From positions 1-51,472 of the forward strand of contig JAHHHH010000054.1 of NCBI GenBank assembly GCA_019359415.1: a stretch of DNA of 51,472 bases. Reading direction: 5' to 3'. The notes under the pieces were generated by a model. The model had not been told where the DNA came from. It ran no database searches and saw nothing but the letters and a program-made list of their open reading frames with translations. Made by a program: the position numbers and the translations under genes. Positions 1-51,472 of this stretch are shown piece by piece; the stretch's first letter is position 1; each line of letters opens with the position of its first letter. The stretch is from Iphinoe sp. HA4291-MV1 (lineage in GTDB: Bacteria > Cyanobacteriota > Cyanobacteriia > Cyanobacteriales > Nostocaceae).

Positions 1-2
1 CT

Positions 3-59
3 GGGAAGGTCAGCACACAGAAAGTCTTGGAGTATATTAATGATCCGCATCACGGATGA
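3..59 (+). mobile_element. C-terminal end of an IS200/IS605-like TnpA transposase (cut by window edge)
   Basis: The frame starting at base 3 encodes GKVSTQKVLEYINDPHHG and stops with TGA at 57-59. The pattern VST..V..YI..P resembles the last helix of Y1 (HUH) TnpA transposases of the IS200/IS605 group, which cut and join single-stranded DNA at hairpin ends. A GC-rich hairpin follows 25 bases later (85-105), as expected for the right end of such an element, and a broken gene follows that. Only 18 residues are visible, so the family call rests on the tail plus the context. Confidence 0.55.
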
Positions 60-84
60 ATAAATTCATCCCGTTCGCTTATAT

Positions 85-105
85 CCCCCGACTGAAGTAC
101 GGGGG
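85..105 (+). repeat. Hairpin, probable right end of the IS200/IS605-like element
   Basis: CCCCCG (85-90) and CGGGGG (100-105) form a perfect 6-bp stem around a 9-base loop. Subterminal hairpins of this kind are the recognition structures of IS200/IS605 ends. The neighbouring coding fragment on the other strand ends a few bases further right, which places the element boundary at about 105-117. Confidence 0.55.
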
Positions 106-114
106 CTTTACGCT

Positions 115-222
115 TCACGACTCGTAATACTGCTCGTAGTAATCATGGGGTTGTGTCTCCCACCCCGCCTCCTCTAACTTTGGCTCAACATACTTACGAC
201 AGGTATTAGCTTCATTGCTCAT
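115..222 (-). pseudogene. hsdR: N-terminal fragment of type I restriction enzyme R subunit (HsdR), cut off by an IS element
   Basis: A 35-codon frame begins at ATG 222 (MSNEANTCRKYVEPKLEEAG) and continues WETQPHDYYEQYYES before a stop. This resembles the first residues of EcoEI/EcoR124-type HsdR proteins, in which E(A)xTCRxYVxPKLxxAGW is followed by a stretch ending EQ..FTDGR and then the nuclease and DEAD helicase domains. Homology ends exactly where the IS200/IS605-like right end begins, so the rest of the gene was displaced or lost. HsdR is the ATP-dependent translocase and nuclease of type I restriction. This fragment cannot be functional. The family call comes from memory of the N-terminal motif. 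Confidence 0.6.
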
Positions 223-642
223 AGTTATTTACTTCGCTGCAAAATCTTTCAACTTACAGCGCTTTTCATTTGCATAGACTACAAAGAGCGATGGTAGGAG
301 CACAGCATGCTGTACCCTTACAATCAACCTGTATTCTACCCAATTGAAAACTGCTGTAAGCGCAACTGCTGATATATTACGTCCAATCATACAGGAATCA
401 CAGGTTTACCTTTATCAAGAGATGCGATTGCCTTTGGCAGTGCGATCCAGCGCAATCGCCCTTTGGCACTGCGCTGCGCCATCGTCTTTTCTCAGTCAAA
501 TTCCATAAGTGAGAGCGTTCGTTTTTTCCCATACCATAGCAACATAAAACACTTTCTCTACCGGGATTAAACAAATCCGGCTGTTGGTCTTTCAGCTTTT
601 TGAGGTTTCACTGGCTAGTTCAAAACTTAACTCCTGAAACAA
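223..642. other. Intergenic stretch with palindromic repeats, no gene seen
   Basis: No convincing coding sequence is visible. The stretch contains the 12-bp palindrome ACAGCATGCTGT at 302-313 and, at about 420-485, a run of alternating GCGAT/GCGC palindromic pieces of the same style as the small repeats near 9.5, 13.5 and 51.2 kb. It may also contain the promoter of the broken hsdR gene. Confidence 0.5.
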
Positions 643-714
643 TGGGTGACGAGGGATTCGAACCCGCAACCAATGGATTAAGAGTCCACTGCTCTACCGT
701 TGAGCTAGTCACCC
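643..714 (-). tRNA. trnK: tRNA-Lys (anticodon CUU)
   Basis: Read on the minus strand, it folds as a cloverleaf of 72 bases. The acceptor stem GGGTGAC pairs with GTCACCC, the D arm is GCTC/GAGC, the anticodon stem is GTGGA/TCCAT with loop CTCTTAA, and the T loop is TTCGAAT. The loop places CTT at positions 34-36, which reads AAG (lysine). The T stem GCGGG/CCCTC has one C-U mismatch, the discriminator base is A, and the 3' CCA is not encoded. The mismatch is slightly unusual for a housekeeping tRNA, and the usual cyanobacterial tRNA-Lys has UUU, so this may be an accessory lysine tRNA. Confidence 0.88.
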
Positions 715-770
715 GAAAAATTATGCTATCAAATTTATCATGCAATTGCAACCTCCATTGGAGACAAAAA

Positions 771-1409
771 CTACTTAAACAGAGAATGAGCAAGCAGAGC
801 TGCCTGAGTGCGATCGCGCAAGTTTAAGCGACTGAGAATATTACTCACATAATTCTTAACAGTGTTCTCTGAGAGAAAAAGCGATTGGGCAATCTCACGG
901 TTATTGGCTCCAGAAGCCATTAAACGCAACACTTCCAATTCTCTGGGTGTGAGTTGCGCCAATTCTGGAGGTTGTTCAACAGACGAAGTTGGCTGTGCGA
1001 CGGGCATGAGCGCTTTTTCAAACAACCCCGGACCGAGTTGAGTATGTCCCTTGTAGACGGCTCGAATAGCTAGCGCCAGTTCATCTGGCTCAGTGTCCTT
1101 GAGTAAATAGCCCTTAGCACCTAGCCGCATGGCTTGCGAGACGTACTCATCATCATCGAAAGTCGTCAACACCAGCACTTTAGTATCGGGATAGTTTTGA
1201 GCGATCGCACCAGTGGCAGCAACTCCATCCATCACGGGCATCCGGATATCCATTAGCACAACATCGGGCTTCAGCGTGGGGATCTCTTCGAGTGCCCGTT
1301 GCCCATTTTCCGCCTCACCAATAACTTGCATATCGCAATTGGACTCTAGCAGACTCTTAAGTCCTTGACGGATGATAAGTTGATCATCGACTAACAAGAT
1401 CCGAATCAT
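771..1409 (-). CDS. NarL/FixJ-family response regulator
   Basis: The 212-residue protein has the two-domain plan of NarL regulators. The receiver domain (about 1-120) has acidic pocket D8/D9, phospho-acceptor D54 in VVLMD, T82/T83 and K104 in YLLKD. A LuxR-type helix-turn-helix follows at about 148-205 (LTPRELEVLRLMASG, NREIAQSLFLSENTVKNYVS). It lies 12 bases downstream of the histidine kinase on the same strand, so the two form a kinase-regulator operon. The divergent RND efflux genes next door are the likeliest target, because such pairs often control a neighbouring exporter, but no operator was identified. Confidence 0.93.
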   Translation of the reverse strand: MIRILLVDDQLIIRQGLKSLLESNCDMQVIGEAENGQRALEEIPTLKPDVVLMDIRMPVMDGVAATGAIAQNYPDTKVLVLTTFDDDEYVSQAMRLGAKGYLLKDTEPDELALAIRAVYKGHTQLGPGLFEKALMPVAQPTSSVEQPPELAQLTPRELEVLRLMASGANNREIAQSLFLSENTVKNYVSNILSRLNLRDRTQAALLAHSLFK

Positions 1410-1421
1410 ATTAATAATAAG

Positions 1422-2624
1422 TTATATTAACAAGTTTGATAGTGGAAAAGAAACACAGATCCGGCAACCTTTTGCTGGTTGACTGTTCAGATGAAACTGA
1501 CCACCCAACGCCAGTGCGCGTTCTCGCATCCCTTGCAGTCCAAACCCGGTTGTATTTTGAGTTGGGTTAAACCCTTTACCATTGTCCTCAATGGAAAGAT
1601 GAAGCATCCCAGTCTGCTGTTGTAGCTGAACGCTCACAGCTTTTGCTTGAGAATGTTTGTAGATATTCGTCAGCGATTCTTGCACAATCCGGTAAACAGT
1701 TGTGTTGACTTCTGTGGATAAGGATAATGGTAAGTAAATTTTGCTAGACAGTTCAATCCCTGTGGTGTGCTGAAAGTCCTTCAGCAGCTTTTCAATGACT
1801 GATTCAAGTGATTGCCCGTGCAGCGGGTTTGAGCGCAAGACTGAAACTGATCGCCGGATTTCCAGCAACGCCTCAGCCCCTAGTTGCTTTGCTTGTTTCA
1901 CAAAGGTCAGTGCCTTGTCGTCATTCGATTGCCAGAACAGCAGAGCGTTATTCATTTGAATGGTTTGGGCGGCTAGGGTGTGTCCGAGTCCATCGTGAAT
2001 TTCGCGAGCAATGCGGTTACGTTCCTGCAAAGTTGCTTGGTCTTCAATTCGCAGTGCATACTGTCGCAGTTGCTCATGGGTCATTTCTAGTTCCTGATGA
2101 ACGATTTCCAACTGCTCTCGACTTTGCCGTTCTGCAAGCAGGGCGTTAATCAACAGTAAAGCAAATACCAGTGTCAAGCTAAACAACAACACAGAACTCA
2201 ATCGCCAATCCCATACAGCGACTTTAAACTTCTCAGGGATGATGGGTTTTGACAAAAGAAGTGTTCCATAGCACAGGAAAGCTAAGCTCAACACAACCAA
2301 CTGTCCCTTTCGCCGAAATACCAAGCAACTCCGCATCACCAGCACCAGACACAGTAAGAAAACGGAGCGAGTGGATAAGCCTGCTTGAGTCGCTGCCAGC
2401 AAAATTAAGCCGAATTCTAGAGCAGTGTAAAACAATTTTACTCCCAACTTTTGAGTTGGCAGTCTTAAGCCCATCAAACCGAAAGCAGCAATCATGAGAA
2501 CTCGCAGCAGTAACTGCCAGGACAACTGGAACGGCAACATAACTTCCATAAACACTGCTGTGGCTAACAACAGCCACTCCAGATAAAGCAATAGACGAAA
2601 CGATTGGTAGGACGGGCGAAGCAT
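1422..2624 (-). CDS. Sensor histidine kinase, HisKA_3 (NarX/DesK-like) type
   Basis: A 400-residue membrane kinase. The first 160 residues hold several hydrophobic segments with only short loops, so the signal is probably sensed within the membrane rather than by a large external domain. A coiled region (about 165-200) leads to the dimerisation/phosphorylation motif REIHDGLGH with H210. The ATPase domain shows the N box QESLTNIYKH (N320), the G1 box EDNGKGF (D347) and GFGLQGM (360-366). HisKA_3 kinases pair with NarL-type regulators, and the cognate gene follows directly. The divergent gene is an efflux membrane fusion protein. Confidence 0.92.
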   Translation of the reverse strand: MLRPSYQSFRLLLYLEWLLLATAVFMEVMLPFQLSWQLLLRVLMIAAFGLMGLRLPTQKLGVKLFYTALEFGLILLAATQAGLSTRSVFLLCLVLVMRSCLVFRRKGQLVVLSLAFLCYGTLLLSKPIIPEKFKVAVWDWRLSSVLLFSLTLVFALLLINALLAERQSREQLEIVHQELEMTHEQLRQYALRIEDQATLQERNRIAREIHDGLGHTLAAQTIQMNNALLFWQSNDDKALTFVKQAKQLGAEALLEIRRSVSVLRSNPLHGQSLESVIEKLLKDFQHTTGIELSSKIYLPLSLSTEVNTTVYRIVQESLTNIYKHSQAKAVSVQLQQQTGMLHLSIEDNGKGFNPTQNTTGFGLQGMRERALALGGQFHLNSQPAKGCRICVSFPLSNLLI

Positions 2625-2930
2625 AGGACTGTCTGAAACGAACGGTCAAAGCAACAACACTGGCGACATTATCCTGATTTTAGAAGGGGTAGAGTGTTGC
2701 AAATCTTTTCTTCCTTTTGTTTAACGAATCTGTCATTAGTATTGATAGAGTTTTTCCTACTGATTTGCTCTGTGTAGACTAGGAAAAAAGTCATACCAAT
2801 TTTAGTAATTTCTGACTGAGTAGTTTAGGAATCTTGCTTCATGTAAACATTCGTGTCAATTTCTAAAATTAACATAGTGAATGCGGAGATTTCACCATCA
2901 ACCATAAACTAAAACCAATTGGAGGCTCTT
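2625..2930. promoter_or_regulatory. Divergent promoter region between the two-component system and the RND operon
   Basis: About 300 bases separate the start of the histidine kinase (minus) from the start of the membrane fusion protein (plus). Promoters for both directions must lie here. The stretch is AT-rich. Its only clear signal is a strong ribosome binding site GGAGG at 2921-2925, five bases before GTG 2931. No specific operator could be identified by eye. Confidence 0.5.
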
Positions 2931-4415
2931 GTGCTCGATAACATTCCCAAGGAGAGTTCAGCGGAGAATCACGAAGAATTCAAGCAAAATCCTCCATCCA
3001 CCAAGCGGATTGGTTTCGTTTTACTCGGTCTGATGTTGTTTGCTACGCTGGGTTTTTTTGGTCTCCGTACCGTTAACAAACCCAACAGAACTGAAAGATC
3101 TCAAAGGTCGGGACGTCAAGGGCAGTCTATGATAACTCCTGTGACCGTTGCCACAGTCAGCCAAAAAACAGTTCCGGTGCAATTGCAAGCAATTGGTAAT
3201 GTTCAAGCGGAATCTACCGTATCGGTTACACCCCAGGTTGGTGGAAAAATTACCGGAGTTTTTTTCAAAAAGGGTCAGGAGGTGAAGAAAGCACAACTCC
3301 TATTTACACTGGATGACCAACCACAAATCGCTGCCATCCAACAAGCTAAGGGGACTGTGGCGAGAGACTTGGCACAGGTACAGCAAGCTAGAGCGACCTT
3401 AGCCAAAGACCAAGGGCTGGTACAGCAAGCTAGAGCGACCTTAGCCAAAGACCAAGGACTAGTGCGACAAGCGCAGGCAACTTTGGCAAAAGATGAAGCA
3501 CAAGCACAATACGCACAAGCACAGAGCAATCGTTATAGTAAGTTATACAAGCAAGGTGCTATCAGCCAGGATCAAGCTCAGCAATACTCTACCAACAGCC
3601 AAGCGAGCGCAGCAACCCTTCGCTCAGATAGAGAGGCGATCGCTAATGCTCAGGAAGTCGTGAAGGGAGATCAAGTGGCGATCGCCAATGCTCAGGAAGT
3701 TGTGAAGGGCGATCAAGCGGCGATTAAGAATGCAGAGGCAGTTGTCACTTCAGATGAAGGTGCATTAAAAAACGCTCAAGTGCAACTATCCTACACAAAA
3801 ATTTACGCACCGATTGATGGTCGTGCTGGAGATATTCTGGTGACTCAAGGCAACGTAGTTCAAACCAATAATAGCACAAATCCACTCGTCAAAATTAGCC
3901 AGATTCGACCGATTCAGGTTTCCTTCTCTGTTCCAGAAACACAGCTGCTGGAGATTCAAAAGTACATGAAGGATAACAAGCTGACGGTAAATGTCACCTT
4001 CCCCAACAGCAAAACTCCTCCAATACAAGGTGTTTTAACATTTGTAAATAACACGGTCGATAACACCACCGGAACTATTCAACTTATAAGTAACTTTGAC
4101 AACGCTCAAGGGCAACTGTGGCCTGGTCAATTCGTGAACACAACATTAACACTGACAACGAAACCAAATGCAACTGTTGTTCCCTCGCAAGCAGTTCAGA
4201 ATGGACCCAATGGTCAATTTGTCTTCGTTGTCAAGCCCGACATGACGGTGGAAAATGTCCCTGTAACCGTCAGCAGCACAGTGAATGAGCTAAACGTTAT
4301 TGAGAAAGGGCTGCAACCCGGACAAAAAGTTGTGCTCGATGGTCAAGCGAATCTGATTTCTGGTAACAAAATACGCATCAAGCCTGCCATAAAATCAGCA
4401 GGAGGCGCTTCATGA
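2931..4415 (+). CDS. RND efflux periplasmic adaptor (membrane fusion protein, HlyD/MdtA type)
   Basis: The start is GTG 2931, chosen because GGAGG sits five bases upstream; a TTG at 2919 would overlap that site. The protein (494 residues) has a cytosolic N-terminus, one membrane anchor (about 27-45), a lipoyl half-motif (VSVTPQVGGKITGVFFKKGQ), a long alpha-hairpin (about 141-291), the second lipoyl half (YTKIYAPIDGRAGDI) and beta-barrel and membrane-proximal domains. It would bridge the inner-membrane permease and an outer-membrane channel. The hairpin is built of 14-residue repeats on both arms. Its stop overlaps the permease start (ATGA), which indicates translational coupling. Confidence 0.93.
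   Translation: MLDNIPKESSAENHEEFKQNPPSTKRIGFVLLGLMLFATLGFFGLRTVNKPNRTERSQRSGRQGQSMITPVTVATVSQKTVPVQLQAIGNVQAESTVSVTPQVGGKITGVFFKKGQEVKKAQLLFTLDDQPQIAAIQQAKGTVARDLAQVQQARATLAKDQGLVQQARATLAKDQGLVRQAQATLAKDEAQAQYAQAQSNRYSKLYKQGAISQDQAQQYSTNSQASAATLRSDREAIANAQEVVKGDQVAIANAQEVVKGDQAAIKNAEAVVTSDEGALKNAQVQLSYTKIYAPIDGRAGDILVTQGNVVQTNNSTNPLVKISQIRPIQVSFSVPETQLLEIQKYMKDNKLTVNVTFPNSKTPPIQGVLTFVNNTVDNTTGTIQLISNFDNAQGQLWPGQFVNTTLTLTTKPNATVVPSQAVQNGPNGQFVFVVKPDMTVENVPVTVSSTVNELNVIEKGLQPGQKVVLDGQANLISGNKIRIKPAIKSAGGAS
3378..3461 (+). repeat. Tandem 42-bp repeat encoding 14-residue units of the descending hairpin helix
   Basis: Two adjacent 42-base units (3378-3419 and 3420-3461) are nearly identical and encode the repeating 14-mer TLAKDQGLVQQARA. 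Diverged units flank them on both sides. Forty-two bases equal two heptads of coiled coil, so duplication or loss of a unit keeps both the frame and the helix register. Confidence 0.9.
3636..3719 (+). repeat. Tandem 42-bp repeat encoding 14-residue units of the ascending hairpin helix
   Basis: Two 42-base units (3636-3677 and 3678-3719) encode IANAQEVVKGDQ(V/A)A twice. They have the same length as the repeat in the opposite arm of the hairpin but an unrelated sequence. Each unit begins with a HIP1 octamer GCGATCGC. Confidence 0.9.
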
Positions 4416-7400
4416 ATCTATCAGAACTATTTATTCGTCGTCCCATCATGACGACTTTGGTCATGGTGGGTATCCTCATCTTCGGTCTCATGAGCTATCG
4501 CTTGCTGCCGATCAGCGATTTGCCCAACGTCGATTATCCCACAATTCAGGTATCGGCGACACGACCAGGGGCTAGTCCTGAAACAATGGCATCATCTGTT
4601 GCTCGTCCTTTGGAGAAGCAATTTTCTAGCATTGCCGGACTCGATTCGCTGAACTCGACGAGTACATTGGGCAGTACCCAAATTACACTCCAGTTTAACC
4701 TGAGCCGTAGTATTGATGATGCTGCTCAGGATGTGGAAGCGGCAATTTCGGCAGCGTCTGGGCAAATTCCTAACGACTTACCAAATCCTCCCTCCTACAG
4801 CAAAGTCAACCCAGCCGATCAGCCAATTCTTTACTTATACATGTACTCCCCGACTCTGCCACTTTCCAAGGTAGACAACTATGCTCAAACCTACTTAGCT
4901 CAAAAGCTGTCTACAACCAACGGCGTTGCTCAAGTACAGGTTTACGGTTCCCAAAAGTATGCTGCTCGCATTCAACTTGATCCTGAGAAATTGGCAAGTC
5001 AGCAGATTGGACTAGATCAGGTGCAAACTGCGATACAACAAGGTAACGTAAATTTGCCTACAGGCAGTCTTTCAGGCAATCATAAAAACTTTACGGTGCA
5101 AGCAAATGGTCAGTTAGAAGATGCCGCTGCATATCGATCACTCATTGTCGCCTACCGCAATGGTGCGCCAGTATACCTTGAACAACTCGGTCGAATCGTT
5201 GACAGTGTGCAAAACGACAAAGTGGCAAGCTGGTATAACGACACCCGCGCCATTATTTTGACAATTCAACGGCAACCGGGTACAAACACAGTGCAGGTTG
5301 TAGACACAATCAAGCAAGCGCTGCCGAAGTTGAAAGACCAGATTCCAAAATCAGTGGAAATCGGTATTTTCTACGATGCGTCACAGTCAATTCGAGATTC
5401 AGTGGATGATGTCAAATTTACCCTGATCCTAACCATCTGCCTGGTTATCCTAGTTATCTTCCTGTTTTTGCGGAATCTCTCAGCGACAGTGATTCCCAGT
5501 TTAGCATTGCCCGTATCGCTGATTGCGACTTTCGCAGCGATGTACTTGCTGGGCTACTCGCTGGATAACTTATCAATGATGGCGTTGACACTTTCGGTAG
5601 GTTTCGTCGTTGATGATGCGATCGTCATGCTGGAAAATATTGTTCGTCATATGGAGATGGGTGAACGTTCTTTAGAAGCCGCCTTAAATGGTTCTAGAGA
5701 AATCAGTTTCACCATCTTGTCGATGACACTCTCGCTGGTGGCAGTATTCATCCCGATGCTGTTCATGGGTGGGGTGTTAGGACGACTCTTCCACGAATTT
5801 GCAGTGACGATCGCCGTTGCAATTTTGGTATCCGGGTTTGTCTCCCTGTCGCTCACCCCAATGCTATGCAGTCGCTTTCTCCGTCCACCAAATCACGAAC
5901 ATCAAAGCCGTCTGTATCAAGCCTCAGAGTATGCGTTTGATCGCTTCTTAAATCTCTACGATTGGAGTCTTAAAAAAGCTTTAAAGTACCACCGCACCAC
6001 AATGATTCTGTCTGGTGTACTTTTCATCGTCACCGTTTATCTGTTTGTGGTGGTTCCCAAAGGTTTCATTCCCAGCGAAGACACTGGAGAAATCATCGCA
6101 ACGACACAAGCAGCGCAGGATGCTTCTTTCGATAACTTGGTGCGTCACCAGCAAGATGTAGTTAATCTCATCCGCCAAGACCCGAATGTAGATGCAGTGA
6201 ATTCTAACATTGGTCCTGGTTCCAGTGCGAGCGGAAGCGGGGCAGCAGTTGCAGGTAATTCTGGTAACATGTTCATTCGCCTGAAGGAGCGGACGCAACG
6301 CAACCTCAGTGCAGAGCAAATCATCCAAGTGTTACGAACCAAGCTGGCGACTGTTCCGGGTATTCAAGTGTTCTTACAAAATCCTCCGGCTATTCCCATT
6401 GGAACACAGCAGAGCACAGGACTATATCAGCTGGCGCTCCAGAGTACCGATGTCCAAGCTCTCGAACAATACGTTCCGCAACTCGTCGCCAAAATGAAAG
6501 CGCTCCCGGAACTTCAAGATGTTAACAGCGACTTGCAAATATCACCCCAAATAAAGATTGATATTGATCGCGATAAAGCCTCAGCCCTTGGCATAACCGC
6601 CGAACAAATCGAAAATACCTTGAGAAATGCTTACGGCGCTTATCAAGTCTCAACCATCTACGCTGCGAGTGATCAGTACGAAGTCATCCTAGAACTAGAA
6701 CCGCAGTATCAGCAAGATCCCAATGCCTTGATGAAACTCTACATTAACACCAGCAGCAACTCCAGTACTGACACTAGCACCAACTCTAGTACTGACACTA
6801 CGAGTACCAGCACCAACTCTAACACGAATTCTACTAGTGGGCAGGCAGTTCCTCTCAGTACCTTTGCTACATTATCTCAGGGTGTTGGACCGCTGATGGT
6901 AAATCACTTTGGTCGGATGAATGCTGCTACGATTTCCTTTAACCTATCACCCGGAACATCACTAGGAGCAGCCACGCAAACCGTGGAAGACCTTGTTCAT
7001 CAAGTTATTCCCAATAATATCACGACAAGCTTCCAGGGAGCAGGTCAGGTGTTTCAATCTTCACTGCCGAGTTTAGGACTGTTGCTCCTCATCGCTATCT
7101 TAGTCATTTATCTTGTCCTCGGTATTCTCTACGAAGATTTTATACATCCTCTGACCATTCTTTCTGGTTTACCTTCGGCTGGATTTGGTGCTTTATTAAC
7201 GCTATTAATTTTTCATGTCGAATTGAATGTTTATTCATTCATCGGCATCATCCTCTTGGTAGGTATCGTCAAGAAAAACGGCATTATGATGGTAGACTTC
7301 GCCATTGAAGCACAGCGAAACGACGGGAAAAGCCCATTTGATGCCATCTATGAAGCGTGTCTGATTCGATTCCGTCCAATCATGATGACGACAATGGCGG

Positions 7401-7612
7401 CTCTCATGGGAACATTGCCGATCGCCCTAGGTTATGGTGCAGGTTCTGAATCTCGTCGTCCTTTGGGAATTGCCGTTGTGGGCGGTTTAGTATTTTCTCA
7501 GATATTAACGCTTTATTTAACACCAGTATTTTTTACATATATGGAAGCTTGGCGGAAACAACTCAGCCAGGTGAAGTTCCGTCGCGTTTTCTCGTTTTCA
7601 GGAGGTAAGTAA
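4412..7612 (+). CDS. RND multidrug efflux permease (HAE1/AcrB-MdtBC family), first paralogue
   Basis: At 1066 residues this is a full-length HAE1 permease. It starts with NLSELFIRRPIMTTLVM and shows two sets of six membrane helices separated by large periplasmic porter loops. Proton-relay residues are present: D401-D402 in VGFVVDDA (TM4) and K954-K955 in GIVKKNGIM (TM10). The ATG overlaps the stop of the adaptor gene by four bases. A Ser/Thr/Asn-rich stretch at about 780-813 is missing from the second permease at 9656. It exports drugs, detergents or lipids by proton antiport. The substrate cannot be predicted, and no outer-membrane channel gene is in the window. Confidence 0.95.
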   Translation: MNLSELFIRRPIMTTLVMVGILIFGLMSYRLLPISDLPNVDYPTIQVSATRPGASPETMASSVARPLEKQFSSIAGLDSLNSTSTLGSTQITLQFNLSRSIDDAAQDVEAAISAASGQIPNDLPNPPSYSKVNPADQPILYLYMYSPTLPLSKVDNYAQTYLAQKLSTTNGVAQVQVYGSQKYAARIQLDPEKLASQQIGLDQVQTAIQQGNVNLPTGSLSGNHKNFTVQANGQLEDAAAYRSLIVAYRNGAPVYLEQLGRIVDSVQNDKVASWYNDTRAIILTIQRQPGTNTVQVVDTIKQALPKLKDQIPKSVEIGIFYDASQSIRDSVDDVKFTLILTICLVILVIFLFLRNLSATVIPSLALPVSLIATFAAMYLLGYSLDNLSMMALTLSVGFVVDDAIVMLENIVRHMEMGERSLEAALNGSREISFTILSMTLSLVAVFIPMLFMGGVLGRLFHEFAVTIAVAILVSGFVSLSLTPMLCSRFLRPPNHEHQSRLYQASEYAFDRFLNLYDWSLKKALKYHRTTMILSGVLFIVTVYLFVVVPKGFIPSEDTGEIIATTQAAQDASFDNLVRHQQDVVNLIRQDPNVDAVNSNIGPGSSASGSGAAVAGNSGNMFIRLKERTQRNLSAEQIIQVLRTKLATVPGIQVFLQNPPAIPIGTQQSTGLYQLALQSTDVQALEQYVPQLVAKMKALPELQDVNSDLQISPQIKIDIDRDKASALGITAEQIENTLRNAYGAYQVSTIYAASDQYEVILELEPQYQQDPNALMKLYINTSSNSSTDTSTNSSTDTTSTSTNSNTNSTSGQAVPLSTFATLSQGVGPLMVNHFGRMNAATISFNLSPGTSLGAATQTVEDLVHQVIPNNITTSFQGAGQVFQSSLPSLGLLLLIAILVIYLVLGILYEDFIHPLTILSGLPSAGFGALLTLLIFHVELNVYSFIGIILLVGIVKKNGIMMVDFAIEAQRNDGKSPFDAIYEACLIRFRPIMMTTMAALMGTLPIALGYGAGSESRRPLGIAVVGGLVFSQILTLYLTPVFFTYMEAWRKQLSQVKFRRVFSFSGGK

Positions 7613-7685
7613 AAATAAAAACAACAAAGCAGTTAAGAAACAACTTCTCACTTTCAGTTCTTTGTTTCCATCACAGTACCAATCA

Positions 7686-8447
7686 ATGCAGTACATCAGT
7701 TTCCGAAATTCTCAAGGACTGCGCTTAGTTGGAAATTTCTTTCCGTCCGACTCCGCTGCTGTCGTTGTGATGGCTCACGGGTTTACGAGCGATAAGTCAT
7801 CGAGGGGAAGGTTCGACCGCATTGCACGAGCCTTGAATGAGTTTGGATACAACGCTCTTGCCTTTGACTTCAGGGGTTGTGGAGAAAGTGATAATGACAG
7901 TCTCACGACTGCTAAGCAGGTGGACGATCTTAGGGCTGCTATTGCATACGTAAAATCCAGAGATTTACACCAAATAGCGCTCCTAGGGCACAGTTTAGGA
8001 AGCCTGATCTGCTTACGAGCTTATTCGTCAGAAGTGACAACAATGATTCTGACAGGTGCCCTTACTGGACCAATGTATCACAAGTGGGATCAATACTATT
8101 CGCCTGAACAGCTCCGTGAGCTTGCAGAAACAGGGTTTCTCACCATAAAGCAGAACGTGGGATATCGGCAAGAAGTCATCGTGGAGTCCCAGATGCTAAA
8201 GGACTTCGCGGAGATTGATCAGCAAAAGCTACTAGGCAGTATTAAGTGTCCCGTCCTGATCATTCATGGGGACAACGACGAAGAAGAGCGGCAATTACTG
8301 GAGCGTTCACGTCAAGGGTTGCACTACCTGCCACAAAGATCTCATATTGAAGTCATTCACGGAGCGAACCACAGTTTCCTCGATCACATCACTCGTGTGA
8401 TTGATCTCATTCATGCTTGGTTAACCGAATACCTGCCCCGCTCTTAA
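7686..8447 (+). CDS. Alpha/beta-hydrolase (lysophospholipase/esterase-like)
   Basis: ATG 7686 gives 253 residues beginning MQYISFRNSQGLRL. A TTG at 7662 would add eight residues, and neither start has a clear ribosome site. The fold signature is complete: oxyanion-region MAHGFTSDKSS, FDFRGCGES, nucleophile elbow GHSLGS, Asp in IIHGDNDEE and His in GANHSF. The substrate is unknown; relatives hydrolyse acyl esters. It lies 49-73 bases behind the first RND permease on the same strand and could be co-transcribed with it, but its position between two paralogous permeases could equally mean later insertion. Confidence 0.88.
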   Translation: MQYISFRNSQGLRLVGNFFPSDSAAVVVMAHGFTSDKSSRGRFDRIARALNEFGYNALAFDFRGCGESDNDSLTTAKQVDDLRAAIAYVKSRDLHQIALLGHSLGSLICLRAYSSEVTTMILTGALTGPMYHKWDQYYSPEQLRELAETGFLTIKQNVGYRQEVIVESQMLKDFAEIDQQKLLGSIKCPVLIIHGDNDEEERQLLERSRQGLHYLPQRSHIEVIHGANHSFLDHITRVIDLIHAWLTEYLPRS

Positions 8448-8448
8448 C

Positions 8449-8526
8449 GATCCAATCCCTGAGCGAAGACTCATTCAGGTCGAAGGAAAGCCCGTTTCTG
8501 AAACAATAATCGCGGAAAGCCGTTAG
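8449..8526 (+). pseudogene. Duplicated 3' tail of the antitoxin gene
   Basis: These 78 bases match 8917-8994, the last 26 codons of the intact antitoxin gene, with only a few differences. The frame reads DPIPERRLIQVEGKPVSETI and ends in TAG at 8524. The copy lacks the 5' two thirds of the gene, so it is a remnant of a tandem duplication or recombination event. It begins two bases after the hydrolase stop. Confidence 0.85.
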
Positions 8527-8530
8527 AGTG

Positions 8531-8692
8531 ATGAAGGATTTACGACTAAATCTTGGATGTGGGGCAAAACGTCAACGTGAGCAGTTAGCTGAATCGGTTC
8601 GTCAACGTGTGTCCAGTGTTCAACCTGATTTGAGCCTGATTCGTTCTCGCTTGTTAGCCCAGCAACAATTATATGAAGCTTTCAGCAAATAG
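8531..8692 (+). CDS. Hypothetical small protein (53 residues)
   Basis: The frame runs from ATG 8531 to TAG 8690-8692. It encodes a charged, helix-prone protein starting MKDLRLNLGCGAKRQREQLA and ending LLAQQQLYEAFSK. I do not recognise it. It starts five bases after the truncated antitoxin tail, the place where a toxin gene would follow an intact antitoxin, so it may be what remains of the second gene of an ancestral module. There is no membrane segment and no strong ribosome site. It may not be expressed. Confidence 0.35.
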   Translation: MKDLRLNLGCGAKRQREQLAESVRQRVSSVQPDLSLIRSRLLAQQQLYEAFSK

Positions 8693-8730
8693 AATCGGTA
8701 GACACAATAATCTATAAAAAGGAGAAAATT

Positions 8731-8994
8731 ATGGCACAGGAAACTCTTAAGCAAATACTAAATCAACTTGAGACACTTGAACTTGAAGAACTTCAGCAGC
8801 TTCATCAGACAATTCAAAGGTATCTTGCCCAGAAAGAAAGAACTGACAAGCAAGCAGCATTTCACCAAGCTCTGATTGATGCTGGTTTAGTCAAGCAGAT
8901 TAAACGTCCCTCCTATGATCCAATCGCTGAGCGAAGACTCATTCAGGTCGAAGGAAAGCCCGTTTCTGAAACAATAATCGCGGAACGCCGTTAG
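8731..8994 (+). CDS. Antitoxin of a type II toxin-antitoxin pair
   Basis: The 87-residue protein is strongly helical and rich in Glu, Gln and Leu, beginning MAQETLKQILNQLETLELEE. Its basic C-terminal tail (PIAERRLIQVEGKPVSETI) is the kind that wraps around a toxin. An AAAGGAG-like ribosome site precedes the ATG. The stop TAG touches the toxin's ATG directly, the tight coupling usual for antitoxin-toxin operons. It lacks an obvious AbrB or RHH motif, so the antitoxin call rests on gene order and size. The tail is duplicated at 8449-8526. Confidence 0.75.
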   Translation: MAQETLKQILNQLETLELEELQQLHQTIQRYLAQKERTDKQAAFHQALIDAGLVKQIKRPSYDPIAERRLIQVEGKPVSETIIAERR

Positions 8995-9459
8995 ATGGCA
9001 GTTTACTTCATGGACAGTAGCGCATTAGTCAAGCGTTACATCAGCGAAACTGGGTCAACTTGGGTCTTGGAATTGTTTGATCCGGTGTTAAACAATGAAG
9101 TCTTTATTGCTGCAATCACGGGTGTAGAAATTACTGCTGCAATCACGCGGCGATCGCGGGGTGGAAGTATCAATCTTGTGGATGCAAGGGTAATATGCAA
9201 TCAGTTGAGAAGCGATTTGCATAGAGACTACCAAATTGTTGAAATCACAGAAAGTATTATCAATTCTGGGATGGTATTCGCTGAAACCTACGGATTGCGA
9301 GGTTATGACGCAATTCAACTCGCAGTTGGTCGGGTAGTCAACACCCTCTGCATTGCCAATGGATTAACTGCCATGACCTTTGTGTCCGCAGACAATGAGT
9401 TGAATGCGGCAGGGGTCAGTGAGGGATTGGTGATTGAAAATCCCAACAGCCACCCGTAG
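8995..9459 (+). CDS. PIN-domain ribonuclease toxin (VapC-like)
   Basis: The 154-residue protein begins MAVYFMDSSALVKRYI, the first PIN strand with metal ligand D7. Further acidic residues sit at the expected places: E45 (GVEITAA), D105 (GYDAIQLA) and D133 (SADNEL). PIN toxins are Mg2+-dependent RNases that cut tRNA, rRNA or mRNA until bound by the cognate antitoxin. The gene follows the antitoxin with no spacer. The window shows no sign of inactivation. The pair lies between two RND permease genes, which suggests insertion as a cassette. Confidence 0.88.
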   Translation: MAVYFMDSSALVKRYISETGSTWVLELFDPVLNNEVFIAAITGVEITAAITRRSRGGSINLVDARVICNQLRSDLHRDYQIVEITESIINSGMVFAETYGLRGYDAIQLAVGRVVNTLCIANGLTAMTFVSADNELNAAGVSEGLVIENPNSHP

Positions 9460-9499
9460 CACAGTCTAACTATCCCCCATCGAATTCCTGTTGACATCC

Positions 9500-9632
9500 T
9501 CTTGAGCGCGCCAAAGGCGATGGCGCTCCAGCGCCCGCTGAGTCCTCCGGACACGCTACGCGTTCGCCGTAAGGCGTGCCGCAGGCATACGCGATGGCAC
9601 GGAGTGCCCGCCAAGGGCGATCGCATCAACGA
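9500..9632. repeat. Cluster of palindromic interspersed repeats
   Basis: The gap before the second permease is filled by short GC-rich palindromes in series, such as GGCAC-GGA-GTGCC and pieces around GGCGATCGC. This style recurs at about 420-485, 13505-13600 (inside a gene) and 51203-51238. I know it as a common mosaic intergenic repeat type of filamentous cyanobacteria. No promoter was recognised. A ribosome site GGGAGA lies upstream of ATG 9656. Confidence 0.7.
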
Positions 9633-9655
9633 ACATTTTTGGGAGACTTAAGCTC

Positions 9656-12600
9656 ATGAACCTTTCAGAACTCTTCATTCGCCGCCCCGTCATGACGACT
9701 TTGGTGATGATGGGTATCGTCATCTTCGGTCTCATGAGTTATGCATTGTTGCCAATTAGTGCCTTGCCTAACGTCGAATATCCTTTCATTTCCGTCTCTG
9801 CCAGCTTACCTGGTGCGACACCTGAAACGATGGCGTCCTCTGTCGCCGCGCCTCTAGAGCGACAGTTTACCAGTATTGCCGGACTTAATTCTTTTAACTC
9901 CACCAGCTCAACGGGTAGCACTAATATCTCCCTGCAATTCGACTTCAGCCGTAGGGTGAATGATGTTGCCAAAGATGTCCAGGCGGCAATCTCAGCAGCA
10001 GCGGGACAATTGCCTGCAGGTATGCCCAAACCACCTACCTACCGCAAAGTCAACCCGTCGGTTGCATCGATTCTCTACCTCTATATGTATTCCAAAACAC
10101 TCCCTATCTCAACAGTGGACGAATACGCGGAGATTACAGTCGGTCAGCCAATTTCTATGATTGATGGTGTTGCTCAAGTACAAGTGTATGGTCAGCAACA
10201 GTATGCTGTTCGTATTCAGCTTGACCCGCGAGAGTTGGCAACACGGGGGATTGGACTGGATCAGGTAAGAACTGCAATTGGGCAAGGAAATGTAAACTTA
10301 CCCACGGGTAGTCTTTCGGGCAAAGACAAAAGCTACGTGATTCAGGCAAATGGTCAACTCACCAATGCTGCTGAGTGGCGATCGCTCATTGTCACCTACA
10401 AAAATGGCGCACCAGTACGACTCCAGGATTTGGGGCAGGTGATTGATAGCGTACAGAACAACAAAGTCTTAAATCTCTACAACGGTATTCATTCTATTGT
10501 TCTCGCCGTGCAGCCTCAACCGGATGCCAACACCGTAGAAATCGTTGATGCCATCAAGCAACTTCTGCCGACGCTGCGCGAACAAGTTCCCAAATCGATT
10601 GAGATGGGCATCATGTATGATCGCTCTCAATCCATCCGGGCTTCTGTTGATGATGTAAAATTTACCTTATTTCTTTCAGTTTGTTTGGTTGTCCTGGTTA
10701 TCTTCCTGTTCTTGCGCGATATCTCTGCCACAATCATTCCCAGTCTAGCACTCCCCGTGGCACTCATCGGCACGTTTGCCGCGATGTATTTGTTGGGCTA
10801 TTCCTTGGATAACCTCTCACTGATGGCGTTGACGCTCTCAGTCGGCTTTGTTGTTGATGATGCAGTCGTTGTGCTGGAAAATATCGTCCGTCACCGAGAA
10901 ATGGGTGAGCGTCCTTTGGAAGCTGCGTTGAAGGGGTCAAGAGAAATCAGCTTCACGATTTTGTCGATGACGTTATCGCTGGTGGCGGTGTTCATCCCTA
11001 TTATGTTCATGAATGGATTGATTGGTCGGTTGTTTCATGAATTTGCTGTGACGATCGCCGTTGCCATTTTGGTATCGGGATTCGTATCCCTTAGCCTCAC
11101 CCCAATGCTGTGCAGTCGATTTATCCGTCCACCCCATCATCATCAACATCAAAGCCGTCTGTATAGAGCTTCAGAGCGTGTTTTTGATGTCATGTTGCAA
11201 AGCTATGAGTGGAGTCTCAAGCCAGTCTTGAAATACCGTAGCATGACGCTCATTGGTTCTGGCATTCTCTTACTACTGACATTTTACCTGTTCACCGTCG
11301 TTCCTAAAGGATTTATCCCCACAGAAGACACCGGACAAATCATGGCAAACACGCGAGCAGCACAAGATATCTCTTTTGATGAGATGTTGCGTCATCAGCA
11401 GGCGGTTGTTGACATCATCCGCAAAGACCCCGACATAGAAGCAATTGACTCAATTGTAGGTGCGAGTGGACCTAATGCGGCGGTTAACTCTGGACGAATT
11501 ACGATTCGCCTGAAGCCGCGTTCCCAACGCCGTGTCAATTCCGACCAAATCATTCAAAGACTACGCCCCAAGCTAGCACGCGTACCTGGTATCAAAACTT
11601 TGTTGCGATCGCCACCTGCTATTCCCATCGGCGCTCAACAAACCAATTCAACGTACCAGTTCACGTTACAGAGCCTCAACCTGCAAGACCTGCAAAAATA
11701 TACTCCCATATTTGCAGAAAAAGTCAAAGCAATACCAGGACTTCAGGGTGTTGACAGCGACTTACAACTGGGCACTCCACAGTTACAAGTCAATATTGAC
11801 CACAAAAAAGTAGCAACTCTCGGCATTACAGCAGAACAAATCGAAAGAACACTCAGCGATGCGTATGGTTCCAGCCAAGTTTCAAAAATTTATACCCCAA
11901 ACGATCAGTTTTACGTGATTTTAGAACTGCAACCGCAGTTCCAGCGTGATCCCAATGCTCTATCGTTGCTTTATATTCGAGCCAGCAACGGACAACAGGT
12001 TCCCCTAAGCACGATTGCTAACATTAGTCAAGGGGTTGGTCCTCTGACTGTGACTCACCTCTCTCAAATCCCCTCTGCCACGATTTCCTTTGACTTAGGA
12101 TCAGGAATGTCTCTGGATCAAGCAACACAAGCTATCAATGAACTAGCGCGTGAAACTCTACCTTCAACTATCACTACCAGCTTTCAGGGATCGGCGCAAG
12201 CCTTCAAACAATCCTTCAACGATTTAGGCTGGCTGTTGCTTGTGTCAATTGTCGTGATTTATCTGATTTTGGGTATCCTCTATGAGGATTTCATTCACCC
12301 CATAACCATTCTTTCTGGTTTGCCTTCCGCTGGTTTTGGAGCATTATTGACGCTATACATTTTCAATGTCGAATTGAATCTCTACTCTTTCATTGGTCTT
12401 ATCCTGCTGGTGGGTATCGTCAAGAAAAATGGCATCATGTTGGTAGACTTCGCCATCGAAGCGCAGCGACGAGAAGGAAAAAATTCTTTTGATGCCATTT
12501 ATGAAGCTTGCCTAGTTCGCTTCCGTCCAATTATGATGACGACGATGGCAGCTTTGATGGGGACACTACCAATTGCTTTGGGGACAGGTTCCGGTTCTGA

Positions 12601-12772
12601 AGCACGTCGTCCTTTGGGGATTGCGATTGTCGGCGGATTGGTGTTCTCTCAGATATTAACTCTCTACCTGACTCCAGTGTTCTACACTTACATGGAAGCA
12701 TTGCGGAAACAGCTTAGTCAACCTAAGTTTCGTAGAATTTTCTTGCGGAAGAAAGCTAAGCATTCTGGCTGA
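9656..12772 (+). CDS. RND multidrug efflux permease (HAE1/AcrB-MdtBC family), second paralogue
   Basis: The 1038-residue protein is clearly homologous to the permease at 4412 over its whole length. It shares the opening NLSELFIRRPxMTTLVM, proton-relay D401-D402 (VGFVVDDAVVV) and K923-K924 (GIVKKNGIM). It lacks the Ser/Thr/Asn-rich insertion of its paralogue; the corresponding site reads IRASNGQQVPLST. No adaptor gene precedes it, so it probably shares the adaptor at 2931. Mixed-permease pumps such as MdtBC of Escherichia coli work with one adaptor and two non-identical permeases, so a heterotrimer is possible but unproven. Confidence 0.95.
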   Translation: MNLSELFIRRPVMTTLVMMGIVIFGLMSYALLPISALPNVEYPFISVSASLPGATPETMASSVAAPLERQFTSIAGLNSFNSTSSTGSTNISLQFDFSRRVNDVAKDVQAAISAAAGQLPAGMPKPPTYRKVNPSVASILYLYMYSKTLPISTVDEYAEITVGQPISMIDGVAQVQVYGQQQYAVRIQLDPRELATRGIGLDQVRTAIGQGNVNLPTGSLSGKDKSYVIQANGQLTNAAEWRSLIVTYKNGAPVRLQDLGQVIDSVQNNKVLNLYNGIHSIVLAVQPQPDANTVEIVDAIKQLLPTLREQVPKSIEMGIMYDRSQSIRASVDDVKFTLFLSVCLVVLVIFLFLRDISATIIPSLALPVALIGTFAAMYLLGYSLDNLSLMALTLSVGFVVDDAVVVLENIVRHREMGERPLEAALKGSREISFTILSMTLSLVAVFIPIMFMNGLIGRLFHEFAVTIAVAILVSGFVSLSLTPMLCSRFIRPPHHHQHQSRLYRASERVFDVMLQSYEWSLKPVLKYRSMTLIGSGILLLLTFYLFTVVPKGFIPTEDTGQIMANTRAAQDISFDEMLRHQQAVVDIIRKDPDIEAIDSIVGASGPNAAVNSGRITIRLKPRSQRRVNSDQIIQRLRPKLARVPGIKTLLRSPPAIPIGAQQTNSTYQFTLQSLNLQDLQKYTPIFAEKVKAIPGLQGVDSDLQLGTPQLQVNIDHKKVATLGITAEQIERTLSDAYGSSQVSKIYTPNDQFYVILELQPQFQRDPNALSLLYIRASNGQQVPLSTIANISQGVGPLTVTHLSQIPSATISFDLGSGMSLDQATQAINELARETLPSTITTSFQGSAQAFKQSFNDLGWLLLVSIVVIYLILGILYEDFIHPITILSGLPSAGFGALLTLYIFNVELNLYSFIGLILLVGIVKKNGIMLVDFAIEAQRREGKNSFDAIYEACLVRFRPIMMTTMAALMGTLPIALGTGSGSEARRPLGIAIVGGLVFSQILTLYLTPVFYTYMEALRKQLSQPKFRRIFLRKKAKHSG

Positions 12773-12827
12773 GTTCTGAAACCTTTACGCTACCGCTATG
12801 CACTTCCCACGGTTTCAACGTCAATAA

Positions 12828-13253
12828 CTCCGATTGCACAAACAAAAACACTCCAAAGGTGATGCAATCCCAGCAACTCACGCTGTGGATGGGGTTGCGA
12901 TAGCGTGTAGTGCTTTTACTCAGTATGGAGTCAAAAGTCGTACCTCTCAAGGATGGGTGGGTACGGTAACAGTAACTCGTGCGCCATTTGCCGTTATCCG
13001 TCGCCCTCCCGTTTCACGGCGTCAACTGCATCTGGCGGTTCCCGCCAAGGGTGGAGTGAGGCGTAGGTACGGCGGCACTGTTACCCGCCACGGATTGAGA
13101 AAGGGTGACGGTGACTTGGTTAAATCTCCGAAGGGCATCGGTTACGTCAGTGGCGATACCGAAAAACAGATATCTGTCAGCGATGCTAACTGGAAACGGT
13201 TAGGGCAGATAGCATCTAGCAAAATTCAGCTAATTCGTAGATCAAACGGTTGA
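12828..13253 (+). pseudogene. iscB: C-terminal remnant of an IscB-type (RRXRR/HNH) RNA-guided nuclease
   Basis: The frame is open from 12828 to TGA 13251-13253, with no ATG near its beginning. It carries PATHAVDGVAIACS, like the third RuvC motif of IscB with its His and Asp. Next come RRPPVSRRQLHL, KGGVRRRYGGTVTRHGLRKG, GYVSGDTEKQISVSD and NWKRLGQIASSKIQLIRRS, which match my memory of the C-terminal part of cyanobacterial IscB/HNH proteins. RuvC-I, the HNH domain and the N-terminal PLMP part are absent; the RND gene ends 55 bases upstream. A duplicated GD lies in RKGDGDLVK. This is a dead fragment of an IS200/IS605-associated nuclease. Confidence 0.7.
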
Positions 13254-13354
13254 TTGTAACTTACTAGATTTTGTAAAGCCGTCCTTCACTTCGCGGGCAT
13301 GACGGGGTTTCAAACCCATATTTTTCGATGACAACTGTTCTGTTGAGCGATAAA

Positions 13355-15115
13355 TCAAAGGTGTTCCCTACCAACGCGCACCCAGCGGTAGCCGTAACCC
13401 TCAAGCTGTATGCCGCGTTCGGGGTGTTTGATCGGCTCATAGGGCTGATCTCCAAGTAAATCAATCCAACGGGATTCGTGCTCGTCCGTATACGCCCAAT
13501 CAATCTCCGATTGGCTCCCTGAACTCCCTTCAGGAGAGGCACGAAGTGCCTCGGGCGTAGGACGCGCTGAGCGCAAAGCGCTCCCTTCGGGTACGCGATC
13601 GCCATCTAGCTTTAGAGTTACTGTGCAAGCATATGACGCCAGATTATGAAGCGCAACAACCGTTCCATCGCGCCACTGGTAGCGCAGAGCTAACACTCCT
13701 GAATTATCTGTCTCAATCAGTTCCCAACTTCCCCAACCGAACTCTGGACATTCTTTAAGCATCCGAATTGCTCGTTCCATCCAGTTTAAAAGTGAGTTAG
13801 GATCTCTTCGTTGAGCGATAACATTCAGGTGTGGGTAGCCATATTCCCCCTCCTTGATGACGGGGAGAATAAGTTTATCGCTAGGAGCGGTCGAGAACCC
13901 TCCATTCGACTCTCCTGACCATTGCATTGGGGTGCGACTGGCGTCACGTTGTTTCAGCGATAAGTCATCTCCCATGCCAATTTCTTCACCCGCCTTTAGG
14001 ACTGGTGTTCCTGGCATAGTAAACATGAGGCTGTAAGCAAGGCGGATACGACGCTCGTCACCTTGAACTAAAGGTGGAAAGCGACGCCGAATACCGCGAT
14101 CATAAATCCACACCTGATCTTTATCCTGATGAAATTTGGTCAATATCTCTTCCTGTTCCTCCTGGGAGAGCTTGTCCAACGACAGTTCATCGTGATTGCG
14201 GATAAAGTGTGCCCACTGACAAATCTCTGGAATCTCTGGTGGTGCTTTCAATCCTTGTATAAGAGGAGCCACTGCTTCACGAGCCAAGGCAAGCATGAGA
14301 TACTGATTGACGATGAAGCTAAACAGCATTTGCAATTTATCGCCATCGTCGAAATATTTCGGTACATCCTCCATTGGCACATTCGCTTCTGCCAGAATGA
14401 TGGCATCTCCTCGTCGCCAGGAAAGAAAGTTCCGCATCTGTTTGAGATAACGATAAGGGTCTTTAATATCTGCTTGTTTTTCAATACCCTTTAGCTCAAT
14501 TAAGAACGGAGCCGCATCAACTCGAAAGCCAGAAATCCCCAGTTGTAGCCAAAATCCCATGATTTTGTAGAATTCTTCCCGAACTTGAGGATTACCAATA
14601 TTCAAGTCTGCCTGGTGCTCAAAGAAACGGTGAAAGTAATAGGCTCCAGCTTCCTCGTTATATGTCCAGGTACTCTCTTGATAGCCAGGGAAAATAATCC
14701 CTTCTTCTGCATCAGCAGGTTTTTCCTCTGACCACACATAATAGTCCCGGTATTTAGAATGCTTATCTTTGCAAGCAGCTTTAAACCAAGGATGGTCAAT
14801 TGAGGTGTGATTAATTACTAAGTCAATAATAACGCGCATACCGCGATCGTTTGCCTGACGTAGAAACTCAACAAAGTCTCCTAATGTTCCCAAATGCGGA
14901 TCTACATTGTAGTAATCTGTAATGTCATAGCCATTATCTCGGTTTGGGGTGGGATAAAACGGCATAAGCCAGATACAGTTAATGCCTAAACCCGCAATAT
15001 AATCTAAGCGATCAATCAGTCCCTCAAAGTCTCCTATCCCATCGCCGTTACCATCCATAAACGTTTCTACATCGATGCAATAGATAACAGCACTTTTGTA
15101 CCAGAGGTCTAGCAT
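13355..15115 (-). CDS. GH13 alpha-amylase-family enzyme, trehalose synthase-like
   Basis: A (beta/alpha)8 glycosidase or transglycosidase. The start is either ATG 15115 (586 residues) or GTG 15124 (589); neither has a clear ribosome site. In the GTG numbering the catalytic triad is D203 in GFRVDAAPF, E246 in ILAEANV and D312 in IRNHDELSL. The conserved DLVINHTS and the FMDGNGDGIGDFEGL calcium-type loop are present. TreS-type family members interconvert maltose and trehalose; related enzymes hydrolyse alpha-glucosides. The stretch about 510-540, after LKLDGD, is encoded by a palindromic interspersed repeat and looks foreign to the C-terminal beta domain. Confidence 0.88.
   Translation of the reverse strand: MLDLWYKSAVIYCIDVETFMDGNGDGIGDFEGLIDRLDYIAGLGINCIWLMPFYPTPNRDNGYDITDYYNVDPHLGTLGDFVEFLRQANDRGMRVIIDLVINHTSIDHPWFKAACKDKHSKYRDYYVWSEEKPADAEEGIIFPGYQESTWTYNEEAGAYYFHRFFEHQADLNIGNPQVREEFYKIMGFWLQLGISGFRVDAAPFLIELKGIEKQADIKDPYRYLKQMRNFLSWRRGDAIILAEANVPMEDVPKYFDDGDKLQMLFSFIVNQYLMLALAREAVAPLIQGLKAPPEIPEICQWAHFIRNHDELSLDKLSQEEQEEILTKFHQDKDQVWIYDRGIRRRFPPLVQGDERRIRLAYSLMFTMPGTPVLKAGEEIGMGDDLSLKQRDASRTPMQWSGESNGGFSTAPSDKLILPVIKEGEYGYPHLNVIAQRRDPNSLLNWMERAIRMLKECPEFGWGSWELIETDNSGVLALRYQWRDGTVVALHNLASYACTVTLKLDGDRVPEGSALRSARPTPEALRASPEGSSGSQSEIDWAYTDEHESRWIDLLGDQPYEPIKHPERGIQLEGYGYRWVRVGREHL
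13505..13600 (-). repeat. Palindromic interspersed repeat inside the GH13 gene, read in frame
   Basis: Within the coding sequence lie perfect inverted repeats GAGGCAC-GAA-GTGCCTC (13536-13552) and GAGCGC-AAA-GCGCTC (13569-13583), followed by a GCGATCGC octamer. Composition and structure match the intergenic palindromic repeats at 9500-9632. The translated insert (DRVPEGSALRSARPTPEALR) has no resemblance to a GH13 C domain but keeps the frame open. Confidence 0.75.
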
Positions 15116-15124
15116 AACAGTCAC

Positions 15125-15522
15125 AGCGATCGCCTTGGCTATCCTAACTTTACTTGCTCTTGGGGGAATATCTGTCGATGGAGCTAGATTTGCTTGTTAT
15201 GGTTATCTGTTTATCATTTTGACTTTTGACTTCCCCCTCGTGGGGCGCTCACATCTTGCACTAGTTGCCTTATTGCAATTTTTGTAGGGTGGGCACTGCT
15301 TATCGTTCGCGCTCAACTTCTATTTTTACCAAAAAGAACGAAGGTGTCAGTCGTCATTCGTCAGAATGACGAGTGTACGAGTGGCGGATGAGTCGAGCAT
15401 TTATTGCCCCTGCACTCCTGCATGGAGGAGTAGAAAGGCACAGCATCGTACTTGAAACCCCCGGATTCATTCGTGGGGTCCCAACTGAATTCACCAGTTC
15501 TGTCTTCTGACTCCTTCTCATG
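15125..15522. other. Intergenic stretch with hairpins, no gene seen
   Basis: About 400 bases hold no convincing gene. A perfect 9-bp hairpin TCGTCATTC-GTCA-GAATGACGA lies at 15351-15372 with no T-run after it, so it is not a typical terminator. The GAATGACGA half recurs in the repeat-rich gap at about 44077. A second set of GC-rich inverted segments lies at about 15410-15480. The promoter of the GH13 gene should be close to its start. Confidence 0.55.
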
Positions 15523-16893
15523 TTATTTCAGATTTTTCTCATCATCTCCCAACATTTTCAATAATTTTCTTGCAACTATAACCCCAATAACTCCTGCACC
15601 AACCAATTCCACTGCTTGCACCACTTTTTTGCCCACATCGTGAGGGTCGAGGTGATGGTGAAAAATCTCTTCATCCAGCCATTCAGTCGTGGCTTTGAAA
15701 TCATGAATTGGCGTTGGTAATAACGTTAAATAAGTGCCTTGACGGATTAAGTGCGCAAGTTCACCTGCAACTTCAAAAATATTAAATAAGTTAGCAGCAG
15801 CATCATTTATTCCCAATTTCAAGAGGGTTCCACGAATGTTAACCTTGGCAGGTTTGGGTTCTTCTCCCAACGCTAATGCTTTCAAATTTCGAGCAATGTT
15901 AGCTCCTTGTTGATAAGCTACTTGCGCTGTAGGTGGTAGTGAATTATTCTGAACTGCTGCACAATCACCGCCTGCAAAAACTTCTGGAAAGTCGAACAAT
16001 TGCATAGTGGGAGTGACTAGGGGACGGTTATGATGATCCCGATGTTCTTTGGGAATTGGTAAATCTTGAATCAGTGGATGGCTAGAGGTACCAGCCGTCC
16101 AGATTGTGGTGCATGTTGGCAGTGTCTTAACTTGATTATTGCTTTTATATTCAATTGTGTTAGGCTGAACAGCAGTAGCTTCTGCTCCCATGAGGATTTC
16201 AATTGGTACAGTGCGTTTTTGTAATTCTTTCTCCGCAATTAGGCGTAGTGGATCGTTAATATCGCCTTCGAGGATTTTTTGACCATGATTGAGTAGGATC
16301 ACACGAATTTCATCAGAATTGCCTCCCAAAGCGCTATACCAATGTGGAAGAAAATCGCCTAAGGTAGCTGCCATTTCCACACCAGAAGCACCACCACCAA
16401 CTACGACTACTGTTAATAATTTCCGACGTTGTTCTGGATCTTCAGTTTGCGCGGCTCGTTGCAAGCAGTCGCGCAAATGACGGTCAATAGCGATCGCATC
16501 TGCTTGTGTCCAAAAAGGTAAGCTGTTTTCTTGAGCACCTTCAACGTGATGATAGCCAGTGACGCTACCCAATGCTAATACTAAATTGCTATAGTTGTAA
16601 GAATTTCCCGAAGATAATTTGACTTCCCGTTGATGCAGGTCTATCGATTGCACAGTATCTTGCACAAAGATAACACCGCTACCCTTAAGTAATTCCGCAA
16701 AACGCGGTACTACCTGAAAGCTGTCCATCTCACCACTGAAATACTCATAGAGTAAAGGCTTAAAGCAAAAGCGTTCATTTTTATCAATCAAGATAACAGA
16801 GCGAGGATAGTGTTCGTGAGCTAGGTACAGGGCTGTGAAAAGCCCAGTAAAGCCACCACCAACAATCACAGTTTGATAAACTTGGCTGTTCAT
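15523..16893 (-). CDS. Type II NAD(P)H dehydrogenase (NDH-2), FAD-dependent
   Basis: The 456-residue flavoprotein has two dinucleotide-binding folds: TVIVGGGFTGLFTALYLA (FAD, about 8-25) and VVVVGGGASGVEMAATLGD (NAD(P)H, about 163-180). FAGGDCAA marks the FAD ribityl-contact region. The C-terminus carries a hydrophobic/amphipathic segment (VELVGAGVIGVIVARKLLKM) that probably attaches it to the membrane. NDH-2 enzymes pass electrons from NAD(P)H to quinone without pumping protons. As the last gene of the oxidase cluster it could supply quinol to the neighbouring quinol-type oxidase. A GGAG site lies seven bases before the ATG. Confidence 0.88.
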   Translation of the reverse strand: MNSQVYQTVIVGGGFTGLFTALYLAHEHYPRSVILIDKNERFCFKPLLYEYFSGEMDSFQVVPRFAELLKGSGVIFVQDTVQSIDLHQREVKLSSGNSYNYSNLVLALGSVTGYHHVEGAQENSLPFWTQADAIAIDRHLRDCLQRAAQTEDPEQRRKLLTVVVVGGGASGVEMAATLGDFLPHWYSALGGNSDEIRVILLNHGQKILEGDINDPLRLIAEKELQKRTVPIEILMGAEATAVQPNTIEYKSNNQVKTLPTCTTIWTAGTSSHPLIQDLPIPKEHRDHHNRPLVTPTMQLFDFPEVFAGGDCAAVQNNSLPPTAQVAYQQGANIARNLKALALGEEPKPAKVNIRGTLLKLGINDAAANLFNIFEVAGELAHLIRQGTYLTLLPTPIHDFKATTEWLDEEIFHHHLDPHDVGKKVVQAVELVGAGVIGVIVARKLLKMLGDDEKNLK

Positions 16894-16947
16894 AAAATAT
16901 CTCCAAACTCATGTGAAATCAGGATGTGCTAAATAATGATGACTTTG

Positions 16948-17199
16948 CTATATGAATAAAAACAAAGCAATTAAAATGGTGCTGAGAAAAATAGCGAAAT
17001 AAAATAGTGTATTCGACTCTACGACTAATAAATCCAACAGCGACAACGAGGGTGTCGCTAGCCCAATAATGCCAACATACTGCTCTTTCTGTAAACCATG
17101 TGCAATTAGCGGATCTTGTGCTGTACCTGGTGGCGGACTTTCCTGAATTGTTTTTGGAGAAAGCTCTGATGCTGGCAATTCTTGTAATAATAGATTCAT
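16948..17199 (-). CDS. Small single-pass membrane protein of the terminal oxidase cluster
   Basis: ATG 17199, preceded by AAGGAG at seven bases, gives 83 residues beginning MNLLLQELPASELSPK. The N-terminal half is soluble and proline-rich. The last 20 or so residues (FYFAIFLSTILIALFLFI) form one membrane helix ending at the stop. I do not recognise the family. It sits between subunit III and the NDH-2 gene with about 50 bases on either side, so a role as a small oxidase subunit or assembly factor, in the position of a subunit IV, is inferred from context only. Confidence 0.65.
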   Translation of the reverse strand: MNLLLQELPASELSPKTIQESPPPGTAQDPLIAHGLQKEQYVGIIGLATPSLSLLDLLVVESNTLFYFAIFLSTILIALFLFI

Positions 17200-17247
17200 C
17201 AAACTACTCCTTAAAAAACTTTTAATTTCTAAATGTTTTTATTGTTT

Positions 17248-17916
17248 TTATGCCTGCCAAAGGTAGAGAATTGAAAACAGAATCACCCAAACCCCATCAA
17301 CAAAGTGCCAAAACAAAGTGGTTGCACTGACACCGAAGTGACTTTTGTTGTAATTACCTCGACTGAAGGAGCGGATAAGCATGGTTATCTGTAGAAGAAC
17401 ACCAGTTAGAACGTGTAAACTGTGAAAACCTGTCAGCACGTAGAATGTTGAACCAACTAGCCCCGTACTTAACCCAAAATCGAGTTTGCTCCACTCAATT
17501 CCTTGACCAATTAAAAAGTAAGTTCCCATAGCGATCGTTAACAGCCAAAGCCAGCGAAATCTATTAAATTTGCGACGTTTAAGAGCATTTTCTGCTGGTT
17601 GGATGACAAAGCTGCTGGAAAGCAAAACTACCGTATTAATAATTACAAAGGTAGACAGTTCTGGTCCCGAAACACCCGGTGGTAGCCAATTTCTTGAGTG
17701 TGTCAATCGTAGAGCGACGTATGTAAAGATAAAACTCAAAAAGATTATGCTCTCCGACAACAGAAACACGGTAAACCCGAACATCCCCTTGCCATGATGG
17801 TCTTCAGCATTTCCGCCACCGCTTGGTAAAAACCGCAAGAGCCAATTTGGCAGGTGTCGCCGCCACTGCTCAAAACGGAAAGGACTTTCATCTATATGGA
17901 TGACGCGACGGTTCAT
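17248..17916 (-). CDS. ctaE: Cytochrome oxidase subunit III (ARTO-type)
   Basis: The 222-residue membrane protein has about five hydrophobic helices and typical subunit III signatures: the C-terminal FWHFVDGVWVILFSILYLW and the internal FHSLHVLTGVLLQ. Subunit III stabilises subunit I and supports proton uptake. It is encoded 52 bases downstream of subunit I in the order II-I-III usual for cyanobacteria. The N-terminal 40 residues are soluble and include RRHLPNWLLRFLPSGGG. No truncation is seen. Confidence 0.93.
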   Translation of the reverse strand: MNRRVIHIDESPFRFEQWRRHLPNWLLRFLPSGGGNAEDHHGKGMFGFTVFLLSESIIFLSFIFTYVALRLTHSRNWLPPGVSGPELSTFVIINTVVLLSSSFVIQPAENALKRRKFNRFRWLWLLTIAMGTYFLIGQGIEWSKLDFGLSTGLVGSTFYVLTGFHSLHVLTGVLLQITMLIRSFSRGNYNKSHFGVSATTLFWHFVDGVWVILFSILYLWQA

Positions 17917-17968
17917 AATTCAAATGAGATTGGGTATTGGATAGTGTTGAGTTCCGAGTGAATGGCTA

Positions 17969-19675
17969 TCATCTCTCCCCTGCTCCTCTGCCTCTGTGCC
18001 CCTCTGCCTCTTCAGTAGGTTCCACTACTGAGTATTTTGGATCGCCGTAGTCGTAGGGAGGTCTTCTCACAACCGGAATCTCCTCAAAATTCTCTCGTGG
18101 TGGTGGTGAGGAGGTTGTCCATTCCAGTCCAGTAGCGTGCCAAGGATTGTTTACTGCCTTCGGTCCGTATAACCAGGAACCCACCATATTAGCAATAAAG
18201 GGCAGCGTGGATACTCCCAGCAAGAATCCTCCAAGGCTAGCGATGACGTTCCACCCCTGATACTGTGGGTCGTAGGAGGAAATTCGGCGTACCATTCCCT
18301 GTAAACCCAGTGGGTGCATGGGGAAAAAGGTGAGGTTGGCACCAATAAAAGTCAACCAGAAATGCAGTTTACCCCAGCCTTCAGCATACATCCGTCCAGT
18401 TATCTTGGGAAACCAGAAGTAAATGGCTGCGAAAATTGCCATCGTGATGGTGTTGAAGACAATGTAGTGGAAGTGCCCTACCACAAAGTAGGTGTTGTGG
18501 ACGTGAATGTCAAACGGCGTTGCGGCGAGCATCACACCAGTGACACCGCCGAAAAGAAACATTGCTGCACCTCCCATAGCAAATAGCATTGGTGTCTCTA
18601 GGTGCAACTTACTCTTCCAAATTGTCGCAGTCCAGCCAAATGCCTTGACACCAGTAGGCACGGCAACCAACATTGAGGTAACCATGAATAACATCCGCAT
18701 CCAGTCAGGAGTGGCGCTAGTAAACATATGATGCACCCAAACGAAGATGCTGATCAAAGCAATACCTAACGTGGCGATCGCTAATGACCGATAGCCAAAC
18801 AGGGGATTGCGAGAAAAGGCGGGGAGAACCTCCGCAAAAATACCGAAGGCTGGTAGCGCCATGATATAAACTGCTGGGTGGGAGTAGAACCAGAATAAAT
18901 GCTGGTAAATTATAGGGTCGCCATTCTCTAGGGGCTTGAAGAAATGTGTCCCAAAAGCGAGGTCAAACAATAGCAGCGTCAATGCGCCAGTTAGGGAAGG
19001 CAAATTAATTAGTTGCAATAACTGTGCGCTGAGAACCGACCAAACAAAGACGGGCATACGAAAAAACGTCATTCCCGGAGAGCGCATCCAAAAGATGGTA
19101 GTAACAAAGTTGACAGCCCCCATAATTGAAGAGATGCCTATCAGTACTAAACTCACAATCCAAAACAACTCACCATTAATCGGTTGACCTGGGGGAATTT
19201 GGAGACTAATTGGTGGATAAGACCACCAACCTGCCTGAGCGGGACCGTTGGGCAGCAAGAAGCTAGACAGTAGCAAAATACTTGCTGGTGGAATTATCCA
19301 AAAAGAGATGGCGTTGAGCAGGGGAAACGCCATGTCCCGCGCCCCAATCATAAGCGGCACTAAGTAGTTAGAAATACCTGCATTGAACGGGATAATCCAC
19401 AGAAAAATCATGATTGTCCCGTGCATAGTGAATAAGGCGTTGTAGAGTGGGCGGTCAACCACATTTGATTCGGGGGTGAGCAGTTCGGCACGGATGAGCA
19501 TCGCCAACAGCCCGCCAATCAGGAAGAAAATGAAGGTCGTCACCATATACTGAACGCCAATGACCTTATGATCTGTGCTGAAGCTAAAGTATCGCCGCCA
19601 GTTATTATCAGACTCGTTATGGAAATTTTCAGGCTCTCTATCCCCGCTGATACTTTCTATAGAGTCATGTGTCAT
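17969..19675 (-). CDS. ctaD: Haem-copper oxidase subunit I (ARTO-type)
   Basis: The 568-residue protein has 12 predicted helices. Haem and copper ligands are present: H85 (MHGTIMIF), H266 and Y270 in FYSHPAVYIMALP, H315-H316 (WVHHMF), and H401 and H403 in VVGHFHY. The HP-x-VY glutamate of A1 oxidases is replaced by alanine, and a Tyr-Ser pair precedes the histidine, as in A2-type enzymes. The start overlaps the end of subunit II by 11 bases. The last 13 or so residues (EEAEGHRGRGAGER) are encoded by a low-complexity CTCTGCC-like repeat (17969-18010), so the tail is probably repeat-derived. Confidence 0.95.
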   Translation of the reverse strand: MTHDSIESISGDREPENFHNESDNNWRRYFSFSTDHKVIGVQYMVTTFIFFLIGGLLAMLIRAELLTPESNVVDRPLYNALFTMHGTIMIFLWIIPFNAGISNYLVPLMIGARDMAFPLLNAISFWIIPPASILLLSSFLLPNGPAQAGWWSYPPISLQIPPGQPINGELFWIVSLVLIGISSIMGAVNFVTTIFWMRSPGMTFFRMPVFVWSVLSAQLLQLINLPSLTGALTLLLFDLAFGTHFFKPLENGDPIIYQHLFWFYSHPAVYIMALPAFGIFAEVLPAFSRNPLFGYRSLAIATLGIALISIFVWVHHMFTSATPDWMRMLFMVTSMLVAVPTGVKAFGWTATIWKSKLHLETPMLFAMGGAAMFLFGGVTGVMLAATPFDIHVHNTYFVVGHFHYIVFNTITMAIFAAIYFWFPKITGRMYAEGWGKLHFWLTFIGANLTFFPMHPLGLQGMVRRISSYDPQYQGWNVIASLGGFLLGVSTLPFIANMVGSWLYGPKAVNNPWHATGLEWTTSSPPPRENFEEIPVVRRPPYDYGDPKYSVVEPTEEAEGHRGRGAGER

Positions 19676-20588
19676 TACTTACCATCCTTTCAACTGTAAT
19701 CACGGGAGACTTTGAGGGTGCAACAGTGTACCAACCGCTCTTAAACAATGTCTTTGCTGGCTGGATATACTCAGCAACTGCCTGATTTTTTGTAGTCGTT
19801 GGTTCGAGAGCCACCTGGGCAAGCCACTGGTTATAAGCTTGAGGGGATTCAACGTATACATTTGCATCCATCAAAGCAAAGTAAGTACCACTGAATAGAG
19901 AGTCTTTTAAATGGTATTTACCTGTGCGAATCGGCGTTAGCACAATATCAATATTGCGTCCGGGGACAATATACTGCTGTAAGCGGAACTCAGGGACGTA
20001 AAAACTGTGGAGCACATCTTGGGCGTGCATATTTAAGCGGGTGCTGCAATTAACTGGCAGGTGTAATTCATTACTAGTGACATTATTTGGATAGTGGAAA
20101 GACCAATCCCACTGCTTAACGAAAACACCAATAGTTTCAGTAGTCCCTTTGGGGTCGTTGCTAACTGGTGCGGCGTAGGCTGGTTCAGATTCTAGAGGCA
20201 TATGCAAATGCACGATTTGCCCCAAACCTAATATATTTAATTGCTGATAAATATTGAAGCCTTGGAAAGCAATCCACATTACCAGCAGAGTTGGAGTTGC
20301 CGTCCACAAGATTTCTAGCCTCACATCACCTCTAGAGGGATGTCCCTCGCTGTAGTCATGCTTAGATGCTCGAAAGAAAAGTACCGAGTACACCATCATA
20401 CCAACAAGCCCAAGCAAAATAAATGCTCCAACCGAGACTAAGAAGCTAAACAAAGCATCTATCTTTTGCGCTTCTGCTGTAGCTTCAGGAGGCATCCAAG
20501 AATACGCCTGCTGCCCAATCCAATGGCTGATGACTAGCAGCACCGCAATATAACCAGCGATTAGTAAATATTCTAAAAATCTAAACAT
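19665..20588 (-). CDS. ctaC: Oxidase subunit II lacking the CuA site (alternative respiratory terminal oxidase)
   Basis: The 307-residue protein has two N-terminal membrane helices (about 7-25 and 47-72), RLEILWTATPTLLVMWIAF and a cupredoxin domain with KQWDWSFHYP. In cytochrome c oxidases the end of this domain carries C-x-E-x-C-x3-H-x2-M. Here the aligned stretch is DSLFSGTYFALM, so both cysteines (now D229 and S233) and the histidine (F237) are gone; H194 (VLHSF) and M240 remain. Loss of CuA is the hallmark of the cyanobacterial ARTO, thought to take electrons from quinol instead of cytochrome c. The preceding DUF2231 gene ends 24 bases upstream. Confidence 0.93.
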   Translation of the reverse strand: MFRFLEYLLIAGYIAVLLVISHWIGQQAYSWMPPEATAEAQKIDALFSFLVSVGAFILLGLVGMMVYSVLFFRASKHDYSEGHPSRGDVRLEILWTATPTLLVMWIAFQGFNIYQQLNILGLGQIVHLHMPLESEPAYAAPVSNDPKGTTETIGVFVKQWDWSFHYPNNVTSNELHLPVNCSTRLNMHAQDVLHSFYVPEFRLQQYIVPGRNIDIVLTPIRTGKYHLKDSLFSGTYFALMDANVYVESPQAYNQWLAQVALEPTTTKNQAVAEYIQPAKTLFKSGWYTVAPSKSPVITVERMVSNDT

Positions 20589-20612
20589 AAACTCAGAATG
20601 CTTCTCGTTTAA

Positions 20613-21218
20613 TTATTTGAGCAGCAAGTTAGGGTTTTCGCCCTGTCGGAGCAAGCCCGCAGCGGTATTGTGAATGCCAAACTCGCTTCCCATATGCCCC
20701 CCTAATGTTCCGTGGATATACAAGATACCCAGCATTGCAATACCTGCTAATAAGTAAATCCACTGCACTTGCCTGGAGGCTTCCTTGCGCCAATGGTAGC
20801 GTTGCAAGCCTCTCCACACGGTCATGGCAACAATGATCCCCAACAACAAAACACCACCCAAACCATGCAAAAGCATCGTCAAAGGCGCGCTCAACCCCCA
20901 ATCACTCTTTTGATCAATTGGTGGGTTTGCCAGTAGCAACTCGAAAAAGCCAGCTGCAACGGTAAAAAAGGTGACAGTTGCCGCCGCCAGCAGGTTGTAC
21001 CAGCCGACATCGAAGAAGCCAGAACGGATGGCTGTAAGACCCAAAAATTTGAAGATTGGTTTTTCTAAGGGAAAAAGCGCTCCTGCTATATCAAATAATA
21101 TGGCAATAATGAACAAACCCAAAGTCAGATGCACTAGCTTTGGATGCATTGGAATTTCGTAGGGCAGTCCGTTAGCACCCAGCTTCAACCCCAAAGAGTC
21201 AATAAGTTGCGAGTTCAT
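20613..21218 (-). CDS. DUF2231 membrane protein, second of a pair
   Basis: The 201-residue protein has four to five hydrophobic segments. The conserved MHPKLVHLTLGLFI near the N-terminus contains His residues placed like haem or quinone ligands of small membrane redox proteins. DUF2231 proteins are uncharacterised membrane proteins often found beside respiratory genes. It starts two bases after the stop of the first DUF2231 gene and is 24 bases upstream of subunit II, so it is part of the oxidase operon. A role in assembly or electron input is inferred from this position only. Confidence 0.75.
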   Translation of the reverse strand: MNSQLIDSLGLKLGANGLPYEIPMHPKLVHLTLGLFIIAILFDIAGALFPLEKPIFKFLGLTAIRSGFFDVGWYNLLAAATVTFFTVAAGFFELLLANPPIDQKSDWGLSAPLTMLLHGLGGVLLLGIIVAMTVWRGLQRYHWRKEASRQVQWIYLLAGIAMLGILYIHGTLGGHMGSEFGIHNTAAGLLRQGENPNLLLK

Positions 21219-21220
21219 GG

Positions 21221-21709
21221 TCAGACCCCCTGCTTCATTGCTTCAACGACAGGCTCCACGTGCAGCCCGTATACCCAAAACAGCTTGCTTCCCAAATACA
21301 CTTGCAAGAACACCAGGCAAATCAAAAACGTTGCTACACCTAGGTAAGCAGGCGGTACCTTCAAAGGATTGCGATTGCGAATCACGAAACGCCAAGCTGT
21401 GATGGCGGCAACAATCGCCGCCAGCGACCAACCCATAACTGTATGAAAATTCAGTGTTGGCTGGACTGCTTCGTAGACTTGTGCCAAACCTGCTTCAAAC
21501 TGACCAAAGATAACCGCTAGAAAAATTGCTCCTGAAGCAACAAACATATTCCAGAAACTGACCTCAAACAAACGCACGTTGCGGGTGAAATAGCCTAGCA
21601 CATCGCAAAAGAAAGAAAAGAACACCATCGCGATCACAAAGTGGACAATGATGGGGTGTAGAGGGTCGGGGTACGGTAGATTTTGGCTATTAAGAGACAG
21701 AGCGGGCAT
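21221..21709 (-). CDS. DUF2231 membrane protein, first gene of the oxidase operon
   Basis: The start is ATG 21709, because AAGGAG lies six bases upstream; an ATG at 21742 would read through that site. The 162-residue protein begins MPALSLNSQNLPYP and has the DUF2231 signature PLHPIIVHFVIAMVFFSF, then four hydrophobic helices. It is clearly related to the next gene (both carry HP.(I/L)VH followed by a helix), so the pair probably arose by duplication and may form a heterodimer. It is the likely first cistron of the seven-gene oxidase cluster. Confidence 0.8.
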   Translation of the reverse strand: MPALSLNSQNLPYPDPLHPIIVHFVIAMVFFSFFCDVLGYFTRNVRLFEVSFWNMFVASGAIFLAVIFGQFEAGLAQVYEAVQPTLNFHTVMGWSLAAIVAAITAWRFVIRNRNPLKVPPAYLGVATFLICLVFLQVYLGSKLFWVYGLHVEPVVEAMKQGV

Positions 21710-22214
21710 CGCTTTCTCCTTAAGGTATCCAGACGCTGTCATTATTTCTTCTGGTAAGAATACTATTCAGTATTAAATTTTTTGTATATTTTTACTTTTA
21801 CAGCTGCTCCCAAAAACATAGCATTTCTACTAAACTATTTCTTAAAAAATAGATCCTAAAAAATAGAGCAACAAGACTCTATCTTAGGAATGATTTAGAT
21901 AAAAATAATTTCTTTTTGCTAGCTATGTTTTTTATTAGATATTAAATTTTATCACAAAAAAAAATAATCAATAAATGTATACAGCTATACTTTCTTATCT
22001 GAACCTGTAGATTAGCTAGGTAAACCGTTGCTTGTGAGCAATTAAAGTCTTCTATAAATAAGCTTGCATCAAAAATAAAATTAGAATGAAATTTTTCTCC
22101 TACTAGGAAAGAAGCGCTGCTGCCTTCATGCTCTAAAGATTTCATAAAATAATGAAATTAGAATGAAATTTTTCTAGCTCTATAGATATAGATATTCATT
22201 ACTCCAATAGTTAG
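21710..22214. promoter_or_regulatory. AT-rich region upstream of the oxidase operon, with a 21-bp direct repeat
   Basis: About 500 bases without a convincing gene. It should hold the promoter of the minus-strand oxidase cluster. A 21-base direct repeat beginning AAATTAGAATGAAATT occurs exactly at 22078-22098 and 22155-22175, 77 bases apart. An open frame at 21942-22145 (minus) has no ribosome site and unconvincing composition. Confidence 0.5.
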
Positions 22215-22826
22215 AAGCGATCGCCACTAGAAAAGGCACTCAAGTGGATTGATAAATATGGCGATTTTGATGGAGATGGGTTTGTTGAGTATTTAACTCG
22301 TTCTACCCACGGATTACGCAATCAAGGCTGGAAAGATTCGGGTGAATCAATGGTTTATCCGAATGGTAAGTTAGTTGAGCCGCCAATTGCTTTGTGTGAG
22401 GTACAAGGCTACGCCTATGATGCTTGGCTAAAGGCAGCTTTCATTTATGAAGTGTGGGGAGAAAAAGAGCAAGCCCAAAAGCTACGTCAAAAAGCAGAAG
22501 AACTTTATCAATGCTTTAATGATCGCTTTTGGATGGAAAAGGAAGGTTTTTACTGTCTTGGCTTAGATAATAAGAAGCAGCAAATCCAATCAATTACCTC
22601 AAATCCCGGTCATCTACTATGGTCTGGTATTGTACCCAAAGAACGGGCAAAAAGGCTTGTTAAGAGAATTTTTCAACAGGATATGTGGTGTGGTTGGGGC
22701 GTCAATTGGGTTGGGGTGTGGTCAAAATCTGTTGGTGAAGGAATGGACAATGCCCCTTGCCCATTGCCCATTGCCCCTTGCCCATTGCCCATTGCCCATT
22801 GCCCATTGCCCATTGCCCCTTGCTAA
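22215..22826 (+). pseudogene. Fragment of a glycogen-debranching-type amylo-alpha-1,6-glucosidase
   Basis: The frame is open from 22215. It encodes WIDKYGDFDGDGFVEY, GLRNQGWKDSGESMVYPNG, EPPIALCEVQGYAYDAWL and ITSNPGHLLWSGI, which are typical of the (alpha/alpha)6 catalytic domain of GDE/GH63-like enzymes. Several hundred N-terminal residues are missing, with no ATG at the homology edge. At the C-terminus homology stops after DMWCGWGVN, losing the HQGSVWPHD region, and the frame then runs into a heptamer array that supplies a Pro/Cys-rich tail. It is truncated at both ends and cannot be active. Confidence 0.82.
22751..22823. repeat. Short tandem repeat array, heptamer CCCATTG
   Basis: About ten consecutive copies of the 7-mer CCCATTG, some as CCCCTTG, run from 22751 to 22823. 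Such short tandemly repeated heptamers are characteristic of Nostocales genomes. The array lies at the 3' end of the debranching-enzyme fragment and is translated as repeating PLPIA(H/P)C. Confidence 0.92.
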
Positions 22827-22876
22827 CCAACTACTTATGACCACACCCATTGGGTTGAGGAACAAACCCATGACCA

Positions 22877-23563
22877 TTACGCTTGGCGTTGGATTTTACT
22901 CCGTTCCACCCAACCTACACTCTTTTTTTGAATATCTTGTTTGATAAGTTCAAGGTCAATATAAGAGTCAGCAACTCTAATCAGACTTTCACTGGTCATA
23001 GAACCTAAACCAACAACTTCTACTTGGATTCCTCGGTAGGTAATGTTATCAACAGCATAAGCAAGGTCGCCATCTCCACTCAACAGAACTAAAGTATCGC
23101 AGTACCTTGCTAAGGTCATCATATCAACAGCAATCTCTATATCCAAATTCGCTTTTTTAGAGCCATTAGGGAGCGCAATGAGTTCTTTACTTACCACACG
23201 GTAACCATTGCGACTCATCCAGAGCAGAAAGCCTTGCTGTTTTTCATTTGTGTAATCAATACCTGTGTAAAAGTAAGCCCTAAGCAACTGACGCTTCTTT
23301 GTTAGATATTGCAGTAGTTTGGTGTAATCAATTTCAATATTGAGGTGCATTGCTGCGTAAAACAAGTTTGCGCCATCAATAAAAATGGCAATACGTTGGT
23401 GTCGCTTCTTGTCTAGATTGTTCTGGTGACACGGTCGTAAGGTATTTGCACTTGCAATATCTGGTTTTTCAAACACAGAAAGCTGTGTCACATTCAACGG
23501 TGGCTCAAGCTCCAACTTTAAGTGGCGTTGGTTATTATGCTGAGGTCGCGGAAGTAGTTGCAT
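22877..23563 (-). CDS. NYN-domain (LabA/DUF88) putative ribonuclease
   Basis: The 228-residue protein has a disordered basic N-terminus (about 55 residues) and then a NYN fold of the PIN superfamily. Metal-site motifs are IAIFIDGANLFYA, KANLDIEIAVDMM and LVLLSGDGDLAYAV, each with the expected aspartates. NYN proteins are predicted RNases; LabA of Synechococcus belongs to this group and affects circadian output. The last 12 residues (GWVERSKIQRQA) and the stop lie in a sequence resembling a common cyanobacterial interspersed repeat (about 22850-22920), so the native C-terminus may have been replaced. Confidence 0.85.
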   Translation of the reverse strand: MQLLPRPQHNNQRHLKLELEPPLNVTQLSVFEKPDIASANTLRPCHQNNLDKKRHQRIAIFIDGANLFYAAMHLNIEIDYTKLLQYLTKKRQLLRAYFYTGIDYTNEKQQGFLLWMSRNGYRVVSKELIALPNGSKKANLDIEIAVDMMTLARYCDTLVLLSGDGDLAYAVDNITYRGIQVEVVGLGSMTSESLIRVADSYIDLELIKQDIQKKSVGWVERSKIQRQA

Positions 23564-23989
23564 GGAAATACGACTCCGAGCGTGCGTGATTCTTATTAAA
23601 GATAGCAGTGAAAATTATTTGACTTAGAATGGACAAATTAAGACACCTGAAAATTTAATGTTTTCTTTATTTTCTACTATGCTTTGTCTTGAAAGTCATC
23701 TTATAAGACAAGAAAATTTATTTATTGTAATATATCTTAGGAATCAGGAAGACGTTTTGCTGATGTAAATAAAAAAATTGAAATTCTGGCTTGAAATGTG
23801 TGAAATTGGTGGTAATGTAAACACACTTGTTTATATTTATGCACAACTCCTCAGACTAACTGGGGTCCGCTTGACCCCATAAACCTGCTGATGGTTTCAT
23901 GCACCACCAACACGCCCCAGTGAAGCAGGAAGTATATCTCAATGTCCGGACAAGTCCGGCGTTGTATGAGTTTTATGGAGCAGAGGCTT
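23564..23989. other. Intergenic region upstream of tatA, with a hairpin
   Basis: About 425 bases, AT-rich in the left half, with no gene recognised. TGGGGTC-CGCTT-GACCCCA (23861-23879) is a perfect 7-bp stem-loop about 110 bases before the tatA start. It could be a leader structure or a repeat remnant. A second short palindrome, GTCCGGAC, lies at 23944-23951. A longer frame leading into tatA from 23942 lacks the features of a Tat signal-anchor and is not preferred. Confidence 0.45.
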
Positions 23990-24163
23990 ATGTTTGGATT
24001 AGGATGGACGGAAGTCGGTGTTATTGTTCTGGTCGCTCTTCTCATTTTTGGACCAAAAAAAATTCCGGAATTAGGCAGCGCACTGGGCAAAACTCTGCGA
24101 GGTTTTAAGGAGGAACTGAAAAACCCCAGTGACGATACTAATCAGGAAGAAGAAAAACAATAA
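23990..24163 (+). CDS. tatA: Sec-independent (twin-arginine) translocase protein TatA/TatE
   Basis: ATG 23990 gives a 57-residue protein, MFGLGWTEVGVIVLVALLIF, followed by the invariant FGPKKIPELG hinge and an amphipathic helix (GSALGKTLRGFKEELKN) with an acidic tail. This is the full TatA/E/B plan: one short membrane helix, an FGPKK(L/I)P hinge and an amphipathic helix. TatA oligomers form the pore for folded proteins with RRxFL signals, and a substrate candidate, the GH10 xylanase at 47515, is in this window. tatC is not here. Longer starts (23942, 23975) would add a non-conserved extension. Confidence 0.93.
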   Translation: MFGLGWTEVGVIVLVALLIFGPKKIPELGSALGKTLRGFKEELKNPSDDTNQEEEKQ

Positions 24164-24279
24164 TGAGAGGAATTCAGAATACAGAATTACCACATAGATT
24201 CACTTTTTTTGCGATTGGGCGAGCGCTCAGCCCACTTACCCCTTTGGCAATCGCCTAGTTTTTGCCAGCGTCTAATGAA
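24164..24279. other. Convergent gap with GCGATTG inverted repeat
   Basis: The short gap between tatA (plus) and the next gene (minus) contains GCGATTG and CAATCGC arms at about 24211-24258 around a GAGCGCTC palindrome. It could serve as a bidirectional terminator or be another palindromic interspersed repeat. There is no clear T-run. Confidence 0.35.
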
Positions 24280-24771
24280 TTAGAATCTCAAACCAACTCC
24301 ACCTTGCAAGGAGAAAGCTGTCCCACCATCGCGGACAGCATCAAAGGCAATGATAGCGTTACCAAAAATCACAGTATTACTATTTGGGACAACGTAATCA
24401 ATTCCTGGTTGCAGGGCAAAGCCAATTCTATTCCCAACTGGAGAAGGTGTGTCACCGCCAGCGAGAACAAGTCCAGCTCCTATATAGGCATCAGTTTGCC
24501 AGTTGATGGGGTAGTCGTAGGAAACTGTAGGCACAAGGGCAACATTTGAACCAATGAAAGCCTGAGCACGAAAAGAAACGGGAACCTCAAGAAGCTTATA
24601 GCGACCAGCAATAACTCCTCCGACTCGGGCACCATCTGCAAAACCAACTGCCGGACCAACACCAACATAACTACCATATGCTACTTGAGCTTGTGCTGGT
24701 TGGGTAAATTGAGCAAAACTTAAAAGTGAACCAGCTAAAACAACTGATACTAAGTACTTAAGACGCTTCAT
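24280..24771 (-). CDS. Secreted beta-barrel-like outer membrane protein, unknown function
   Basis: The start is ATG 24771, with AGGAG seven bases upstream, giving 163 residues. An N-terminal signal peptide (MKRLKYLVSVVLAGSLLSFA) with a likely cleavage after AQA precedes alternating hydrophobic and polar strands rich in Gly, Ala and aromatics (YGSYVGVGPAVGF, GGVIAGRYKLLEVPVSFRAQ). The chain ends in phenylalanine (GGVGLRF), the classic C-terminal signal for outer-membrane insertion. About eight strands fit the length. It resembles small OmpA/OmpW-like porins in style, but I do not recognise the family. Confidence 0.78.
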   Translation of the reverse strand: MKRLKYLVSVVLAGSLLSFAQFTQPAQAQVAYGSYVGVGPAVGFADGARVGGVIAGRYKLLEVPVSFRAQAFIGSNVALVPTVSYDYPINWQTDAYIGAGLVLAGGDTPSPVGNRIGFALQPGIDYVVPNSNTVIFGNAIIAFDAVRDGGTAFSLQGGVGLRF

Positions 24772-24843
24772 TTCCCCGCTCCTCACAAAATTCCTAGTTT
24801 AATTATCGTAGATTTTATAAGAAAAATGCTGAAAACTCTACCT

Positions 24844-26997
24844 CTAGGGGCAACGATGATGAAGACCTCCTTGAGTACAAATGTAAGCTATTTGCTTGGC
24901 ATCCAAATTTTTGACTTGAGTGAAATCGACTCCCTCCACAACCGCAGATTGCGCCCCGATCGCTGGAGTTTGCACAAATTGCTCTGTTTGGTTTTGTTTG
25001 CTAGGCGAAAGAACTGCTCCTTGAAAATCAGCTCCGGTGAGATTCGCCTCTCGTAAATCTGCAAGGCTCAAGTCGGCATTTCGCAAGTTGGCATTTTCCA
25101 TATTGGCAGAGCGTAAAATAGCATTAGCAAGGCGAGTTGCGTTCAGGTTGGCATTGCTGAGATTGGCATGATCCAAATAAGCTCCTGTGAGATCTGCTCC
25201 TTGCCAGTCGGTTTTGGTTAAGTTGGCAAATGACAATTGCGTTCCTACTGCAATGACGCGACCTAAACGAGCGGCGTACAGATCCGCATCTTTCAGGTGT
25301 GCATTACTCAAGTCGGCTCCTGTCAAACTCACATTTTCTAAAACAGCACCCTGTAAATCAGCTCCCTCTAGCTGAGCGCTACTGAGGTTAGCACCAGTTA
25401 AACGTGCGTTGGATAAGTTAGCTTTGTTGAGAGTGGCGCGGCTCAAATCTGTACGGATCATGAGGACACGGCTGAGGTTAGCTTCCGCGAGATTCGCTTG
25501 CGTCATTCGTGCTTGACTTAAATCCGCAATCCAATCGTCATAGGTATCCCATCGACCATCATCGCCTGCTCCCCGAAAGCGACTCCCCTTAAAACTGCCA
25601 AAGGATAGGTTTGCGGATTTGAACTTAATTCCCCATAAATCAATTTTATCTAATACCAAGTTGAAGGAGCTTTGCTCAGAACCGTTCTGACCCAAGTGGA
25701 CATTGCTAAGGTCCAAACCATTGTTTTGACCGTTGTAAACAGCCAAAATCTTACTAATTGCATACTGGTTTGCTTGCAACTGCTTTTGTAGCACTTCTTG
25801 TGGTAAGGCTGTGCTACCCCTTCCAGGCTCTAACTCGCCAGTTAGGAGCTGATTTATACGTTTTAAATTGGGGATGGCATCAGGTCCAACGTTTACCAAA
25901 GCTTGCTGAATCGTTTCAACTAAAATTGGATTGGTTTCCTTAGACAGCAAATCGACAAGGTATTGGGTTGCTTGAGGGTCATTGAGAGTACCCATCGCCA
26001 AAATTGCTTTCTGGCGTTCCTCGTTTGTTGCAGTAGAGTTAGGATTTAACTGTTTGATCAGTGCAAGAAACTGCTGGCTGTTGCGCTGCTCAGTGATTCG
26101 CTGATTTTGCAGTGTTTGAATGTAAATTTGAGCACCTACTAAAGTTGCTAATATTGCACTCATACTGAGGAGTGCGATTCCAATCATTCTCTGATTTGAA
26201 TTTTGCGGTAACCACTGCCATAGCCTGGGTTGCTGGCTTGGCTGTTCTGGAGTGATCACAATTGATGCGATCGCAGCTTCCTCATCTGGCTCACTCAACT
26301 GAGACTGACTCCCCTTTGCATCACCTTGGGACTGCAGTGTCAATGGTTTGGTAGCATCTACAGTGTAGATCCCTGCAAATTTGTCATGCAATGCGCGACG
26401 GTTTTGCTGCCAAGAGAAGCCTATCGCTTCTAACACAAACATGATAGTTGCCAAGCTGGTAAAAGCACCTAAACTAGGAAACAAGAAGCTGTTGCGCCAG
26501 AGAAAATAGGTAACGGACATAGGCAAACCCCAACGACCAAGTCCTTCTCGTACCAAAACGGCTCCGAAACCGGGTGGTTTACCTTCAGCGTTGACAACTT
26601 TAATTCCAAATCGATGTTTTGCCAGTGTGCTACCAGTTTTAGCGAGTAAATACAACTGCCAACCTGAGAGTGTCAGAGGTGTTAGCAAGGCTATTGTCCA
26701 TAAGAAATTCGTGGGCCATGCTACGTTTCGGGTACCATAGCTGACAGGCAGAGCTAATGGACGGGCGATCGCACGTTCCGTTTGTACTAAGATGGGGTTG
26801 AGTGGTACTCGATTTAAATCGCTTCTAGAATTGGCATATGCACCCATCCCGAAAAGCACCAGTCCACTCGCAACCACCAGTGTGATTTCCGCTGCCCAAG
26901 CAGCAGTGCGCCTAGTTGCGAAGGACAGTGGATTGGATTTTTCAGGTTTTTTGGCTTGACTAGATTGGTTACTTCTCCTCACAATTGGGGTCGCCAT
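24844..26997 (-). CDS. RDD-domain, HEAT and pentapeptide-repeat membrane protein
   Basis: The 717-residue protein has three parts. An RDD-type membrane domain (about 20-215) holds several hydrophobic helices and LAKHRFGIKVVNAEGKPPG, with RRALHDKFAGI near its end. One further membrane helix (about 272-292) leads to two HEAT-like repeats (about 305-390, NPNSTATNEERQKAILAMG). The C-terminal half (about 430-700) is a right-handed pentapeptide-repeat helix with many A(D/N)Lxx units. Pentapeptide proteins are abundant in cyanobacteria and mostly of unknown role. It would be an inner-membrane protein displaying a repeat helix. The start ATG 26997 is followed by a basic N-terminus. Confidence 0.82.
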   Translation of the reverse strand: MATPIVRRSNQSSQAKKPEKSNPLSFATRRTAAWAAEITLVVASGLVLFGMGAYANSRSDLNRVPLNPILVQTERAIARPLALPVSYGTRNVAWPTNFLWTIALLTPLTLSGWQLYLLAKTGSTLAKHRFGIKVVNAEGKPPGFGAVLVREGLGRWGLPMSVTYFLWRNSFLFPSLGAFTSLATIMFVLEAIGFSWQQNRRALHDKFAGIYTVDATKPLTLQSQGDAKGSQSQLSEPDEEAAIASIVITPEQPSQQPRLWQWLPQNSNQRMIGIALLSMSAILATLVGAQIYIQTLQNQRITEQRNSQQFLALIKQLNPNSTATNEERQKAILAMGTLNDPQATQYLVDLLSKETNPILVETIQQALVNVGPDAIPNLKRINQLLTGELEPGRGSTALPQEVLQKQLQANQYAISKILAVYNGQNNGLDLSNVHLGQNGSEQSSFNLVLDKIDLWGIKFKSANLSFGSFKGSRFRGAGDDGRWDTYDDWIADLSQARMTQANLAEANLSRVLMIRTDLSRATLNKANLSNARLTGANLSSAQLEGADLQGAVLENVSLTGADLSNAHLKDADLYAARLGRVIAVGTQLSFANLTKTDWQGADLTGAYLDHANLSNANLNATRLANAILRSANMENANLRNADLSLADLREANLTGADFQGAVLSPSKQNQTEQFVQTPAIGAQSAVVEGVDFTQVKNLDAKQIAYICTQGGLHHRCP

Positions 26998-27061
26998 TGG
27001 ATAATTCCCTTTAACTTTATTATTTCTACGTCACTAGGCGTGTAAGTTGAAAAATAAACTA

Positions 27062-27403
27062 CTACTGATTTTGAGAGTGACTGGCTACCAAAAATTTGTA
27101 TCCAACGTACACTAAGATTGCCAATAGTGCCAAACTGATCGCAACAGTTACGAGTTTAAGTACTGCTTGTAGTATGGTAAAACCCAATAGCAAAACTACA
27201 CCAGAAACTACTAGCTTTCTCACTCTAGACAAATTGTGAAACCAGGTCAAAAATTGCACTAAGTAAGAGTCCGAGCTTGGAAAATCAGACTGAGAGGACT
27301 TTACTCTTTTTTGTGACTGTGGAATAATCACAGACGGTGTATTTATCTCTGCCTCTAATTTTTCGAGGCGACGCTTCAAGTCTTCTTCTGGTTGAGGATT
27401 CAT
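27062..27403 (-). CDS. Hypothetical membrane protein with N-terminal coiled coil
   Basis: ATG 27403, with AAGG six bases upstream, gives 113 residues. The N-terminus (PQPEEDLKRRLEKLEAEI) is a short charged coiled coil. The C-terminal half holds two hydrophobic segments (LVVSGVVLLLGFTILQAV and ISLALLAILVYVGYKFLV). Small proteins of this design are common in cyanobacteria and have no assigned function. It lies 65 bases upstream of the pentapeptide gene on the same strand and may be co-transcribed with it. Confidence 0.7.
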   Translation of the reverse strand: MNPQPEEDLKRRLEKLEAEINTPSVIIPQSQKRVKSSQSDFPSSDSYLVQFLTWFHNLSRVRKLVVSGVVLLLGFTILQAVLKLVTVAISLALLAILVYVGYKFLVASHSQNQ

Positions 27404-27844
27404 TTATTACCTTAGCTTAAACACGCTTATGAACAATGAACCAATAAAAGGATTTGGTTGGCGATTGTCTTAGTGATTTTAGCGGATGTGCAACGCAAAA
27501 CTTACTCAAACCGCATGTCGTTAATTAACAAGAGCGTTTGTGGAAATCCAGACTCGCTCTTACTCCATCTATCCACGGCTTTTGCTAAGTTCCGCAACGC
27601 CGGCGATATCGAATCAAATCAGAGGGTTTAGCAACCGCTCACACAAACCTACTCATATCTATTTAACTCATCACCCGGTTGTAAAAACTTCTCATATTCT
27701 GGAGAAAGTGCTCGTTGATTGTAACACAAGCGAATCGGGTTGACGCTTCCACGGCTTCAAGCTGTGGGATTCTCCCTTCATCCCGTTCTGCCTTCTTCTT
27801 TATTCGTGAGGGTTGTCCAGAATCCTTTTATTTATCTCTGTAAT
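27404..27844. other. Intergenic stretch with an IS200/IS605-type hairpin, no gene seen
   Basis: About 440 bases between the small membrane gene and the exopolysaccharide cluster. The hairpin CCACGGCTT-CA-AGCTGTGG at 27749-27767 (one G-U wobble) is followed by GATTCTCCC. It resembles the end hairpins of IS200/IS605/IS1341-type elements, but no transposase frame is visible next to it. An open frame at 27540-27743 is not convincing. The segment may be the relic end of a decayed element. Confidence 0.45.
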
Positions 27845-28945
27845 CTATAATATAGAAAATGATGAGTTATTTATGCTGCCAAATGTAGAGATAAGTTTTG
27901 TTACCAAAGCTTGCATATACTTACTATGATTGTATTGGTTGTGTACCAGTTCATAACCTCTATGAGCCTGGATTTCAGCTTTTTGAGAATTATTTAAGAG
28001 GCTCTGGATTGCTTGCTTCAGCCCGATGGGGTCACAGGGATTCACACCAGTTACGATACCTGAGTCAATCAGATCAGCAATAATTCCTGGCGAGTGAGTA
28101 ACTACTACAGGTCGCCGACACGCCATCGCTTCAAACAGAGTAGTGAGTCCAGCTTGATAGTTATTCTCAAAAAGGCTTAAGACAATGACGTCGGAATCGC
28201 GGTAAAGCTGCAATAACTCGCACCAGTCGTAGAAGCGAAACGACATATTATTTGGTGTAACTTTTGGAAATGATCGTTTTAATGCAGTTGTGCTGGGCGA
28301 GAAAGCGCAAACCTTCACATCAACATTCAAGTCTTGAGTTGCATTAGCGAGAGTTCGATAATCCCGTTTCTCCAAACCTCCACTACCAATCACTGGACGC
28401 GACTTATTTAATAAACTCGGTCCTGGTGTAAAGAAGGACAGATCTATAGGTAGTGAAGAAACTTGATAGATTTGGTTTTCGCCCAAGTGCAGGTAGTGTT
28501 GAAGGAATTCAGCCTGAGCAGGAGTGGTTGTTACAAACAAATCAATCCGGTTTGCTAGGTCAAACAGTTTCAACGCCAGACAAGCTCGTAGTCGGTTAAT
28601 GTTGTGAACAAAAACAATAATTTTGGGTCGCTTCCGTTTAGCACTGCAAAGTGCAGCAATTGGAAAGCCTATATGTTCACCAGTGCAATATATGACATCA
28701 TCCTTTTGAAGCTGTAAAGACAACTGGCGTGCTAAAGACCAATGTTTAGGATGACCGATAATCCTGGCACGTATTTTATCTATAGGTAACACTGGTTCAT
28801 CTACCGGTTGATGAATACTTGCTCCTAAAAGCTGACTCAAATCCCAGGTTGTATGTCTGGGATTTTTTCCTGCTTGAGCAGCTCGGGCGATCGCTTCTAG
28901 GTCACATGAAGGGCATAAAGCTATGTGATATTTCATCATACTCAT
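27845..28945 (-). CDS. Glycosyltransferase family 4
   Basis: A start at ATG 28945 gives 366 residues from MSMMKYHIALCPSCDLEAI; an earlier frame start at 29011 would add an unconserved extension. GT-B fold features are a central Rossmann-like CAFSPSTTALKR region and the donor-site signature ETxxxG-like GLTTLFEAMACRRPVVVTHS followed by GIVTGVNPCDP. GT4 enzymes transfer sugars from nucleotide donors with retention. It is the last gene of the exopolysaccharide cluster in transcription order, about 160 bases after the flippase. The sugar specificity cannot be predicted. Confidence 0.85.
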   Translation of the reverse strand: MSMMKYHIALCPSCDLEAIARAAQAGKNPRHTTWDLSQLLGASIHQPVDEPVLPIDKIRARIIGHPKHWSLARQLSLQLQKDDVIYCTGEHIGFPIAALCSAKRKRPKIIVFVHNINRLRACLALKLFDLANRIDLFVTTTPAQAEFLQHYLHLGENQIYQVSSLPIDLSFFTPGPSLLNKSRPVIGSGGLEKRDYRTLANATQDLNVDVKVCAFSPSTTALKRSFPKVTPNNMSFRFYDWCELLQLYRDSDVIVLSLFENNYQAGLTTLFEAMACRRPVVVTHSPGIIADLIDSGIVTGVNPCDPIGLKQAIQSLLNNSQKAEIQAHRGYELVHNQYNHSKYMQALVTKLISTFGSINNSSFSIL

Positions 28946-29106
28946 TTGGTCACAATGATTATTGTATAAAATACCGCAAAACCGTAACCAAAAATCGAGG
29001 GTTTTCTCCAAGGTACTTTGTCAGCAAATGTGTATATTATTAAATAATTTTTATATCGTTTAATCTAACCTGTACACGACACAACTTGATTTATAACTTA
29101 CGCAGC

Positions 29107-30462
29107 CTAACGATTTGCAAATTGGGTTAATAGTTGAACTGGTAATCCAAACCCCAAAGAATGACGAATGACTAAACATAAAGCAAGTATAGCGATAAAA
29201 AAGACAGTAGTTTGAATATCTTGGACAAAACAAGAGAGTTTTTCACGCCATAGTCCATAAAGATTGACTATATACAAAGGCAAATCGCTGAATGAAATGA
29301 CAACAATTGCTCCTAAAATGCCGAAATTTGCATTTGCAAAAGGTACACCTAGAGTAATGACTGCAAACCGAGCAAAATTACTTTGGGCAGAATATAAAGG
29401 TTTACGAATTGCTAATAGAGCAGGGCTAATAGTATAAAATAGAAGGGAAAACCAGATTCCACTGCACAAAATTGGCATCATCCAAGTTGCATCAGCATAC
29501 CTTTTGTCGTAAAGTATCGCAACCACTAGATCACCAATCGTCACTAGAATTGCTAATAGAACTGCACACCCTATCAATATGAGTCGCCGTTGGCGGATAA
29601 TTTTTGCTCGCAAACTTGTTCTTGGTAAATCAACTTGTTGGGAAACTGCAGGAAAAATAACTTTATAACTAATTTGTTTAATAATTTCTTTAGGAATATT
29701 TGCCAAGGTATAAGCTATTGTATAAACACCTAATAATTCAAACGAAAATATCTTGGCCAAAACCAAGCGGTCAGCTTGTTCAGCAGCGAACATGAGTGTG
29801 GATGCAATAAACATCCATTTTCCGAAAGACAGAATTTCTTTAACAGCATCTGTGTCCCACTCAAAGTGGTTAGAATATTTTGGGATTAACCAATAGCTGC
29901 TGATTAATTTGAATATTGCCGATATCACAGTTCCAACAGCTAAAGTCCAGATTTCTGGATAGAACCAAACTAAAACAATTAAGGTGGAAAAAAAGCATGC
30001 TTGCAATGTGAATTCATACAGAGCAAGTTTACCCAATTCCATTCGTCGATGTAGAGTATGTATGCTCGTAGAGCTAAATCCATCAATAACTACGGACAGC
30101 AGAACAATAGGAATGAGCCACAGCAAGCGTGGCTCATGATAGAATTTTGTCACTGGAAAGCTAATAGGTACGCAAAGAAGCCAAATAAGCACACCACGAA
30201 TAACTTGTATAGTCCAAGCAGTATTTAAAAAAGTAGGTTCATCACCTCGTTTACTGTTGATTATATTTTGAGCAATACCAATATCTGAAAAGAGTTCTAG
30301 ACCAATTCTGAGAGTCGTGACTAAAGCCATCAAACCAAAAAATTCTGGTTGTAGCAGGCGAGTCAGAACTAAATTATTCCCAAACCGTAAGATTTGAATG
30401 CCTCCAAAACCGAGAATTGTCCAGATTGCACCACGGATAGCAAGTTGTTTTAGAGATGCCAT
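29107..30462 (-). CDS. Polysaccharide flippase (Wzx/MOP superfamily)
   Basis: A start at ATG 30462 (MASLKQLAIRGAIWTILGFG) aligns with the usual beginning of Wzx proteins and gives 451 residues; 26 further codons upstream are open but not family-like. About 12 to 14 membrane helices are visible, with ARRGxxW-like spacing in the first helix and FGLMALVTTLRIG. Flippases of this type turn lipid-linked oligosaccharide repeat units across the inner membrane before polymerisation. With the O-antigen-ligase-like protein at 37765 and the BY-kinase at 41362, it defines a Wzx/Wzy-type pathway. Confidence 0.88.
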   Translation of the reverse strand: MASLKQLAIRGAIWTILGFGGIQILRFGNNLVLTRLLQPEFFGLMALVTTLRIGLELFSDIGIAQNIINSKRGDEPTFLNTAWTIQVIRGVLIWLLCVPISFPVTKFYHEPRLLWLIPIVLLSVVIDGFSSTSIHTLHRRMELGKLALYEFTLQACFFSTLIVLVWFYPEIWTLAVGTVISAIFKLISSYWLIPKYSNHFEWDTDAVKEILSFGKWMFIASTLMFAAEQADRLVLAKIFSFELLGVYTIAYTLANIPKEIIKQISYKVIFPAVSQQVDLPRTSLRAKIIRQRRLILIGCAVLLAILVTIGDLVVAILYDKRYADATWMMPILCSGIWFSLLFYTISPALLAIRKPLYSAQSNFARFAVITLGVPFANANFGILGAIVVISFSDLPLYIVNLYGLWREKLSCFVQDIQTTVFFIAILALCLVIRHSLGFGLPVQLLTQFANR

Positions 30463-30622
30463 AGTTTCAACAGAAATAAATTGGCGTTGCTGAATGAGAA
30501 TATGAATCATGTGTTCGCCCTTGACGACACTCCGTACCAATCTTCATTAGATACGCAACAGCAGTTTTAGCGTTCACTTGACAACGTGCCCTATTTTGCT
30601 GTTGTGTTGGCAGACTCTGATT

Positions 30623-32191
30623 TTATTCTGTGGTAGTCTTAACTTCAATATCCCATTGATCTTTGGAAATTAGATGCACTTGACGCACTACTTTCATAAA
30701 GTGAGGGCGTCCCCGGTAGACACACCAGATAAAAATTACCAGAGTCTGCCAATTGACTAATATAGAAATATCTTGAGTCCCTAAAGTGAGGGCAATAACA
30801 AGAAATCCAAACAGAAGGATACGGAGCAGTTGATACGGTAATTCTTCTGTCCAGTCATTTTTGGCAAAACGATAAACAAAATAAGGTATCCAGCGAGAAA
30901 TCACTTGTGCGACAAATAGCATTGCTCCGATCGCATTGATTTTTGTGACTACCAGAAAGCCAAAGCACTTGTAAGCTTGCAATATAAAGTAAAGCCAAGT
31001 TCGTGTTTGCTTATCAACATAGTTGTAAGCAAAAAAACTGACCCGTACAACTAGGAGTAAACTTATCCAGAGTGCCATGTTAGTCAAAGCTGTTCTTAGC
31101 AGGTCGAGGGTAATGACTTCAGAACCAAAACTTGTATCACTGAAGACAACTTTAGTCAATACCAGAATAATTATCCCCGGAACAGCGAAAAATACAGTCC
31201 AAAGCCAAGCATGCCATACACTGATTCGGTTCTTGTAGCGTTGGTAAGTTTCTGAGAGCTTTGGTTTTTTCTCAAACCGTTCAGCAATTATGTCATTTTC
31301 TATGTAGCCTAGTTCATAGATGCACCAGAAAGAAAGCATTAAAAATAGCATACTGATTGCATGAAGAATGGGCTGGCTATTTAGCCAACTCGCAGCTAGT
31401 ATCAAGACCAGAAAATCATCATATATGATCACGTTGACAAAAAATTTCTGACCTGGTCGCTTCGCTCGCTCTAGATACAGAAACGGAATATAAATATCAG
31501 CCATATCAGACATCGCCGGAACATACTTTGCTTCTGACCACAGAACTAAGCATGGAATTGCCACAGATGCAAGTAATGGGTTGTCATTCGTTGAATCCGT
31601 GACTGCGATCGCACGGGCTACTTCATCCTTACCCAATGATGCTATGACCAAGGAATTTTTTCCTTGCTGTCGGTCTATAGCTCCGCTCCAAAATCGACAA
31701 GCTATGATATCATCGAAAGTTATAGGTAGGTGTTTGGCGATCAAACGAACAATTAAACCAAATCCTAGGGTGACAAGTATGACACGTGAGTTTTCCTTCT
31801 TAGTAAGTGCCTGGATTAGGGTAGTGTTTCCATAAGCTTGAGCTAGCTGTTTGGCTCGCCATTGCCATAAAATTAAAGTCCAGGGAAAAAGCAGAGTTGC
31901 GATGAAAACCCGCATCCAATCTCGTGACACCTCTCCTTTAATTTCCCCTGGTAACCAATTCCAGGGTTTGAGAAAATTCAACAAGGTGAGCAATAACCAC
32001 CCAAAGATACGAGGATATAAGGTATTTAAATACTCTTCTGTTGAATTGCGGAGGAAGATAGTTTCATCTAAATCTACTAGGATTGGTGTATTATCTGGTG
32101 CAGTTTCAATAATTTTTACGACCTCTGATACGGAGGTTTCGTAATTTTGTAGGACTTCTGATGCAGAAGCTTCATCGTTTTGTTTGTTCAT
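30623..32191 (-). CDS. HAD-domain/polytopic membrane protein fusion (UbiA-like?)
   Basis: The 522-residue protein begins with a soluble HAD-type domain. DLDET (D40, D42, T44) gives the DxDxT catalytic loop, and GKDEVARAIAVTDSTNDNPL gives the late acidic motif. From about residue 260 it is a membrane protein with about eight helices. ELGYIENDIIAERFEKKPK faintly recalls the NDxxDxxxD signature of UbiA prenyltransferases, but the second aspartate is lacking. HAD-UbiA fusions occur in actinobacterial arabinan synthesis. Here a role in making or recycling a polyprenyl-phosphate carrier for the polysaccharide is inference. I do not know an exact characterised relative. Confidence 0.7.
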   Translation of the reverse strand: MNKQNDEASASEVLQNYETSVSEVVKIIETAPDNTPILVDLDETIFLRNSTEEYLNTLYPRIFGWLLLTLLNFLKPWNWLPGEIKGEVSRDWMRVFIATLLFPWTLILWQWRAKQLAQAYGNTTLIQALTKKENSRVILVTLGFGLIVRLIAKHLPITFDDIIACRFWSGAIDRQQGKNSLVIASLGKDEVARAIAVTDSTNDNPLLASVAIPCLVLWSEAKYVPAMSDMADIYIPFLYLERAKRPGQKFFVNVIIYDDFLVLILAASWLNSQPILHAISMLFLMLSFWCIYELGYIENDIIAERFEKKPKLSETYQRYKNRISVWHAWLWTVFFAVPGIIILVLTKVVFSDTSFGSEVITLDLLRTALTNMALWISLLLVVRVSFFAYNYVDKQTRTWLYFILQAYKCFGFLVVTKINAIGAMLFVAQVISRWIPYFVYRFAKNDWTEELPYQLLRILLFGFLVIALTLGTQDISILVNWQTLVIFIWCVYRGRPHFMKVVRQVHLISKDQWDIEVKTTTE

Positions 32192-32240
32192 TTTAAAAAC
32201 TTAGAGGCTGTTGGTAGACTTTTTCTGATAATCTATTCCA

Positions 32241-32414
32241 TATAGCAATCCGGTTTGATTTCTGAAATTATCTGCGTAGGAAGGGAACAGGGAACTCTTA
32301 ACAGGAAAGAAGGCTCTTTGAGGTGTACTGAGTTTTTTTCAAAAATCAAATAGGAGTCCTATAGCAATCCACACAGGTAAGGAGAGGGAGTTCTTAATAG
32401 AGAACTCTTAACAG
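32241..32414. repeat. Two copies of an interspersed repeat (TATAGCAATCC ... GAACTCTTAACAG)
   Basis: TATAGCAATCC occurs at 32241-32251 and 32360-32370. GAACTCTTAACAG occurs near 32292 and 32402, so two diverged copies of a repeat of about 55-65 bases lie in tandem. The reverse complement CCTGTTAAGAGTTCC is present again at 50733-50747. The rest of the 267-base gap holds no gene and should contain the promoter of the HAD fusion gene if that is not read from upstream. Confidence 0.7.
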
Positions 32415-32458
32415 AAGATTTAACAATTCATTTAGAAGTGTTGTAAGGATTGTGCAAC

Positions 32459-33727
32459 TTAGATGTGTTTTAGGCTAATTTTCTCAATCTGTTGTTGGTA
32501 ATCGGGACGAATAGGTTCGACCTTTCCCTGTAAGCTATGACTGATGAGCCGATGCAGTCGTGCAACTTCATGGTGTATGTTGAAGTCTTTTTCTACTTTG
32601 GCTCTTCCTGCTGTGCCAAATGCTGCTCTCATTTCATCGTCACCCAATAATTTTGCGATGCACTCTGTCAAAGAAACAGTGTCTCCGGGTGGAACAAGAT
32701 AGCCGTTGACACCATCTTCTACCAACTCACTTATACCAGCAATCTGGGTGGCGACCACAGGTACACCAGCCGCCATTGCTTCCATCAAGACGACTGGTAT
32801 TCCTTCAGCAAAGCTGGACATAACGAAAACATCGGTTTGCTGAACATAATTGCGTACTTCAGCTTGGGACTTATAGCCGACGAAATTGACATTTTGACTC
32901 AATCTCAACGTAGTCGTCATCTGTTCTAACTTCTGACGGTCTGGACCGTCACCTACGACTGTTAATAATATATTTGGATGCAATCGCTTCAAAGTCGCAA
33001 GGCTTTCTAGTAGAATAGGTAAACCTTTCGCCGCAGCTAATCGTCCTATAAAAAGCAAGCGTTTTCCGAACTCGTTGTGGGAAACGACATCAAATAAAGC
33101 TGGGTCAATACCGCAATGAATGATATGCATTCGATTCCATTTGTCAGTGGGTGCAAATATCATTCCTTGACTGCGAGCGTAGTAGCTGATACAACATACA
33201 AACAGCGATCGCTTGATTTTCTCGTCGAGTCGCCATTGATATGGACGGAAGAAGATGTACGGACCGTGCAAGGTGAAGCTATAAGTAAAACCGCCCATCT
33301 GGGCGGCGAGCATGGCAACAGTTCCACTAGCTTCTACAATATGGTTGTGTAGATGTACAATTTGCCTTTTTTTGATTTGTTTGGCAAGGATACCTGCTTC
33401 CAAAAAATAAAAGAATTGATAGAGTGCACCTCGCAATCCAGGTTGACTGGTTGATAATGCAAGCTTAATTGCTTGTAAGTATCTTTTTGGGGAAGCAAAT
33501 AATAGACTCAGGTGCGCCAGTAGTAAATGAATGGGATTGGGGGGAAGAATGTAGAAAGTGCGATCGCGCTCTAGTTTCTGTTCTTCTCCCACCATATGTT
33601 CATCCCCTGTTCGCCGAACAGAGAATGTGTGGACGTCCACACCCATTTCTCGCAAGGTTGTGACTTCTCGCTGGATGAAAGTATCTGTTGCTCTGGGATA
33701 TTCACCAGTTAGGTAAGCAATACGCAT
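32459..33727 (-). CDS. Glycosyltransferase family 4 (WcaL/colanic-acid-type)
   Basis: The 422-residue GT-B enzyme begins MRIAYLTGEYPRATDTFIQR, typical of the WcaL/exopolysaccharide group whose N-domain motif is (F)P..(S/T)xTFI..E. The acceptor-side HLHNHIVEAS and donor-site VMSSFAEGIPVVLMEAMAAG (E-x7-E motif) with ELVEDGVNGYLVPPGD are intact. The ribosome site GGAGG lies eight bases before ATG 33727 and overlaps the last codons of the upstream epimerase gene, so translation is probably coupled. It adds a sugar to the lipid-linked repeat unit. Confidence 0.92.
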   Translation of the reverse strand: MRIAYLTGEYPRATDTFIQREVTTLREMGVDVHTFSVRRTGDEHMVGEEQKLERDRTFYILPPNPIHLLLAHLSLLFASPKRYLQAIKLALSTSQPGLRGALYQFFYFLEAGILAKQIKKRQIVHLHNHIVEASGTVAMLAAQMGGFTYSFTLHGPYIFFRPYQWRLDEKIKRSLFVCCISYYARSQGMIFAPTDKWNRMHIIHCGIDPALFDVVSHNEFGKRLLFIGRLAAAKGLPILLESLATLKRLHPNILLTVVGDGPDRQKLEQMTTTLRLSQNVNFVGYKSQAEVRNYVQQTDVFVMSSFAEGIPVVLMEAMAAGVPVVATQIAGISELVEDGVNGYLVPPGDTVSLTECIAKLLGDDEMRAAFGTAGRAKVEKDFNIHHEVARLHRLISHSLQGKVEPIRPDYQQQIEKISLKHI

Positions 33728-33731
33728 AGAT

Positions 33732-34778
33732 TCAACCTCCTAAAGGTTGCAAGGAGGGTGTCGGCTGCGATACCTCCAACAATTCAGCATTGCTGAAGGT
33801 GCGCTCAAGTGCAGTATCTAGTGAGTATTTGGGGTTCCAGTTCAAAACTTTTTTTGCATGGACATTACTGTAGCGAAAATGCTTAAACCTAGCATCTAAT
33901 ATCACTGGGTTGAATATGCCAGGTAGCTTTGCTTGACCATGAAGCACTTTTTTATTGTACTTCCAGAATATCCAGGCGATCGCGCGCATGAGTGTCCAAT
34001 TGATATGAATCATGCGGGGCAAAGGGTATTTGTGTTTAACTAATTTCTTGACGTATGCTCTTTGGGTAGGCAAGTCATCATCAACAATATTCAGGGTTTG
34101 ACCAATTGCCTCATCACGCTCCGCAGCACTGACAATTGCAATAGCACAGTTTTCGACATATGTCAATGGCATCGTTGCATAAGCCCCGATGCGCAACCAT
34201 AAATTGTCAGTTAGTTTTCCTCCAAGCAGGGTACTCCAGAGGTTATCTCGTCCATAGACCAATCCAGGACGAATAATCGTCACTTGTGCCTTGTCATTTT
34301 GCTTAAATTCGTGAACAAGTTCTTCCTGAATGAGCTTGGTTTGGGCGTATTCATCCCGTTCAAGAGGATCGCACTCTATGAGTGTATCTTCAGTAACTGT
34401 TGCGCCAGTTTTCGTGCGAAGATAATCGTACACCGAGAAGGTGCTAATATCAACCAGCCGCAGCACATTCGCTTCCATCATCGCATTGAGTAGGTTTTCG
34501 GTGGCAATAACTGTGCCAGCAAATCGTGTGTAAAAGTCACCAACTTTTGCAGCTGCCAAATGGATGACCGCGTCCATACCCAGAAGGGCATCAACAATAC
34601 CATCTTTGCGTCGCAAATCGATACGGATAAGTTCTACATCTGGGTGATTGTGCCATGCTAGACACTTTTCATCACTAGATGGTCGCACAACTGCGCGTAC
34701 TTTATGTCCTCGTCGCAGTGCTTCCGCAACAACATACTTTCCGAGAAAACCGGACGCACCTGTTATCAATAACTTCAT
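33732..34778 (-). CDS. NAD-dependent epimerase/dehydratase (extended SDR)
   Basis: The 348-residue protein has the nucleotide-binding motif ITGASGFLGKYV (about 5-16), DAVIHLAA, active-site Ser/Thr in DISTFSVYDYL and the Y-x3-K pair in DEYAQTKLIQEELV, followed by IIRPGLVYG. Extended SDRs of this kind convert nucleotide sugars by epimerisation, dehydration or reduction. The start ATG has GGAGG upstream and overlaps the stop of the Gfo/Idh gene by four bases (ATGA). These two adjacent oxidoreductases probably work in sequence to make a modified sugar donor. Confidence 0.9.
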   Translation of the reverse strand: MKLLITGASGFLGKYVVAEALRRGHKVRAVVRPSSDEKCLAWHNHPDVELIRIDLRRKDGIVDALLGMDAVIHLAAAKVGDFYTRFAGTVIATENLLNAMMEANVLRLVDISTFSVYDYLRTKTGATVTEDTLIECDPLERDEYAQTKLIQEELVHEFKQNDKAQVTIIRPGLVYGRDNLWSTLLGGKLTDNLWLRIGAYATMPLTYVENCAIAIVSAAERDEAIGQTLNIVDDDLPTQRAYVKKLVKHKYPLPRMIHINWTLMRAIAWIFWKYNKKVLHGQAKLPGIFNPVILDARFKHFRYSNVHAKKVLNWNPKYSLDTALERTFSNAELLEVSQPTPSLQPLGG

Positions 34779-35827
34779 AGTCGATTAACCTCCAACAATA
34801 AGGCGTTAACTAATTGATGTGTACGCTCCATATCTTCAAAACTGATTGGTGGCGCTTTGCCTTCGATGAGTGCTTCATAGGTTTTGTCTAAAAGCCGATT
34901 GATACCTTCATACGCCGTTTGTTGCATAATTTTGTGACGAAAGTTAGTAAATGATGCTCCAATGAAATCACATCCATTCACAAAATGATTAATCAGTGGA
35001 GATAAGAGTTCTCCCGCGCGGGGTATGACACAACGTAAATGCGGCTGAAACAAATCAGTTTGTGCATAACCTTTTGAACCTCGCACCGTCACAGCAAAAG
35101 ACTTGGGTGGTGTGTGACAACTGAATCGAATCCGAGCATGTGCTGAACCTCCGATGACAATCGCATCAAGGTCATCATATCGGAACAAGTCTCCACCGCC
35201 GTGATTGCTCCATGCAGCGCTGACGCGCTCAAAATCGGGTAAAAAGCGCACAGTCACGGAACACAAGTGTGTCATGAAATCATGAACGACCCCTGCGGGC
35301 ATTTTATGAATAGGATTCGGCAAATTTTCGTCTGCAAATGGTCCACCATCGCGAATTGGAAGCATGATCCGAACTTCAACTTCCTGCACTTCACCAAGAG
35401 TCCCATCTGCAACTAATTTTTCAATAGCGAGGATTGGTTCGTTAAAGCAGTAGTTCTGGTTTTCAATCAGCCAGCGATCGCAAGACTGTGCAAAAGTCCA
35501 AAGTTCTTTAAATTCATCGTAGGTCGGTGTAATAGGCTTTTCGCAGAACACGTGTACACCGGCTTCTAAGCAGTCTTTGGCAATCGGCTTGTGTGTATGA
35601 GGTGGAGTCAGAATATGTACAATATCAGGTTTTGCCTCATCCAGCATCTGGCGGTAATCGGTGTAGCTTGAGTCTGCACCAAACCGTTGCGCTGCATACT
35701 TAGCAGAGGCTTTGGAAAGGTCGCAAACACTCGCTAGATGTGCGCGTTCAGATTTAGAAAGAAAATTGAGATGCTCTTTGGAGATTGCTCCTGTGCCTAT
35801 GACTGCTGATTTAAGTTTTGTTACCAT
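34775..35827 (-). CDS. Gfo/Idh/MocA-family oxidoreductase
   Basis: The 350-residue protein has an N-terminal Rossmann domain with SAVIGTGAISKEHLNFLSKS, the family motif CEKPITPTYDEFKEL (EKP with the catalytic lysine) and a C-terminal alpha/beta domain (GVVHDFMTHLCSVTVRFLPD). Members oxidise or reduce sugar hydroxyls, for example in the synthesis of diacetamido sugars (WlbA type). Translational overlap with the SDR gene downstream suggests they act on the same nucleotide sugar. The substrate remains open. An AGGAG-like site precedes the ATG. Confidence 0.9.
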   Translation of the reverse strand: MVTKLKSAVIGTGAISKEHLNFLSKSERAHLASVCDLSKASAKYAAQRFGADSSYTDYRQMLDEAKPDIVHILTPPHTHKPIAKDCLEAGVHVFCEKPITPTYDEFKELWTFAQSCDRWLIENQNYCFNEPILAIEKLVADGTLGEVQEVEVRIMLPIRDGGPFADENLPNPIHKMPAGVVHDFMTHLCSVTVRFLPDFERVSAAWSNHGGGDLFRYDDLDAIVIGGSAHARIRFSCHTPPKSFAVTVRGSKGYAQTDLFQPHLRCVIPRAGELLSPLINHFVNGCDFIGASFTNFRHKIMQQTAYEGINRLLDKTYEALIEGKAPPISFEDMERTHQLVNALLLEVNRL

Positions 35828-35903
35828 TGATACTTATCTCCTGGTAATATCTACTCTAATACCATTAGCTATTAGCCAGTCTTCGACTAGCAGACAAGCG
35901 TGG

Positions 35904-36656
35904 TTAAGCTTCCCCGCGTAAAATAACTCGAATTATTGTCTGTACCCACTCACGCATAGCAACCCTGAGTCTTTTGCCCATAGGCAGGTAGTACTCCAAG
36001 GAGGGATGCACCCAAAAATCATCTGGTCCCTTGACGTTAACCAGCTTGTAGCCGTTGGTTAGCAAAAGCTTGCGTAGTGACAGCACCTTCGCTGAAGACT
36101 TCTCAATGGTCATGCACCCAAAGCTGTACTCGTGAAACGGAAAGTTTTTCAGAGCACGGTATTCTGAACCTTCAATATCCATGCTCAGATAGTCGATGTA
36201 CTTGGGCGCGTTGTACTTTCTAAGGACGTCAGCCAAGGGCATCGCTTTAACCTTGATTTCCTGGCAGGGAGTGCCCTCTGGGTAAAAGTAGTTGCGGTTA
36301 TACGTGTTCATTTCTTCAAGTACACCACTGGTACCGGAGATATTTAGATTCAGGGTAAATGTCAGTTCAGTTGGCTCATTCCATAGGGCGACATTTTCAA
36401 CGTAGCAAGAGCGGTTCTGTTTGACCTTTTCGTAGTCTTGGGGGTGTGGTTCGACGCAAATCCCTTTCCAGCCAAGCTGTGACTCCAAGGCGTAGCTGTT
36501 GGAATGATCAATACCATCAGCTCCAGCGCCTGCATCAACGAAAAACCCGTCACGCTTACCGCCAAATACCTTTTCAATGACCCATCTATCTTGCTGGTGT
36601 TTTGGGTGTGAGTAGTATTTTAAATTCTGAGAAACTTTTGCTGTTTGTATTGCCAT
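35904..36656 (-). CDS. FkbM-family methyltransferase
   Basis: The 250-residue SAM-dependent enzyme has the FkbM signature: GFFVDAGAGADGIDHSNSYA for the SAM glycine loop, GWKGICVEPHPQDYEKVKQN for the acidic second motif, and YLSMDIEGSEYRALKNFPF. FkbM proteins O-methylate sugars and other small molecules, and many polysaccharide clusters carry one. The position between the oxidoreductase pair and a family 2 glycosyltransferase suggests methylation of a repeat-unit sugar. No membrane segment is seen. Confidence 0.9.
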   Translation of the reverse strand: MAIQTAKVSQNLKYYSHPKHQQDRWVIEKVFGGKRDGFFVDAGAGADGIDHSNSYALESQLGWKGICVEPHPQDYEKVKQNRSCYVENVALWNEPTELTFTLNLNISGTSGVLEEMNTYNRNYFYPEGTPCQEIKVKAMPLADVLRKYNAPKYIDYLSMDIEGSEYRALKNFPFHEYSFGCMTIEKSSAKVLSLRKLLLTNGYKLVNVKGPDDFWVHPSLEYYLPMGKRLRVAMREWVQTIIRVILRGEA

Positions 36657-36714
36657 AATTATCCTTAAAATTTTTGGTTGAATAATGGAACCTTTATCTA
36701 AAAGAAGAATTGTC

Positions 36715-37719
36715 TCAACTAGCTCTCACTACACTTTTGTATTCCACTAAGGTGGGCTGTCGTTTTAATAACTTAGAAATGAGAAATTGGATTTGACCCA
36801 GGAATTTTGGGTATTTTTCTAACACACCAAACACAGCGTAAAGAAGAGCATCCGTTGATTGATGCCCTCGTTTGTGCGTCAAGCGATACACTCGATAAGC
36901 TAAAAAGACATAAGCCATTAACAGTAACAGTATGCTTATCCCCCTAGTTGGCGATAAACTCGCAACCGTTAACAAAGGCAAAAGCAAAGCCCAGAACCAA
37001 CTCCTCAAACTTTCTCTCACCCAATGTCGTTCGGGACTACGACCGTGTAGCCAAGCCCCCTCAGCATAAGCATGACCATTGCGAATCTCCCGCTTCCACC
37101 ACTGACCAAAACGTATGATTTGGGCATCGTGTAATGTCATCTCTGCATCGATACGTAAAATTTTGCCACCAGCCCGACGCAGTCGCACGCAAAGTTCTGG
37201 TTCTTCTCCTGCAATCAATGTCGGATTGAACCCTCCTACCTTTTTGAATGCAGTCACCCGCATCATGGCGTCACCACCGCAAGCTTTAGCTTCACCAACA
37301 GGAGTATTCCACTCAACATCACACAGACGGTTATAAATAGAGTTATTAGGGAATTCTTCGCGACGCCGCCCACATACCACGACAACATCAGGCTGAGAAA
37401 CCAATTCACGCGTGGCACTTTCCAACCATCCCTCTACAACCCGACAATCTCCATCCACAAACTGGACAAATTCAACCTCTGGTTTGACTCGCAATAGGTA
37501 TTCAAATCCTGTATTCCTAGCACGGGCTGCAGTGAAAGGAACAGATAAATCCAGTTCCACTACATGGACACCAAGGGAATGCGCTAATGCCACACTACCA
37601 TCTATCGAGCCAGAATCAACATAAACTACGCTTCTTCCTTCCCCTATCACTGATAGCAAGCACGCTTCCAGACGATTTCCTTCGTTGCGCCCGATAACAA
37701 CAACTCCAATAGACTGCAA
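36715..37719 (-). CDS. Glycosyltransferase family 2 with C-terminal membrane helices
   Basis: The start is placed at TTG 37719, because GGGAGG lies seven bases upstream; a GTG at 37746 would read through that site. The product is 334 residues, beginning QSIGVVVIGRNEGNRLEACL after the initiator. GT-A features are VVYVDSGSIDGSV and FVQFVDGDCRV (DGD motif), then AGEEPELCVRLRRAGGKI. Two hydrophobic segments near 240-275 anchor it to the membrane. It transfers a sugar to a lipid-linked acceptor. The same DNA strand and close spacing place it in the exopolysaccharide operon. Confidence 0.9.
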   Translation of the reverse strand: MQSIGVVVIGRNEGNRLEACLLSVIGEGRSVVYVDSGSIDGSVALAHSLGVHVVELDLSVPFTAARARNTGFEYLLRVKPEVEFVQFVDGDCRVVEGWLESATRELVSQPDVVVVCGRRREEFPNNSIYNRLCDVEWNTPVGEAKACGGDAMMRVTAFKKVGGFNPTLIAGEEPELCVRLRRAGGKILRIDAEMTLHDAQIIRFGQWWKREIRNGHAYAEGAWLHGRSPERHWVRESLRSWFWALLLPLLTVASLSPTRGISILLLLMAYVFLAYRVYRLTHKRGHQSTDALLYAVFGVLEKYPKFLGQIQFLISKLLKRQPTLVEYKSVVRAS

Positions 37720-37764
37720 AGCAATACCTCCCGTAATATTCAACACGCAAATACCTTTTCTTTC

Positions 37765-39009
37765 TTAGATTATTAATTTTTTGAATTTGCTTTTTTGATT
37801 TACATTTACAGTAAAAACAACTGTTATAAACAACACCCAGTATATGTTAGCTAGATACAGCAAACAACTCTCTGTCACGTTATTCATTGCTAGGAAGGTG
37901 AGATAAGCTAAGGGCCAAAGCTCCTCTGGGTTTTTATTTGCGTAAGCTTGTTTCAATGTCTTAGCAAAGGTTGTGAAAAAACTTATTAAAAAAAGTGATA
38001 AACCAATCAAGCCAAAATCAAGCGCTAAATCAAGCAAGCCATTATGACCATGAGGTGGAATCCAGCCAGATCCTATTGCTTGACCTGCTTCGACTGCATA
38101 CGGACTTTTAGGTGCCCAAAATGCACGATACCCATAACCCAATAATGGTCTTTCCATTAATCTAGCTAGCGCAGCACCCCACAAGGGCGTCCGTCCAGTT
38201 AAAGTTGGGTCTTTTCCTAAACCAGTTAAGAGTTCTACCCAATAAGTGCAAACTAGTAGAGCGACACATCCCAGAATCAGAATTCCAATGTCTATGAAAA
38301 TTACGCTTATCTTTCCCTGCCACCGAAAGTTTTTATAGTACACCATTATGAATAAAAGCAGACAAAAGATAACAAGAGAAGTTTTTGAAGTTGAAAGTAG
38401 CATCAGGAACAGCGGAAAACTAAAACCAGCCCACTTATAGAAAATTGAATTTTCTTCTGGTAATGTAAAAAATACTAATGAGTTTAAAACCATCATGCTA
38501 CCAAGAGTATTTTTGTGTCCATATACTCCTTTCCATGCTCCTAGATCAACTTCTATTCCATCTGCTCCACTTACTTGATGTATACCAATAGAAGGTAATC
38601 CAAGGGCAGCAATTGTACTGAGAAAACTCCCTATCAGTAAAGTAATGGCAACGAGTTGTACCTGCTCTTTTAAGTTAAATCGTGTTGCAAAATATAAGCC
38701 AAACGAGGTCATCATCAAGATATCTCTGCTATTAAATAACGTAAAATCTAGAAATTCTGACCAGGTAAATGATAGCAGGGCTAATGCCGTGAATATACAA
38801 AGTAATATGTTTCGACTAGCTGTAATTATCGTACTTTTCCAGAAGATGCAAACGAGAACACTTGACGTTCCCCAAATAAAGAATCTGATTAATGTGATAA
38901 CGGCATTTGGCAGCAAAAGACCGAGAGAGTGTATACCAAATACCCCGGAGAAGAAAGTTAAGCCTAAAATAATAAAACCTTTCTCGGCAAGTCTTAGAGA
39001 TTTATTCAC
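37765..39009 (-). CDS. O-antigen ligase/polymerase-like membrane protein (Wzy candidate)
   Basis: The 414-residue protein has about 11 hydrophobic helices and the Wzy_C/WaaL signature in a long loop: RPLLGYGYRAFWAPKSPY followed by PPHGHNGLLDLALDFGLIGL, with the functional H-N-(x)-L pattern. It probably polymerises lipid-linked repeat units on the periplasmic face, working with the flippase at 29107 and the BY-kinase at 41362. A WaaL-like ligase role cannot be excluded from sequence. The start is GTG 39009 without a strong ribosome site. Confidence 0.88.
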   Translation of the reverse strand: MNKSLRLAEKGFIILGLTFFSGVFGIHSLGLLLPNAVITLIRFFIWGTSSVLVCIFWKSTIITASRNILLCIFTALALLSFTWSEFLDFTLFNSRDILMMTSFGLYFATRFNLKEQVQLVAITLLIGSFLSTIAALGLPSIGIHQVSGADGIEVDLGAWKGVYGHKNTLGSMMVLNSLVFFTLPEENSIFYKWAGFSFPLFLMLLSTSKTSLVIFCLLLFIMVYYKNFRWQGKISVIFIDIGILILGCVALLVCTYWVELLTGLGKDPTLTGRTPLWGAALARLMERPLLGYGYRAFWAPKSPYAVEAGQAIGSGWIPPHGHNGLLDLALDFGLIGLSLFLISFFTTFAKTLKQAYANKNPEELWPLAYLTFLAMNNVTESCLLYLANIYWVLFITVVFTVNVNQKSKFKKLII

Positions 39010-39200
39010 AACTATATCTTGCTATACGTGGATTTTGCTTTAATTCTTTGATGTTAAGCAAGTAGACGCTATTAAAACCAGGATTAAAAAGACTTACACA
39101 TATCTGATCAAAAAAACAGTTTTTGCATGAAAATGCGGTTATATCAAACACAAAATTAAAAAAACAGGTATATTTGTGTAAATTATCATGAAAATTGTGA

Positions 39201-39884
39201 CTAAATATCCCACCCATCATACGCTGTAAAAGACTTAGTTAAGCCCAAAAACTTTTCCTCATACATATTTGATTTTGGAAACAGCTTGGCTAACTCCATC
39301 TTGCTCAGCAATCTAATACCAGTAACCATCTCTTTCGCTTTCTCCTTATCAGGAATTTTTTGAATCCAGCCAAGGTCAAAATGGTTGAGGAGAAATACTC
39401 TCAGTCCTACAGGAAGAAATTGAAAGAAAGGAAAAATAAAATGAGGTTCAATTGGAAAATAAAGATTAGGCGTCTGAATAAAGTATCTTTTACCTACTCG
39501 CATTACCTCACGAGACATTTGAAGCTGATCTTGAAAACTTCCTACATGTTCAATGACAGAATTGGAAAAAACAACATCAAATTCTTTGTCTCGGAACTGT
39601 TGCATATTTCTAGCATCACCACTCACTTGTTTAATATTTGAATAGACTGAATTATCTATTTCAAAATCCAGGTTTATGATAGTAATTTCTATATCTTTGT
39701 CAACTACATCCCAAAGATCTGTATTTTGCCACAAATCTATTCTTCCTCCTACATCGAGTATTTTGATAGGTGTTGGGAGAGAGTCAAGAAGAGATTTAAA
39801 TAAAGCAAATCGTTTTCTTCTGAGCTTGATAGCTAACGAGTCATGACGTCGATAATCGTATATTTTTTTAATGATTGCTGTCAT
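39201..39884 (-). CDS. Class I SAM-dependent methyltransferase
   Basis: ATG 39884, with GGAGA at about seven bases, gives 227 residues from MTAIIKKIYDYRRHDSLAI; the upstream TTG at 39914 is less likely. SAM-binding motifs are IKILDVGGRIDLW (motif I) and FDVVFSNSVIEHVGSFQDQL (motif IV of Methyltransf_11). The second half contains hydrophobic PHFIFPFFQFLPVGLRVFLL, common in polysaccharide-linked methyltransferases. It lies 48 bases after the next family 2 transferase in the transcription direction. The target sugar is unknown. Confidence 0.87.
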   Translation of the reverse strand: MTAIIKKIYDYRRHDSLAIKLRRKRFALFKSLLDSLPTPIKILDVGGRIDLWQNTDLWDVVDKDIEITIINLDFEIDNSVYSNIKQVSGDARNMQQFRDKEFDVVFSNSVIEHVGSFQDQLQMSREVMRVGKRYFIQTPNLYFPIEPHFIFPFFQFLPVGLRVFLLNHFDLGWIQKIPDKEKAKEMVTGIRLLSKMELAKLFPKSNMYEEKFLGLTKSFTAYDGWDI

Positions 39885-39962
39885 ACTGATTCTCCACAAA
39901 TCCACAGATGTCAAATCATTATTGATTAAAAAAAAGATTAGGTTATTTTGGTTAATAAAGTT

Positions 39963-41198
39963 TCACGATATCTTGTCCCTTTCCGTACGAATCCATACGT
40001 TTTGAGGCTTCACTAAAAACTTGAGATAAACTGGAATTTTCCAGAGAACGTAAAAAGGAACAGTTAAAAGTTCGTGCAGAGGAAGGTCTTTTCGAGCGAA
40101 CTTAGTCCAAGCTATCAGAATTGCAATAAGGAAACAAAGTCCCGCTGTCGCAACGATCGCTGCTGGTATTGATGATACTCCTAAGACTGCAAACAGCAGA
40201 GTTACTGCCATGAGTACTAACCAAATAACAACAAGCAGAGATAGAGGTGGTACACACAAATCCAGAACGCTCACCAACAAGTCGAACCTTTTCTGATAGA
40301 CTGCTTCTTTAAGCAGGATGGGGATATAGGTCTGCATGATTTGTAAATGACCGTGTTCCCAACGAGTTTTCTGACTTTTGGCAGCCTGTGACTGCTGTGG
40401 CAAATACCCAGTGACTTTTGCTTCTGGGCAAAACACTGGTCTGTGTCCGGCTATGGTCAAATCCAAGCCTAGTTTTAAGTCTTCAAGGAGGTGACCATTG
40501 GCGACATTAACTGAGCGAATGACTGACCAAGGGAAAGCCATACCTGTACCAAGTAACGGACAGGATTGTCCCAAGCGGGCTAATCCACGGGGACGAACGA
40601 GATTTCTGACGATATTAGAAAATTGTGAAACAACGTCTTTTGAGGATTGAGAGTTTTTTGGTCTTACCATCAAGTAGGTAGCTTGGACAGGTCGCCCTGT
40701 TGCGATTCCTTCGGAAAGCTTCGCTAACGCACACTCTTGTAGCTGCTCAATCGCACTCTCATCGACTGTACAGTCAGCATCAACAATCACAACCACATCA
40801 GGAGGATCTGACTCAATAAACTGTAAGCCATAATCTATAGCGTATCCCTTGCCTTTGCGCTCAAGGTCGTGACGCTCGATAACCATAGCACCTTTTGCAC
40901 GAGCAATCTCTGCTGTTGCGTCACTGCAATTGTCAGCAATGACAACCAAACAGTCCTGTCTTCTTAACGCTGGGAGTAGTTTTTCTATTGTTGAACCAAT
41001 AACAATCTCTTCATTGTGGGCAGGTACTAAGACAGTAACTTTGGTATCTTGGCAATGACTTCTATTTGGAGAAGAGGTCATAGCCAACAGAGCAGCAGTA
41101 CACTCAATAAGAAAAAATAGGCAGACAATAAATAAACCTGATGCACCTATTAATAGAACAACATCAGTACACAAAGCCATAAATTGGCTAATGGACAT
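39963..41198 (-). CDS. Membrane glycosyltransferase family 2 (HAS/cellulose-synthase-like)
   Basis: The 411-residue protein has an N-terminal helix (about 13-40), a GT-A domain and three or more C-terminal helices. Motifs: TVLVPAHNEEIVIGSTIEK, VVIVDADCTVD (DxD), HLLEDLKLGLDLTIAG and QKTRWEHGH, which equals the (Q/R)xxRW acceptor motif of processive transferases. It may extend a chain or add the first sugars to the carrier. It is the first gene downstream of the BY-kinase in the transcription direction, with a 160-base gap that may hold a promoter. Confidence 0.9.
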   Translation of the reverse strand: MSISQFMALCTDVVLLIGASGLFIVCLFFLIECTAALLAMTSSPNRSHCQDTKVTVLVPAHNEEIVIGSTIEKLLPALRRQDCLVVIADNCSDATAEIARAKGAMVIERHDLERKGKGYAIDYGLQFIESDPPDVVVIVDADCTVDESAIEQLQECALAKLSEGIATGRPVQATYLMVRPKNSQSSKDVVSQFSNIVRNLVRPRGLARLGQSCPLLGTGMAFPWSVIRSVNVANGHLLEDLKLGLDLTIAGHRPVFCPEAKVTGYLPQQSQAAKSQKTRWEHGHLQIMQTYIPILLKEAVYQKRFDLLVSVLDLCVPPLSLLVVIWLVLMAVTLLFAVLGVSSIPAAIVATAGLCFLIAILIAWTKFARKDLPLHELLTVPFYVLWKIPVYLKFLVKPQNVWIRTERDKIS

Positions 41199-41361
41199 GG
41201 CATTGTTACCTCAAAGATGTGAATTGCCAACTTTTGAAGGAAGGATGATTTTTGCAGGTATGCCAACTGCTGTTGCTCCTGCTGGAACAGTGCGATCGCT
41301 CTCGAAATGCGACGGTTTTTTGAGGGAGTAGTTGTGAATCGATGTTATTTATGGTCATAAT

Positions 41362-43587
41362 CTATTTGTATGTCCATTGCTCAGTCTCTATTTCAGTTTC
41401 TGCGACACTCTGCTCCCCTCGAGGTTTGGAATAGTAAAAGTAGTGGCGACCAAGTTCCTGCTTCACGTTCACAGCGTTGGCAATCATTCCCAAAATTCTC
41501 GCCTCAGAACGTTTCAGCAAAGATTTCGCTGCGGTAGCGCTTACTGAATCCACAACACTTGGTCGAACGACTAGCAAAATTCCATCTGCCATTCTTCCTA
41601 AAACTGCTGCATCAGCAGCTCCTACTAAAGGAGGAGTATCAAATACGATGTAATCGTAGTTGTCAGAGAACGTTTTGATCACAGAAGCCATGCGATCAGA
41701 GTCGATCAAAGCCAGGGGATTAGGAGGTAGAACTCCAGCTGTGAGAACGGATAAATGTTTTGTCACTGTTTGCACTGTTTGCGAAAATTCATCCTGATCA
41801 ACAATGACGTTGCTTAAACCGACTGAGTTTATTAGACCCCACAGGTGATGTTGTGATGGTTTACGCATATCTGCATCGACTAAGAGAACTCGCCGTCCTG
41901 CTTGAGCCAGTACTGCAGCTAAATTGGCAGAAACTTCTGATTTTCCTTCTCCAGGTACAGAACTTGTCACCACAATTGTGCGAACTTCTCTATGGCTAAT
42001 GAACTTTAAGTTTGCCTGAAGCATTTGATAAGCTTCATGAACTATTGAGCGAGGAGAGGTTGCGACAATAACTCGATCAGAGACTTTTTCTGACATCAAT
42101 TTGACAGGAGCGGATGTGTTCTTCGAGCCAAACTTAGGAATTAGCCCCAGTAATGTGTAACCAAAAAGTGTCTCTGCTTCCTTAACCGTTTTCAAAGTTC
42201 TATCTACTAAGTCTACACCGAATGCAGCTGCTACACCCAGTAGTAATCCGACAAATATGCCACCTCCTGCTAAGAGGAGTGTCATTTTGGAGAGAAATGG
42301 TTTTTTGGGAACTTGAGCAGGTTGAATCTCCTTAGCATTACCAACAGTTTGCTTTTCTGCTACTTCGATTTCCTGTTGTCTGCTGACAAGATTTTCGTAG
42401 TTCTTTTGTGCGATAGTCAATCTTTGCTCTAAATCTCCTTGCTTTTTCTCTAAATTTGGCAGAGTAGAAAGCCTCTGCTGATAAGTTGCTCGGATATTAG
42501 ACAATGCTTGTATTTTGCTTTCCAAACCCTGGTGTCGCGCTTGTACGAATGCATATTTACTCGTCAGTTCTTCTTTGATTTTCCCTATTTGCAACTTACC
42601 GGGAGGAACGTTTTGTTGCTTTCCTAAAACCTGCTCAACTCCTTGAGTTCCTAAAACCTGCTCAATCCGCTGCTGTAATAAAGCATTTAAAGTGACTTCC
42701 TTATTCTTTAATTCAGCGATCGCTGGATGTTCAATGGTGTAACGTGCTTTTTCATTTGCTAGCTTAGTTTGTACCTTCTGTAACTCACCTAAAACTTCTT
42801 GCACACCAGGTATCTGACTTATGGAAGTAATTTCTACAGCCTGCTTTCCAGCCAAATTTAGTTGACTGCGCATTTTTTCTTCTTGAGCACTCACATCTGC
42901 TAGCGCAGCCCGAGCTTCATTTATCTCCCCATCTATCTGAGCCACATTTTGAATCGCAGCACTCGCCTCTTCTGGAAGCTCAATAATCTTATTCTGAGTT
43001 TTAAACTGACGCAATGCCTCTGCTGCCCGGTTTAATTCTACTCGAGTGTGTGGCAATTGCTTTTTGATAAATTTACCAGCGGCAAAGACTTGAGTTCGAT
43101 TGAACTGAATGTTGTTTTCTACGTACGATTTCATCACCTGGTTGACTACTGATGCTGCCAATTCAGGGTTTTCTGATGCGTAGGAAACCTTGAGTATGTC
43201 TGTACCTACAATTGGTTCAACCTTGATTTTAAGTAACTCTGGCTCAAGGATATTTCCTTTTTTATCTTTTAATTCTAGAGTATCAATAACCTCTTTTAAA
43301 ATTGGATAAGATTTCAAAATGACAGCTTGTGTTTCTAGCGGATTCCCTTCGCGCATTAAGGATTCTAGATCTCCTATTTTTTCTCCCACTTTTGTCAACG
43401 ATGAGGTTCGATCTGATCTAAAAAGAAGCATTCCACTCGCCTGATATTCAGGTTTTTGCAGGAATATAACAAACGACGATAATCCTACTAAAGCGAGAAA
43501 AACTCCTACTACAATTGGCCAACGGTGTTTCAGAACTAGCCAGTATTTTTGAATCTCTACTTCTTCTTGATAGCCTCTAGTCTCCAT
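41362..43587 (-). CDS. Polysaccharide copolymerase/tyrosine autokinase (Wzc-type BY-kinase)
   Basis: The 741-residue protein joins a Wzz-like chain-length domain and a BY-kinase. A helix at about 24-43 and another at about 433-455 flank a large periplasmic coiled-coil region (about 150-420, with QNKIIELPEEASAAIQN). The cytosolic kinase has Walker A SSVPGEGKSEVSAN (about 542), Walker A' VLLVDADMRKP (about 564) and Walker B VFDTPPLVGAADA. The C-terminal tail carries a tyrosine cluster (HYFYYSKP...WTYK) for autophosphorylation. It controls polymer length and export. The 1-kb upstream gap is filled with inverted-repeat elements. Confidence 0.94.
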   Translation of the reverse strand: METRGYQEEVEIQKYWLVLKHRWPIVVGVFLALVGLSSFVIFLQKPEYQASGMLLFRSDRTSSLTKVGEKIGDLESLMREGNPLETQAVILKSYPILKEVIDTLELKDKKGNILEPELLKIKVEPIVGTDILKVSYASENPELAASVVNQVMKSYVENNIQFNRTQVFAAGKFIKKQLPHTRVELNRAAEALRQFKTQNKIIELPEEASAAIQNVAQIDGEINEARAALADVSAQEEKMRSQLNLAGKQAVEITSISQIPGVQEVLGELQKVQTKLANEKARYTIEHPAIAELKNKEVTLNALLQQRIEQVLGTQGVEQVLGKQQNVPPGKLQIGKIKEELTSKYAFVQARHQGLESKIQALSNIRATYQQRLSTLPNLEKKQGDLEQRLTIAQKNYENLVSRQQEIEVAEKQTVGNAKEIQPAQVPKKPFLSKMTLLLAGGGIFVGLLLGVAAAFGVDLVDRTLKTVKEAETLFGYTLLGLIPKFGSKNTSAPVKLMSEKVSDRVIVATSPRSIVHEAYQMLQANLKFISHREVRTIVVTSSVPGEGKSEVSANLAAVLAQAGRRVLLVDADMRKPSQHHLWGLINSVGLSNVIVDQDEFSQTVQTVTKHLSVLTAGVLPPNPLALIDSDRMASVIKTFSDNYDYIVFDTPPLVGAADAAVLGRMADGILLVVRPSVVDSVSATAAKSLLKRSEARILGMIANAVNVKQELGRHYFYYSKPRGEQSVAETEIETEQWTYK

Positions 43588-43728
43588 ACAAGTTTCCTAA
43601 TTCATAGTTCAGTACGAAGTTGGAGCCAATAATGAGATTTGATACAAATATCTTAGCTTCATAGTATAGGTTATCTTCTTAACAAATTAACAAATCAAAA
43701 AATGATTTTTATGGCTTTTTAATAACTT

Positions 43729-43854
43729 AAGTTGGTAGTTATCAAACAAGTGTCTTTTTCTAAGTACAAAATTTGTTTTTTTGTATTTGGCATTACTTAA
43801 AAATGGAAATTTTGTATCTTAATAATACCGTTTATGGGCATTAACTAGCAATTT
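43729..43854 (+). repeat. 126-bp non-coding element with 13-bp terminal inverted repeats, copy 1
   Basis: The left end AAGTTGGTAGTTA (43729-43741) is an imperfect inverted copy (11 of 13) of the right end TAACTAGCAATTT (43842-43854). The interior aligns throughout with the element at 50414-50555, sharing TAAGTACAAAATTT, GTATTT, TTGTATC and GTTTA in order. Similarity extends a few bases beyond the ends (AATAAC on the left, AC.TT.A on the right). It is too short to encode a transposase, so it resembles a MITE or a conserved structured RNA or regulatory element. Its inner left edge lies 142 bases upstream of the BY-kinase start. Confidence 0.8.
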
Positions 43855-44036
43855 ACGTTAATACAAAGACAAGGCTCAGTATTTCTCAACTTAATTAGCA
43901 CATAATAATGACAACATAAATTGCATCATTATTGCTAACGACTTTTACAATAAGGCAACTGCCATCCCATTTCTTTTAGATATGAGATGGTAGTCGCCCC
44001 GTCACCGTCATTTGTCTTTACGTCTTTACACTGAAC

Positions 44037-44245
44037 AAAGAAATAGTCACCGAGTAGGGGTTCAGGAGTCAGAATGACGACTGTGCGACGCTCGGTTGAC
44101 TTAAGGGTTCAGTCCCCACTGAATCTTCTCCTTCTCCTATCGGAACGGTGAGCCAATGCATACGCTGCGCGAATGATGAGCCTGGTCCACAAGACTTTTG
44201 AAGGGTGTGAATCCTCCACTGATTGAATTCTGACTTTTGACTTCT
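44037..44245 (+). repeat. Dispersed repeat, copy sharing GTGCGACGCTCGGTTGA with 49690-49910
   Basis: This segment contains GAGTAGGGGTTCAG, then GTGCGACGCTCGGTTGA, then a CCCCACTGAATC stretch. The same pieces in the same order occur at 49700-49800. The distance between the pieces differs, so the copies are diverged or rearranged. It has no coding potential. Confidence 0.65.
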
Positions 44246-44363
44246 TCTTCAATTCATTTGTCTTAATTACACCCTTAAATATAACTTTATTTCTTCAGTA
44301 ATTTCAAGTAGAAATCAGGAATTCTATTTAAAGAAACTGTAAAGTTTACCGCCCTACGGAGCC

Positions 44364-44517
44364 TACGGTGTACACACATCTCACTCAAAACCTCACCCTC
44401 GCTTTAGGGTGCGCTAAAATCTTTCCCTCTCCTTAACAAGGAGAGGGATGCCCGATAGAGCTCTTTGAGGTTCACCAGAGAGTTTTGAGTCATTCGATGA
44501 CTTGTGTGTACACCGTA
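44364..44517. repeat. 154-bp foldback element with perfect 15-bp terminal inverted repeats
   Basis: TACGGTGTACACACA (44364-44378) and TGTGTGTACACCGTA (44503-44517) are perfect inverted repeats. Inside them ACTCAAAAC (44383-44391) pairs with GTTTTGAGT (44482-44490). The centre carries a second perfect hairpin, CCCTCTCCTT-AAC-AAGGAGAGGG. CCTACGGAG flanks both outer sides (44354-44362 and 44519-44527), which may be part of a longer repeat or a target duplication. The architecture is that of a MITE. No open frame is present. Confidence 0.8.
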
Positions 44518-44617
44518 ACCTACGGAGCGAGCCTTATTACAATGAGTATCTGTGTGTGCTGATGAATTAACCAACAATAACCAACAAAGGCTGGTATTTT
44601 ATTTTTAAAGATCTCCC

Positions 44618-46066
44618 TTAGTAAGCACCTGCCTTATTAAAGACAACCTTGAGAGTTTTCAGCAAAATTTGTAGATCCAGCCATAAAGACCAATTCTCTA
44701 TATAAGCGATATCTAATTTCACCCCATCTTCAAAATTATCGATATCGGAGCGACCAGACACCTGCCACAATCCGGTAATGCCAGGTAGAACTTCTTGTCG
44801 GATAAAATGCTTTGTTTGGAATCTTTCTACATCCCTCATAGGGAGAGGACGAGGACCAACTAGACTCATCTCTCCAAGGAGAACATTAAACAGTTGCGGC
44901 AATTCGTCTAGACTGTAACGGCGCAGGAATTTACCTAACTGTGTGATGCGAGGGTCGTCTTTCATCTTAAAAAGAACCCCATCCTTGATTTCATTCTTTG
45001 CTTCTAGCTTTGCCTGCAAATTTTCCGCATCGGCAACCATTGTGCGGAATTTCCAAATCTTGAAACTCTTACCATGCAAACCAGCTCGATTTTGCCGGAA
45101 GAAGACTGCTCCTGAAGAATCTAACTTAATCAGTGTGGCTATCACCACATAGACAGGAGACAGCAAAAGTAACAGTACGATTGAACAACAAAGGTCAAAA
45201 CTCCGCTTTACCCAAAAATCACTGCCTGGGATGACTGGTGCTGGAATTGTCATACAAGTGACTTCACCAATCGTCCAAAATACGGATTTGGGGTGACGAA
45301 CTTCACCTTGTTGAGTTGGCAGTATTCGTAGAGTAATGCCAACTGTTTGGAAACACCAGCAAACATATAGACGGTCCTTGATAGCATTCCAAGAAACAAA
45401 AGCTTCTTCTATGCCCTGTTTGCATAGATCTTCAAAGGTTGTCTCTCGGTTCATCGGATCTAAACTGCTAGAGTCAGCAATTTTCTGCACAGTGTAGCAA
45501 TTCTCTTTCTGTATTATCTGAAGATGGCTTTCTTTGTCTTCCGGGTCAGTAATGAGAAAAACGGAATGGCGCATTGCTCCTCTACTACGAAGCAGTCTAA
45601 TAGCTACATCACAGCTAAAGTGAGCAGTACAGATGAAAACGACACAGAACAACCAAAACAGTAGAAAAGTTGAGCGCGAGACATAACTATCTGGCTCGTA
45701 GAGAAAGGCAATGAGCAAGAGTAAAAGTTCTGACAGCGTGACTGCTTTGATGAGACCAGGATAGTTACGACGATTGCTACCTGATCTGTATAGTCCTCCG
45801 ATCGCAATCATGCCTATTTCAACTGCCAGAACGAGCAGTTGAAAAGATACTTTTTGTGTCCAAGGCGATTCTAATGGAGTGCCATAAATGATTGCTAACT
45901 TCCATGCTAAGGTCAAAGAAATGACATCTAGCACCATAAGTGTTCCTACCCGCAGAAATTTGGTAGTTAATCCTTTGTATATCCTTGTGCCACTCGCTGA
46001 CCTTAAATCTGGTTTAAACCCTGAAATTAATAGAGATTCAGATGTTAAAGATTCAGATGCCACCAT
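44618..46066 (-). CDS. Polyprenyl-phosphate glycosylphosphotransferase (initiating sugar transferase)
   Basis: ATG 46066 is chosen because AGAGG lies eight bases upstream; other candidates are ATG 46072 and TTG 46096. The 482-residue protein has an N-terminal domain with about four helices, a degenerate CoA-binding-like middle, a fifth helix (FDLCCSIVLLLLLSPVYVVI) and the catalytic PglC/WcaJ domain. That domain shows FRQNRAGLHGKSFKIWKFRT, YSLDELPQLFNVLLGEMSLV, GPRPLP and GITGLWQVSGRS. It transfers a sugar phosphate to undecaprenyl phosphate and so starts each repeat unit. Confidence 0.93.
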   Translation of the reverse strand: MVASESLTSESLLISGFKPDLRSASGTRIYKGLTTKFLRVGTLMVLDVISLTLAWKLAIIYGTPLESPWTQKVSFQLLVLAVEIGMIAIGGLYRSGSNRRNYPGLIKAVTLSELLLLLIAFLYEPDSYVSRSTFLLFWLFCVVFICTAHFSCDVAIRLLRSRGAMRHSVFLITDPEDKESHLQIIQKENCYTVQKIADSSSLDPMNRETTFEDLCKQGIEEAFVSWNAIKDRLYVCWCFQTVGITLRILPTQQGEVRHPKSVFWTIGEVTCMTIPAPVIPGSDFWVKRSFDLCCSIVLLLLLSPVYVVIATLIKLDSSGAVFFRQNRAGLHGKSFKIWKFRTMVADAENLQAKLEAKNEIKDGVLFKMKDDPRITQLGKFLRRYSLDELPQLFNVLLGEMSLVGPRPLPMRDVERFQTKHFIRQEVLPGITGLWQVSGRSDIDNFEDGVKLDIAYIENWSLWLDLQILLKTLKVVFNKAGAY

Positions 46067-46192
46067 TCCCATTACCTCTGTATTTATATTGTACAAATAA
46101 ACATGTAATAGTTAAATTTATTACCCATTTAACTTACACACTGACTCTTGAAAACCTTAACGACAAAAAGTGCAGTATGTAAGTGCACTAGC

Positions 46193-46993
46193 TTAGTATT
46201 GCGAGGATGGTCGAGAGCGCTTTCTCAGAAGTTTGGTCAAAAGTTTTGTCAACTGTTCTTGTAGGATCCGATAAAAAAACAGTGGATTGCCAACCACATA
46301 ACGATGCCACAAACGTTTTGGTTGCGTGACCAATCTTGTTAACCACTCGAGACCGCGATCAGTCATCCAGCGCGGACCTCTGTAAACAGTGTCAGTATAA
46401 AAATCAAGACATGCACCCAAAGGCAGAAAAACTTTTGTCTCTATTCGCTCTGAATTATTCAAAATCCAATGTTCTTGTAACGGCATTCCAAAGCCGATAT
46501 ACAAGATATCTGGCTTAAATTTATTGATTTCTTGGATGACTAATTCATTTTCCTCACCAGACTTGTCAAAATAACCGTGATGTCCTTGCACTCTTAAATT
46601 TGGTGCAATCACTTTTAGCTTAGCGATCGCTTTATCTACGGTTCCTGGCTGACCAGCAAGTAGGAACAAGGAAACATTTTCCCGCTCGCAAACTTTGGCA
46701 AAATCTTCTATGTAATCTGGACAGGTCATGCGATGAGATGAATTCACACAGCAACCACAGAGTTTTGCTCCTAACAGAACACCAAAGCCATCGCAGAAAA
46801 CTAAATCAGATTTGTTGAGAAACTCTCTATACCAAGGCAGTTCATAGGCAAAATTCATTGCCCGAGTATTGACATGACCTATGATTGTTTTTTTCGGAAG
46901 TTTTGCTGCTTGGATAGCGTAGTCGATGAGTTCATTAACTTTGATTTTATGAAACCTAGTTCCAAGTAAGGATATCTCATCAAAATTTTGCAT
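46193..46993 (-). CDS. WecG/TagA/CpsF-family glycosyltransferase
   Basis: The 266-residue protein has the GT26 signatures: INTRAMNFAYELPWYREFL-like start (VNTRAMNFAYE), SDLVFCDGFGVLLGAKL, SLFLLAGQPGTVDKAIAKL, ILYIGFGMPLQEHWI and CLDFYTDTVYRGPRWMTDRG followed by LEWLTRL. These enzymes add the second sugar (often ManNAc-type) to the lipid-linked first sugar on the cytosolic side of the membrane. It is encoded directly upstream of the initiating transferase. GGAGGAA lies about ten bases before ATG 46993. Confidence 0.93.
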   Translation of the reverse strand: MQNFDEISLLGTRFHKIKVNELIDYAIQAAKLPKKTIIGHVNTRAMNFAYELPWYREFLNKSDLVFCDGFGVLLGAKLCGCCVNSSHRMTCPDYIEDFAKVCERENVSLFLLAGQPGTVDKAIAKLKVIAPNLRVQGHHGYFDKSGEENELVIQEINKFKPDILYIGFGMPLQEHWILNNSERIETKVFLPLGACLDFYTDTVYRGPRWMTDRGLEWLTRLVTQPKRLWHRYVVGNPLFFYRILQEQLTKLLTKLLRKRSRPSSQY

Positions 46994-47038
46994 TTAGATA
47001 GTTCCTCCTATCATTATTGAAGTCGTTCTCACCGATAC

Positions 47039-47374
47039 TCATAGCTTTAGACAGTAAGCGCGCATAAAAACAGATTGACATTCAAATATCTCAAATGCCT
47101 GATCAAGTTGGGTAAGTTCAAAAATGATTTTAATTGTGGGCGGAACAGAGCAAAGACTCAAGCGCCGCCCTAAGCGTTGAGCCTTTTTTAAACCAGCCAT
47201 CAAGGCCATCAATCCAGCACTGTCTAAAGATTCTACTTGCTCTAAATTAACTAACAAGGTAGAACAATGGTGTTGTCCGACTGCTGTTATTAACTCCCGC
47301 TCAAAGTCCAATGCATTTGTGGCATTTAGACAACCTTGAGGTCGAATCACTACAATTAGTGGATTGGCAAGCAT
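47039..47374 (-). CDS. STAS-domain protein (anti-sigma-factor antagonist type)
   Basis: ATG 47374, preceded by AGAGAAAAG, gives 111 residues. A TTG at 47422 would add 16 residues that do not belong to the fold. The STAS core is visible: VVIRPQGCLNATNALDFERE (strand 1 and helix 1), STLLVNLEQVESLDSAGLMA with the phosphorylatable serine in DSAG, and KIIFELTQLDQAFEIF. Such proteins are switched by serine kinases and phosphatases and bind anti-sigma factors. Lying next to the first polysaccharide genes, it may link the locus to a partner-switch signal; no kinase or phosphatase gene is nearby. Confidence 0.87.
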   Translation of the reverse strand: MLANPLIVVIRPQGCLNATNALDFERELITAVGQHHCSTLLVNLEQVESLDSAGLMALMAGLKKAQRLGRRLSLCSVPPTIKIIFELTQLDQAFEIFECQSVFMRAYCLKL

Positions 47375-47514
47375 CTTTTCTCTAATTTGGATCGAATTAG
47401 GTAATAAGTTTTCAATTCGCAAATGCGAAAAGCTTCACTACTTCAATCAGTCATCAGCCATCAGTTAAATTCAAAATTCTTTTTTGAATGCGTGAATGTT
47501 TGAGTAGCGAGTGG

Positions 47515-48681
47515 TCAACGTTTCGGAGCTTGATCAAACGCTCTTGCCATAGCATTCCATACCAACTTGGGTTTGAAGTTTGAGTCTAGTGGTAAAGGAC
47601 GCACTGGCGCTTTATCTGAGCGGGGAGTAAACATTGCAAGCCAAGAGTGTCTGTCGCTCAATCCCCAAGTCGAGACCGCAATGACTGCTCGCTGATCTAG
47701 CACCACAGAAAGATAGTCTTCGTACATAGCGGCGACAATGCGATCGCGCACAATGGGGTCTGAAGGTAATTGCTGATCTCTTACGTCTAGTTCGGTAACG
47801 AGAATTTTGAGACCAAGACTAGCTACGTTAGACAGAAAATTCCGTAGTTTTTTGGGATTTAAGGAAGCGTGACCTAACAGGTGAGATTGAATACCCAAGG
47901 CATGAATCGGTGTTCCTCTAGATTTCAAACGTTCTAGCAGTTTCAGAACAGCAGTTCTTTTGACTTCATCTTCAGGGGTGTTATGCTCCAACCCATTCTC
48001 GTTGTACATCAGCATAGCTTTGGGGTCGGCTTGCGCTGCAAGGCGATAGGCAAGCTCTATGTAATCTGGACCTAATAACTTGAGCCACGGACTTTGTCGC
48101 AAGCCTGCTTTTAGTCCATCATCTGGTTTAATAGCCTCATTGACCACATCCCAAGAGTGTATTTGACCAGCGTAGTGTTTGGTCACAGTTGTAATATGTT
48201 CCACCAAAAATTTTTCTGCATTTTGGCGGTTAACGACTTCTTTAAACCACTCAGGTAGTTGCTCATGCCACACTAAAGTATGTCCTCGAAAAAGCATATT
48301 GTGAGCGCGGGCAAATGCCGCCATCCAATCTGCTCTGCTAAAGTCAAACACGTCTGGACGAGGTCGCACAAATTGCCACTTGAGTTCGTTCTCCGGTGCC
48401 AAGATGCTGCACTCCCGAACAATACTAGCCCGTAAATTTTTGTCTGATGCAAGAACATCCTTCCCACAGGCTGTTCCGTAAATTAATCCTTTAGCTGCTG
48501 CACGTTTCTTCAAGGAAGCTTGCCCACCAGCTACTTGAAAATCTCTTTTCGGGTTGTCTAATGCATTGCTCAAGTACATTGGGTAACTATTTTTTCCCAC
48601 TGCGACTGCAGTAGCCCCTGCTAAACCTGATAGACCAATGTACAAAAAACGACGCCTGCTTTGTGACGAGTTTTTGAACAT
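47515..48681 (-). CDS. Tat-exported GH10 endo-beta-1,4-xylanase-like glycosidase
   Basis: The 388-residue protein starts with a twin-arginine signal: SQSRRRFLYIGLSGL, with S-R-R-R-F-L at residues 8-13 and a hydrophobic stretch to about 28. The GH10 barrel shows FRGHTLVWHEQLPEW, acid/base E182 in WDVVNEAI, GIQSHL and nucleophile E297 in LVTELDVRD. GH10 enzymes cut beta-1,4-xylan and some related beta-glycans. In an exopolysaccharide locus it more likely trims or releases the cell's own polymer than digests plant xylan. tatA is encoded at 23990. Confidence 0.92.
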   Translation of the reverse strand: MFKNSSQSRRRFLYIGLSGLAGATAVAVGKNSYPMYLSNALDNPKRDFQVAGGQASLKKRAAAKGLIYGTACGKDVLASDKNLRASIVRECSILAPENELKWQFVRPRPDVFDFSRADWMAAFARAHNMLFRGHTLVWHEQLPEWFKEVVNRQNAEKFLVEHITTVTKHYAGQIHSWDVVNEAIKPDDGLKAGLRQSPWLKLLGPDYIELAYRLAAQADPKAMLMYNENGLEHNTPEDEVKRTAVLKLLERLKSRGTPIHALGIQSHLLGHASLNPKKLRNFLSNVASLGLKILVTELDVRDQQLPSDPIVRDRIVAAMYEDYLSVVLDQRAVIAVSTWGLSDRHSWLAMFTPRSDKAPVRPLPLDSNFKPKLVWNAMARAFDQAPKR

Positions 48682-48861
48682 ATAGATAAAGATAGATAAA
48701 GATAACTAAAACCAGGAATATCTGAATTTTGAACTCAAATTGCTGTTAATAACCAACAGAGAAATCTATAATCATAGTCTCTCCAAAAATCCTTTGAGAT
48801 GAGAATATTGTTAACGCGATCTCTTGTCAATCAGAGATAGCTTAATACTTTTAATCTTCGC

Positions 48862-49578
48862 TTAAAATGAGCGATGGTAATCCCAATTACGATTATCTTC
48901 GGATATTTTCCTAAGTACACAAATATTACTGAAGATAAATCTTATCCTTCCGTAATCTTGTTCCAAGGGATTTTGAAGAAAACGTTTTGTAGATTTTGCT
49001 AAACCTTTCCAAATACTGGTTTTCATATCAATTTTCACCAACTCATAATCTCTGTTTCTTAAGACATAAGACACGACTTTTCTAACTCCAGGCATCCATA
49101 TATCGTCAAAAACGACATACCCTCCTACTTGTAATAATTTGTCAATGTAGAAGAAATCTACTAAAGTGTAGTCGAAATGATGTGAGCCATCAATGAAAGC
49201 AAAATCGAGTTTTTCTCTTTTGGCTAAAAGCTGAGGTAAAACTTCATGAGAACAGGACTCAAAAAAGCGTAAATTGTCTGCCAAATTTGCTTTTTTAACA
49301 TTCAGTAATCCAATAGATTTCCACATACTATTTTGCATTGGGTCAATGGCAGTATGGATTCCTGTACCTTTGTCCTGGTGTGCTTGACAAATAAACAGAG
49401 TAGACAAGCCGTAAGCCATGCCAACTTCTAGCGTTCTTTCCAGATTGTATTTTTGAATAAAATTCTTGAGAACTATACCAATATCATAAGGAGTCGCAGT
49501 AGGGAAAGGATTTATTGAATTTCCTTCCATATCCTTAACAGACTTGGTTGAATAAATTTCCTCTAAGAGTTGATTCAT
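48862..49578 (-). CDS. Class I SAM-dependent methyltransferase (Methyltransf_24 type)
   Basis: The 238-residue protein has TLEVGMAYGLSTLFICQAHQ as the SAM-binding motif, GIHTAIDPMQNSMWKS as the acidic second strand and LDFAFIDGSHHFDYTLVDF with YVVFDDIWMPGVRKVVSYVL, the features of Methyltransf_24 enzymes. It probably acts on a sugar or small phenolic. It is about 180 bases upstream of the xylanase on the same strand and could be the first gene of the exopolysaccharide region. No membrane segment is present. Confidence 0.87.
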   Translation of the reverse strand: MNQLLEEIYSTKSVKDMEGNSINPFPTATPYDIGIVLKNFIQKYNLERTLEVGMAYGLSTLFICQAHQDKGTGIHTAIDPMQNSMWKSIGLLNVKKANLADNLRFFESCSHEVLPQLLAKREKLDFAFIDGSHHFDYTLVDFFYIDKLLQVGGYVVFDDIWMPGVRKVVSYVLRNRDYELVKIDMKTSIWKGLAKSTKRFLQNPLEQDYGRIRFIFSNICVLRKISEDNRNWDYHRSF

Positions 49579-49689
49579 AACTAAATTCTTTTCGTAAATT
49601 ATATGGGTTTTGTCATTTATTCAAAAAGGCTAGAAAAATAGCTTTTGAGCAAACTTAGGGCTTTTCTATATTTAGACTTAACAAGAAAG

Positions 49690-49910
49690 AATTCAAGAGT
49701 AGGGGTCCAGAATGGACTGCGTCCCGCTGCGCTAACAGAATAGAATTGCGTGCGACGCTCGGTTGAATAATCGGGTTTAAGTCCCCCACTAAATCAAAGA
49801 TTTAGTGGTCAACAATAACGTGGCGGGTCTGAATCCCCCACTAATTGATTCTGAGCGGAGGCGGAGACGCTCCGCCTCCGCTCAGGACTTGCTGAATACT
49901 GAATTCTTCT
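49690..49910 (+). repeat. Dispersed repeat with a perfect 16-bp hairpin
   Basis: The segment contains GTGCGACGCTCGGTTGA and GAGTAGGGGT, shared with 44037-44245. At 49851-49885 it contains the hairpin CTGAGCGGAGGCGGAG (stem), ACG (loop) and CTCCGCCTCCGCTCAG, a perfect 16-bp stem. No T-run follows, so a simple terminator is unlikely. It overlaps the 3' end of the doubtful small frame on the minus strand. Confidence 0.75.
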
Positions 49911-50104
49911 TCAAAACTCCTAGTGTACTCAATGACAACTGCAAGCTTAAGTTCAAACTGAACATCCTTGTAGCCCTCGTACCTAAACATTCTTGTATAT
50001 CTACGAGTAAATTCACTCACAAAAGGATTTTCATCAGGGTGAATGCGCCTGAACAAATGGTTTACATCCTTATGCTCTATAAAAGCTAAGATTTGATTTC
50101 TCAA
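49841..50104 (-). CDS. Hypothetical small protein or gene remnant
   Basis: An 87-codon frame from TTG 50104 (AAGG four bases upstream) reads IEHKDVNHLFRRIHPDENPF, then EFTRRYTRMFRYEGYKDVQ and VVIEYTRSFEEEFS. The composition looks like a real protein, with many charged and aromatic residues. I do not recognise the family. The last 15 residues or so are encoded by the 49851-49885 hairpin, so the natural end was probably lost by insertion of that repeat. A truncated remnant is as likely as a working gene. Confidence 0.4.
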   Translation of the reverse strand: MRNQILAFIEHKDVNHLFRRIHPDENPFVSEFTRRYTRMFRYEGYKDVQFELKLAVVIEYTRSFEEEFSIQQVLSGGGASPPPLRIN

Positions 50105-50861
50105 CTTACCTTAAATAGAATATTTTACCGGGAAATGATTTGCACGACATGTTCCCGAGGGTTTTCTGAAACACTGTTGTATTGCGGTTAATGATACAGC
50201 ATATGTAAACTTATTAGCAAGTACCAATTTTTATTATTTATCATACAGCACTATGTGCTTATTAAGTAAACATTTTATTGATTCTAAAATATCTGAATAT
50301 TGTTAGCTTGACGTATGATTGTGAGAGTGCGCTGTAGTGCTATTTCATAACTCTTTCCAGAGAATATTATGAAACCCTTGCAGCTAAAGACTTTATGCAA
50401 TAATGAATAACCCAAGTTGCTAGTTATCAAAGTTGCTAGTTATCAAAAAGTACCTTGATTTAAGTACAAAATTTAATTTATTGGTATTTAGCAGTACTTT
50501 AAAACGTTTTTTTGTATCAACATAGATACTGTTTAGGGGTACTAACTAGCAACTTACATTGAATATTTGGGACTTTGTGTGAGAATTTAAAGTCCAAGTC
50601 CCTAACAGTGCCTGTTTTGTTGAATACTGAGTGACTAAATACCATCAATTTTTGTTGATACGAGATGTGAGCGCTCAAGGGGCGCGATTACACGCCCGCA
50701 ACGAATGAAAGAAACACCTCTTTCCCTTCTTCCCTGTTAAGAGTTCCTTGTGTTTCTTGAAAGTCCGTATAAAGATAGGTAACGACAACTTAATAAATCT
50801 GGTAGGTTAATGGTAAGGTAAGTTATTTTGCCTATCCTTGTTGACTTACTGGAAGGTTTTT
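50105..50861. other. Non-coding stretch, AT-rich, with the second 126-bp-type element
   Basis: About 750 bases without a recognised gene. It contains the inverted-repeat element at 50414-50555, a reverse copy of the GGAACTCTTAACAGG repeat at 50733-50747 and short palindromes around GAGCGCTC at about 50670. The promoter of the small gene at 50862 should lie in its last 100 bases. Confidence 0.55.
50414..50555 (+). repeat. Non-coding element with perfect 13-bp terminal inverted repeats, copy 2
   Basis: The left end AAGTTGCTAGTTA (50414-50426) and the right end TAACTAGCAACTT (50543-50555) are perfect inverted repeats. The left terminus is duplicated as a 16-base unit, AAGTTGCTAGTTATCA, at 50414-50429 and 50430-50445. 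Without the extra unit the element is 126 bases, exactly the length of copy 1 at 43729-43854, and it aligns along its whole length. GGTAC next to both termini extends the symmetry. It lies about 300 bases before the start of the gene at 50862. Confidence 0.82.
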
Positions 50862-51173
50862 ATGAATTATCAAAAGCTGGATACCGCCCTTGCAGTAGCA
50901 CTTAACGACGTTGACAACCCACAAGAGCCTAGTTTGAATGTTTTTATTCATACCACACCAGATGCAGACTCCACGGGTACAACTGCTGTGTTAGAAAATT
51001 TAGGAGTTCCAGATGTTAGTCCTGGAAAGGATATTTTCACAGCAACCCTATCACCAAATGCAATTTCTCAGTTGTCGGAGCAGCCTGGGGTACAGGCTAT
51101 TAAGTTGTCTCAAAACTTACATTTGGTAAATCAAAAAATTAAAGGTGGAATCAAATTTTCTAAATTGAATTGA
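50862..51173 (+). CDS. Small protein resembling a subtilisin-propeptide/I9 inhibitor domain
   Basis: ATG 50862 with GGAAGG five bases upstream gives 103 residues; a TTG at 50838 is not needed. There is no signal peptide. The pattern LNVFIHTTPDADSTGTTAVL, then DIFTATLSPNAISQLSEQPG and VQAIKLSQNLHLV fits the beta-alpha-beta-beta-alpha-beta fold of S8 protease propeptides and I9 inhibitors, where a final strand follows a (L)xxxPGVxxI helix-strand turn. No protease is encoded next to it here, so it could inhibit a protease in trans. The resemblance is from motif shape only. An 18-bp tandem repeat overlaps the stop. Confidence 0.6.
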   Translation: MNYQKLDTALAVALNDVDNPQEPSLNVFIHTTPDADSTGTTAVLENLGVPDVSPGKDIFTATLSPNAISQLSEQPGVQAIKLSQNLHLVNQKIKGGIKFSKLN

Positions 51174-51193
51174 GGTTCTAAATTGAATTGAGG
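51158..51193 (+). repeat. 18-bp tandem duplication across the stop codon
   Basis: TTCTAAATTGAATTGAGG occurs at 51158-51175 and again at 51176-51193. The first copy contains the stop codon TGA (51171-51173) of the preceding small gene, so the duplication did not change the protein. Confidence 0.9.
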
Positions 51194-51202
51194 AAAAGAT
51201 GA

Positions 51203-51238
51203 GTGCGATGGCGCGGAGCGCCCGCCATAGGCGATCGC
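51203..51238. repeat. Palindromic interspersed repeat with HIP1 octamer
   Basis: The segment has GGCGC-GGA-GCGCC and then GGCGATCGCC, the same design as the repeats at 9500-9632 and inside the GH13 gene. Confidence 0.65.
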
Positions 51239-51379
51239 CACTGAAAGTTGGTTTAGGCGATCGCGCTTTTGAAGCCTCCATTAAACAGAGCTTCTTTTTT
51301 ATTTTTAAGCTTTTTCCGTAATCCTTGGTACTTCTAGTGAAGGAAAGACTAGTACAACACGGCGGAAATAGAGTTACCA

Positions 51380-51472
51380 TTAAGCAGCCAAAACCTTGCC
51401 CTTATAAGTCCACTTAAATGGTTTCGCCATAGTGCGATTAAAGTAGTTGATGAAATCTTCGATGCGGGTTTT
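51380..51472 (-). mobile_element. C-terminal end of an IS630-family transposase (cut by window edge)
   Basis: The minus strand reads 30 residues, beginning KTRIEDFINYFNRTMAKPF and ending KWTYKGKVLAA, then a stop at 51380-51382. The I.xFI.yfN....PF.W.Y.G.pL pattern is typical of the last segment of IS630-type DDE transposases, where a family-wide F(I/V)..(W/Y)N...KPF(R/K)WT(Y/F) stretch precedes the end. The catalytic part lies outside the window, so intactness cannot be judged. Confidence 0.85.

Follow-up and report, generated by a model that had tools for sequence, protein, structure and literature searches.

The repeats and the genes between them

The window, by which we mean the whole stretch of 51,472 nucleotides analysed here (Iphinoe sp. 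HA4291-MV1), carries an upstream block of genes that are ordinary exopolysaccharide-type genes by Pfam. A short repeat stands at both ends of this block, in like orientation. The first-pass annotation had listed initiating-transferase, STAS, xylanase (GH10) and methyltransferase genes between the two copies, and Pfam finds these families within the block. The features are as follows, in window coordinates, with the evidence for each in brackets.

43720..43724, no strand: TAATA, left target duplication of copy 1 (direct repeat; a single related site in the relatives' empty sites)
43725..43858, plus strand: copy 1 of the element, very probably a MITE, 134 bp (flanking duplication, alignment, empty site in relatives)
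43859..43863, no strand: TAATA, right target duplication of copy 1 (direct repeat)
44618..49578, minus strand: enclosed genes, outside the element: sugar transferase PF02397, WecG PF03808, STAS PF01740, GH10 PF00331, methyltransferase PF13578 (Pfam)
50404..50409, no strand: TGAATA, left target duplication of copy 2 (direct repeat)
50410..50559, plus strand: copy 2 of the element, very probably a MITE, 134 bp plus a 16-bp tandem duplication of its left end (flanking duplication, alignment)
50414..50445, plus strand: AAGTTGCTAGTTATCA twice in tandem, within copy 2 (sequence)
50560..50565, no strand: TGAATA, right target duplication of copy 2 (direct repeat)

The pair had been described as stretches 43729-43854 and 50414-50555 aligning over their whole length in the same orientation, and so they do: a blastn alignment of copy 1 with copy 2 covers all 126 bp at 78% identity (E=2.6e-19), and on the 39-row alignment presented below the 134-bp versions of the two are 71% identical. 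Each copy spans 126 bp with 13-bp ends, as previously counted, once the 16-bp tandem duplication of copy 2 is set aside. The borders, however, lie 4 bp further out on either side, as the flanking duplications and an alignment of 48 relatives indicate, and this makes an element of 134 bp, with the consensus ACCC-AAGTTGCTAGTTA ... TAACTAGCAACTT-ACGT. Its consensus ends read ACCCAAGTTGCTAGTTA on the left and, inward, ACGTAAGTTGCTAGTTA on the right. The outermost 4 bp are ACCC in most copies on the left and, on the right, again read inward, mostly ACGT or ACGC. As for the 13-bp terminal inverted repeats attributed to both copies, they are exact in copy 2, but copy 1 departs from this by a substitution in either arm (AAGTTGGTAGTTA and TAACTAGCAATTT). 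Taken across the 39 aligned copies, the inverted ends form 12 pairs, each unaltered in 36-39 of them. Coding capacity is absent, 134 bp being far below the size of a transposase gene. The doubled 16-bp unit of copy 2 looks like slippage, unlike the self-nested tandem ends that we describe further on.

Copy number and spread

The element is by no means limited to the window. Its own genome (7.36 Mb in 140 contigs) holds five copies, three more than the pair: four are found by similarity and a shorter fifth, on contig C35, by its ends, with 111 bp between the outer ones. Searched with copy 1, 20 of 100 genomes (own included) match at E<=0.001, several with partial matches only, and all eight genomes of the Brasilonema-like genus to which our strain belongs are among these 20. 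A scan of named genomes for nothing but the ends returned at least 117 stretches; among the matches listed all but one are cyanobacterial, and many are in Microseira wollei. A plasmid search with one copy (L013) gave no match.

A profile search gave 48 copies, 39 of which entered the alignment. The nine omitted are L046, truncated at a contig end, and L015, L031, L033, L035, L088, L181, L096 and L109, which are of odd length or divergent. Lengths over all 48 copies are 134 bp in 23, 133 bp in 11, and between 119 and 143 bp in the other 14, because of which figures taken from the 39 rows exaggerate the constancy of length.

Traces of transposition

Target duplications are found at both window copies (TAATA at copy 1, TGAATA at copy 2) and, overall, perfect flanking duplications of 5-6 bp, mostly TANTA or TANNTA, surround 29 of the 39 aligned copies; the other ten retain none that is perfect over 4 bp or more. 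When the flanks were re-paired at random, 2000 shuffles gave a mean of 7.7 and a maximum of 15 copies with a duplication of at least 5 bp, against the 29 observed, the mean being as high as it is because the target resembles itself at each site. L026 and L029, both among the 39, go back to a single ancestral insertion now present in two species.

The site of copy 1 is empty in all seven other genomes of the genus. There, a single site akin to TAATA (five genomes have TCATA, one CAATA and one TAAAA) leads directly into sequence resembling CAAAGACAA. To the right of this empty site only about 20 bp aligns well in the relatives, and homology resumes near 44.28 kb. At the site of copy 2 the left flank is homologous only as far as about 50290, at roughly 68-76% identity, in 6/6 relatives' loci, and the right flank has no match there. 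We also looked in the window for the reciprocal empty site of an element that two relatives (G001 and G002) carry near wzc, the orthologous pair L029 and L026: one flank only is homologous to the window.

Pairs of close copies occupy different loci of one genome, with two such pairs in a congener (G004; support 0.96 and 0.99) and others in G026 and G007, which implies that the element has moved recently. Nine cases of tandem ends tell a related story. In five of them (L060, L069, L083 on the minus strand, L114 and L137) TAGTTA, a site within the element's own end, flanks the inner element left and right, which agrees with one element inserting into the end of another, that is, with self-nesting.

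Do the two copies mobilise the block?

The first-pass annotation had raised the possibility that the pair mobilises the segment it encloses, as the ends of a composite unit would. The geometry lends this some appeal. The copies are oriented alike and lie 6.7 kb apart, and finding two of five copies within such a distance has a probability of 0.018 under uniform placement; moreover, two of the enclosed genes vary among the relatives, STAS being found in three of seven and the methyltransferase adjoining copy 2 in two of seven. Against this stands the fact that TAATA and TGAATA are each doubled around their own copy, so that the outer flanks of the pair differ; with target duplications thus separate for the two copies, the pair does not behave as a composite transposon. 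Nor are the two copies, at 71% identity, each other's closest relatives: each of them clusters with copies from other species. The core of the block, finally, keeps its place in genomes that lack copy 1: wzc, the sugar transferase, WecG and GH10 keep their order in all seven relatives, where no element was found from wzc to the opposite edge of the block, nor was any seen in 13 loci of relatives around the block. One congener (G006) even carries the methyltransferase gene with no element in the 15 kb scanned. We consider it highly improbable, on this evidence, that the copies are the ends of a unit moving the exopolysaccharide genes.

When wider stretches were considered, an element was found in four of the seven relatives (G001, G002, G004 and G005), beyond the block, past a glycosyltransferase gene and on the other side of wzc. 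Together with the close spacing of the window pair, this suggests an exopolysaccharide region that tolerates or attracts insertions, rather than one that is itself a mobile unit.

A structured RNA or a regulatory element?

It had also been proposed that the repeat is a conserved structured RNA, or a regulatory element. Single copies do fold better than the mean of shuffled sequences, with z between -2.2 and -5.4 in seven of seven folds (one fold was equalled by 4 of 200 shuffles), as is expected because the ends are inverted. In a covariation fold the ends do pair, but the consensus structure consists of the 12 end pairs alone, with no pair in the interior and compensatory change in none of the 12. 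Rfam has no match at the gathering threshold. The target duplications, the empty site and the differing neighbour genes likewise speak against an RNA, cis-regulatory or otherwise, and we give that reading next to no credence.

A regulatory role in the host is conceivable, yet it finds no support. A simple ORF call places nine further copies, three of them in the own genome and six in G004, all between genes, and these neighbours, judged by eye from ORF starts, differ in kind. Promoter-like sites between 43600 and 44000 number four, against a shuffled mean of 2.7 (sd 1.5), which is not clearly above.

A probable partner in the IS982 family

Insertion sequences (IS) of the IS982 family have ends that start with ACC, and their target duplication is short and variable. 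Measured against this, the 134-bp element gives a mixed picture: the left ACCC of most copies and the duplications of 5-6 bp fit, and the right end, mostly ACGT or ACGC, does not. A search for a transposase gene with ends matching those of the repeat led to an IS of this family in the same genome. Contig C90 of G000, the own genome, carries an intact IS982-family transposase gene of 275 aa (182.5 bits against NF033520, cut-off 130). The gene is framed by AAGTTGCGAGTTA and TAACTAGCAACTT at a distance of 1061 bp from one another; ACCC adjoins each of the two on its outer side, and TAATA stands at both flanks. Similar elements exist elsewhere. G026, probably Calothrix sp. NIES-3974, has five full-length IS982 copies listed, with equal score; the four examined are identical across 1059 bp and have exact ends and the same type of target duplication, at four sites. 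An IS on a plasmid of Sphaerospermopsis kisseleviana NIES-73 has exact ends on both sides, and one on a Nostoc plasmid has one end exact and the other with 2 mismatches.

The distribution of this candidate partner is patchy. Of the 12 genomes searched, all of them bearing copies or ends, six have no IS982 match over the cut-off: they are five of the eight Brasilonema-like genomes (G001-G004 and G006) and Microseira, where the single partial match, at 71 bits, is without these ends. Across the genus, an intact IS982 match with both ends is found only in the own genome, the best-scoring one (G007:C70) and others being without them. Either the partner is confined to a subgroup of IS982, or the IS sits in contig breaks, as in G002. 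We examined unpaired ends, six in G004 and five in G002. Four of them (L187 in G004, L196-L198 in G002) run into the beginning of an IS982-type gene, which is broken in two cases (L187 and L197), and L199 in G002 is a paired short element in its own right. Since contigs of G002 break inside IS982-type ends, the assemblies must lack some of the IS copies.

Several other routes to a relative of the element led nowhere. Pairs of ends at IS-like spacing (L152, L090) have host genes inside and no transposase. The idea that the interior derives from an IS by deletion was rejected, the interior sharing with the five IS-bearing sequences compared only short AT-rich matches, which are not convincing. 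An autonomous element carrying the interior was sought among the partial matches, which proved to be two full-length copies (L270, L274), truncated pieces (L271, L272) and one weak match (L273), with no transposase-bearing element.

Probably two independent insertions of one element

The suggestion that the repeats might be MITEs, already made in the first-pass annotation, is supported by the target duplications, by a site empty in seven of seven congeners, by close copies at separate loci and by an IS982-family IS that shares the ends. It is very likely, in our opinion, that the two repeats are independent insertions of a 134-bp non-autonomous element (MITE) with ends matching those of this IS, which probably mobilises it in trans. 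The IS982 transposase would bind the ends of the MITE and move it in trans; insertion would take place into TA-rich targets, for the most part TANTA or TANNTA, and would duplicate 5-6 bp. So understood, the repeats around the exopolysaccharide genes are accounted for without gene mobilisation and without an RNA. The element is ordinary in kind, MITEs moved by IS transposases being well known, also in cyanobacteria.

The conserved interior

Conservation of the interior comes in blocks, TTTAAGTACAAA, TACT, TTTTGTAT and ATAC, with a lag-1 autocorrelation of 0.51 that none of 5000 column shuffles reached. Moreover, 34 of the 48 copies are 133 or 134 bp long, despite a median pairwise identity of 73% among the 39 aligned. 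The transposase, or a host factor, may find accessory binding sites in these blocks, and the interior might in this way aid transposition, for example by offering extra sites for proteins.

A wider version of this idea has the interior of the MITE selected as an array for DNA-protein binding, with GTAC/GTAT motifs in both orientations, serving either transposition or the regulation of neighbour genes. The blocky conservation and the steady length favour it. The copies, though, were recruited by similarity to the whole element, a procedure biased towards conserved interiors, and different interiors are found in other short elements that share the ends, their length varying within the limits of the search pattern. 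No common function was seen among the neighbours. Furthermore, the orthologous pair L026/L029 is 84% identical, against 88% and 92% for its flanks, so that no constraint after insertion is visible; constraint, if there is any, would seem to bear on the lineage as it moves rather than on a copy once inserted. We therefore entertain the binding array as a tentative and rather unlikely reading.

A shade less probable still, and offered as a conjecture, is the view that the MITE is no decaying remnant of an IS and is instead a long-lived unit nearly fixed at 134 bp, its IS-unrelated interior having been under selection, in several genera of cyanobacteria, as an array of GTAC/GTAT-type sites that would recruit either a host factor or the IS982 transposase. 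Should the interior turn out to be necessary, the element would illustrate the way in which a MITE can persist at a nearly fixed size in one genus after another.

Comparison with known systems

In Microseira wollei NIES-4236 the exact 13-mer of the ends is present 776 times (380 forward, 396 reverse). Short elements of this genome have the same AAGTTGCTAGTTA/TAACTAGCAACTT ends as the MITE; those examined have, unlike it, a repeat-rich interior (GGCTAATGGCTAAT) and are missed by the 134-bp profile.

Nezha, a MITE of cyanobacteria, is said to have been described by Zhou and colleagues in 2008. PMC3049150 gives the proposal that an ISNpu3-like IS moves it in trans, and two further papers mention it (PMC3733652) or cite it (PMC10969869). 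The latter text also places MITEs in the microcystin genes of Anabaena, and a reference in PMC3852290 points to a MITE survey of Anabaena variabilis. Searched by its end sequence, the literature returned only unrelated papers and, for IS982 MITEs in Nostoc, none. No description of the 134-bp element was met with in the literature searched, and the element may nevertheless coincide with Nezha. By description only, rather than by sequence, Nezha and our element are alike in being cyanobacterial MITEs with a proposed IS partner acting in trans.

The closest parallel remains that with the IS982-family IS themselves. Those of G000:C90, of G026 and of the Sphaerospermopsis kisseleviana NIES-73 plasmid have the end ACCCAAGTTGCTAGTTA in common with the MITE, and those of our genome and of G026 make, as it does, TA-rich target duplications of 5-6 bp. 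They differ from it in size, about 1.05-1.16 kb with a transposase gene against 134 bp without one, and in their unrelated interior. A single cyanobacterial genome thus offers a concrete candidate pair, a 134-bp MITE and an IS982-family IS, with ends and type of target in common.

Variable gene content of the block

The exopolysaccharide-type genes lying between the two copies of the MITE (44618-49578, reverse strand) do not make up a constant set. While the block is otherwise conserved in the seven other Brasilonema genomes, its STAS gene (47039-47422) was found in three of the seven and its methyltransferase gene (48862-49578) in two. These occurrences fall in different species, and the gene content of the block thus varies among congeners.

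Related elements and unusual carriers

Five related elements (L060, L069, L083, L114 and L137) have 17-bp tandem ends with TAGTTA, a site within the MITE end itself, on either side. This arrangement is explained as the insertion of one element into the end of another. The copy at locus L034, in the congener G007, has a near-perfect inner hairpin, CCAATAACGAGTATTTATAAATACTCGTTATTGG, which sets it apart from the other aligned copies. Among the matches listed there is also an element with the same ends on a contig labelled as an Aquificota metagenome-assembled genome (L072), reflecting either transfer or a mis-binned contig.

Repeated sequence at locus and contig boundaries

At the copy-2 locus, homology to relatives stops near 50290. 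The sequence adjoining this copy (50615-50764) has very many matching places across Brasilonema genomes (query positions 56-205). Three contigs of the congener G002, C5, C18 and C92 (loci L196, L197 and L198), each start within a near-identical end of IS982 type, the family proposed to act in trans on the MITE; in L197, the readable part of the gene start contains in-frame stops. The last ~125 bases of the window (51347-51472, the contig end) recur at 100% identity in several other genome places, one of which is another contig end; they are probably the end of a multi-copy insertion sequence that broke the assembly.
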